Shown piece after piece: positions 1-36,955 of a stretch of 36,955 bases of DNA; position 1 is the stretch's first letter; every line of letters begins with the position of its first letter. The translations under genes and the position numbers were made by a program. The stretch spans positions 1-36,955 of IMG/VR virus record IMGVR_UViG_3300037961_002141; one strand, 5' to 3'. The notes below the pieces were generated by a model. The model searched no databases. It saw only the letters and a list, made by a program, of their open reading frames with translations, and was not told the DNA's origin. This DNA comes from a virus.

Positions 1-173
1 TGAGAGCTTTAAAAAAAGAAGCACCTCAAGTCGTTAAAGGCATGGGTTTTAAGAAAAGAGGCGGCACCGTAAAAGCAAATAAAGGGAAGTCGGTGAATCT
101 TGTTTGTCCACGCAAAGAGATGGCTGGTGCGTTAGAGATGCCAACGAGAAACAAAAAGACCAGGATGACTTAG
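1..173 (+). CDS. Small basic protein, left end at or beyond window edge
   Basis: An open frame ends in TAG at 171-173 and reads RALKKEAPQVVKG...NKKTRMT, 56 residues inside the window. The first two bases are TG, so the start could be an ATG whose A lies just outside; the gene may then be complete at 57 residues, but this cannot be decided here. The product is rich in Lys and Arg with a KKRGG segment and has no membrane segment. The next gene starts one base after its stop, so it is part of the same rightward operon. Function is not recognised; short Lys/Gly-rich proteins sit beside capsid genes in many marine phages. Confidence 0.6.
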   Translation, partial: RALKKEAPQVVKGMGFKKRGGTVKANKGKSVNLVCPRKEMAGALEMPTRNKKTRMT

Positions 174-174
174 T

Positions 175-642
175 ATGCGTGAACTCATAGAGGAGTGGGT
201 TCACAATGATTTAAGTGTGGTAGACCCGGATGTGGGGTATGCTCCTTGTCCTTTTGCAAAGAAAGCACTGAAGGACGACAGATTAAAGGTTATTGAGTGT
301 GAGGGCAGACAAGACTTATGGAGTAAAGTGGCGGCAGAGTGTAAGTCATTTAGTCCTGATCACTCCGTTGTTATTTGTTTAGAAGAGGAACCAAGTCAAA
401 CATACGAAGAGGTTGAAAGTGCTTGTGTTGCCATGAATGAATGGTTTGCCTGTAACAAACTAGATTTATGGCTTTTATCCTTTCAGACTGACTTTACTAT
501 GGTTTTTATACAACGATTGTCAGAACTTGATGATGCTAGTAAGATACTCGAGAAGACTGGATACTATGAAAACTACAGTAAGGAAGACTACCTTAACTTA
601 ATCTTAACCCGCAGAAGGAGACGAGAAGATGCCAGGTGCTAA
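175..642 (+). CDS. Conserved hypothetical phage protein with CPFAKKA motif (155 aa)
   Basis: ATG follows the previous stop by one base. The product is hydrophilic with an N-terminal helix (MRELIEEW), then APCPFAKKAL near residues 23-32, a beta-rich middle (HSVVICLEE), and a very basic tail (LTRRRRRED). The CPFA motif after a short helix recalls the DUF1415-type 'LCPFA' motif, but I could not align the rest, so the assignment is weak. No catalytic residues stand out. It sits between two small basic protein genes at the start of the head-tail module and overlaps the next gene by 14 bp. The gene is probably real because of frame integrity, spacing and the overlap; function is unknown. Confidence 0.75.
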   Translation: MRELIEEWVHNDLSVVDPDVGYAPCPFAKKALKDDRLKVIECEGRQDLWSKVAAECKSFSPDHSVVICLEEEPSQTYEEVESACVAMNEWFACNKLDLWLLSFQTDFTMVFIQRLSELDDASKILEKTGYYENYSKEDYLNLILTRRRRREDARC

Positions 643-823
643 GAAACAAGCCATGAAGCGTATGCGTGGCGGCAAGGTTGTCGCTAAAAAGATGATGGGC
701 GGCGGTGCTGCTAAGAAAGCTATGAAGCGTATGCGTGGCGGCGGTGCTATGAAAAAGAAGATGATGCGTGGCGGCGGTGCCATGAAGAAGATGATGCGTG
801 GCGGTAAAGTTAGGGCTAAGTAA
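629..823 (+). CDS. Lys/Arg/Met/Gly-repeat basic protein (64 aa)
   Basis: ATG at 629 lies behind an AAGGAG Shine-Dalgarno at about 615. Almost all of the protein is built from K, R, M, G, A and V: repeated MKRMRGG (twice) and KMMRGG units separated by Gly runs. There is only one acidic-free stretch after another, so the net charge is strongly positive. At the DNA level the repeats are near-perfect (for example the ATGAAGCGTATGCGTGGCGGC type at 653-673 and 721-741), so it grew by short duplications. The stop TAA overlaps the next ATG (TAATG). A DNA-binding, condensing or virion-packaged role is possible from charge and position, but that is inference. No known family is recognised. Confidence 0.75.
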   Translation: MPGAKKQAMKRMRGGKVVAKKMMGGGAAKKAMKRMRGGGAMKKKMMRGGGAMKKMMRGGKVRAK

Positions 824-1494
824 TGGCGACATCAGGATCCAGAGATTTTGACATCGATGTAGCGGAAATCATCGAAGAAGCATACGAAAGATGTGGACTC
901 GAGGTTCGCACTGGCTATGACACAAAGACTGCTAGAAGGTCTTTGAATCTTATGTTTGCTGACTGGGCGAACAGAGGGTTGAATCTCTGGACTGTGACTC
1001 AGGCCACTCAGGCGCTGACTGCTGGCACAGCTACCTATACATTTACCACCGCATACACTGATATTCTTGAAGTGGTGCTTCGTGATAGTAGCAATACAGA
1101 TAGAGATGTTTCTAGAATATCTAGAAGCCAGTATCTTAGCATACCGAACAAGGGCACTACTGGGACTCCCAGTCAGTATTACTTTAGCAGATCAACCACT
1201 CCGACCATAACCTTGTGGCCTACACCGGATGATTCTACGGATAGTCTTGTCTACTATTATGTGAACAGGATTCAAGATGTGGACGCTTTGATTAATACGA
1301 CAGATGCACCTTTTAGATTTCTTCCGTGCATGGTCGCTGGTTTGGCATATTACTTGGCTATAAAGAAAGCACCGGAAAGAGTTCAGCTACTGAAGACTGT
1401 GTATGAGGAAGAATTCCAACGTGCAGCGGACGAGGACGAAGATCGAGTGCCTTTGAAACTACAGCCAAGCATACAATATCTAAGAGTTAACTAA
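823..1494 (+). CDS. P22 gp4-like head-tail adaptor protein
   Basis: The 223-residue product begins with an alpha-helical region (DIDVAEIIEEAYERCGLEV, then TARRSLNLMFADWANRGLNLW) and continues into beta strands of the type 'GTATYTF...DILEVVLRD'. This is the pattern of P22 gp4-like connector/adaptor proteins, which attach below the portal ring and extend the DNA channel. The middle carries GTPSQYYFSR and TITLWPTPDD, typical of the marine-phage members. It starts on the TAATG overlap with the preceding gene and ends on a TAATG overlap with the next. It would act in the neck of the virion. The family call rests on pattern recognition without alignment; a general 'neck protein' label is safe. Confidence 0.7.
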   Translation: MATSGSRDFDIDVAEIIEEAYERCGLEVRTGYDTKTARRSLNLMFADWANRGLNLWTVTQATQALTAGTATYTFTTAYTDILEVVLRDSSNTDRDVSRISRSQYLSIPNKGTTGTPSQYYFSRSTTPTITLWPTPDDSTDSLVYYYVNRIQDVDALINTTDAPFRFLPCMVAGLAYYLAIKKAPERVQLLKTVYEEEFQRAADEDEDRVPLKLQPSIQYLRVN

Positions 1495-2225
1495 TGGCTA
1501 GATACGCTTCTGGTAAAAAAGCGTGGGGGTTTTCGGACAGATCCGGGTTTAGATATCGTTTGTCTGAAATGGTTGTTGAATGGAACGGCATGAAGGTTGG
1601 CCCTGATGAGTATGAGCCTAAACATCCACAACTGACACAGACCCGTACAGGGGCAGATCCAGAGGCTTTGTTTGAGCCAAGGCCCAGAAACGACAAGATC
1701 CCTACAACGGTAAAGCTTCCCACTTTTAACTTAGATACTTTAGTCTTTGAAGAGATCCCACTGGCAAGGGGTAGCGTAGGAACGGTCACCTTTGGTGGCA
1801 CGGTTATAACTCCTACCACTTCAACAACTACAGGTGTAAATGCCACAGGTTCTATAGGAACAGTCACGGTTCTAGGGACTGGACTCACGATAGCTCAGAC
1901 ATTTACTGTAACGGTTGTTAGCACTTATTCAGGTAATAAGTATGCTATTGACGGATCTCAGCAAGCTACTGTGGTTCTAAGTGAAGGTAACACTTATAGA
2001 TTCGATCAGTCAGACAGCAGTAATTCGGGTCATCCTTTAAGATTTTCCACAACTTCTAACGGCACTCATGGTGGGGGTTCTGAATACACCACTGGAGTTT
2101 TGACTAATGGAACACCGGGGTCTTCTGGAGCATACACTCAAATAACAGTAGCCACTGGCGCACCGACACTGTACTACTACTGTACAAATCATAGTGCTAT
2201 GGGCGGAACGGCGAATACACCATGA
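1494..2225 (+). CDS. Virion neck-region protein with C-terminal cupredoxin-like domain
   Basis: The protein has 243 residues. The N-terminal part (about 1-65: WGFSDRSGFRYRLSEM, EWNGMKVGPDEYEPKHPQL) matches a conserved marine-phage protein found between adaptor genes. Residues 93-126 contain two copies of a G-S-V/I-G-T-V-T motif that recurs in other virion proteins here. The C-terminal about 110 residues are beta-rich and carry GHPLRF (H180) and YYYCTNHSAMGG (C230, H233, M236), resembling a type 1 copper ligand set (His...Cys-x2-His-x2-Met). No signal peptide is seen. The gene overlaps its neighbours by 1 and 4 bp. The role is probably structural; copper binding is unproven, and similar domains may serve purely as surface beta-sandwiches. 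Confidence 0.65.
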   Translation: MARYASGKKAWGFSDRSGFRYRLSEMVVEWNGMKVGPDEYEPKHPQLTQTRTGADPEALFEPRPRNDKIPTTVKLPTFNLDTLVFEEIPLARGSVGTVTFGGTVITPTTSTTTGVNATGSIGTVTVLGTGLTIAQTFTVTVVSTYSGNKYAIDGSQQATVVLSEGNTYRFDQSDSSNSGHPLRFSTTSNGTHGGGSEYTTGVLTNGTPGSSGAYTQITVATGAPTLYYYCTNHSAMGGTANTP

Positions 2226-3076
2226 GCTACACATACACACAACTCAAGAACGCTATACAAGACTATACAGATAATAACGAAACAAGTTTTATCTCTAACC
2301 TGGACAGATTTGTAGAAAGTGCTGAAGAGCGTATATTCACCAGCGTAGACCTTGAACTTTTTAGAAAAAATGTGAGTGGGGCCATGACTTCTGGCAATGA
2401 GTTTTTGGCAGTTCCAAATGATTATCTCGCCACGTTTTCTATGTCCATAGAGGTTTCTAGTTCTAAACAGTTCTTACAGCAAAAAGATGTTAATTACCTT
2501 CAGGAGTATACACCGAATGCGGCCACCACGGGTGTACCCTTGTATTATGCTAAATATGACTTTCAAAACTTTATATTGGCTCCAACTCCAAATGATAATT
2601 ATGTAACGGAATTACACTACTATTATCGTCCAGCAAGTTTAACTAGCAGTAAGTTTACTCTTACAGTAAACAATGTAACGGGTGTGTTTGCTGCTGCTGA
2701 AACAATCACAGGTGGCACGAGTGGAGAAACTACAACAATAAACTCAATAACTTCGGCAACACAGTTTGTTGTTACCATCCCCACTGGGACATTTACGGTC
2801 GGTGAAACAGTCACGGGTGCTACAAGTGGTGCAACGGGGGTGATTGTATCTACCTCTGACGACATTACAACAACGTGGATTAGTGAGAACGCTCCGAACG
2901 CTATACTATTTGGCAGTCTCGTAGAGGCTTACATATACATGAAGGGGGAGCCAGACATCATGAAGTTGTATAGCGAAAGGTTTTTGGAAGCGTTATCTAG
3001 ATTGAAAGACTACGCAGAGGCTCGTGAAAATACAGATGCGTATAGAAGGGGGTTACCAGACAGGGCTAGAACATGA
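2222..3076 (+). CDS. Head-tail adaptor/tail-tube-like protein with inserted beta repeats
   Basis: ATGA overlap with the preceding gene fixes the start. The 284-residue protein opens with helices (YTQLKNAIQDYTDN, FISNLDRFVESAEERIF) followed by beta segments ending in YYYRPASLT, and closes with a helical part (YMKGEPDIMKLYSERFLEALSRLKDYAE). This is an adaptor-type architecture like that of the gene at 823-1494. Between the two halves, residues about 140-215 hold two 'GETVTGxTSGxTG'-type units (ETITGGTSGETT and ETVTGATSGATG), a surface beta module also common in marine phage fibres. It is probably a second neck or tail-adaptor protein that carries a decoration insert. A P22 gp4-like fold is likely but not certain. 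Confidence 0.65.
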   Translation: MSYTYTQLKNAIQDYTDNNETSFISNLDRFVESAEERIFTSVDLELFRKNVSGAMTSGNEFLAVPNDYLATFSMSIEVSSSKQFLQQKDVNYLQEYTPNAATTGVPLYYAKYDFQNFILAPTPNDNYVTELHYYYRPASLTSSKFTLTVNNVTGVFAAAETITGGTSGETTTINSITSATQFVVTIPTGTFTVGETVTGATSGATGVIVSTSDDITTTWISENAPNAILFGSLVEAYIYMKGEPDIMKLYSERFLEALSRLKDYAEARENTDAYRRGLPDRART

Positions 3077-3750
3077 AGATTGCAATAGTGGGTTTAGGGG
3101 GCAGCTATTCAGATTACATTTCAGCTAGAGTTGCGTCACAAGAGTTTGACGAGGTCTGGGGGATAAATTGTATAGGCGCTATTATACACGTTGACAGGAC
3201 ATTTATGATGGATCCTGTGACTAGATTTATACACACAGAAAATGCTGGGTCACAAACAGGGGTGGCACGAGAGTTTCTTGCTAAGAATACAGCGCCAATT
3301 TACTCTTGTATTCAGCATGCAGACTTTCCTGCAATTGAGCTATATCCCTTAGAAGAGGTAGTTAAGGACACGGGAGTCTGTTACTTTAACAACACGGTGG
3401 CCTATGCCATAGCCTATGCGATATGGAAGAAAGCTGAAAAGATTTGTTTGTATGGCATAGACTTCACATACAAAAATGTAAACATGGCAGAGTCAGGCAG
3501 AGCTTGTGTAGAGTTTTGGTGTGCCACAGCGATATCTAAAGGTATCAAGATTGAGGTTGCACATAGATCTGGACTCTTAGACACCAACGTCCCTGATAAC
3601 GAAAAGTTATATGGATATCATAGATTAGAAGATCCCTTGGTTCAGACGGTTAAGGATGGAAGTCTTCTAATAACCAAACAATCCAGTATCGATCCACCTG
3701 AACCTGTTGAGAGTGAGCCTATTATCTTTGGGAGACACGACCATGTTTGA
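3073..3750 (+). CDS. Rossmann-like protein, possibly MptE/DUF115-like
   Basis: Start is by ATGA overlap. The N-terminus MKIAIVGLGGSYSDY looks like a nucleotide-binding beta-loop-alpha turn, followed by EFDEVWGINCIG and HVDRTFMMDP. Later segments FNNTVAYAIAYAI and KICLYGIDFTY resemble the 'N-x-G-x-x-A...LvGlDFs' core of MptE-like/DUF115 proteins (6-hydroxymethylpterin pyrophosphokinase and GT42-like relatives). A conserved-looking ESGRACVEFWCATAISKGI helix follows. If right, it would be a transferase-type enzyme embedded in a structural operon, where it could modify a virion or host surface molecule; that role is inference. Length is 225 residues, with no membrane segment. It overlaps the next gene by 8 bp. 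The alternative is a purely structural or unknown Rossmann protein. Confidence 0.5.
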   Translation: MKIAIVGLGGSYSDYISARVASQEFDEVWGINCIGAIIHVDRTFMMDPVTRFIHTENAGSQTGVAREFLAKNTAPIYSCIQHADFPAIELYPLEEVVKDTGVCYFNNTVAYAIAYAIWKKAEKICLYGIDFTYKNVNMAESGRACVEFWCATAISKGIKIEVAHRSGLLDTNVPDNEKLYGYHRLEDPLVQTVKDGSLLITKQSSIDPPEPVESEPIIFGRHDHV

Positions 3751-4030
3751 CCTTAATGTTGGATCGGTGGGATCCGTCAGCGTTGTATCATCTGACAACG
3801 GTGGACTATCAAATGATCAAATCGCAGATATGTTAGCCACTAAACTGATATACATATCAGACGGGGCACCAGAGCCAATACGATTACAAGCCGAGGCTTT
3901 TCAAGACAGAGTCAGGAATCTGGCACAATATTATATAGAGTTGGCGAGAAAAGAAGAACGTGCTAGTATTTGCGCCAGGGTCCGTGAGGCGGGTCAACAT
4001 CAACTAGCTGACGCTATAGGGAGACTATAA
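3743..4030 (+). CDS. Conserved small virion-module protein (95 aa)
   Basis: The start chosen is ATG at 3743, inside the last codons of the previous gene and behind GGGAGAC. An upstream alternative at 3707 would overlap far more. The protein begins MFDLNVGSVGSVSVVSSDNG, a version of the GSVGSV motif seen in several neighbours, and continues as a helical domain (QAEAFQDRVRNLAQYYIELARKEERASICARVREAG). The helical C-terminus ending HQLADAIGRL is familiar from marine podovirus structural operons, where the function is unassigned. It could be a chaperone-like or minor virion protein. It overlaps the next gene by one base (TAATG). Confidence 0.65.
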   Translation: MFDLNVGSVGSVSVVSSDNGGLSNDQIADMLATKLIYISDGAPEPIRLQAEAFQDRVRNLAQYYIELARKEERASICARVREAGQHQLADAIGRL

Positions 4031-4482
4031 TGGCAATAGCACAAGCAATGTGTACCGCATTCAAACAGGAATTGATGTTGGGTACGCACAATTTTGCAAC
4101 TAACGGTAACGCTTTTAAGCTTGCTCTGTATGCAGAGAGCAGCGGTGGAAAGTCTAGTACTACAGCTACTTTAGGAGCCACTACCACAGCATTTACCACC
4201 ACAGGTGAAGTCGCTTCTAGCGGCACATACGCAACAGGCGGTGGCACACTTACTAAAGTTGCTCCAACTACCTCTGGTACAACGGCTCTTACAGATTTCG
4301 CTGATCTTAGTTTTACTACAGCCACAATCACTGCAATGGGTGCGTTGATTTACAACAGCACAAACAGTAACAAAGCTGTAGCTGTGTTAGATTTTAGCTC
4401 TAACAAAACATCTACGTCAGGGACTTTTACTATTCAGTTTCCTACAGCAGATGCGAGTAACGCGATTATACGAATAGCCTGA
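4030..4482 (+). CDS. Putative virion decoration/structural protein (150 aa)
   Basis: The product starts MAIAQAMCTAFKQELMLGTHNF and then becomes a Thr/Ser/Gly/Ala-rich beta protein (GGKSSTTATLGATTTAF, TFTIQFPTADASNAIIRIA). This layout, a short helix with a Cys followed by an all-beta body, is common in marine phage structural operons and fits a capsid decoration or tail-associated protein. No enzymatic motif is visible. It lies between the small helical gene at 3743-4030 and the repeat-rich gene that starts 12 bases after its stop. Assignment to the virion is inference from position and composition. Confidence 0.65.
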   Translation: MAIAQAMCTAFKQELMLGTHNFATNGNAFKLALYAESSGGKSSTTATLGATTTAFTTTGEVASSGTYATGGGTLTKVAPTTSGTTALTDFADLSFTTATITAMGALIYNSTNSNKAVAVLDFSSNKTSTSGTFTIQFPTADASNAIIRIA

Positions 4483-4493
4483 TGAGGTAACTT

Positions 4494-5003
4494 GTGTCAG
4501 ATCTTCTTTCAGGTTGGGGACGAGGAAGTTGGGGTTCTGGGGCTTGGAACCAAGGCGCACCTGTTGAAGCGACAGGAGTAGCTGCAACGGGAGCCGTAGG
4601 TTCTATTACTACAGCAGGCTCTAACATTCACGTTCCCACAGGAGTTGCAGGCACAGGTTCGGTAGGTAGCGTAACTGTAGCCGCCTCCGGGTCAGTAAGT
4701 GTAACAGGAGTTGCAGGCACAGGTTCGGTAGGTAGCGTAACATTTAAACTTGGAGTAGCTTTTGCTGTCACAGGTTCTGCTGGCACAACAAGTTTAGGAA
4801 ACGTAACACCTTCTGTAGCTATCGTCGTGTTACCTACAGGAGTATCAGGGACAGCGTCCGCAGGTACAGGGACAAGCGCACCGATTCAATCTTTAGGGTT
4901 TTCTGTGACAGGAGTATCAGCAAGAGGTTCGGTTGGAGACGAAAGACTTTACAGACCTATCGTTCCTTCACAAACACCAAACTGGACGAACATAGCAGCG
5001 TAA
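4494..5003 (+). CDS. Repeat-rich virion protein with WG and GSVGSVT repeats (169 aa)
   Basis: The start is GTG at 4494 with a GAGG box at about 4484. The N-terminus has a Trp-Gly ladder (SGWGRGSWGSGAWNQG) like one inside the gp10-like protein at 9284-11170. The rest is about five degenerate copies of a 20-25 residue unit of the type TGVAGTGSVGSVTV; two copies near 4640 and 4700 are nearly identical in DNA. Composition is Gly/Ser/Thr/Val with few charges, as in extended beta-repeat fibres or decoration proteins. It has no enzymatic motif. The repeat unit also occurs in the genes at 1494, 3743 and 11170. The likely role is a surface or fibre-associated component, by inference. Confidence 0.65.
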   Translation: MSDLLSGWGRGSWGSGAWNQGAPVEATGVAATGAVGSITTAGSNIHVPTGVAGTGSVGSVTVAASGSVSVTGVAGTGSVGSVTFKLGVAFAVTGSAGTTSLGNVTPSVAIVVLPTGVSGTASAGTGTSAPIQSLGFSVTGVSARGSVGDERLYRPIVPSQTPNWTNIAA

Positions 5004-5016
5004 GGAAGACAGAAAA

Positions 5017-6177
5017 ATGGCAAGCACCTATGTAAATGATTTAAGACTTAATGAGCTGGGTACTGGCGATGGTTCTGGTACTTGGGGAACTACAACCAAC
5101 ACTAATCTTGAGCTTATTGGCGAGGCACTTGGATTTGGCACGGAAGCCATATCCACCAATGCTAATACTCACACGAGCACGATAGCTGATGGATCAACTG
5201 ATCCAGCTAGATCTATGTACATTAAATATACTGGTGCTTTAGATTCTGACTGCACCATCACCATCGATCCTAACACGATTAGTCGAGTTCACATTATTGA
5301 GAACGCTACGACAGACAGTGGCTCTAGTGGACCATACAATATCATTATCAAACAAGGTTCGGGGGCAACTGTAACTATAGCCAACGGTCAAGTAGCCATG
5401 GTCTATCTTGACGGTGCTGGTAGTGGTGCAAAAGTTGTAAACGCTTTAACTAATCTTAGTGCAACATACGGTTCTTTAACGACTTCAAGTTTGTTAAAAG
5501 TAAGTGCAGATGCAGACGCAGATGATGTCACTGGCGATAGTGCAACGGGCAGATTAACCATAGGCGCAGGTGAAGATCTGAATCTGTATCATGGTGGCAC
5601 CAACTCTTACATCGTCAATGACACAGGCAATCTAGTTATAGATACGGCTAGTCTTGTTTTAAAAGGAGCAACTCCTACTCTGACTATTGGAGATGCTGAT
5701 GCTGAAGATACAAAAATAGTATTCGATGGCAATGCACAAGATTTTTATGTTGGACTAGATGACAGCGAAGATGACCTTGTTATCGGTAAAGGTTCTGCTC
5801 TAGGCACAACCCCAGCAATATCCGTTGATGAAAATTTAATTGTTACTGTTCACAACAGAGCAATCAGCGGAACTATTGTTGATGAGGGAAACTCTGGAGT
5901 TTTTGATCTAGCAGATGGTAATAATTTTAAAGCTACTCCAACAAGTACCGTTAGTGAATTAACATTCAGCAATCCTACTGCTGGGCAAAGTGGTAATGTG
6001 TTCTTTAATAACTCAGCAGGTGCTGCAGTCTCAGCGGCACACTCAGCAGTGGCTATAAATGCAGCAGCCTTAACTTCTCTTAGCACTGCTGGAGTGTATT
6101 TCTTAACATACTACTGCACTGCTGGAGATAGCAGTGCTAATAGCATACTTGTCTCAGTATCAGGAGCTTTGACCTAA
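5017..6177 (+). CDS. Tail fibre-like protein (386 aa)
   Basis: AAGGAAGA precedes ATG at 5017. The N-terminus (ASTYVNDLRLNELGTGDGSGTWGTTTNTN) is a signature of marine-phage fibre and structural proteins and probably anchors the protein to the particle. The middle has DLNLYHGGTNSYIVNDTGNLVI and repeated DADAED-type loops, the beta-helix or shaft-like segment often found in cyanophage and pelagiphage fibres. The C-terminus is small-residue rich (SAGVYFLTYYCTAGDSSANSILVSVSGALT). The gene ends by overlapping the ATG of the next, larger fibre gene by one base, so the two may be assembled together. Receptor contact or shaft function is inferred from family style. Confidence 0.7.
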   Translation: MASTYVNDLRLNELGTGDGSGTWGTTTNTNLELIGEALGFGTEAISTNANTHTSTIADGSTDPARSMYIKYTGALDSDCTITIDPNTISRVHIIENATTDSGSSGPYNIIIKQGSGATVTIANGQVAMVYLDGAGSGAKVVNALTNLSATYGSLTTSSLLKVSADADADDVTGDSATGRLTIGAGEDLNLYHGGTNSYIVNDTGNLVIDTASLVLKGATPTLTIGDADAEDTKIVFDGNAQDFYVGLDDSEDDLVIGKGSALGTTPAISVDENLIVTVHNRAISGTIVDEGNSGVFDLADGNNFKATPTSTVSELTFSNPTAGQSGNVFFNNSAGAAVSAAHSAVAINAAALTSLSTAGVYFLTYYCTAGDSSANSILVSVSGALT

Positions 6178-8699
6178 TGTCTATAATATCTGGTGTAGGG
6201 GCAGGTCTTGGTGGCGCTGGTGATTCTGGTGGTGCTCTGGGATCTTTTTATAGCCACACGATTAACCAATCGTTAAAACTAGATGATGGGTCTGGTGGAC
6301 ACCTCACAATATCTTCTGCTTCTCCGACAGCAACTAACAGAAAAAAAGTTACGATAAGTTGTTGGGTAAAACGATCAACAATCGGAACAGAGGTCAATAC
6401 TGTATTTTGGGCTAGCACTGCTGGACTTATGTTGCAGTTTTTTGCAGATAATACTATTTACATTTATGATAATAATGCTGGTGGGTGGCAGTCTACTGTT
6501 ACTAATGGTGGGCGTCTTTTTCGAGATATTGGGTCATGGTATCATCTCGCCTTAATTATTGATACTACGCAATCAACAGAGGCAGACAGAGCAAAATTCT
6601 ATATCAATGGTGAACTACAGACTCTAAACAGTTACCCCGGATCAAACACTGATATAACTTGGCACACAGGAAGCACCATGAAAATTGGTAATCCTAATGA
6701 CTCAACTGATCTAGCTGGGTACATAGCGGAGTTTATTTCTATAGACGGTCAAGATGTCTCAATATCTGATCTGGGAGAAACGAAAGACGGAGTTTGGATT
6801 CCAAAGAATGTGTCAGGTCTGACACTGGGTGACGCAGGATTTTATCTTAAATTTGATAATAGTTCAGATATTGGCAATGATTCAGGTTCAAACAATATTG
6901 ATTTTACTGCAAGTAACCTAGTTGCGGCAGATGTTATGCCAGATAGCCCGACCAATAATTTTGCTACGTTTAATTCTTTGTTGTATCACGGCAACACTTA
7001 TTCTGAAGGCAATTTGAAAAATAGTTCACCCACAACCGATTATGAAATTCAGGTTGCAACAATGTTTCCTGCTGGTATTTCTGGTAAATGGTACGCAGAA
7101 TTTTATGTTCATACTTGCAATGCTAGTGGCACAAGGGTTGGTGTTGGGGTAACAGATCCAAATGTAGACCCGGAAGATTATCTTGGCAACGAATCTCCAG
7201 ATGTTGCTTACTACGACATTAATGACATTTACACGGGAGGCAGTAAAACCGCTGACACAGACGCAACTTTTGCTGCTGGGGATATTATTAGTGTTGCATT
7301 AAATTTAGATGATGGTGAGGTTACGTTTAGGAAAAACAATTCTACAATGAGCAACGGCACTCAAAACCTTGTTGCAAGTACATTGTACACTTTTGCTACA
7401 AGTAATTATGGTTCTGGTGCTGGTGTAGTCGCCAATTTTGGACAAGACGATACTTTTGCTGGTAACAAAACAAGCGGTTCAGCGGCTGCTTCAGATGGTA
7501 ATGGCATTGGAGATTTTTATTATGCACCGCCATCTGATTTTTTAGCCCTTTGTGCATCCAACTTGCCAGACCCAACAATCGGCCCCGGACAAGACACCCT
7601 AGCTACTGATCTCTTTAATACGATACTGTGGACGGGCGATGGAAATACAAGTCGCGCAATAACTGGAGTCGGTTTCGCTCCCGACCTGATGTGGCTTAAA
7701 TCTCGTAGTCACACGGAAGATCACGCTTTAGAAGATACCGTTAGAGGTGTTGGCAAAAAATTAGATAGTAGTGGCACAGAAACGGAAGAAACTACAGCTA
7801 CGGCTGTTTTAAGCGCACACGGATCAGATGGGTTTACACTTCCTGCAAGCACTCCGGGAAACTTAAATGTAAATACAAGAACTTATGTTGCTTGGAACTG
7901 GAAGGCGGGTGGTAAAGCAGATACATTTAATATTAACGGCACTGGTTATAGTTCTGCATCTGATGCAAGTCTTAGTGGCGGTGATATTACTCCGACAGGT
8001 GCATCAATAAACACGGCTGCGGGTTTCGGCATAATTGCATACACTGGCGACGGTACAAGTGGAGCTAGGACAGTCAAACATGGTTTATCAAGTCCACCCG
8101 AGTTGATATTTATTAAAGACCGAGACGCTAACAGTAACAATGGTCAGTGGCAAGCATCATCGTCAGTTGTTGGTGATGATTATGGTTATTTATCCACTAC
8201 GGCGGCGTTTACTGGTGCAGCTTTAATGAAGCCTACAGCGGGTGATGCTACAACTATTCAATTAGGACTTGGTATTACCGCTACTACAAATGAAAGTGGT
8301 GATGATTTTATTATGTACCTTTTTCATAGTGTAGAGGGCTTTAGCAAGGTTGGTACTTATGATGGAAATCAACAGAATTATGATGATGGCACATATATAT
8401 ACACCGGATTCCGTCCGGCTCTGGTTGTGGTGAAAACCGCAGTTACCACCACCAGTAATTGGGTTGTTACAGATAATAAAAGAGCATCTGCTTTCAATGG
8501 TAATACAACTAGACTTTATTGGAATACCAATGGGTCAGAAACAGCATACAATTCAAACAGAAATGTAGAACTTTTTAGCAATGGATTCACGGTGCATGGA
8601 AATAATGCAAGTGATAATGCTAATAGAATTAATCAACCCACAAGCTATCTTTTTTATGCTGTGGCTGAAGCCCCATTTAAATTTGCTAATGCACGATAG
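6177..8699 (+). CDS. Large tail fibre/receptor-binding protein with LamG, SPRY-like and triple repeat domains
   Basis: The protein has 840 residues. Residues about 45-215 form a concanavalin-like LamG domain (KKVTISCWVKRS, WYHLALIID, KFYINGELQ, GYIAEFISIDGQ). Residues about 300-440 look SPRY-like (GKWYAEFYV, GVGVTDPN, DDGEVTFRKNNSTM, VVANFGQDDTF). The remaining 360 residues hold three related units, each opening with a 'GF.PDLMWLK / PPELIFIK / FRPALVVVK' strand and closing with an aromatic strand, the last being YLFYAVAEAPFKFANAR, a typical phage fibre C-terminus. These folds bind carbohydrate or protein ligands, so a host-recognition role is likely. The gene is between a smaller fibre gene and a possible fibre-assembly gene. 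No autoproteolysis or catalytic motif was recognised. Confidence 0.75.
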   Translation: MSIISGVGAGLGGAGDSGGALGSFYSHTINQSLKLDDGSGGHLTISSASPTATNRKKVTISCWVKRSTIGTEVNTVFWASTAGLMLQFFADNTIYIYDNNAGGWQSTVTNGGRLFRDIGSWYHLALIIDTTQSTEADRAKFYINGELQTLNSYPGSNTDITWHTGSTMKIGNPNDSTDLAGYIAEFISIDGQDVSISDLGETKDGVWIPKNVSGLTLGDAGFYLKFDNSSDIGNDSGSNNIDFTASNLVAADVMPDSPTNNFATFNSLLYHGNTYSEGNLKNSSPTTDYEIQVATMFPAGISGKWYAEFYVHTCNASGTRVGVGVTDPNVDPEDYLGNESPDVAYYDINDIYTGGSKTADTDATFAAGDIISVALNLDDGEVTFRKNNSTMSNGTQNLVASTLYTFATSNYGSGAGVVANFGQDDTFAGNKTSGSAAASDGNGIGDFYYAPPSDFLALCASNLPDPTIGPGQDTLATDLFNTILWTGDGNTSRAITGVGFAPDLMWLKSRSHTEDHALEDTVRGVGKKLDSSGTETEETTATAVLSAHGSDGFTLPASTPGNLNVNTRTYVAWNWKAGGKADTFNINGTGYSSASDASLSGGDITPTGASINTAAGFGIIAYTGDGTSGARTVKHGLSSPPELIFIKDRDANSNNGQWQASSSVVGDDYGYLSTTAAFTGAALMKPTAGDATTIQLGLGITATTNESGDDFIMYLFHSVEGFSKVGTYDGNQQNYDDGTYIYTGFRPALVVVKTAVTTTSNWVVTDNKRASAFNGNTTRLYWNTNGSETAYNSNRNVELFSNGFTVHGNNASDNANRINQPTSYLFYAVAEAPFKFANAR

Positions 8700-8710
8700 G
8701 AGAATGTAAA

Positions 8711-9280
8711 ATGCCATGGAAATATAATGGGCAAACATTAAAAGAGGGGCGAGAGTTCATTGGTGTAGATGGTCAACAATTCTCAAAAGTCTGGATGCGA
8801 TTGACCACTGACGAAAAGAAAGCTGTTGGTATTACATGGGAAGACCCACCAGCATCAGAAGCACCGTTTGATACTAGGTTTTATCACGGCAGACAGACTG
8901 ATGGCACTTTGATTCCAAAAAGTCTTACAGACGTTAATGAAGTGGACTCAGATGGCAATGCTTTAAAAGATGCACAAGGTAATCAAGTCGTTACTCTTGG
9001 CCTTAAATCTGTATGGGTGTCGCGAACAAAAGAAATAGCAAATAATAAACTAGCAGTGCATGACTGGTATGTTACTCGTAAAGCAGAAAAGTCCACAGCC
9101 ATACCGAGTTCAGTCACTACATATAGAGATGCAGTTCGCACTAAATGTGCAGAAATAGAAACTGCTTTGAATGGTGCGTCTGATTTAACAGCATTTATGG
9201 CTCTGTTTGAAGATGAGCGTAATTCAGATGGCACTGTAAAGACGGTTGCCAAAATCGATGATTGGCCGGATGAGATCTAA
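8711..9280 (+). CDS. Fibre-associated protein, possible tail-fibre assembly protein (189 aa)
   Basis: ATG at 8711 follows the fibre stop by 11 bases with AGGAGAATG upstream. The N-terminal half (PWKYNGQTLKEGREFIGVDGQQF, WEDPPASEAPFDTRFYHGR) is followed by a helical C-terminal region (SSVTTYRDAVRTKCAEIETALNGASDLTAFMALF) ending in a short 'NSDGTVKTV...DDWPDE' tail. This two-part layout directly after a fibre gene is common for fibre-assembly chaperones or DUF4376-like proteins. I cannot show homology, and a minor virion component is equally possible. There is no membrane segment or catalytic motif. Confidence 0.6.
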   Translation: MPWKYNGQTLKEGREFIGVDGQQFSKVWMRLTTDEKKAVGITWEDPPASEAPFDTRFYHGRQTDGTLIPKSLTDVNEVDSDGNALKDAQGNQVVTLGLKSVWVSRTKEIANNKLAVHDWYVTRKAEKSTAIPSSVTTYRDAVRTKCAEIETALNGASDLTAFMALFEDERNSDGTVKTVAKIDDWPDEI

Positions 9281-9283
9281 GCT

Positions 9284-11170
9284 GTGCCGTTAACAAAGTT
9301 ACAATTCAAACCCGGCATAAACAGGGACATTACATCGTACTCTAACGAGGGCGGTTGGGTTGATTGTGATAAGGTACGTTTTCGACAAGGATACCCAGAA
9401 GTTATTGGTGGTTGGGAAAAATATAGTGAAGAAAGATATTTAGGCACAGTTAGAGCGTTGCATAACTGGGTTGCCCTTGATGGCTCTGATTTTCTGGGTG
9501 TAGGAACACATTTAAAATATTATATTGAACAAGGTCAGCAGTTTTATGATGTAACTCCTATAAGAAAAACATCAACAAACAGCATAACTTTTGCTGCAAC
9601 CAATGGCTCTTCCACCATTACCGTGACTGACTCTAGTCATCAGGCTGTTCAAAATGATTTTGTTACTCTATCTGGTGCTGTTTCTTTGGGTGGTAATATT
9701 ACGGCTGCTGTCTTAAATCAAGAATATCAGATAGACGCTGTGCCTACTGCAAACACTTATACCATAACTGCAAAAGACACGTCAGGAGCAACAGTTACTG
9801 CAAACGCCAGTGACAGTGGCAACGGTGGGTCCAGTGGGTCCGGCGTATATCAGATAAATGTTGGATTGGACACGGGCGTTGGAGGCACAGGCTGGGGTGC
9901 TGGTACTTGGGGCAGAGGTACTTGGGGTTCCGCCGCAGCACAAACTGTGACCACACAGCTACGAATCTGGAGTCATGATAATTTTGGTGAAGATTTGTTA
10001 ATTAATCCTCGAGATGCTGGAATATTTCTTTGGGACAAAAGCAATGCTCTCACTACGAGGGCAGTAAACATCGTTGACATACCTGGTGCACTTAACCCTC
10101 CTACGATATGCAAACAGATTATGGTATCGGATGTGGATCGTCATGTAATTGCTTTTGGCGCAGACACCATAAACACCGGGGAACAAGATCCGCTTTTAAT
10201 TAGATTCTCTTCACAAGAAACTGCCACTGATTGGACACCAACTGCTACCAATACAGCGGGAGATTTAAGAATAGGCTCTGGTTCCGAGTTTGTTCGAGCA
10301 ATAGAAACCAAACGTGAGATAGTTATATTCACAGACAGTTCCATGCATTCCATGCAGTTTATAGGGCCACCATTTACTTTTGGAATACAGCCCATAGCAT
10401 CGAACACAACCATAATGGGGCCAAATGCTGCTGTTGCTGTCGATGACTCAATCTTTTGGATGGGCAGACAGAATTTCTATGTTTATGACGGTAAAACACA
10501 ACAGCTTCCTTGCACTGTAAAAGAGCGTGTGTTTTTTGATTTTGACTTTGATCAGACTGATAAGACCTACGCATCTGTGATATCTGAGTTTAGTGAAATC
10601 ATATGGTTTTACACTTCCAATACAAACTCATTGGCAAATGGTGGCACAGGCGAGAATGATCGCTATGTAATATTTAACTATCTTGAAGGCACCTGGTATT
10701 ATGGCGACCTGACCAGAACAGCCTTTCTGGACAGAGGCATACGAAAGTTTCCAATTGGAGCAGCCGATACCTACTTGTTTAATCACGAGGTGGGCTACAC
10801 AGATGACGGGGCAGTGATGCCATCTAGACTGGAGTCAAGTCCTATTGACATGGGAGACGGTGACAAGTTTACATCCATACGACGTGTGATACCTGACTTT
10901 ACGTTTAACGGATCAACTACAACGGATCCGACTGTTAACTTGACGTTGCAGTCCAGTAACTTTCCGGGGGCCAACTTTCTTCAGACAGAGCTATCTCAGG
11001 TAGACAGAAGTGCAACTTCGACCACGGTGCCCTTTGAACAGTTTACAAACAAGGCTGATGTTAGATTGCGGGGCAGAGCTTTTTCACTAAAGATCGACTG
11101 TAACTCAGCGGGTGTCAGGTGGAGACTTGGTAGTCCTAGAGTGGATATCAGAGAGGATGGTAAACGCTAA
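9284..11170 (+). CDS. P22 gp10-like tail hub/DNA stabilization protein
   Basis: The start is GTG at 9284. The protein has 628 residues. The N-terminus (LQFKPGINRDITSYSNEGGWVDCDKVRFRQGYPEVIGGWEKY) is characteristic of the gp10-like tail accessory family of podoviruses, proteins that plug or extend the tail below gp4. Residues about 95-185 contain an inserted Ig-like stretch (TITVTDSSHQAVQNDFVTLSG) and a Trp-Gly ladder (GWGAGTWGRGTWGS). The rest reads as beta-propeller-like repeats (DLRIGSGSEFVRAIETKREIVIFTD, SIFWMGRQNFYVYDGK, RYVIFNYLEGTWYYGDL), consistent with the family. It acts in the virion tail, keeping packaged DNA in and passing it on infection. It overlaps the next gene by one base. 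Confidence 0.8.
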   Translation: MPLTKLQFKPGINRDITSYSNEGGWVDCDKVRFRQGYPEVIGGWEKYSEERYLGTVRALHNWVALDGSDFLGVGTHLKYYIEQGQQFYDVTPIRKTSTNSITFAATNGSSTITVTDSSHQAVQNDFVTLSGAVSLGGNITAAVLNQEYQIDAVPTANTYTITAKDTSGATVTANASDSGNGGSSGSGVYQINVGLDTGVGGTGWGAGTWGRGTWGSAAAQTVTTQLRIWSHDNFGEDLLINPRDAGIFLWDKSNALTTRAVNIVDIPGALNPPTICKQIMVSDVDRHVIAFGADTINTGEQDPLLIRFSSQETATDWTPTATNTAGDLRIGSGSEFVRAIETKREIVIFTDSSMHSMQFIGPPFTFGIQPIASNTTIMGPNAAVAVDDSIFWMGRQNFYVYDGKTQQLPCTVKERVFFDFDFDQTDKTYASVISEFSEIIWFYTSNTNSLANGGTGENDRYVIFNYLEGTWYYGDLTRTAFLDRGIRKFPIGAADTYLFNHEVGYTDDGAVMPSRLESSPIDMGDGDKFTSIRRVIPDFTFNGSTTTDPTVNLTLQSSNFPGANFLQTELSQVDRSATSTTVPFEQFTNKADVRLRGRAFSLKIDCNSAGVRWRLGSPRVDIREDGKR

Positions 11171-11460
11171 TGGCTACTAATGTAACTCCATTTCCAAGAC
11201 TGCCTACTCCAGGTCAACAGATTGATACGAAGTACATAACAGATCTTGTCAGAGCTTTAGAAGTGTTCTTAAAACAGGCACAAAATCCACAGCTTAACTT
11301 TCCTGAAGTGCCTACTGACGGAAACAATCACCTGCTACAACAGGGTGATATCTTCATTGCGGATGGTGGTTTTTTAAAAGTAGTGTTGAAGACAGACATA
11401 CATGCCGGGACTTTGTCGGCGACGGGATCTGTCGGGACTGTTACAGTTGCCGTTTCTTAA
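11170..11460 (+). CDS. Small tail-associated protein with C-terminal GSVGTVTV motif (96 aa)
   Basis: TAATG overlap fixes the start. The N-terminal half has a Pro-rich lead (TPFPRLPTPGQQ) then a helix (TKYITDLVRALEVFLKQAQNP), a layout seen immediately after gp10-like genes in marine phages. A short beta region follows (NNHLLQQGDIFIADGGFLKVV), and the protein ends with LSATGSVGTVTVAVS, the same module repeated in the gene at 4494. It could be a small tail-fibre or tail-hub accessory protein; that is inferred from position. Its stop codon sits in a small hairpin and next to a promoter-like sequence for the following genes. Confidence 0.6.
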   Translation: MATNVTPFPRLPTPGQQIDTKYITDLVRALEVFLKQAQNPQLNFPEVPTDGNNHLLQQGDIFIADGGFLKVVLKTDIHAGTLSATGSVGTVTVAVS

Positions 11461-11474
11461 CGAAACTGTATAAT
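11447..11474 (+). promoter_or_regulatory. Candidate internal late promoter
   Basis: TTGCCG at 11447-11452 and a perfect TATAAT at 11469-11474 are separated by 16 bases, in the only gap larger than about 15 bases among the rightward genes. A GTTTC/GAAAC inverted repeat lies in the spacer. A second TATAAA follows at about 11483. It would drive the internal virion protein genes from 11500 onward. The call is based on consensus match only. Confidence 0.4.
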
Positions 11475-11499
11475 GACATCGGTATAAAAAGGTCGTGTA

Positions 11500-12450
11500 A
11501 TGGCGTTATTTGGTGGCATAGGTAAAAAACTAGGACTTGGCAGCGCCGAAGATGTCTTTGGTGAGGGTATAGGTAGTCTTGTTGCGAATGTCGGAGACAC
11601 GATAAACGAGGCTCTACCTACCATTGGTGCTGCTGTTGGCTATGCTTATGGTGGACCTGCGTTCGCGGCCCTCGGTTCTGGGCTTGGCACGGCTGCTCAA
11701 GGTGGTAGAAGCACAAGAGATATACTGATTAACTCAGCTTTGGCCTTTGGTGCAGGTAAAGTTGCTCAAGGAGTTGGTATTAGGCCACAAGGTGGAAATT
11801 TTGGACAAGGAGGTATAGGCAGCTTCTTGCCCGACACGTCTCAGTTCTCTGCTTTTGGGATGGGACCCGGAACAGAGGGAGCAGAATATGCGGAGATGTT
11901 TAAGGACACCTCATATGGAGCAGATGATTTAGTGGGATCTGCTGCTGACACAGCAACTAAAAGTGGTGGTGTTATGGACACCATAGCTGGGATCTCTTTA
12001 AGTGATGCTGCGCTTGGTGCTGCCGCTGGTCTTGGCCTTGGCGCACTTTTGGGTGGTGATCCGCCTGAAGAAGACGACACACCAGAGAGGCCCTATCCAA
12101 AAGGCGAAGCTTTTGGTACAGTACAGGATCAGGAAGGCAATGTGTATAGCATTGCTGACTCAGAACAGTTGGCTGAGTACAACAAGATGATGCGACAGTA
12201 CCAAAGACCAGACTTTGAGTATGATCTAAGCTCTGTGATCAGAGCTAAACACGGTGGATCTTTTGACGAGCTTGTTGATGGTGAAGTGAAGGGTCCCGGA
12301 ACTGGGACCTCGGACTCTGTTCCTGCTAAACTTTCTGATGGTGAGTTCGTATTGACAGCCAAAGCTGTCCGTGGTGCTGGCGGTGGAGATAGAGATATCG
12401 GAGCAGCCCGTTTATATGATATGATGGCGGATCTGGAGGCGACAGCGTAA
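11500..12450 (+). CDS. Internal virion/ejection-type protein with Gly/Ala hydrophobic segments (316 aa)
   Basis: The N-terminal half is rich in Gly and Ala with hydrophobic stretches (TIGAAVGYAYGGPAFAALGSGLG, ILINSALAFGAGKVAQGVG), and another lies near residues 165-190 (SDAALGAAAGLGLGALLGGD). These could insert in a membrane during DNA ejection. The C-terminal 70 residues (HGGSFDELVDGEVKGPGTGTSDSVPAKLSDGEFVLTAKAVRGAGGG) are a very characteristic marine-phage tail-end motif of unknown function. It is the first gene after a promoter-like site, and overlaps the next by one base. An ejection or internal core role is inferred from hydrophobicity and from the position between tail hub and lysozyme genes. 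Confidence 0.65.
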   Translation: MALFGGIGKKLGLGSAEDVFGEGIGSLVANVGDTINEALPTIGAAVGYAYGGPAFAALGSGLGTAAQGGRSTRDILINSALAFGAGKVAQGVGIRPQGGNFGQGGIGSFLPDTSQFSAFGMGPGTEGAEYAEMFKDTSYGADDLVGSAADTATKSGGVMDTIAGISLSDAALGAAAGLGLGALLGGDPPEEDDTPERPYPKGEAFGTVQDQEGNVYSIADSEQLAEYNKMMRQYQRPDFEYDLSSVIRAKHGGSFDELVDGEVKGPGTGTSDSVPAKLSDGEFVLTAKAVRGAGGGDRDIGAARLYDMMADLEATA

Positions 12451-13322
12451 TGGCAACACAGAACGTAACACAGACCACCCGTCTGGCTCCCTTTCAGGAA
12501 GACTTTCTTGCGGACATCTTTGCACAGGCAGAGGCCCTTAAACAGACACCAATGCCTTTTGCTCCGCAGCAAATTGCAGCTTTATCACAAGATCAACAAG
12601 ACGCTATTGCACTGGGCAGACAAGGCATAGGTTCATATCAGCCATTCATGCAGGCAGCAACCGCAGCCTTGGGTCAATCAGGCGCATTTAATCAGCCGGG
12701 TGCTGTTCAACAATTTATGAATCCGTTCGAGCAAGCTGTTATTGATCAAAGCATGCAGGATATTGCAAGGGCTGGATTGCAACAACAAAATCAGCTTAGT
12801 GCACAAGCGGCAGGTGCCGGAGCGTTTGGCGGTTCTCGTCAAGGTATCGCACAGCAGGAACTGAATCGAAATCTTTTAGACCAACAAGCTCGAACCGCAG
12901 CACAGCTAAGAGCTACAGGCTTTGGTCAGGCGCAGCAGGCTGCACAACAAGCATCACAACTAGCTGGTCAGCAGGCTGCACAATTCAGTGCGTTGGGCGG
13001 TCAAATGCAGCAGCAAGCTGGTCAGGACATAAACACTTTGCTTGGTCTTGGTAGTCTGCAACAACAAAGTGCACAGGCCGCGCTTGATGCTGCAAGACAA
13101 AATGCGTTGGCGCAGCAAGCTCTACCGTTCCAACAGGTTGGATTCATGTCGGATATCTTCCGTGGTGTGCCATCACTGCAACAAACAAGCACAGCCACAA
13201 CCACGCCGCCGCCTAGTCAAATGTCACAGTTGCTGGGCCTTGGTATCGCGGGACTTGGTGCAGCAGGCAGTGCAGGTGGATTTGGAAATTTGTTTAACTT
13301 TAGCCCATCTGGTACATCATGA
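12450..13322 (+). CDS. Gln/Ala-rich internal virion protein, ejection-type (290 aa)
   Basis: The protein is rich in Gln and Ala with long helical segments, for example QQAAQQASQLAGQQAAQFSALGG. A conserved-looking centre reads NPFEQAVIDQSMQDIARAG and AGAGAFGGSRQGIAQQEL, which recurs in internal proteins of marine podoviruses. The C-terminus is Gly/Ala rich and ends FNFSPSGTS. The composition resembles T7 gp14 or P22 gp7-like ejection proteins, but no direct homology can be shown. It starts by TAATG overlap and shares 4 bases with the next gene. It probably travels in the particle and is ejected with DNA (inference). Confidence 0.65.
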   Translation: MATQNVTQTTRLAPFQEDFLADIFAQAEALKQTPMPFAPQQIAALSQDQQDAIALGRQGIGSYQPFMQAATAALGQSGAFNQPGAVQQFMNPFEQAVIDQSMQDIARAGLQQQNQLSAQAAGAGAFGGSRQGIAQQELNRNLLDQQARTAAQLRATGFGQAQQAAQQASQLAGQQAAQFSALGGQMQQQAGQDINTLLGLGSLQQQSAQAALDAARQNALAQQALPFQQVGFMSDIFRGVPSLQQTSTATTTPPPSQMSQLLGLGIAGLGAAGSAGGFGNLFNFSPSGTS

Positions 13323-15454
13323 ACCCATTAAACCGTAAAATGTTTCGTCAGCCCGGTATGTCAAGACAGCCTATGGGTATACTTGCATCATCGCCTGAGT
13401 TGGCAAACGTGGTTCGCAGACGCACAGGACAGCCCGTGCAGATGGCGCATGGTGGATATCACCCACCCGGTGATCCGATGGGTAGGTTGTCAACATCAAG
13501 ACGAACAGTGCCGGGGAGTATAAGGATACCACTTGCCGATCTTGTTGATCGTTTACCTAAGTCCGGCTTTGCCAGACCAGCACTCGATAGATTTATGGCA
13601 GCAGCAAGTGACGACATACCTTCTACTGGTATAGGTGCGATCAGGGGTAGAGTCCAGCGGGACGCTTTGACGGACTTAGCTATGCAGTCAATCAGACAAG
13701 GCGGCTCACCTTATCCACCAGATCCACCAATTAGTAGTGCTGTGACTGGTGGTCCAAGACCGGATGTAGTTGAAAGAGGTCAAAGGTTATCTGAGATTGC
13801 TAGTGCAGACAGGACTGCACAACCTGTGCTAGGAGATGTTGATCCAGGATTACTAGCAGCGTTAACGCCTGCTGAACCTATGTCTGACGCCGAAAGAATG
13901 GCGGCTAATCGTGCAAATTTAGCAGCGTTAAGATCTGCACAAGGACTTGGACAAGGTGCGAACGTCCCTATGACAGCAGCATCAGTGCCTGATGTATCTA
14001 TATCTGATGCCGAAAGAATGGCAGCTAATCGTGCAAATTTAGCAGCGTTAAGATCTGCACAAGGACTTGGGCAAGGTGCGGATGTTTCTATTCCAACAGG
14101 TGGAGGCATAGCAGCTACAGATGTTGCTGATGATACTCGTCGAAATGCAAACATAGACGCTCTCAGAAACTTGCGTACAGCAGTTGCAGTAAGGCAGGGC
14201 AGAGACACAGCATTAGATCCAACATTAGACCCGGATTTAGAACTTTCAACCAGTGTTGGAATGTTGCAAGATGATCCAGCAGTAATCAATAGACCACCAG
14301 CGGCCTTGGGGGCAGCAAGGTCTTCACGCGCTTCTACAGATCCTGATGAAATTTTCCCAGATACTCCTGTAGTTCTATCTCCACCAGTGGTGGATAAAAT
14401 TACTCAAGGCGGAGAAGGCACTCAAGGCGGAGAAGGCACTCAAGGCGGAGACGACAACATCATACCGTCTACGGGTCAGAATTTGTCTGACGCTGCTAAA
14501 GATCTGTTAAATCGTCCTGCCTTGTCCGCTGAAGCTGTTAATAAACGAGTTGATCAGCTATTGGGCATTGACTCTGCGATACAAGAAAAAACAGGCAAAC
14601 CTGCTACCAAAAAAGAAAGAGTAAAAGCAGAGATCGCTATACTAAAAGAGGCGCTTGGAGAGGATGCAGCTAAAGATATTCGCACATCGGGTGCGTATAA
14701 CTTAATGATGACTGGCCTCATGATAGCCGCAGGAGACAGTCCTGATGCGATGACCAACATTGTCAAAGGTCTTGCTGGCGGACTCAAAATGTATGGTGAT
14801 GCGACAGGTGAAGAAGCTCAACGTAAAAACAAACTTGAGCAGAGTCTTGGGCTTCAAGCGTATAGCAACGTAAGAGAGGAAATCGCTGCTGAAAAAATTG
14901 CGGACGCAAGATTAAAAGAACAAAAAGCTAGTTTGGCAGGTCAGATTTATGTGAATGAGGCTAACAACACAGCCGCCATGGAAAGACTGGTTGCTAAAGA
15001 AGGCTTCGATGCAGGTAGATTTCAGCAAACATTAAAGCTTCAAAGAGATACCTTGGAGCAAAATCTTAAAATAGCCAATATGCCACCAGCAGAAATAAGA
15101 ACTCTAACCATGATACAACAAGAGCCACAACTCTTAGAGATCATGGAACAGGCTTCCATAGCAAAAGATCCTACTAAAATGGAAAGAGATATTTTAGGAC
15201 ATTTAATTAAATCTCCTTACTTTGCAATGGAATTAGCGGAAGAGGGAGGCCAACAAAAATTAGCAGGCTATGCCACAGCCATTGCAAATGCATTTAGATC
15301 ATCCAGAGATCAAGATAGCACTCAAGCGGCTACAGCGTCTTCAGGAACTGTTACCTCTCCTATAGCTATAAGCAATCAAGACGACTATAACGCTTTACCA
15401 AGTGGATCGGTATATATAGATCCTGGTGATAATAAGACATATAGAAAACCATAG
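13319..15454 (+). CDS. Large internal virion protein with internal duplication (711 aa)
   Basis: The ATGA overlap places the start at 13319. The basic N-terminus (NPLNRKMFRQPGMSRQPMG) leads to a low-complexity region with a 40-residue tandem duplication around residues 188-254 (SDAERMAANRANLAALRSAQ, twice) and a TQGGEG triplet repeat near residues 361-378. The C-terminal half is helical (LNRPALSAEAVNKRVDQLLG, KKERVKAEIAILKEALGED) and contains a small Gly/Ala hydrophobic segment (SGAYNLMMTGLMIAAGDSP). No enzyme motif is seen. Length and position fit an ejection or internal core protein like the middle protein of the T7-type trio; that role is inferred. A gap of nine bases separates it from the 1384-residue gene. 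Confidence 0.65.
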   Translation: MNPLNRKMFRQPGMSRQPMGILASSPELANVVRRRTGQPVQMAHGGYHPPGDPMGRLSTSRRTVPGSIRIPLADLVDRLPKSGFARPALDRFMAAASDDIPSTGIGAIRGRVQRDALTDLAMQSIRQGGSPYPPDPPISSAVTGGPRPDVVERGQRLSEIASADRTAQPVLGDVDPGLLAALTPAEPMSDAERMAANRANLAALRSAQGLGQGANVPMTAASVPDVSISDAERMAANRANLAALRSAQGLGQGADVSIPTGGGIAATDVADDTRRNANIDALRNLRTAVAVRQGRDTALDPTLDPDLELSTSVGMLQDDPAVINRPPAALGAARSSRASTDPDEIFPDTPVVLSPPVVDKITQGGEGTQGGEGTQGGDDNIIPSTGQNLSDAAKDLLNRPALSAEAVNKRVDQLLGIDSAIQEKTGKPATKKERVKAEIAILKEALGEDAAKDIRTSGAYNLMMTGLMIAAGDSPDAMTNIVKGLAGGLKMYGDATGEEAQRKNKLEQSLGLQAYSNVREEIAAEKIADARLKEQKASLAGQIYVNEANNTAAMERLVAKEGFDAGRFQQTLKLQRDTLEQNLKIANMPPAEIRTLTMIQQEPQLLEIMEQASIAKDPTKMERDILGHLIKSPYFAMELAEEGGQQKLAGYATAIANAFRSSRDQDSTQAATASSGTVTSPIAISNQDDYNALPSGSVYIDPGDNKTYRKP
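13882..14080. repeat. 79-bp near-perfect direct repeat, 120-bp period
   Basis: Positions 13882-13960 and 14002-14080 are nearly identical, differing at only a few third positions. They encode SDAERMAANRANLAALRSAQ plus GLGQGA twice in frame, with a different linker between them. This is an in-gene duplication inside the 711-residue virion protein. Confidence 0.9.
14402..14455. repeat. 18-bp tandem repeat, three copies
   Basis: The unit ACTCAAGGCGGAGAAGGC occurs twice exactly and a third time with its last bases changed. It encodes TQGGEG repeated in frame, a flexible linker between the N-terminal low-complexity part and the helical C-terminal part of the virion protein. Confidence 0.9.
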
Positions 15455-15463
15455 GAGAAATAA

Positions 15464-18400
15464 ATGGCGGATAAGCCTTTATTTTCAGGCACTCCTATAG
15501 CAGAAAGTCCTGCACCTTTATTTTCAGGCACTCCTATAGCAGAAAGTCCAGAGGAAGAAGAAGAGACAAGTACTTTCTCTGACATAGCACAGGGCGTGGG
15601 TGCAGGCTTGATTGGCTTGCCCCAAGGCATCGCTGAAACTGGCGCTGCTATTATCGATTCTATTGCCGATACTAACACCAGCAGAGCAGTTACCAAAGGT
15701 TTTGAATCAGCTAAAGATTTTCTTGGATTTACTCCCGAGACAACAGCAGGTAAGACAGCAGAATCCATAACCACATTTGGTGCAGCATTGATTCCTGTGA
15801 TCGGATGGGTAGGCAGGGCAAGTTCTGTTGCTCGAGGTGCCGCTATACTGCCCTCAAAAAGCATACTGAAAGCTGGCGCTGATACCTTTGGTAAATCGAA
15901 AGCTGGTAAAGCTCTTCTTGGATCTGACAATACATTCACTGCCAGAGCAAAGTTAGCTGCAACAACGAGTCTTACGGCTGGTGCTGCTGAGATGATTATT
16001 GCTCCAGATGGCACAGCAACTCTTGCTGACTCTTTTGATGTGTTACCAGATGCACTGGAGACAGAAGTTGATAGTGGACTTCAAGGCAGAGATGAAGCCT
16101 TTCGCAGACTCAGAAATAAATTAAGAATGGGAGTTGAAGGCACGGCTGTAGGGGTGGGCTTTGAAGCTTTGTTCCCGGCTCTTGGGGTTACAACCAGGGC
16201 TGTAAGTATGATTCCAGGTGTACCAGCAGCCGCTCGAACTTTCAGTGCAGGCTTTGATTATTTGGGTGGCAAACTATCTGGAGCCTTTGATGGTAGAGTG
16301 GGTAAATATTTTACATCAACAGGTGAGACACCAAAAAATATTTTTGAAGATTTAAGAACAATAGACAACGTAACAGATCAAGAGGCACAGACTGCTGCAA
16401 ATCTTTTCGCATCATTTGACAGAGAAGCTCGTAAAGTTGTGAAAGGTCAGAAGCTCTTTGGTCGCGGCAAAGAGGGAGTGCAAAAAGCTTATGATGATTT
16501 GTTGTCTTTTCTTGAGGGTGATGTAAAGGCTCTCGATGACTACGGAAAAAATGTGGTAGCTGCCGCCAACAAGATGCGTAATCAGGTGGATGAGTTAACT
16601 GACAGAGGTATTAAAGAGTTAGAGGACTCTGTTGCCGCTGGAACTGTCAACAGAGATTTAGCAGATGCTGCAATAAAAGAAATGGAACACAACCGTGGTT
16701 CTTACTTGCGTAGACTATACGAGGGTGCATTCGATCCTGAGACAGTCACCATGAAAGACGTTGCTAAAAAGCCAGCTTACAAAAAAGCTGTAGATCAAAT
16801 CGCTAAAGCCATGCAAAAAGCTGATCCAAAGCTAACTACACCAGATGCTGTTAGCAACGCTAAGATGGAGATCAATAAGTTTTTTACCAAAGCTTCTCTT
16901 GATGAGAGATTAGATCCAGAGGCAGCGGTCAAGATAATGGAGAGGGCTGCAACGACAGGAAAGGTTGGCGCAGCATCAAGACCTTTGTATCAGTTGTCAG
17001 AGGAGATGTTTAAAAAACGGACTAAGTTTATGGAAAGAGCACCCGCTTTGCGTGAGCTTTTGAATGAGGTTCGAGATCCAAAAGAACTGTATATTAGAAC
17101 TGTATCAGATCTATCTAAGTTTGAAACAAGCAGTAAATTTTTTCGTGAGTTTGCTCAAACAGAAAGAGTTTCTTACGACGATGCAATTAATTTCTTTAAC
17201 GCCGGAGCTAGGCCGTTAGTTATTTCAGGTGAAAACGTAGGAAAAGGTGCACAGAAAACTTTACAGGATGCCGGATATATTAAACTTGGAGACAGAAAAG
17301 CCATAGAGGGCAAAGGCTCTGGCAAGACTATATTTTCTGGGAAGTTTGGAGATCTAACAGGTGAGTATGTACCAACAGAAATATACAATGCTTTAACCAC
17401 ACCTGTTAGAAACACAAACATAGCAACAGAATTGCTGGCTATATCTTTGCAGGCCAAGGGCATATCTCAGATGGGTAAGACTGTCCTTAACCCGATAGGA
17501 CAAATGCGTAACTTTTTATCAGGCACCTTTATGGTGGGTGCGAATGGTAACCTGCCACGAAATACAGAACTTGGAGAAGCTTTTGACGCGGTGTTCAAAA
17601 AGGCTTCAGCATTATCCGATGAAGAATCTGACAGATTTTTTTCTATGATTGGTGATCTTGGTCTTGTCGATGAAAACCTGGCCGTCAACGAAATGCAATT
17701 GCTGCTTCGAGAACAGTATGGAAAAGCTTCTGCAAAGTCTGCAACTAATTTAAATAGTCTGATAGAGAAAACTCCTGGAGTCAGAGGGTTACAAAAAATA
17801 TATTCAGACACTGACACTTTTTGGAAGACAGTTGGGTTCATCGGAGAGAAAGCAAAGTACGGAGCAGCATTCCGTAAAGCTGGTTTAGATCCTGACAATC
17901 TTGGTGATATTTCTTCTGACCTTGTACAATCCGGTCTTGCACCTCGAACCTCGGAACTTACTGGCAGACATGGTTTCTTGAATGTGTTCGCATCAGACAT
18001 CGTTAAAGAAACAATGCCCATCTATTCACGAGTGCCGGAGGTTATAAAATCTATTCGTAAGATACCTGTGGCTGGAAACTTTGTGGCGTTTCCGGCAGAG
18101 GTCATCCGTAACACTGCCAACATCGTGCAACGCGGGACCAGAGAACTTGGATTTAAAGCATCAGACGAATTAATCCAGAAAGTCGGAGAGCAAAACGCTA
18201 GAAGACTTGAGCGTGAGATAAGAGCTATTGGTGCTAATCGCCTGACGAGCTACATTGCATCGGCAGGTGTTATACCTGCCGCCGTTGCGAAAGCTAGTTA
18301 CGCAGCAACAGGTGTGTCTGAAGAAGATGTTGAGGCCATGAAGCCTTTGATGCCGTATTTCATGGAAGGTCATTTGGTTATGTCACTTGGCAAGCCAAAA

Positions 18401-19618
18401 GATGGTAAATGGGAACACGCTGATCTTAGCTACATGATGCCGTATGATTTTGCTTTCACTCCTGCTAGAAGAGCCATGGAGATATACAAACAAAAAGGAG
18501 AGATAGGAGCAGGAGAAGCAGAGCAGATAACTGCATCGATGTGGGGTGCATTTGCTTCTTTCATGGATCCGTTTGCTGGCGAGTCTTTGATTGCAGAAAG
18601 AGTTCAGGATGCTTTGCCTCAAAATTACTTTGGACGAGGCGGCGAAACAGCTACTGGATCTCCGATATGGCAAGACAGTAATGACTTTGGAACAAAGCTT
18701 GGTAACAGCTTCACACATATACTTGGTGGCTTCACACCTACCTTTTTAGAACTGTTTGTCAAACCAACTGCTCGAGGGCTAGAAGCAGGTCGTGTATCAA
18801 GCGCAGCCACTGGTGACCCAACAAGAACGGGCAGAGAATATAACATACATGAAGAAGCTTTCACCGCTGCGACTGGCATGAGAAAGCTAGAGTTAAATAT
18901 TCCAAAGTCTCTTTCGTTTAAAGGCTACGAGTTTACATCGTTAAGATCACAGTCTCTTGGAGACTTCACTCGTGTGGCAAAAGCAAACAACTCATCCGAA
19001 GAAGACGTTATAAATGCCTATGTGGCGGCAAACGAGGATGCGTTTCGAGCACAGCGTCAAATGTATGGGTTCATGAAAGCTGCGGAAGCAGCCGGGTTGA
19101 GCAGAGCACAAATATTTACAGCGTTAAAACGTGACTCTAATCTAGGCTCACAAGAATTAGCTTTTATAATGAGTGGTAAGTTTCGGCCTGTAACAATAAG
19201 TGACAAGGTTGTTCGTGATGTTTATGCAGAAACAGCTATCAAAGGTGAACCTAGAAAGATAACAAAGCTGCCCATGAGAGCACTGCTCGATAAATCTAGA
19301 GAGTACAGTGGAAAATCTTTGCTTTCAGAAAGTTTAACTGAAGAGAATAAACCTTTATTTAGTGGAGAACCTGTGTCACAAGAACCAAAGGCTCCTTTGT
19401 TTAGCGGACAGCCCGTGTCACAAGCACCTACAATAGCACCGACCCAACAAGTTGCTGCTGCTGGCGCTCCTCCGTCAGTAGCGCAAGCGGGGGTCGCACC
19501 CCTTGGCGGCTCCCGCACCCTTTCTGCCGCTAACAACTCACAGCTTCAACAGCAGCTTGCCGGAGGAGGCAATCCGGTTGCTGCTCTTAAAAACTTACAA
19601 GCAACAGGAAATGTATAA
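15464..19618 (+). CDS. Very large virion (ejection-type) protein, 1384 aa, with PLFSG repeats at both ends
   Basis: ATG at 15464 follows TAGGAGAAATAA. The protein begins with two copies of PLFSGTPIAESP, then an acidic EEEEET run and hydrophobic Gly/Ala segments (DIAQGVGAGLIGLPQGIAET, FGAALIPVIGWVG). Most of the body is helical and charged, without a recognisable lysozyme or transglycosylase motif. Hydrophobic or amphipathic patches recur near residues 925-950 (IASAGVIPAAVAKASYAA). Near the C-terminus two further copies appear (PLFSGEPVSQEPKAPLFSGQPVSQAP), followed by a Gln/Ala/Gly-rich tail. Size, position before the lysozyme and mixed hydrophobic/helical character match the large ejection protein of marine podoviruses. 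It overlaps the lysozyme gene by one base. The function is inferred, not shown by motifs. Confidence 0.7.
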   Translation: MADKPLFSGTPIAESPAPLFSGTPIAESPEEEEETSTFSDIAQGVGAGLIGLPQGIAETGAAIIDSIADTNTSRAVTKGFESAKDFLGFTPETTAGKTAESITTFGAALIPVIGWVGRASSVARGAAILPSKSILKAGADTFGKSKAGKALLGSDNTFTARAKLAATTSLTAGAAEMIIAPDGTATLADSFDVLPDALETEVDSGLQGRDEAFRRLRNKLRMGVEGTAVGVGFEALFPALGVTTRAVSMIPGVPAAARTFSAGFDYLGGKLSGAFDGRVGKYFTSTGETPKNIFEDLRTIDNVTDQEAQTAANLFASFDREARKVVKGQKLFGRGKEGVQKAYDDLLSFLEGDVKALDDYGKNVVAAANKMRNQVDELTDRGIKELEDSVAAGTVNRDLADAAIKEMEHNRGSYLRRLYEGAFDPETVTMKDVAKKPAYKKAVDQIAKAMQKADPKLTTPDAVSNAKMEINKFFTKASLDERLDPEAAVKIMERAATTGKVGAASRPLYQLSEEMFKKRTKFMERAPALRELLNEVRDPKELYIRTVSDLSKFETSSKFFREFAQTERVSYDDAINFFNAGARPLVISGENVGKGAQKTLQDAGYIKLGDRKAIEGKGSGKTIFSGKFGDLTGEYVPTEIYNALTTPVRNTNIATELLAISLQAKGISQMGKTVLNPIGQMRNFLSGTFMVGANGNLPRNTELGEAFDAVFKKASALSDEESDRFFSMIGDLGLVDENLAVNEMQLLLREQYGKASAKSATNLNSLIEKTPGVRGLQKIYSDTDTFWKTVGFIGEKAKYGAAFRKAGLDPDNLGDISSDLVQSGLAPRTSELTGRHGFLNVFASDIVKETMPIYSRVPEVIKSIRKIPVAGNFVAFPAEVIRNTANIVQRGTRELGFKASDELIQKVGEQNARRLEREIRAIGANRLTSYIASAGVIPAAVAKASYAATGVSEEDVEAMKPLMPYFMEGHLVMSLGKPKDGKWEHADLSYMMPYDFAFTPARRAMEIYKQKGEIGAGEAEQITASMWGAFASFMDPFAGESLIAERVQDALPQNYFGRGGETATGSPIWQDSNDFGTKLGNSFTHILGGFTPTFLELFVKPTARGLEAGRVSSAATGDPTRTGREYNIHEEAFTAATGMRKLELNIPKSLSFKGYEFTSLRSQSLGDFTRVAKANNSSEEDVINAYVAANEDAFRAQRQMYGFMKAAEAAGLSRAQIFTALKRDSNLGSQELAFIMSGKFRPVTISDKVVRDVYAETAIKGEPRKITKLPMRALLDKSREYSGKSLLSESLTEENKPLFSGEPVSQEPKAPLFSGQPVSQAPTIAPTQQVAAAGAPPSVAQAGVAPLGGSRTLSAANNSQLQQQLAGGGNPVAALKNLQATGNV
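15476..15549. repeat. 35-bp perfect direct repeat at the 5' end of the 1384-residue gene
   Basis: Positions 15476-15510 and 15515-15549 are identical over 35 bases with a 39-bp period. They encode PLFSGTPIAESP twice. Diverged versions of the same peptide occur at the 3' end of the same gene (about 19351-19425). Confidence 0.92.
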
Positions 19619-20067
19619 TGAACAAGGACAAACTACGCGAAGAGATCGCGGAAGATGAAGGATGTAAGTACGAGATTTATCTCGACCACCTTGGTCTGCC
19701 AACGACAGGAATCGGTCATTTAATTACTGAGTCAGATGAAGAGTATGGCAAACCTGTGGGCACAGTCGTTGAACAAGAACGAGTCAAACAACTATTCACT
19801 TTGGATATGGCAGTGACCATCGACGAGTGCAAAGTATTGTATCCTGACTTCGATGACCTGCCCGAAGAGTGTCAGCACATCATTGCAAACATGATGTTCA
19901 ACATGGGCAGACCCAGACTCAGCAAGTTCAAAGGCATGAAAGCCGGGGTCGATGCCCGTGATTGGAACGCCGCAGCCGACGAAATGGTGGACTCGAGGTG
20001 GTACACGCAGGTTCCTAACCGTGCAAGGCGTTTAGTCGATAGAATGCGCGACCTTGCAAGTGACTGA
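19618..20067 (+). CDS. Endolysin, T4-type lysozyme (GH24)
   Basis: The 149-residue protein is a muramidase that cleaves the MurNAc-GlcNAc bonds of peptidoglycan at lysis. The catalytic triad of T4 lysozyme (E11, D20, T26) aligns exactly by spacing with E14 (AEDEG), D23 (IYLDHLG) and T29 (LPTTGIGHL). A later NMMFNMGRPRLSKFKGM segment matches the family's 'fNqG...F..l' helix, and the C-terminus has WYTQVPNRARRL, the usual substrate-cleft end. No signal peptide or signal-arrest segment is present, so release would need a holin, which I do not recognise in the window. It is the last rightward gene, directly before the convergent terminator; the start overlaps the previous stop (TAATG). Confidence 0.9.
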   Translation: MNKDKLREEIAEDEGCKYEIYLDHLGLPTTGIGHLITESDEEYGKPVGTVVEQERVKQLFTLDMAVTIDECKVLYPDFDDLPEECQHIIANMMFNMGRPRLSKFKGMKAGVDARDWNAAADEMVDSRWYTQVPNRARRLVDRMRDLASD

Positions 20068-20084
20068 AAACACTAAATAAAAAC

Positions 20085-20157
20085 ATCGATTCTCGTGGAC
20101 CTCGTGAACAATGGACGTACCATTATACCTTCAGGTCGCTGAGAATCGATCTTTTTC
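20085..20157. terminator. Bidirectional terminator-like hairpin between convergent modules
   Basis: ATCGATTCTC (20085-20094) pairs perfectly with GAGAATCGAT (20141-20150). After a G-T pair and two mismatches the stem continues with GACCT/AGGTC, and the loop holds a smaller AATGG/CCATT stem (20110-20124). CTTTTTC follows on the + strand, and the - strand side runs into GTTTTTATTT. It lies just after the lysozyme stop, and its right arm overlaps the last bases of the leftward 57-residue gene. Confidence 0.65.
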
Positions 20158-20304
20158 GGACTCAGCCTTCTGAATCAGGCTCTCAACCTCATGAAGTTTG
20201 CTGATTGCCTCATCGATCAGGCCGGACTCGTGCTTCAAGAACAACTGAGTCACAGCCTGGACCGCCTGACTTACCGAAATCTTTGCTTCAGAGAAGTCGT
20301 TCAT
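20131..20304 (-). CDS. Small hypothetical helical protein (57 aa)
   Basis: The start at 20304 is chosen because it makes an ATGA overlap with the upstream stop; a longer frame from 20385 would run through the upstream gene. The product (MNDFSEAKISVSQAVQAV..., then KHESGLIDEAISKLHEVESL) is predicted to be a helical hairpin with many charged residues and no hydrophobic segment. It is the last gene of the leftward operon, and its 3' end lies in the terminator-like hairpin. No family is recognised. Confidence 0.6.
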   Translation of the reverse strand: MNDFSEAKISVSQAVQAVTQLFLKHESGLIDEAISKLHEVESLIQKAESEKDRFSAT

Positions 20305-20510
20305 TTTTTCTTTGGTGGCCTGCCGCGTTTCTTGGCCTTTGGTGGCCTGCCGCGTTTCTTGGCAGGTGCTTTGCCGCCCTTCCAAGCTTCGTTGATGGTC
20401 GGAGTCTTCTTATCGTCCGCCTTCAAACGTCCATCCATATATCTAGCTCTCTCCGGTTTCTTAGTAAGACACGGAAAGAACAAATTCACAAACTTATCCC
20501 ATAGATTCAT
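20301..20510 (-). CDS. Small protein with two C-terminal AT-hook motifs (69 aa)
   Basis: GAGGAGA precedes ATG at 20510. The N-terminus is MNLWDKFVNLFFPCLTKKPER, an amphipathic or membrane-touching helix with a Cys. After a linker (DDKKTPTINEAWKGG) the C-terminus has two 9-residue units built on KKRGRPPK, each with the RGRP core of AT-hooks, which bind the minor groove of AT-rich DNA. The repeat is also a perfect 27-bp tandem at DNA level apart from its last base. The role could be DNA binding or tethering near the membrane; this is inference. It overlaps both neighbours. Confidence 0.65.
   Translation of the reverse strand: MNLWDKFVNLFFPCLTKKPERARYMDGRLKADDKKTPTINEAWKGGKAPAKKRGRPPKAKKRGRPPKKK
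20311..20364. repeat. 27-bp tandem repeat, two copies (AT-hook coding)
   Basis: Positions 20311-20337 and 20338-20364 are identical over 26 of 27 bases. Read on the - strand they encode the two KKRGRPPK AT-hook units. Confidence 0.9.
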
Positions 20511-20748
20511 CGTCTATCTCCTCAATAGTTTTATTCCATATAAATATGGGTGTCCTTTCTCCTACATAGGAACCCACCACGTTGTAACCAAAGTATTCAA
20601 CAGCCTCCTCATCTGTCATACCCTGATCAATAAGAATTTGTATGCACTTGTCAGCATCGTATGCAACAAGGCTTGGATCACCACATCTTTCTGACGTGCC
20701 AATCACCGCTTCTTCAAATCCTGTAGCCAGCACTAAGCCTGAACTCAT
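20494..20748 (-). CDS. Small hypothetical protein downstream of the polymerase (84 aa)
   Basis: The start forms an ATGA overlap with the polymerase stop. The sequence has an N-terminal part with LVLATGFEEAVIGTSERCG, then a helical centre (DADKCIQILIDQGMTDEEAVEYFGYNVVGSYVGE) and an acidic end (EEIDDESMG). The 'DADKCIQILIDQGMTDEEAVEYF' segment looks like a small helix-turn-helix or UBA-type helical unit, but no family is certain. Translational coupling to the polymerase suggests a co-expressed accessory factor. Confidence 0.65.
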   Translation of the reverse strand: MSSGLVLATGFEEAVIGTSERCGDPSLVAYDADKCIQILIDQGMTDEEAVEYFGYNVVGSYVGERTPIFIWNKTIEEIDDESMG

Positions 20749-22652
20749 CCTACTTCTCCCCAGTTTTTGCCCAATTCTGCATCAACCTCGAAGGGCACCT
20801 TTAAATCTGGCACACAAGTTGACATGATTTCAACAATCTTGTCCGATTGTTCTTGACTCTCGACACTGAAGCACAACTCGTCATGCACTGTAAGCATGGG
20901 CGTCAGACCCTCCGCATGACAATCAACCATCGCTTTCTTTGTTTGATCGGCACTCGAACCTTGGATCAGTTTGTTCAGCGCTTTGTATGTAAAGGCACGA
21001 CGTATCATACCCTTGCCGCCATACTCTTTGATCGCCTCTTCGAGCTTCATGGCTTTGTTGAATCCGAATGACCGTGGCTCCCACATGTCAAACCTACACT
21101 TACGCCCCAGCCATGTGCGTATCGAACCATTCTTCGATGCTGTATCTGCCGCCAGATCAGCAATACCTTTCACAAATGGCACCCTTTCATGATATTTCTC
21201 GAGCAAAGCCTTGGCCTCGATCTCATCGATGTCCATCACACCAGCCAGCTTCTTACGCCCCATGCCATACATGATCCCCAGATTTACAGTCTTGGCCTCC
21301 TTGCGAGTGATGTCTGCCAGATCCGCAACCATCTGATGGAAGTCAGCGTTGCCCTCATGATACATATCAATTACACTGTCTATTTGAGGGTGTCTGTGTA
21401 CACCTGTCAGTTGAGCACAGTAATGTGCCAGCCACCGTGGCTCTTGTGATGCATAGTCGAAGCTGCCCCACTGTGTGCCCTCTTCAGGCAGAAACAAACC
21501 ACGGATCATGGACTTTATCTCTGGATCTCTGGCCGGGATCTGCTGTAGATTCGGGTGACTCGATGAGAATCTGCCCGTCACCGTGCCACCCTCATCAGAG
21601 CGAAGCGGATTGAAATCACAATGGATACGACCGTTACACGAATGTTCAAGTATTGTCTCAACAAAGGTCGTGTTGGCCTTGTTAAATTCACGCAACTTCA
21701 CAATCTTCTTTGCGATAGGATGCGAATGGTTGCTAAGAAACTGCTTTGTAAAGGAGGGAGCATCCGTGCCTTCTGTCCTATGGTATTTAAGACCAAGGGC
21801 ATCGAACGCCTTTGCTACAGATGCAGCCGCCCACGGCTCAACCGTCACCCCGGTATCGGCCCGTATTTCTTCTAACAGTTTCTTTTCCCGTATCTGTAAA
21901 TCCTTTTGTATCTTCTCTGCCCCGTCGATATCGACACGCACACCTTTAGTTTTCATCTCAAGAAGCACAGGTAACAGACTGGATTCCAACTCAAATATGC
22001 TTGTGACTTCGTCCTGCTTGATGTCCACACGCAGCCTGTCCCACAGGCGCAGAGTCACAGCAGCGTCCTGTTCCGCGTAGCTGCCCACAAACTTCGAGGG
22101 CAGTCGCCACATGTCACTCTTCGGATCCACATGATACATAGCCGCCGCAGCCCGTAGCATCTTCTCGTTCTTGTACTCACCAAGGTATTCGCCTGTCAGC
22201 GAGTTGAGATTGTAGAATCTACGGTTCTCGTTCAGCAGTGGCGCGGCTATCATGGTATCGATTATCGGTCCTTGAACCTCGATCCCTGCCCAGCGCAGCC
22301 AACCCAGATCATACATAGCGTTGTGCATGACCTTCTCAATCTTGGGTGTGGCTAGTTGTTTCTTCAGCCAGTTGACCACCAGCTTCTCCGGCAGGTTGCC
22401 ATCTTCATGACGCACAGGATAGTAGCCAACGAAATCACCAGCCGCTACAGCATAGCCTATGACATAGCCATCATCCCGACACCACCCCGGTCCCAGTGTT
22501 GTTATGTTCGGATCTCTTGTTTCTAAGTCGATTGCGATACGATCATACCCTGTGAGATCAGGAAAGGATGACGGCGGCTCCCACTCATCATCACCAAAAC
22601 CAAGCGCAGCTTCTTTGACATCAATATCAAGAAGGTTCATTTGCTTATCCAT
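20745..22652 (-). CDS. polA: Family A DNA polymerase with 3'-5' exonuclease domain
   Basis: This is the phage replicative DNA polymerase, 635 residues. The exonuclease motifs are DLET (D42, E44), HNAMYD (N111, D115) and YAEQD (D196). The polymerase motifs are A, DYASQEPR (D399); B, RKEAKTVNLGIMYG (R450, K454, Y462); and C, VHDEL (H590, D591, E592). There is no 5'-3' nuclease domain, as usual for phage enzymes. The residue equivalent to E. coli Phe762 is Leu458 (codon at 21279-21281, CTG), a variant known among marine phage polymerases. The start at 22652 overlaps the upstream gene by 8 bp; a second Met four codons later is possible. It follows the primase and helicase genes in one leftward operon. 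Confidence 0.96.
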   Translation of the reverse strand: MDKQMNLLDIDVKEAALGFGDDEWEPPSSFPDLTGYDRIAIDLETRDPNITTLGPGWCRDDGYVIGYAVAAGDFVGYYPVRHEDGNLPEKLVVNWLKKQLATPKIEKVMHNAMYDLGWLRWAGIEVQGPIIDTMIAAPLLNENRRFYNLNSLTGEYLGEYKNEKMLRAAAAMYHVDPKSDMWRLPSKFVGSYAEQDAAVTLRLWDRLRVDIKQDEVTSIFELESSLLPVLLEMKTKGVRVDIDGAEKIQKDLQIREKKLLEEIRADTGVTVEPWAAASVAKAFDALGLKYHRTEGTDAPSFTKQFLSNHSHPIAKKIVKLREFNKANTTFVETILEHSCNGRIHCDFNPLRSDEGGTVTGRFSSSHPNLQQIPARDPEIKSMIRGLFLPEEGTQWGSFDYASQEPRWLAHYCAQLTGVHRHPQIDSVIDMYHEGNADFHQMVADLADITRKEAKTVNLGIMYGMGRKKLAGVMDIDEIEAKALLEKYHERVPFVKGIADLAADTASKNGSIRTWLGRKCRFDMWEPRSFGFNKAMKLEEAIKEYGGKGMIRRAFTYKALNKLIQGSSADQTKKAMVDCHAEGLTPMLTVHDELCFSVESQEQSDKIVEIMSTCVPDLKVPFEVDAELGKNWGEVG

Positions 22653-22914
22653 CGTTTATGATTTCACCTCCAAGGGCGGCATAACCTATGATGTCTACCC
22701 ATGAGTCATCCTTTGTTATGTCCTCGCTTAATCTAGCTAATTTGAGTCCCACCATGCAAGCCACCACCTGTTCAGGTGTAATCTCCTGCTCGAGTATGAT
22801 GCTCCATATCTGTGCAATACGCTCATGGTTCTTTCTAGCCGGACCATACTCCTTGGCTCTTGGACCGTTGATAAGCTCTTCTGCCGTCTTCAAAAAGAAT
22901 TGTCTGTCTTTCAT
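22645..22914 (-). CDS. DUF6378-like phage protein (89 aa)
   Basis: The compact protein has a helical N-terminus (MKDRQFFLKTAEELI), then RAKEYGPARKNHERIAQIWS, then VVACMVGLKLARLSED and KDDSWVDIIGYAALGGEI. The combination 'R..dYG....n...ia.lws' with 'm..lKiaRl' and 'Dsw.DiiGYaal' is characteristic of the DUF6378 group carried by many phages near replication genes; biochemical function is unknown to me. It overlaps the polymerase and helicase genes by 8 and 4 bp. Confidence 0.75.
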   Translation of the reverse strand: MKDRQFFLKTAEELINGPRAKEYGPARKNHERIAQIWSIILEQEITPEQVVACMVGLKLARLSEDITKDDSWVDIIGYAALGGEIINDG

Positions 22915-24425
22915 AGCTGAAACCCATAATATGATTGTGATTCGATAATGTGCAGGGACTTTCGAGCACGAGTCAGTCCAACATAGAACGTCCTGATCTC
23001 AGCGTCCTGATCCCTGCTCTCAACACAAGCCCTCGAAGAGTCGAGCAGCAGAGCTACGTTGTCTGCTTCACCACCCTTGGCTTTGTGTATAGTTGATATC
23101 CTGATTCGCGGCTTGCCTGTCAGGATAGATTCACCCATCCGGCGGACAGACGTAATGTATATCCGCTCGTTTTCCGACACCTTCAGCACCTCGTGCCATG
23201 GTGTATCGATCTCTGCTGTCAACTCACCCAGAGTTTTGACATCACTGAAACCATATGTTTCTTCTGCATCCAGACTAGCAAGCTTCTTCCTGCCAGACTT
23301 AGTTATGGCATCCGATAACAGTAGCGTTGATAGCTTCTTGATGTCTGCCGCAGACAAGAACCTGCCCCTACATAGATCCAGCCACATCTCGATGCCGCTC
23401 AACACGTTTGGTGATATCGACCAGCCCGACCCTTCTCGCCAGTACAGATAGCCCTGATCCTTTAGATCACTAGCCACCCTGTTTGCGATGTAGTTTGTTC
23501 GAGCCAGTATCAACCACTCGCCCGTCCTGATATCCACATCCATGATATCCCGGTGCCATGTTATCGAACCTTGCTCTTCGGTGCTTGACCATGTCTTTGG
23601 TTGTCTCGTTATCAAACGTCTGACCATATTGTCTGCTTGTTTGTGTATCGACACAGGCAGGCGGTATGACTTGTCGAGCACAATCTTGTTAGGGCAGGCA
23701 TTCAAGAAGTCTTTGACATCCACACCCATCCACGAATAGATGCACTGATCATCATCCCCGGCATAGTATATGCGCTTGGCGTTGGGCTTCATCACCTCGT
23801 GCACCATGCGCCATTGTAGCGGAACCAGATCCTGTGCTTCGTCCACAATCAAAACATCTAGCAGCGGACTGTCGCCCTGTTCGATGAAGTCCTCGATCAT
23901 GTCCACGAAATCTATCTTGCCTGTCTCTTTCTTGTAGTCACGCAACACCTCGTCCACCAGCTTGAGTTGTTGATAGTGCAGTCTGCGATCAGCCACCTCG
24001 TTGAACTGTTGCTCGATGCTGACCCCCCGAACCCGTGCCATCTGTATGATAAACATATATGCGTCACCACTCTTGCCGGGGGTAAACAACAGACCATCGG
24101 CCATGGTAACTGACGAGTTCGAGCTAAACTCAAGACCCAGCAGCTTGCCGATCTTGGTAAAATCCTTGCCAACCAACACCTGCTTTGTCGTCAGACCCAT
24201 GTATTGAAACGCAAAGCTATGCAACGTGCGGAACCATACCATCTGATCCACATCCATGTTTAGCTTTGCCGCTGCCCTCTCTCGAGCTTCCTCCGCCGCC
24301 TTACGAGAAAAAGATACGAACGCAATATGTTCAGGAAGTGTGCCATTCTCTAGCTCTTGCTGTACGATCTCGATGAGTCTTGTTGTCTTGCCAGTGCCTG
24401 GGGGTCCGAAGATTGTAGTTTCCAT
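22911..24425 (-). CDS. UvrD/Rep-like superfamily 1 DNA helicase
   Basis: The 504-residue protein has the SF1A motifs in order: Walker A GPPGTGKTT (7-15), Ia FVSFSRKAA (36-44), II VDEAQD (194-199), III AGDDDQCIYSW (222-232), IV SYR (253-255), V TIHKAKGGEAD (445-455) and VI YVGLTRARKSL (481-491). It should unwind DNA 3' to 5' with ATP. It is shorter than E. coli UvrD (720) because accessory subdomains are reduced. Its start overlaps the primase stop (TAATG), so the two are co-translated. Roles in replication-fork progress, repair or recombination are all possible; with no DnaB-type helicase visible in the window, it or the SNF2 protein may act at the fork. Confidence 0.93.
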   Translation of the reverse strand: METTIFGPPGTGKTTRLIEIVQQELENGTLPEHIAFVSFSRKAAEEARERAAAKLNMDVDQMVWFRTLHSFAFQYMGLTTKQVLVGKDFTKIGKLLGLEFSSNSSVTMADGLLFTPGKSGDAYMFIIQMARVRGVSIEQQFNEVADRRLHYQQLKLVDEVLRDYKKETGKIDFVDMIEDFIEQGDSPLLDVLIVDEAQDLVPLQWRMVHEVMKPNAKRIYYAGDDDQCIYSWMGVDVKDFLNACPNKIVLDKSYRLPVSIHKQADNMVRRLITRQPKTWSSTEEQGSITWHRDIMDVDIRTGEWLILARTNYIANRVASDLKDQGYLYWREGSGWSISPNVLSGIEMWLDLCRGRFLSAADIKKLSTLLLSDAITKSGRKKLASLDAEETYGFSDVKTLGELTAEIDTPWHEVLKVSENERIYITSVRRMGESILTGKPRIRISTIHKAKGGEADNVALLLDSSRACVESRDQDAEIRTFYVGLTRARKSLHIIESQSYYGFQL

Positions 24426-25960
24426 TAGAACGGCACCCCACTATCTTGGACCTCGATACTTGGAACTTGGATCTCTCTGTTGAACGCAGGCACCCACCAG
24501 ACTCGAAGCTGCTTGGACTCACCCTTGGTTGTATTGAATCGTTTCTTACCATGTGCAGCAGAACCAGAATTCATTTCCTTGAGTCGCTCCTGAATCTGAC
24601 CCCGGCTGTATGTATCGAACTTGTTGTTACGCAGATACTTCATTAGTGCTTCGATCTTGAAGTATGTCATGTTGTCTTCTTCATCAGTGTACGGCTTACC
24701 CAGACTAATCTCTTCGGCTGATTGTGCCTGCACCCGGCCATCACAAAACGCCTCGAGCAGATCCATGAACTGCCCTTTGTATGTCAATTCTTCCGGCACC
24801 TCGATCTCACTCATGTCCTCCATCATGATCGATACAATGACCTGCCACTCTGCCAGCTTCATCAGCGGCGGCATCTTACGGATCTGTTCCATGCAGGCTT
24901 TTTGGAATCGTTGCGGTGTTTGCAGATCATCCGTTGTCAGTTCGACACGTTGCCCTGCCACGTCACAGAACCACACGGGCGGTTCAGATTTGACCACGCA
25001 CAGTCCTGATATATCCACGTTTGAGGCATGACCACCGATGCCATACTTCTTTGTCTTGCACAGACTCTTGTTGCAAAAGCTTTTGAGTGGCTCCTGATCA
25101 CACGGAAAACCATACTCTTTCTTTTCATGCTGAGTCTGGATCGTCACAACCTCTGATGCTGGCAGGGGCGGTGTACAAAACTTGTTGTTGATTTCCTCGA
25201 GTCGAGCCTTCCAGTTGTCCGGCTGCTCTTTCTTGCATCCCACGGCTGCTGCAAACATTACTGTGTTGCGTGTGCCTTCGGGTATACCCTGCCCAAACAT
25301 ACAGTTCAGGCAGGGTGCCCACTCATTGAACTCATCGATCTGTTTACCAAAGGTCAAACCAACAAAAGCCTCTGGCTCCACAGTCCTCCCATCGACGAGT
25401 TGCAAGAATTCTTTTAGTGTTGCAGCTTCTCCGTCTTCTTTAATAGCAAAGCGGAGCGTCTGTTTCGCATCAAAGTACGGAAGGTTAATAAAGTTCCCAA
25501 CATCACCACGCTCGACAATAATCTGTTCTTGCTTTGGGAATATCTCACAGCCACCGTATCCAAGATACGATGCAATCTCTGACGCTTTGTCACGGAACTC
25601 TCCTGCACTTATATAGGTCTTAAAGAAAAAGAATATGTGTGCACCACCAGACTTGGATCGACAGACCACAGCCGGAACTTCCATCTTCCGTAGCTTCTTG
25701 TCTATCGCAGCCAGATCAAGTGGATACTGATCGATGTCTAACGCACCGAACTTGCACTCGTTATTCTCGTTGATCGGTATCGAACCTACACCGCCCTCGC
25801 CCTTGAGGTGACCAGCGATAAGTTCAACCGTAAGTGGTTTACGAACGATGACAGACTTGGCCTTTTGTTTGCCAGCCCTTCGTTCATTCGATATTTGTGT
25901 CTGTCCATGTGCCGCACCAAAACCTTCAAACGCAGCCATGAACCGTTGTAAGTAGCTCAT
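24425..25960 (-). CDS. Archaeo-eukaryotic-type primase (TOTE/PrimPol-like)
   Basis: The start at 25960 (MSYLQRFMAAF) has AGGGG eight bases upstream; an in-frame Met at 25993 is less well placed. Motif I is FGALDIDQY (D75, D77), motif II is SKSGGAHIFFF (H108), and motif III resembles NFINLPYFD. This set fits the AEP primase domain of the TOTE type. A following region (WAPCLNCMFGQGIPEGTRNTVMFAAA) resembles the helical PriCT-like domain of such enzymes, and a Cys cluster (CNKSLC...H) may hold a metal. The C-terminus reads VQDSGVPF, close to the SSB-type tip of the neighbouring SSB-like protein. It would make primers for the family A polymerase encoded two genes downstream. Length is 511 residues. 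Confidence 0.85.
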   Translation of the reverse strand: MSYLQRFMAAFEGFGAAHGQTQISNERRAGKQKAKSVIVRKPLTVELIAGHLKGEGGVGSIPINENNECKFGALDIDQYPLDLAAIDKKLRKMEVPAVVCRSKSGGAHIFFFFKTYISAGEFRDKASEIASYLGYGGCEIFPKQEQIIVERGDVGNFINLPYFDAKQTLRFAIKEDGEAATLKEFLQLVDGRTVEPEAFVGLTFGKQIDEFNEWAPCLNCMFGQGIPEGTRNTVMFAAAVGCKKEQPDNWKARLEEINNKFCTPPLPASEVVTIQTQHEKKEYGFPCDQEPLKSFCNKSLCKTKKYGIGGHASNVDISGLCVVKSEPPVWFCDVAGQRVELTTDDLQTPQRFQKACMEQIRKMPPLMKLAEWQVIVSIMMEDMSEIEVPEELTYKGQFMDLLEAFCDGRVQAQSAEEISLGKPYTDEEDNMTYFKIEALMKYLRNNKFDTYSRGQIQERLKEMNSGSAAHGKKRFNTTKGESKQLRVWWVPAFNREIQVPSIEVQDSGVPF

Positions 25961-26143
25961 GGGTATTCCCCTTGTTGGTTTGGGGTGCCGCAAAAAATGA
26001 CACGAAACATTTTTTGAGTTGAACCATCATCAAAGCCATGCCCTTTAAAAGCTTTGAAGAGTCAAGCAAGATTCAACTATCACATGACCACCCTATCAAG
26101 ACGTCAAACTTTATGATCATGAGAAAACGACACCCCAAGAGGT
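25961..26143. other. 183-bp non-coding stretch with nested inverted repeats; possible operator/origin or leader
   Basis: This is the largest gap in the replication genes. It has a perfect CAAAAAATG/CATTTTTTG inverted repeat (25991-25999 and 26008-26016), and a nested pair: AGTTGAA/TTCAACT (26017-26023 and 26072-26078) enclosing TCAAAGC/GCTTTGA (26030-26036 and 26051-26057). An ATGATCAT palindrome lies at 26113-26120. A leftward promoter-like TTGACG (26102-26107) with 17-bp spacing to TGTGAT (26079-26084) may serve the primase operon. An origin or autoregulatory site is possible but unproven. Confidence 0.5.
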
Positions 26144-26923
26144 TTAAAACGGTACGTCGTCAGAGTCAGGTGTGCTTTTCTCCTCACCAGTTCCAGTTTT
26201 AATCTCACCAGCCCTGAAGGAATTGTACAGATCACGGGCTTCCATGATCGCTTCAGGCTTTACGCTATCCATTTCTTCCTGCGCTACTGCGTAGTTGAAC
26301 CACGAACCTTTGTCGTTGCTCTCCTGCACAGCAGTCAGTCTCCACGGCACAGCCCACATCGGTGGGTTGAACATACCTTTCTGCGGATGCTGAATCTTCA
26401 GACCAGCCCGGCGAGTATTCCACTGCTTGGCTATCTTCATCTGAGTCTTCTTCATATCGCAGATCATCTGGGTTGTTACACCATCTGCATCGATACCCAG
26501 AACAAGGAACTGAGCAGACCGGACAAGCTCGTTACCATTTGGCAACATCTCGACAGATCCATTACGCTCAGTCTTACGGATATCAGGGTCATCGGCATTC
26601 AACTCACCCATAAATCCACCTTGGTTCTCCCGGAGTTGGAACTCCAGGAACTTAGTGGTATAGGCACACATCAGCACAACCAGACCCTCATCGGCCTCCC
26701 AGTACTGACCAGTCACCGTATTAAAGATATCACCTGCCGAAGCACCCTTAATAAACTTAGGGTCAGTCTTCATCAGTTGCGGAGACAAAGGCTGGAGAAT
26801 ACGCAAGAAAGGAATCTGCATATCCTCTGCACCGATAGTCTCCATACCCTGACCCTGACTATCAAACAGGTCATCCATTAGATTTGCCACCGCAGTGGAC
26901 TTTGCATTTGCTACATTTGCCAT
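26144..26923 (-). CDS. Single-stranded DNA-binding-like protein with DDVPF tail
   Basis: The start is ATG at 26923 behind GAGGA; longer in-frame starts run into the upstream gene. The 259-residue protein has a folded beta-rich centre (DMQIPFLRILQPLSPQL, DIFNTVTGQYWEADEGLVVLMC, FLVLGIDADGV, PMWAVPWRLTAVQ) and ends GEEKSTPDSDDVPF. The acidic tail closing in P-F matches the tip used by bacterial SSB (DDDIPF) to recruit partners. Position between a coiled-coil gene and the primase supports an SSB role in replication. The OB-fold itself is not obvious by eye; it could instead belong to an unrelated phage protein with an SSB-type tail. The TAA of the upstream gene is four bases before its ATG. Confidence 0.65.
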   Translation of the reverse strand: MANVANAKSTAVANLMDDLFDSQGQGMETIGAEDMQIPFLRILQPLSPQLMKTDPKFIKGASAGDIFNTVTGQYWEADEGLVVLMCAYTTKFLEFQLRENQGGFMGELNADDPDIRKTERNGSVEMLPNGNELVRSAQFLVLGIDADGVTTQMICDMKKTQMKIAKQWNTRRAGLKIQHPQKGMFNPPMWAVPWRLTAVQESNDKGSWFNYAVAQEEMDSVKPEAIMEARDLYNSFRAGEIKTGTGEEKSTPDSDDVPF

Positions 26924-26927
26924 GATT

Positions 26928-27491
26928 TTAGCTCCTCGATATCTTGGCTTCTGTTCCAACATGAATTCCGAACGTCTCGAAATCGATCTCTTGACCCTTC
27001 TCAATACGCTCCTTTGCCCATGCTTTTAACTTCATGGGGTGGACGTGTGTCTTCTGGGCTGGGTCAAGCCCCTTGTTTCGGAGTTCATCAACGACGGCTC
27101 CTGCCACATTATCCTGTCCTGCATTAAAGGACACAGTCACATCATTCTTGATAATGTCACCTTCGCCGATGGAACGTATCCAAGCAAAAGCCTCATCACG
27201 TTTCTCATCGCTGATTCTAGCGTGAACAAACTGGCGCAGCTTCACCTTGTTACCATCAACTTCAATGCTGTCCATACCCATTTCGCTCATGAGAGCAGGT
27301 ATGTCCTCTTCGTTGACTTTTCTTTTACGGTATTTGAGATCCTTCAGATGCACCTCTGTTGCAGCAATTTCATCCTCGATCTCTATAGACTGACGAACCA
27401 GAGTCGATAGCGTACTACCTTTCTCTGTGCTCACCTTGTCGAACTTCTGGGCATCGACCTCCTCATCAATCAGCGAGAATATATCGCTCAT
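26928..27491 (-). CDS. Coiled-coil replication-module protein (187 aa)
   Basis: AAGGAGAAGG precedes ATG at 27491. Residues about 30-65 (TLVRQSIEIEDEIAATEVHLKDLKYRKRK) form a probable coiled coil. The rest is a mixed domain with MSEMGMDSIEVDGNKVKLRQFVHARI and DEAFAWIRSIGEGDIIKNDVTVSF. Proteins of this shape often neighbour SSB or recombination genes in phages, and the coiled coil recalls Gam-like nuclease inhibitors, but I see no convincing match to Gam and leave the function open. It is probably co-expressed with the SSB-like gene just downstream. Confidence 0.6.
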   Translation of the reverse strand: MSDIFSLIDEEVDAQKFDKVSTEKGSTLSTLVRQSIEIEDEIAATEVHLKDLKYRKRKVNEEDIPALMSEMGMDSIEVDGNKVKLRQFVHARISDEKRDEAFAWIRSIGEGDIIKNDVTVSFNAGQDNVAGAVVDELRNKGLDPAQKTHVHPMKLKAWAKERIEKGQEIDFETFGIHVGTEAKISRS

Positions 27492-27516
27492 CTTCCTTCT
27501 CCTTCGTTAAAGTTTA

Positions 27517-27552
27517 ACCCCTTCGGGTACAATGCAGACCGTACAGTCTGCA
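27517..27552. other. Two small hairpins in the 67-bp gap before the coiled-coil gene
   Basis: TGCAGAC (27533-27539) pairs with GTCTGCA (27546-27552) across a 6-base loop, and ACCC/GGGT (27517-27520 and 27525-27528) forms a tetraloop hairpin. Read leftward they lie downstream of the coiled-coil start region's upstream leader and just after the end of the coding run from higher coordinates is not reached; no T-run follows, so an RNA-processing or weak attenuator role is more likely than termination. Confidence 0.35.
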
Positions 27553-27558
27553 ATTTCG

Positions 27559-27780
27559 TTAGTCAAGTGGTGCCTCGAACGGCTCATCAGGAGCATGCTT
27601 TTCATACTCATAACCCTTATACCACTCTCGAGCATTGACCGTGATCTCAGCCTTAAAGACATCACTATGAAAACGAACGACCTCGCCATGCTTGGCAACA
27701 AAGTCCTCTTCATTTAGCTCATCAGCATCTTGCTCAAACATTTCGCGTTGCTCAAGATCAAACTTCTTTGCATATCCCAT
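27559..27780 (-). CDS. Small acidic hypothetical protein (73 aa)
   Basis: ATG at 27780 follows a GAGAGGAG-type box. The protein (MGYAKKFDLEQREMFEQDADELNEEDFVAKHGEVVRF...) is acidic and soluble, with a short N-terminal helix and a beta-like second half (KAEITVNAREWYKGYEYEKH). It lies in the leftward operon between the zinc-finger gene and the coiled-coil gene. No family is recognised. Confidence 0.6.
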   Translation of the reverse strand: MGYAKKFDLEQREMFEQDADELNEEDFVAKHGEVVRFHSDVFKAEITVNAREWYKGYEYEKHAPDEPFEAPLD

Positions 27781-27794
27781 TTCTAGACTCCTCT

Positions 27795-28208
27795 CTAGTT
27801 TCTAAGCCAGCTTTTATTCGCCATCTTTTCCATCTTCTCTTTTTGTTCGGAAGAGACGACATCTCCAATAGTCGCCGTTGATCTGGCACAACGACGATTT
27901 TCTCTACGCTTCTCGATCTCTCGATTAGCCCATACTAACGCACAGTCCCCGCAACAGAAGTTTCCAAACTTCATCACATACTTACCCGTATAGCAAACGT
28001 AGGTATAATAAATCTTCTTATCACCACCCACTCTGGGGATCTCGCTTTTAATCTCGAGGTTCCCATAGTACTTCTCACCGGGCCTCTCACCATAAAATTC
28101 TTTAGTCTGCCTAGTGGCAGGCCGCTGGCAATTATAGCAATTAACCTCATGACTTAGCTCTTTGCTAACGTCGGGCTTCATAACAGGTTTACAAGGACCT
28201 TCACGCAT
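27795..28208 (-). CDS. Putative zinc-binding protein (137 aa)
   Basis: Cys residues are arranged as C24-x2-C27 (CYNCQRPA) and C85-C86-x2-C89 (FCCGDCALVW), a layout that could bind one zinc ion across a beta-rich spacer (KYYGNLEIKSEIPRVGG, KIYYTYVCYTGKYVMKFG). The C-terminus is a basic helix (ANREIEKRRENRRC) followed by a helical tail. It starts directly after the ribbon-helix-helix gene stop, so both are in one transcript. It may be a small DNA- or protein-binding factor; the function is inferred from the Cys pattern only. Confidence 0.65.
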   Translation of the reverse strand: MREGPCKPVMKPDVSKELSHEVNCYNCQRPATRQTKEFYGERPGEKYYGNLEIKSEIPRVGGDKKIYYTYVCYTGKYVMKFGNFCCGDCALVWANREIEKRRENRRCARSTATIGDVVSSEQKEKMEKMANKSWLRN

Positions 28209-28430
28209 TTAGTTCTCCATTTCAGCAACATGCTTTTCTTTAGTTTTATATTTGAAAGACTTGTCTTTCTTCACACCGCTGTACCGTGTTCTAGATACTG
28301 TGTGATCTAAGTCTCTCACCATGTATGACAACTGCATCGGAACGCTTCTGTGTTCAAACTCTGCGATCGCATGCAGCTTCTCGTAGACATCAACCGGAAC
28401 TGCTACTGACTTAAACTTCTTCGTATCCAT
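28209..28430 (-). CDS. Ribbon-helix-helix (Arc/CopG-type) DNA-binding protein (73 aa)
   Basis: Residues 6-12 (FKSVAVP) form the DNA-contacting strand, 13-25 (VDVYEKLHAIAEF) helix A and 30-42 (VPMQLSYMVRDLD) helix B of the ribbon-helix-helix fold. A basic tail follows (RTRYSGVKKDKSFKYKTKEKH). Such dimeric proteins repress or tune phage promoters. A TTGACA promoter and two TTATCC repeats 10 bp apart lie just upstream of its start, which would suit autoregulation. AGGAGAAAAG precedes the ATG. It is the first gene of the transcript that leads to the zinc-finger, coiled-coil, SSB and primase genes. Confidence 0.8.
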   Translation of the reverse strand: MDTKKFKSVAVPVDVYEKLHAIAEFEHRSVPMQLSYMVRDLDHTVSRTRYSGVKKDKSFKYKTKEKHVAEMEN

Positions 28431-28454
28431 TCTTTTCTCCTGTACATGGAATTG

Positions 28455-28491
28455 TTATCCATCTTTATCCTAAGTAATAACGAACTGTCAA
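28455..28491 (-). promoter_or_regulatory. Leftward sigma70-type promoter with possible RHH operator
   Basis: Reading leftward, TTGACA (28486-28491) and GATAAA (28464-28469) are 16 bp apart. Two direct TTATCC copies on the + strand (28455-28460 and 28465-28470) are 10 bp apart, overlapping the -10 element, which is one helical turn and suits a ribbon-helix-helix dimer pair. The 138-bp gap around it (28431-28568) is otherwise AT-rich with no gene. Confidence 0.5.
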
Positions 28492-28568
28492 ATGTTCAAT
28501 AGTAAATTTCCAGTTAATTAATACTAACACAATTTTTTCCCAAACTGACGTTTCGGTCCCAATTTTTT

Positions 28569-30020
28569 TTATTCTTTTTTCGGTGATAGCTCGAGCCACT
28601 GTCTTGCCTCTTCACCCAGTGTCTTTGCTGACAGATCGATCTTGGCTCGAAGAGTCTTGACGATGTGCTCATCGACCGTGCCCTTCGATACGAAGTCAAC
28701 ATAGGTCACTGTATTCTTTTGACCGATACGATGGCATCGATCCTCTGACTGCACCCTGCTCTCAAGGTTGAAGTCATTCGCGTAATAGATCACGTTCGAT
28801 GCGGCGTTCAGAGTTAAACCCTTGCCTGCGGTCTGTGGGTTGCCCACGAAGAATCTGGCATCTCGATCCTGGAATCTTTTTATCGCCAGTTCTCTGTCGC
28901 TGTCGGACGTATCACCATAGTAGTTTACCGTCGAGTCATCACCGTATGCCTTCTTCAGTGCGGCCTCGATGTTGCGTATGTCATACCGGAACCTCGACCA
29001 GATGATCACGCCGCCAGACATCTCCTCGATTGTCTCGAGCAGCGCATCGATACGTCTGGTTTTGATCTCGACCAAATCACCATCATCTGTCATCAGGTGC
29101 CCACACAATACCTGCTGGAGTCTGAGCAACTGTGTCATCACTGCCGGAGCCGACACCAGATCACCGTCATCGAGCAACGCAATAGCCGCATTCTTCAGCG
29201 ACATGTAATGTTTGATCTGATCGTCGGTCAGGCTGACGTGCCGGACTGTGTAGATCTTGTCGGGCAGATCGAGAGCTTCATCCTTTGTGACTCGATACGA
29301 AAACTTCTCGAGCTTGGTACTAAGTTCATCGAGATTTCTGTACCCGACAATCTGCTGGAAGCTGTGCCCACCCATGCGCTGTGTGCGTGTGATGGCATAC
29401 CGCCCTTGGAATGAATAGAACGACTCGAATCCAAGCAGGGCTTTGTCCATGAATCCACATTGCGCGTATAGATCCATCGGCGATTTCGTAACGGGCGATC
29501 CGGTAAGTATACGCCGATACGATGCTGCTTTACCAAGTGCAACCAGAGCCTTAGTCCTCTTGGCTTTCGGGTTCTTAATAGTTGTTGACTCATCAACCGC
29601 AAGTAGGAAAGTCGAGTCTCGAACAAACTTCTCCACGAACGCTTTGAGTTTTGTTGTTGCAAATCCCTCCACGTTGACCAGCAGGATGCGGAGCTTACCA
29701 CGCTCCTTGATACCTGATACGAGGTGTTCTTTCTGAGTCTTGTTTGGGTTCGGATTCCAAACATAAACCTCACGTTCAATGTCGTCGTGCAGGTGGGCTG
29801 GGATCTCCGACGTTTGCCAATTGCGATAAACACCTTTGGGTGCAACGACAATAACGGTGTCGATCTTTTTGTTTTCGTACAGCCATGCCATGTTGTCGAT
29901 AAGAACTTTTGATTTACCACAGCCCATCTCCATGAAGTAAGCGTAGTTTATCTTATCGTATGAACGCTCGAGCGCAATGCGCTGATGCTCATACGGCTGA
30001 GTCTTATATTTGAATTTCAT
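28569..30020 (-). CDS. SNF2-family superfamily 2 helicase/ATPase
   Basis: The 483-residue protein has Q-like PYEHQ (9-13), motif I EMGCGKS (31-37), Ia VVAPKG (58-63), II VDES (142-145, DEST variant of DEAH), III LTGSP (172-176), a helicase C domain with VIIWSRFR (338-345), V TAGKGLTLNAAS (397-408) and VI QSEDRCHRIGQ (424-434). This is the SNF2/Rad54-type arrangement common in phages, where the enzyme remodels or translocates on DNA; unwinding at replication or recombination forks is likely but not shown. AAGGGG precedes ATG at 30020. It is the last gene of the upstream leftward series before the 138-bp promoter gap. Confidence 0.92.
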   Translation of the reverse strand: MKFKYKTQPYEHQRIALERSYDKINYAYFMEMGCGKSKVLIDNMAWLYENKKIDTVIVVAPKGVYRNWQTSEIPAHLHDDIEREVYVWNPNPNKTQKEHLVSGIKERGKLRILLVNVEGFATTKLKAFVEKFVRDSTFLLAVDESTTIKNPKAKRTKALVALGKAASYRRILTGSPVTKSPMDLYAQCGFMDKALLGFESFYSFQGRYAITRTQRMGGHSFQQIVGYRNLDELSTKLEKFSYRVTKDEALDLPDKIYTVRHVSLTDDQIKHYMSLKNAAIALLDDGDLVSAPAVMTQLLRLQQVLCGHLMTDDGDLVEIKTRRIDALLETIEEMSGGVIIWSRFRYDIRNIEAALKKAYGDDSTVNYYGDTSDSDRELAIKRFQDRDARFFVGNPQTAGKGLTLNAASNVIYYANDFNLESRVQSEDRCHRIGQKNTVTYVDFVSKGTVDEHIVKTLRAKIDLSAKTLGEEARQWLELSPKKE

Positions 30021-30032
30021 GATCGCCCCTTG

Positions 30033-30275
30033 CTACTCCTCTACATCGCCGGACATCAGTGCGTGTTTTGCGGCCTCAAGATGCCAGATAACTTCAGCCA
30101 CGTCCTCTATCGTGGTCATCATCTTGACACTGCCATCTGCCGCAGTGCCAACAATGACGGCGCTATCCATCATCTTGCTTGCTATTGCACACACCGCAGG
30201 CACTGATGCCCTTGGCACTTTGCTTACCTTCGGCTTTTGCTTCAGATAAACCACATTGTTCTGGTCTTCAGTCAT
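30033..30275 (-). CDS. Small hypothetical protein (80 aa)
   Basis: The start at 30275 (MTEDQNNVVYLKQKPK) overlaps the upstream stop by 8 bp; a longer frame would run deep into the upstream gene. The sequence has a short N-terminal strand, then PAVCAIASKMMDSAVIVGTAADGSVKMMTTIEDVAEVIWHLEAAKHALMSG. The segment with 'DSAVIVGTAADGSVKMMTT' followed by a helix recalls small phage proteins annotated only as hypothetical. It is probably co-translated with the helicase gene. Confidence 0.65.
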   Translation of the reverse strand: MTEDQNNVVYLKQKPKVSKVPRASVPAVCAIASKMMDSAVIVGTAADGSVKMMTTIEDVAEVIWHLEAAKHALMSGDVEE

Positions 30276-30456
30276 CCTGAACCGACTCTCCTCGCAACTT
30301 TGCCAAGGCCACCTTGGCTTTGTTACGCATATCCATGTAGACCTCGAGCCTCTTTCGAGTCTTCTCCGCCTCACGATATAACCCTGAGTCCATGAGTAAT
30401 GTCAACTCATCGTCCAGAATGCGTATGACTCTGTCCATCGACTTTGTATCACTCAT
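30268..30456 (-). CDS. Small helical hypothetical protein (62 aa)
   Basis: The start MSDTKSMDRV at 30456 has GAGGGGG seven bases upstream and lies directly after the previous stop. An ATG at 30483 is inside the previous gene. The protein is two charged helices (RVIRILDDELTLLMDSGLYREAEKTRKRLEVYMDMRNKAKVALAKLRG), likely a helical hairpin or coiled coil. No family is recognised. Confidence 0.65.
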   Translation of the reverse strand: MSDTKSMDRVIRILDDELTLLMDSGLYREAEKTRKRLEVYMDMRNKAKVALAKLRGESVQDD

Positions 30457-30458
30457 CA

Positions 30459-30764
30459 CTACCCCCTCAAGATCCTGTGCCACGCCAAGGCTATCTTTTC
30501 TGCCTCTTCCTTGGAGTCGAATATCTTTTCGTTCACGACTCCTTCAATTATTTTAACTGCATCAGACCAGTCCATCTCCTCGATGGGTGTTGCTTCCGAC
30601 TCTGTCAGCATTGACTCCTCCTTTGCTGAATTGTAACCGATCATCAGACCACAGGACGTGCACCTAGCCTGCGACTCATCGCTCATAGCGACTCGAGCCT
30701 CGCACCTTGGACAGCGGCCATCCTCGATGACCTTGCCCCATGATCCATCCCCTTCAATGATCAT
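30459..30764 (-). CDS. Zinc-ribbon hypothetical protein (101 aa)
   Basis: ATG at 30764 forms an ATGA overlap with the upstream stop. Residues 18-38 contain CPRC and CTSC (C18, C21, C35, C38), a zinc ribbon of the type used to contact DNA or other proteins. The C-terminal half is acidic and helical (TPIEEMDWSDAVKIIEGVVNEK, SKEEAEKIALAWHRILRG). It could modulate host transcription or act in replication; that is speculation, and only the zinc ribbon is visible. Confidence 0.7.
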   Translation of the reverse strand: MIIEGDGSWGKVIEDGRCPRCEARVAMSDESQARCTSCGLMIGYNSAKEESMLTESEATPIEEMDWSDAVKIIEGVVNEKIFDSKEEAEKIALAWHRILRG

Positions 30765-31006
30765 CTGAATATCGCCTTGCGACCTTGTGTGTATTCCGAC
30801 AGTGGAATGACGAATGCGCTTGGCTCTTCGTCCGGCCACATACCAGACTCGATCTGATTGAAACGCAACTCTTTGAAGTCGTAATCGACCTCTGCCTGCG
30901 CTTCAGCTTCAGTATCATAGACCTCGATCTCACCTGCCGACTCACCCCAAGCTTGCCAGCCGTCACACATCGTGTCTTCAACGATCACATATTTTTCTAA
31001 TGACAT
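30761..31006 (-). CDS. Small acidic hypothetical protein (81 aa)
   Basis: ATG at 31006 overlaps the upstream gene by 10 bp. The product (MSLEKYVIVEDTMCDGWQAWG...) is an acidic alpha/beta protein with YVIVEDT and EIEVYDTEAEAQAEVDYDF, then FVIPLSEYTQGRKAIF. The 'beta strand, loop, (E/D)TEAEAQAEVD helix' layout resembles the pattern of two other small genes in this cluster (33300-33479 and 32309-32461). Function is unknown. Confidence 0.65.
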   Translation of the reverse strand: MSLEKYVIVEDTMCDGWQAWGESAGEIEVYDTEAEAQAEVDYDFKELRFNQIESGMWPDEEPSAFVIPLSEYTQGRKAIFR

Positions 31007-31233
31007 GTCTCATCCTCCTCGTCAGTCAGATTGTTCGAGGCGCACACCATCGATGCAGTCACAATCCGCATCAACTCAGGCGTGTTGCCCATGTTGTTTT
31101 GCATAGCCAGTGTCAGCCCTGCGGACATCAGCAGATAGGATGCGAAGTCAATGTCCAGATCCATGGACTCGAACTCACGCAACAGATCCTGTACCTGCCT
31201 GCCTGCTTTCAACTTGTCTTTTGCCTCAGTCAT
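30997..31233 (-). CDS. Small helical hypothetical protein (78 aa)
   Basis: ATG at 31233 overlaps the previous stop by 8 bp. Helical segments DLLREFESMDLDIDFASYLLMSAGLTLAMQ and TPELMRIVTASMVCASNNL contain a moderately hydrophobic stretch (ASYLLMSAGLTLAM), but it is short for a membrane segment. The acidic tail is DEEDETCH. No family is recognised. Confidence 0.65.
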   Translation of the reverse strand: MTEAKDKLKAGRQVQDLLREFESMDLDIDFASYLLMSAGLTLAMQNNMGNTPELMRIVTASMVCASNNLTDEEDETCH

Positions 31234-31474
31234 CTAACACCACGCCCCCATATGCTTCTTTGCCAGCGGACTCCTGATGCTCCGACCAGTACTCATTCCA
31301 ATCCTCTGCCAGAATATCCATCAGGTCAGTCAGTGGCACATGATCCATCAGATGCATGTGGCTTTCCATGCGGCTTGAGAACTCGTGCCATGTCTCGCAC
31401 TCACCAATGATCGCAGAGATTTTTTCATCGAACTGCTCCTCGCGATCCATCATCCATGCTTTGACCTTACCCAT
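31226..31474 (-). CDS. Small acidic hypothetical protein (82 aa)
   Basis: ATG at 31474 overlaps the stop of the gene before it (TAATG) with GAGGCC upstream. The product is acidic and Met/His-rich (MGKVKAWMMDREEQFDEKIS, SSRMESHMHLMDHVPLTDLMDIL) with several helices and a short tail (GKEAYGGVVLDD). It is likely a soluble single-domain protein. Function is unknown. Confidence 0.65.
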   Translation of the reverse strand: MGKVKAWMMDREEQFDEKISAIIGECETWHEFSSRMESHMHLMDHVPLTDLMDILAEDWNEYWSEHQESAGKEAYGGVVLDD

Positions 31475-31962
31475 TACGCGGCCTCCTTCATCAGACGATC
31501 CAAAGCTTTGGCATGCTTCCTGATGACAGACAAATCTTTGCTACCATCAAAATACCAATGCGTTCCGACATGTTTCAAATAACTCAACAGTATTTTTGCA
31601 CCAAGTGGCCGGACATAAATCTTCCATCTATACGCTGGAAAGCCCACGTTCAAAACATGTTTGCTATATGTGTCAGTAGTCCAATAGTTACTCCTACTGC
31701 CCTTGGTGAAATAATCACCAGATATATCAAAAATCTTCTTGCAGTCGGCTCGTAGCCTCGTGCTGACATTGTTTGGTGTGCGTAACAGATTGGGTATAGA
31801 GTCAAAGAACTCACTAAACTCAATCTCTGGCACACCAGAAAGTTTGTTGGCCTCGATCTCAGCCTTGGTGATTCCTGTGCCTATGCGCCATGTCTTTTCG
31901 CACCCATGATACATGCGTGTAATCGGATGAGGCGCATTAGATTTCTTTGTCCACTTACCCAT
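31474..31962 (-). CDS. Hypothetical basic protein (162 aa)
   Basis: AAGGAG precedes ATG at 31962. A longer frame from 32148 would cover two other genes and is rejected. The protein is basic with many aromatics: an N-terminal lead (MGKWTKKSNAPHPITRMYHGCEKTW), then EIEFSEFFDSIPNLLRTPNN, then WTTDTYSKHVLNVGFPAYRWKIYVRPLGAKILLSYLKHVG and a helical C-terminus. The abundance of W, Y and basic residues would suit nucleic-acid binding, but no family is recognised. It overlaps the next gene by one base. Confidence 0.65.
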   Translation of the reverse strand: MGKWTKKSNAPHPITRMYHGCEKTWRIGTGITKAEIEANKLSGVPEIEFSEFFDSIPNLLRTPNNVSTRLRADCKKIFDISGDYFTKGSRSNYWTTDTYSKHVLNVGFPAYRWKIYVRPLGAKILLSYLKHVGTHWYFDGSKDLSVIRKHAKALDRLMKEAA

Positions 31963-32158
31963 GTGCAGTCTCCTTGAAAAATGTACCAGCCGCCTTCTTA
32001 GCGTTCCTGATAGTACGCTCCTCGTAGCCCCACAGATCCTCGCCATTGCCGGACTTGAACATTGACGACAAGCCAACGCCCGAAAACAAATAAGTCTCGA
32101 CTCTACGAACTGTGCCATGTCGATCAAAGTCGTCGGCTCTTGGATCATCCTCGAACAT
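31955..32158 (-). CDS. Small hypothetical protein (67 aa)
   Basis: ATG at 32158 is eight bases from AAGGAG; a GTG one codon earlier is also possible. The sequence MFEDDPRADDFDRHGTVRRVETYLFSG... has an acidic N-terminus and a basic helix (ERTIRNAKKAAGTFFKE). It overlaps the 54-residue gene upstream by 14 bp and the gene downstream by 8 bp. Function is unknown. Confidence 0.6.
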   Translation of the reverse strand: MFEDDPRADDFDRHGTVRRVETYLFSGVGLSSMFKSGNGEDLWGYEERTIRNAKKAAGTFFKETAHG

Positions 32159-32309
32159 CACGCGATCTCCTTATCGTTATTGGTTTGGACATGGCCTCTT
32201 TCAGCCATGCCCGATTGTTTATTCTAAGATGCATTTGCCTCGATAGTACAGGCTTACGAATGGCAATCGTGCGAACAATGACCTGCTTGTTGGTTTGCAG
32301 CTTTGTCAT
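32145..32309 (-). CDS. Small basic protein (54 aa)
   Basis: ATG at 32309 overlaps the upstream stop as TGATG and follows GAGGAG by eight bases. The frame reads MTKLQTNKQVIVRTIAIRK, then a basic helix (SRQMHLRINNRAWLKEAM) and PITIRRSRDVRG. It fills an otherwise empty stretch between two good genes. The strong basic charge fits nucleic-acid binding. It ends inside the start region of the next gene. The call rests on spacing and frame only. Confidence 0.5.
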   Translation of the reverse strand: MTKLQTNKQVIVRTIAIRKPVLSRQMHLRINNRAWLKEAMSKPITIRRSRDVRG

Positions 32310-32461
32310 CAATCATTCTCCTCAACATCAACAATCACATCACTGATGTGATCATCCCAGATATAGTCCTCAGAGGCTTTTTGTTTTGCCTCTTCTGGAC
32401 TGTCGGCTTCGATATCCCTGATGCAGTGATACACCGTCACATATGCTTTGTACTGGGTCAT
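32309..32461 (-). CDS. Small hypothetical protein (50 aa)
   Basis: ATG at 32461 overlaps the upstream stop as TGATG, and the protein's own TGA overlaps the next ATG. The product starts MTQYKAYVTVYHCIRDI and has the layout beta strand, 'EADSPEEAKQKASEDY' helix, beta strand (SDVIVDVEEND). This is the same pattern as the 59-residue gene at 33300-33479 (YEVEIV, ADSEDHAEELAHE, YRIEEIGE). The two are possible paralogues. Function is unknown. Confidence 0.6.
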   Translation of the reverse strand: MTQYKAYVTVYHCIRDIEADSPEEAKQKASEDYIWDDHISDVIVDVEEND

Positions 32462-32715
32462 CAATCCATTAACTCCCTATTCAGCCATGCCTGAGTGCGT
32501 TCATGTTTAATGTAATCCCTAACACGCTCATAGGACTCCGCAACAAAATGCCCATCATGACGGCTCAACCCATCATTGACCACGGTCACCGTGCGCTCAG
32601 TCTCGCCCCATCGGATCGTCCGCTCAGAGACAGCGAACCTGTCTCCGACCAAAAATATTTTGTCCGCATCGCGGCCTGTCAGGTGATCGACCTGAGTCAG
32701 TTCAAGCGTTATCAT
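32461..32715 (-). CDS. Small hypothetical protein (84 aa)
   Basis: AGGAGG lies seven to nine bases before ATG at 32715; another ATG two codons earlier is too close to it. The product is beta-rich (MITLELTQVDHLTG, KIFLVGDRFAVSERTI, TERTVTVVNDGLS) with a helical C-terminus (ESYERVRDYIKHERTQAWLNREL). It starts inside the end of the 45-residue gene. No family is recognised. Confidence 0.65.
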   Translation of the reverse strand: MITLELTQVDHLTGRDADKIFLVGDRFAVSERTIRWGETERTVTVVNDGLSRHDGHFVAESYERVRDYIKHERTQAWLNRELMD

Positions 32716-32839
32716 CTTCATCCTCCTCCTCATCGAAAACAAACAAGACACGCATATGACCCTCGTCCTCATGGACGATATCCCAGTGATGGTCAGGGCA
32801 AGTGTTCAACCACTCCATCAATTCTTTTCTGCTAATCAT
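32702..32839 (-). CDS. Small acidic hypothetical protein (45 aa)
   Basis: ATG at 32839 forms a TAATG overlap with the upstream stop. The product (MISRKELMEWLNTCPDHHWD, then HMRVLFVFDEEEDEDDNA) is a short helix-strand protein ending in an acidic tail. Its codons GAG-GAG-GAG-GAT double as the Shine-Dalgarno of the next gene, which explains the Glu run. Function is unknown. Confidence 0.6.
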   Translation of the reverse strand: MISRKELMEWLNTCPDHHWDIVHEDEGHMRVLFVFDEEEDEDDNA

Positions 32840-33303
32840 TACGCAATCTCCCTTCGCTCAAGCTCTGCCCTATCAGCCAACTCATCTTCAACCGCCGCCA
32901 TGGCATCGACCATGAACGCACTCGATACCGACCACCGATCCTCACCGCCATGCAGATTGAGTCCGCGCTTCGACCAGTCGGTCAGAGTCTTGCCGTCAGG
33001 TTTCTCATCAAGAGTTCGAGGAGCCTCATCAAACCTCAGAGTAGATATATAATACCGACCCACAAACTGACCATACTCTTCAGCCAGATAGGCTTCAGTC
33101 TTGTCGTCAGAATTACGCATGATAGCCGCCGCAATCGAGTCCATATCGTAGAACTCGATCATCGGCTCGTTCATCTTCTTATCGAACTCTTTATCGCCAT
33201 AGGTCAGGCAATGGTTGAGTCCATAGTTATCGCCAAAGAACACGATGCGAACGCACCACCGGATCCCAGACTCAGGATCAATAGCTTTATATGTAATACT
33301 CAT
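32839..33303 (-). CDS. Hypothetical protein (154 aa)
   Basis: ATG at 33303 overlaps the preceding gene by 4 bp (ATGA-type). The protein is alpha/beta with MSITYKAIDPESGIRWCVRIVFFGDNYGLNHCLTYGDKEF, then MNEPMIEFYDMDSIAAAIM, a central GQFVGRYYISTLRFDEAP, and a helical acidic C-terminus. It is the largest protein in its part of the early cluster. No catalytic motif or family was recognised. Confidence 0.65.
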   Translation of the reverse strand: MSITYKAIDPESGIRWCVRIVFFGDNYGLNHCLTYGDKEFDKKMNEPMIEFYDMDSIAAAIMRNSDDKTEAYLAEEYGQFVGRYYISTLRFDEAPRTLDEKPDGKTLTDWSKRGLNLHGGEDRWSVSSAFMVDAMAAVEDELADRAELERREIA

Positions 33304-33479
33304 CGTTCACCAATCTCCTCAATTCTATATGTATCCTGCTCAAACACCTCTGGCGTTCCATCATATTCGAGATGGAACATCTCATGAGCCAACTCTTCAG
33401 CATGATCTTCAGAGTCAGCCACGACCTCAATCCTTTTGGATATAGAGGCCACGATTTCAACTTCGTATGTCTTAGCCAT
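33300..33479 (-). CDS. Small beta-alpha-beta hypothetical protein (59 aa)
   Basis: ATG at 33479 sits on the TAATG overlap with the upstream gene; a start two codons earlier is less likely. The product MAKTYEVEIVASISKRIEV has strand, helix (ADSEDHAEELAHEMF) and strand (YRIEEIGE). The pattern 'Y.V.V...v.AdseeeAeelA.e' is common in tiny phage and plasmid proteins of unknown function and resembles the gene at 32309-32461. It may interact with host proteins (inference). Confidence 0.65.
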   Translation of the reverse strand: MAKTYEVEIVASISKRIEVVADSEDHAEELAHEMFHLEYDGTPEVFEQDTYRIEEIGER

Positions 33480-33865
33480 TAGCAATACACCTCTTTTCCA
33501 AACACACCCAACTGGATGATATAATCATAATCGTTGGCATCCAACTGACCCAACTCATCGACAGTCAACGCCATGCGCTGACGCTCTGGATCAAGTCTTT
33601 TGATACCCTCAAAAATCACATCAAATGCTTTTCGATATGTTGGGATCTCGTCCTCTTCACCATCAATGTGGATTACGATCTCAAAGTTAGAGTCCACAAC
33701 ATCGAACCCAGACTTCAACACATGCCCACCAGTGTGGATGTAATCGATCCAGTGGTTCGATCCACCTTCGAGGGCACCAACCCAGATAGCTTCGCAAATT
33801 TCTGCCCATTCATCACGGCTGGGCGAGTGCTCAACCGCGATAGTTCTATCCAATACCTTAGTCAT
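33479..33865 (-). CDS. Hypothetical protein (128 aa)
   Basis: ATG at 33865 overlaps the upstream gene by 8 bp. The product has an N-terminal amphipathic part (RDEWAEICEAIWVGALEGGSNHWIDYIHTGG), a beta region (FDVVDSNFEIVIHIDGEEDE) and a helical C-terminal half (TYRKAFDVIFEGIKRLDPERQRMALTVDELGQLDANDYDYIIQLGVFG). This 'W...GaL.gGs.yWid' lead followed by acidic helices resembles a group of phage hypothetical proteins found in early regions. No function is known to me. Confidence 0.7.
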   Translation of the reverse strand: MTKVLDRTIAVEHSPSRDEWAEICEAIWVGALEGGSNHWIDYIHTGGHVLKSGFDVVDSNFEIVIHIDGEEDEIPTYRKAFDVIFEGIKRLDPERQRMALTVDELGQLDANDYDYIIQLGVFGKEVYC

Positions 33866-34067
33866 TACCGAACACCCCCTTGATCAGTTCACCAGTATTC
33901 TCATTAGCCTCGATCATGCCCTCAGTTTTCATCAAGCGACCATGGCTCAAAATTAAACCATGGATACTCATAAGCACATCAGGCGAAACATCACGAGCAC
34001 CGTAGATCTCAAAAGTCTCCACAATCACATCCACAATTCTATTCACATCTTTAACTTCATCAGTCAT
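33858..34067 (-). CDS. Small helical hypothetical protein (69 aa)
   Basis: The start at 34067 is chosen because it has the GGGGATCAAACCA leader shared with neighbouring genes. The product MTDEVKDVNRIVDVIVETFEIYGARD and LMSIHGLILSHGRLM is largely helical, with an acidic C-terminus ending KGVFGND. It overlaps the next gene by 8 bp. No family is recognised. Confidence 0.65.
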   Translation of the reverse strand: MTDEVKDVNRIVDVIVETFEIYGARDVSPDVLMSIHGLILSHGRLMKTEGMIEANENTGELIKGVFGND

Positions 34068-34080
34068 TGGTTTGATCCCC

Positions 34081-34311
34081 TCATTGTTTAGCTTCCTCCA
34101 AGTATCCAAGTAACTCATCAAAAGAACTTTCTGAATATTCTAAGTTGTTGATGGCCTCTTGAATAAGCTCACCACGTTCTGAGCTTTGAAGGTTCTCCGG
34201 CATATTTTCATATACCTCTGACTCCGCTTCGGTGACCTCTTCGATTATGGACTTAGCCTCTTCAATCAAAGCCGTAGCTTCATCAATGCGTTTACGCCTA
34301 TCGTTATTCAT
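34081..34311 (-). CDS. Small acidic coiled-coil-like protein (76 aa)
   Basis: ATG at 34311 follows GAGAGGAGCCAAACCA, a version of the repeated leader. The protein is almost all Glu-rich helix (DEATALIEEAKSIIEEVTEAESE, LIQEAINNLEYSESSFDELLGYLEEAKQ), so it probably forms a coiled coil. Highly acidic small phage proteins can mimic DNA or bind basic host proteins, but that is speculative. It overlaps the upstream gene by 8 bp. Confidence 0.65.
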   Translation of the reverse strand: MNNDRRKRIDEATALIEEAKSIIEEVTEAESEVYENMPENLQSSERGELIQEAINNLEYSESSFDELLGYLEEAKQ

Positions 34312-34699
34312 TGGTTTGGCTCCTCTCTTTTATTTCAGCCAGCTTGGCATCAAACTCATCACAAGTTCTCGCCATATTTTTACAGTGAAAAAGTTCTTCT
34401 TCACTCACGAACCCAATTGATGAATTTGCAATCTCCTGATCCACGAATGCACGAACTGCACTAATGATCCTTGGGCTTGTCATATATCGACCTGTTTCTC
34501 TGTAAAGAAATCGACCACGATATTTGGACTTGGTGTCATATATGCCGCAAGCCTCGCGTTGTGCAACGCCATCTGTGCCCTGACAAATCGTGATCGATGC
34601 CCAATAAAGAGTCGAACGACCCGACTCATCGGTATACTTGCCCCTGCCAACATCAATCAGTGTCCGGCTATCTTTTAAATCGTTTAGCTTAATCATCAT
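34304..34699 (-). CDS. Hypothetical protein (131 aa)
   Basis: The start at 34699 has the leader AAGGATCAAACCA. The product MMIKLNDLKDSRTLIDVGRG continues as a beta-rich domain (YWASITICQGTDGVAQREACGIYDTKSKYRGRFLYRETGRY) with a helical C-terminal half (IISAVRAFVDQEIANSSIGF, CDEFDAKLAEIKERSQTNE). There is a small set of Cys residues without a zinc pattern. The C-terminal QTNE is encoded by the leader of the next gene. Function is unknown. Confidence 0.65.
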   Translation of the reverse strand: MMIKLNDLKDSRTLIDVGRGKYTDESGRSTLYWASITICQGTDGVAQREACGIYDTKSKYRGRFLYRETGRYMTSPRIISAVRAFVDQEIANSSIGFVSEEELFHCKNMARTCDEFDAKLAEIKERSQTNE

Positions 34700-34922
34700 T
34701 GGTTTGATCCTTCCAAAAAGTAGTATTCTCAGTTTTGGTTGCGAGTGAAACAATACAGCTATTCAACTCTTGTGCTATTGGATACATGTCCCTCGCGATT
34801 TCAATGTCAGTTGAATGACGCAGATGCCCATCAACGCAAACACTGAACTTGTCGAATGCATCTTGTAACTTCCACATCACTTCGCGAATTTCCTGTATTT
34901 CTTTTTGATTTCCATATGTCAT
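34689..34922 (-). CDS. Small helical hypothetical protein (77 aa)
   Basis: ATG at 34922 overlaps the upstream stop as TAATG. The product MTYGNQKEIQEIREVMWKLQDAFDKFSVCVDG, then RDMYPIAQELNSCIVSLATKTENTTFW is helical. It ends KDQTNDD, coded by the repeated leader sequence that precedes the next gene. No family is recognised. Confidence 0.65.
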   Translation of the reverse strand: MTYGNQKEIQEIREVMWKLQDAFDKFSVCVDGHLRHSTDIEIARDMYPIAQELNSCIVSLATKTENTTFWKDQTNDD

Positions 34923-35125
34923 TAGTTTGAAACCTCCCATCCCTCATTTTCAAAATGCTCGATCCAATCCTTCAAATACTCACGCACCATGATCAGTCCG
35001 CCATTCTTGTTGAAGTTAGACTCGTTGTAATTTTCCAAATAACACACGGCCTCATCATTTTGAGGCATGAGCAAAAACACATCCTGATGTGCCACAATCT
35101 TGTAGTCCGCAACTTTTGTATTCAT
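34922..35125 (-). CDS. First small gene of the early leftward operon (67 aa)
   Basis: ATG at 35125 is preceded by AAGGGGATCAAACCA. A much longer frame extends past 36400 on this strand but runs through the terminase and nuclease genes and is rejected. The product MNTKVADYKIVAHQDVFLLMPQNDEAVCYLENY has a beta-rich N-terminus and ends in helix EYLKDWIEHFENEGWEVSN. It is the promoter-proximal gene of the leftward early operon, downstream of the promoter candidate at 35183-35212. Function is unknown. Confidence 0.7.
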   Translation of the reverse strand: MNTKVADYKIVAHQDVFLLMPQNDEAVCYLENYNESNFNKNGGLIMVREYLKDWIEHFENEGWEVSN

Positions 35126-35145
35126 TGGTTTGATCCCCTTGTATC

Positions 35146-35166
35146 TTGAACCTTGAACCTCGAACC
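35146..35166. repeat. Heptamer tandem repeat in the leader of the early operon
   Basis: TTGAACC, TTGAACC and TCGAACC follow one another with a 7-bp period. On the - strand, in the transcript direction, this is three copies of a GGTTCRA unit lying in the untranslated leader of the first early gene. Confidence 0.8.
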
Positions 35167-35182
35167 TGTATGGTTTGAGTAA

Positions 35183-35212
35183 TTTATAATGAACCGTATC
35201 ACCTTTTCCCAA
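35183..35212 (-). promoter_or_regulatory. Candidate leftward early promoter
   Basis: In leftward reading, TTGGGA (35207-35212) and TATAAA (35183-35188) are separated by 18 bp, in an AT-rich gap of about 290 bp without a gene. The start site would lie about 60 bases before the first small gene at 35125. It is a consensus match only and could be one of several sites. Confidence 0.45.
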
Positions 35213-35310
35213 CTTACACAATAGTACATGGGAATAAAAGATACAGAAAACAAGAGGCAGATAATGTTTTTTTTGGATAACAAAAAATATTTTTATTTTT
35301 GCTATAAAAA

Positions 35311-35387
35311 GTGTCTCAGGTGTCTCAGGTGTCTCAAATGGCTTCCAATAACAATTATAGCTAAGACACTTGTGAGACAGTGAGACA
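35311..35387. promoter_or_regulatory. Cluster of direct and inverted GTGTCTCA/GTGAGACA repeats
   Basis: Three tandem 9-bp units GTGTCTCAG (35311-35319, 35320-35328, and 35329-35337 with a final A) are followed after 34 bp by two tandem 8-bp units of the complementary sequence GTGAGACA (35372-35379, 35380-35387) and a partial AAGACAC at 35364-35370. The block lies between the divergent leftward operon and the rightward terminase gene, immediately after a TATAAA box at 35303-35308. It looks like an operator or an iteron cluster. Confidence 0.6.
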
Positions 35388-35419
35388 GTTTTAATGCTGA
35401 CTAAGGGAGATTTTTTGGT

Positions 35420-35995
35420 TTGAAAAACACTGAACCCAAAAAAAACACTATTAGAAAAGGCGGTAGGCCAGCCGGATTGACCAACCGTCAGAGACAATTC
35501 GCCAAGTATTATGTCGAGGGAAAATACTCGAATGCTGAATGCGCGAGGCTGGCTGGATATGCTGACGGCAGTGCCAACAACCACGCCGCCAAGCTTCTTG
35601 ATGGCAAGTCTTTTCCTGAAGTACCCGAACTGATCAAAGAACTTCGAGAGGCCAGAGAGCGCAGGTTCGGAGTCACTGTCATTGGTCAACTCAAACGCTT
35701 TGAGGAACTGTCCATGGCGGCTGAAGAGGCTGGGCAATTCAGTGCCGCTATCAATGCTGAGAAAATCCGCTCGAGTCTGGGCGGCTTGACCATCGATAGG
35801 CGCGAGTCCACCCATGTCCATCAGCTTGATAATATGTCGCGTGAAGACATTGTTGCCAGACTGGCAAGTCTCCGCAAGAACTACCCCCATGCTTTTGCTG
35901 ATATGAAAAGAGTTGAGGATGCCAGCGACAGAACAATCACTGTGGAAGCTATTGAAGCAAAACCTGCCAAGGAAAACGCACTGCGAGAGGATTGA
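35420..35995 (+). CDS. terS: Terminase small subunit
   Basis: The start is TTG at 35420 with AAGGGAGA nine bases upstream. The N-terminus is basic, and residues 19-62 (GLTNRQRQFAKYYVEGKYSNAECARLAGYADGSANNHAAKLL) form the helix-turn-helix typical of small terminase subunits that recognise packaging sites. A helical oligomerisation region follows (RERRFGVTVIGQLKRFEELSMAAEEAGQF, SAAINAEKIRSSLGGL), then a tail. It would bind the pac/cos site and regulate the large subunit, which is not in the window. It overlaps the nuclease gene by about 77 bp. Family is called from the HTH motif with good confidence. Confidence 0.8.
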   Translation: MKNTEPKKNTIRKGGRPAGLTNRQRQFAKYYVEGKYSNAECARLAGYADGSANNHAAKLLDGKSFPEVPELIKELREARERRFGVTVIGQLKRFEELSMAAEEAGQFSAAINAEKIRSSLGGLTIDRRESTHVHQLDNMSREDIVARLASLRKNYPHAFADMKRVEDASDRTITVEAIEAKPAKENALRED

Positions 35996-36356
35996 AAACC
36001 GCAGTGCTGAAGGGATGCCGGACGTATATCTATGCATAGACGGCGTTCCCATATGGCTTGAGTTAAAAATAATAAAAAATGGTAGGGTCAGCGTGTCCAA
36101 GTCGCAGATTGCTTGGCATTCCTCGCATTCGCGTTGTGGCGGTGTTGGTTTTTTCTTGCTGAACGACCCCTCTACCTCCGACCTATTTTTATTTGACGGC
36201 GCATCGGTGATCGAGATCCACGGTTCGCGGATCGATGACCTGCGGCCTGCGGCCTTATATGTAGGTGATATGTCTGGGCTGATCGAGAGCCTGCGGCCTG
36301 CGGCCTGCGACCTCTGGTGTAGATCGATGACCTGCGGCCTGCGGCCTGCGCCCTGA
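35919..36356 (+). CDS. PD-(D/E)XK nuclease (VRR-NUC/resolvase-like) with repeat-derived tail
   Basis: ATG at 35919 is used; a TTG two codons earlier is possible. The 145-residue protein has HCERIENRS (E26), GMPDV (D35), WLELK (E48, K50) and KSQIAWH (Q63), the PD-(D/E)XK core of VRR-NUC or Holliday-junction-resolvase-like phage nucleases. It could process branched or packaging DNA. From about residue 105 the sequence is built of LRPAA repeats encoded by CCTGCGG units (SLRPAACDLWC, TCGLRPAP), so the native C-terminus has probably been replaced by repeat expansion. The strong overlap with the terminase gene is unusual but the motifs favour translation of this frame. Confidence 0.75.
   Translation: MPATEQSLWKLLKQNLPRKTHCERIENRSAEGMPDVYLCIDGVPIWLELKIIKNGRVSVSKSQIAWHSSHSRCGGVGFFLLNDPSTSDLFLFDGASVIEIHGSRIDDLRPAALYVGDMSGLIESLRPAACDLWCRSMTCGLRPAP
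36230..36353. repeat. GC-rich CCTGCGG repeat array, three tracts
   Basis: Tracts of CCTGCGGCCTGCGGCC type occur at 36239-36255, 36290-36313 and 36331-36353. The first and third are preceded by the same GATCGATGA (36230 and 36322) and followed by related TGATATGTC sequence, giving an imperfect duplication of about 91 bp. The GC content is far above the surroundings. It forms the 3' end of the nuclease gene. Confidence 0.85.
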
Positions 36357-36385
36357 TATGTCGGAGCACGATCCGAAAAAGAATA

Positions 36386-36406
36386 CCCAGCGACAGAGTC
36401 GCTGGG
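36386..36406 (-). terminator. Hairpin terminator between nuclease gene and leftward gene
   Basis: CCCAGCGA (36386-36393) pairs perfectly with TCGCTGGG (36399-36406) over a 5-base loop. Reading leftward the stem is followed by TATTCTTTTTC, a good terminator tail for the gene at 36423-36677; the rightward side lacks a T-run. A TCGGA/TCCGA pair lies at 36361-36376. Confidence 0.6.
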
Positions 36407-36422
36407 CATCTTCGGGGAAACC

Positions 36423-36677
36423 CTAATATGTGAAGCCAGTGTAGACAATGGTGTCTTCTTTCAAGAATATTTCGCGGTTCATATCTTCATAGTCTGATAG
36501 TGAGTACTCCGCTGGCCTTGTCTTGGTGGCCTTGTTTCGGTGGTTGATGACATAGACGGCCTTGGCATTGGGCTTGCGCTTTACTAGGTCGCCTACGTTT
36601 AGATGACGAAGCGCAATTGCCTGCACCGTGTCATTGTCTTCAGTCAAATGTAAATTCAATCCGTTTATTAACTGCAT
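36423..36677 (-). CDS. Hypothetical protein (84 aa)
   Basis: AGAGGCAATC precedes ATG at 36677. The product is mixed alpha/beta: NLHLTEDNDTVQAIALRHLNVGDLVKRKPNAKAVYVINHRNK, then PAEYSLSDYEDMNREIFLKEDTIVYTGF. The phrase 'HLNVGDLVKRKPNAKAVYV...' is a small beta-barrel-like start, typical of short phage accessory proteins. It follows the Gp88-family gene closely on the same strand and ends near the hairpin. Function is unknown. Confidence 0.7.
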   Translation of the reverse strand: MQLINGLNLHLTEDNDTVQAIALRHLNVGDLVKRKPNAKAVYVINHRNKATKTRPAEYSLSDYEDMNREIFLKEDTIVYTGFTY

Positions 36678-36686
36678 GATTGCCTC

Positions 36687-36955
36687 TTAGTGTTTGTGGT
36701 ATGAAACAGTTTTAACATTCTTATCCCAGCAGGCGCGACAGTCGCCGCACTTGCCGTCTTGTTTTGGTGCTGGGCACTCGTGCCCAATCGCCGCAATCTT
36801 GTCGATAACCGCGCTGGCATTCTTCCAAGCTTTTGGTGGTGCGGTATCGACCATGGTCGCGCTGTATCTGATCACCGCATTGTCCGGCAATGGTGACAGC
36901 TTCAAAGCTTCGAGCCATATGGCACGTTCTTTTGTCGGGATCCAATGACGCTTGT
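36687..36955 (-). CDS. Gp88-family phage protein, C-terminal part
   Basis: The reading frame enters at the right window edge and ends in TAA at 36687-36689, so only the last 88 residues are present. The segment KRHWIPTKERAIWLEALK leads to NAVIRYSATMVDTAPPKAWKNASAVID and then a Cys-rich end (CPAPKQDGKCGDCRACWDKNVKTVSYHKH, Cys at five positions). This is the typical C-terminus of mycobacteriophage gp88-type proteins, which also occur in marine phages. Function is unknown; the Cys/His set could bind zinc or an iron-sulfur cluster. An internal TTG at 36905 is not the start. Confidence 0.8.
   Translation of the reverse strand, partial: KRHWIPTKERAIWLEALKLSPLPDNAVIRYSATMVDTAPPKAWKNASAVIDKIAAIGHECPAPKQDGKCGDCRACWDKNVKTVSYHKH

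Follow-up and report, generated by a model that had tools for sequence, protein, structure and literature searches.

A six-unit repeat array upstream of terS

The window, which is the whole stretch of DNA that we analysed, is a 36,955-bp IMG/VR record without terminal repeats. It contains a block of short repeats in an intergenic region, with a leftward gene block on one side and the small terminase gene terS (Pfam Terminase_2; 35420..35995, plus strand) on the other. We found GTGTCTCAG, GTGTCTCAG and GTGTCTCAA at 35311-35337 and GTGAGACA, GTGAGACA at 35372-35387, and all the repeat elements described here by the original prediction, which was made from the sequence alone, are present. That prediction counted three plus two tandem units and drew attention to their unequal copy number. 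All five units are there, but a third, degenerate inverted unit (TAAGACAC at 35362-35369) was overlooked, and the actual layout is 3+3, an arrangement common to relatives of this phage.

Each unit is 8 bp long and fits the frame RYG-NN-WCA. The three direct units (left iterons 1 to 3, each GTGTCTCA) are on the plus strand at 35311..35318, 35320..35327 and 35329..35336. They are followed by a 25-bp spacer (35337..35361), which in relatives is partly palindromic with a loop that occurs in both orientations (TCCAG / CTGGA). On the minus strand are the three inverted units: the degenerate one, which is innermost and reads GTGTCTTA (35362..35369), and two copies of CTGTCTCA (35373..35380 and 35381..35388). 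Spacings along the array are 9, 9 / 33 / 11, 8. The block is not a chance cluster. It has 5 clustered 7-mer copies (both strands, 90 bp), whereas no 7-mer had more than 4 when the window was dinucleotide-shuffled as a whole 100 times, and a detector of three direct plus inverted units scored −5 at the block, compared to −3 for the best of 60 window shuffles. With three direct units at 9-bp spacing plus three inverted ones, it has the several tandem short repeats in one orientation that characterize iteron origins.

Iteron origins are also characterized by an adjacent AT-rich unwinding element, and the array is abutted on its left side by a tract (35261..35310) that is only 12% GC, the lowest of any 50 bp in the window, and is a putative DNA unwinding element. 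An AT-rich tract is common to 77 related loci, with a mean of 18% GC as compared to 47% for the loci overall. The TATAAA box that the original prediction noted before the repeats does exist, but TATAAA is not known to have a particular role in bacteria, and a search of 35100-35480 for promoters of the sigma-70 kind found none. The GC-skew minimum is close to the array (from −36 to +3562 relative to terS, depending on the genome), but we dropped it as evidence for an origin because it follows gene orientation and is therefore uninformative. A 508-aa open reading frame antisense to terS (34922-36448, minus strand) crosses the array; 23 of the 26 genomes that we compared have a long antisense reading frame at this place, which is probably an effect of codon usage.

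Array types and their covariation with the primase

A scan with TerS retrieved 80 marine loci, and the array is at the same place in every one of them whose contig includes the upstream region. The unit frame and the spacings are kept in about 80 marine relatives, in most of which 32 bp separate the array from the start codon of terS downstream. A strict-pattern search of the regions read in HTVC023P and HTVC027P found no array. One more distant phage (G024, the contig of locus L144; 37% GC) has a TCT-type array upstream of the nuclease-like gene that in the window comes after terS; terS in this genome (loci L187-L189) is at oriented positions 11217-11786, relocated into the structural gene block, and the array is at 35729. 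In four loci (L047, L048, L076 and L081) the loop of the spacer palindrome is seen in both orientations (TTATCCAGTAA / TTACTGGATAA), a pattern in the sequences that suggests small inversions at a cruciform.

The arrays of the relatives fall into discrete types, with TCT (the window), GTAACA, GGAACA, GTTACA, GRTACA, GTCACA or GTCTTA cores, and phages can differ in type even though the sequence on either side is nearly the same as far as the array ends. Most conserved protein families include at least one pair of proteins that are 97-100% identical even though their phages have different array types. Correlating similarity with type at the level of whole families gave only noise, the signal being confined to the level of sub-domains and residues. 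A host factor was a candidate reader of the repeats as long as the type seemed to follow no phage gene, and the C-terminus of the primase then displaced it.

The primase (phrog_21866) is a protein of 522 aa encoded at 24425..25993 on the minus strand, with a TTG start at 25993 or an ATG start at 25954; in the window and its clade the gene is about 9 kb from the array. It has an AEP catalytic domain, as ColE2 Rep does (in the primase, Pfam AEP-TOTE, 2e-16, above the cut-off), and a weak match to PriCT_1 whose E value of 0.015 does not reach the curated cut-off. Among near-identical phages of different array type, the primases differ mainly or only in their C-terminal region; for example, G019 and G021 have 17 differences, all of them C-terminal. 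Residue 483 (codon 24545..24547, minus strand) is Lys in the window and in its TCT type, Arg in GAA, Leu in TTA, Gln in RTA and His in TAA types. It was the sole perfect match to array type among 12,575 alignment columns from 102 families, and the runner-up family was an artefact, being the antisense reading frame that crosses the array itself. Type T6 (GTCACA) was left out of this pairing because its contigs are too short.

We then enlarged the set with further loci that have the primase and the array on one contig, giving 30 distinct pairs. Residue 483 had a normalised mutual information of 0.85, compared to 0.59 for the next column, and agreed with array type in 40 of 40 within-clade pairs, compared to 31 for the next column. 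None of 300 within-clade label shuffles reached this agreement (taking the maximum over the C-terminal columns), although the pairs are not fully independent and the permutation figure is therefore a guide only. By our own count there are about ten within-clade switches in this set. Locus L351, with GTAACA units and a T2-like right arm, has the His at 483 that would be expected.

The added loci show the pattern in other clades as well, where Val, Ala and Ile also occur with TA cores, so that H, V, A and I all go with TA. The final two scans added Val primases, and wherever an array was detected with one its core was TA; since TA was also the commonest core in those scans, this is a weak confirmation. 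Exceptions to a one-residue reading are L350 and L352 (Gln with GGGACA), L358 (Gln with GTTACG) and L466 (Leu with GTGTACAA). These loci break any simple rule and we rejected a universal one-residue code; from the sequences, neighbouring wing residues must matter too. As judged by these comparisons, the mapping from residue to base is strong within clades and has exceptions between them.

The segment concerned (24428..24769, minus strand) is predicted to form a winged-helix domain, the proposed binder of the iterons. An AlphaFold2 model of the C-terminal 114 residues has a mean pLDDT of 87, rising to about 95 in the folded part, and a winged-helix layout in which residue 483 is placed in the first wing strand. 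The most conserved C-terminal stretch, R-GQIQER-K, is in the helix preceding the wing in this model, and this stretch may be what reads the invariant bases. When the domain was searched against the PDB with Foldseek, no match was significant. With VIA-align the best matches were TcpK (Z = 6.9, rmsd 3.4 over 84 residues) and the winged helix of SCCmec Cch (5dgk, Z = 6.1), values of 6-7 being a modest level that a common arrangement alone can give.

In iteron replicons the array is usually beside the initiator gene. We found relatives of the primase in 24 phage records, and isolates infecting Klebsiella, Salmonella, Providencia and Acinetobacter have similar arrays directly 5' of the primase gene. 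Klebsiella phages VLCpiS6a and K21lambda1, Pseudomonas phage PSA28 and Salmonella phage PMBT28 have three TGGAACG units plus inverted CGTTCCA-type units, in an intergenic array directly upstream of this gene. Providencia phage Kokobel2 has TGGAACC units, and close to the corresponding wing position its primase has Asp in place of Glu; the Acinetobacter phages have GAGNAACC-type repeats. We also scanned bacterial genomes, where three contigs with AEP primases (L403, L414 and L415) scored −4 (3 of 46 loci, compared to 0 of 138 shuffles); we set these aside as too weak to count as evidence. Loci L403, L408 and L415, on Mesorhizobium and Rhodospirillaceae contigs, have tandem plus inverted repeats with a 9-bp period (ACCGACCTT, CCTAGGACA), which are possibly origins of other elements.

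Candidate readers and functions of the array

The covariation indicates that the C-terminal domain of the primase very probably recognises the array directly, and points to the primase, through residue 483, as the cognate initiator on the same replicon that an iteron origin would have. We think it very likely that this marine phage starts its replication at the block, as an iteron-type origin whose reader would be the tail domain of the primase that the phage itself encodes. In this model, the winged-helix tails of several primase molecules would bind the six units; contacts to the invariant outer bases (G3, A8 and their neighbours) would come from the conserved helix, and wing residue 483 would help to read the variable central bases, the proposed mode of reading being a wing in the major groove as in TcpK. 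The assembly of primase on the array could then melt the adjacent AT-rich tract and set the primase on the exposed strands, after which the phage's helicases and PolA would take over. The primase and the origin, despite being about 9 kb apart here, appear to behave as one specificity pair.

The main rival involves the same protein and the same DNA: the array could be an operator through which the primase regulates its own gene or represses the divergent genes. Covariation would look the same for binding in regulation and in replication, the array is intergenic between divergent gene blocks, and in the isolates it is upstream of the primase gene itself. We nevertheless regard an operator instead of an origin as improbable. 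In the clade of the window the primase gene is far from the array, the AT-rich tract and the six-site layout are a better fit to an origin, and the region lacks a detectable sigma-70-like promoter. The two roles could coexist.

The original prediction offered operators, replication initiators or a packaging site as possible functions and was partly borne out, though not in the two specific readers that it proposed. One was TerS, bound to a pac site at which packaging would initiate. The short distance between the array and terS in most relatives favours this idea, but a pac site read by TerS is not supported because phages that differ in repeat type can have identical TerS proteins (L027/L028, L036/L037 and L039/L040) and because terS is elsewhere in one relative: in G024 an array of the same type as in the window precedes a different gene and terS is about 24 kb away. 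Repeat specificity does not follow TerS. In addition, the array adjoins the primase gene in the isolates. We rejected TerS as the partner of the repeats, leaving terS as a neighbour only, and consider a pac site very unlikely. The phage could still package its DNA from this region through a mechanism independent of the repeat units.

The other was the RHH-like protein encoded at 28209-28430. RHH proteins often bind short tandem repeats, but this one is identical between phages of different types (G006/L028, G014/G016 and G019/G021), so that array type does not follow it, and we rejected it too. No other conserved protein has a column that tracks type perfectly, and a host factor would leave the match to the primase residue unexplained. 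The chance that the array is an operator for the RHH protein, or for any other repressor encoded by the phage or the host, seems slight. A hairpin of DNA or RNA, for which the arms would need only to be complementary, is scarcely credible and we discarded it: the window version folds well (z = −5.1) and the spacer loop occurs in both orientations in some relatives, but the fold is not kept across types (z = −5.1, −2.5, −1.1 and −1.4 for four types, the last two being no better than shuffles), and a hairpin or cruciform would not explain the homogeneity of the direct repeats or their match to the primase residue.

Comparison with known initiators

As a proposed iteron origin read by a primase, the system resembles several known ones in part. 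Phage P4 alpha, a primase-helicase, binds type I iterons, and lambda O binds its own iterons. By analogy both may be compared to the window primase as phage-encoded replication proteins acting on short origin repeats, although P4 alpha includes a helicase, lambda O is not a primase, and the likeness is by description.

Winged-helix domains of AEP primases from mobile elements have been proposed to be origin binders (PMC5862659), and Rep proteins of the ColE2 class are AEP primases that bind the origin by a DNA-binding domain of their own (PMC5304414). ColE2/ColE3-type Rep (PriCT plus HTH) resembles the window primase as an AEP primase with its own DNA-binding domain, which in the window primase is a predicted one, and as an actual or predicted origin binder. 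In contrast, the protein here is a TOTE-type AEP of a tailed phage, with a putative origin of six units (3+3) some 9 kb from its gene and with switches of specificity in nature that we trace to a residue of the wing. ColE2 origins, unlike the array in the window, are very small and are found at the rep gene or immediately after it (PMC5304414).

The RepA protein of PLE, a satellite of a Vibrio cholerae phage, has an origin-binding domain that covaries with the iterons, and its cognate pairing has been shown experimentally (PMC8263062). Swapping of the matching RepA and origin domains allows escape from an origin-directed nuclease (PMC8263062). The likeness lies in a known or proposed initiator with a domain that varies in step with the iterons and is exchanged among close relatives. 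However, PLE RepA has a RepA_N domain, whereas a Pfam scan of the window primase gave only AEP-TOTE and the weak PriCT_1 match; and in PLE, a satellite, whole domains are exchanged between two groups, whereas in these phages there are many types and one or a few wing residues change.

TcpK of plasmid pCW3 is a wHTH protein that reads 9-nt tandem repeats by means of a beta-wing in the major groove (PMC6137059). It is the solved structure that best matches the C-terminal domain, but it is a separate conjugation accessory protein that acts at oriT and has 6% identity in the aligned part, and the shared fold shows no shared function. The second match, SCCmec Cch, is similarly a wHTH on a replication protein of a mobile element, but its winged helix is attached to a helicase and not to an AEP primase, and the Z-score is modest.

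If the origin reading is true, it locates the replication origin and identifies the initiator of uncultured marine phages that form a widespread group, and does the same for the Klebsiella, Salmonella, Providencia and Acinetobacter isolates with this primase family. Those with the array beside the primase gene would be laboratory systems. The relatives would form a natural series of matched initiator-origin pairs in which to see how specificity shifts when both partners move together, and each residue-483 class yields a plain prediction. More tentatively, the wing could be a largely readable code in which one residue, tuned by its neighbours, selects the central iteron bases, with the array and the distant wing being exchanged or mutated together to create several incompatible replicon classes in one phage group, a switching that is perhaps maintained by origin-targeting satellites, defence systems or competitors; we see this extension as possible but rather doubtful. 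A marine example of escape from origin-directed attack, as shown for an ICP1 satellite (PMC8263062), would be available in these phages if that is why their origin types switch. In a literature search limited to open-licence papers we found no report of this origin or of the covariation.

Two other features of the window may be mentioned. A second cluster of repeats, of CTGCGGCCTGCGGC type with CGCAGGC present five times within 90 bp, is located at 36235-36350, within the 3' portion of the small reading frame after terS, which is nuclease-like. At 6177-8699 there is a gene for an 840-aa protein with SPRY and DUF7483 domains, which is probably tail or receptor-related.
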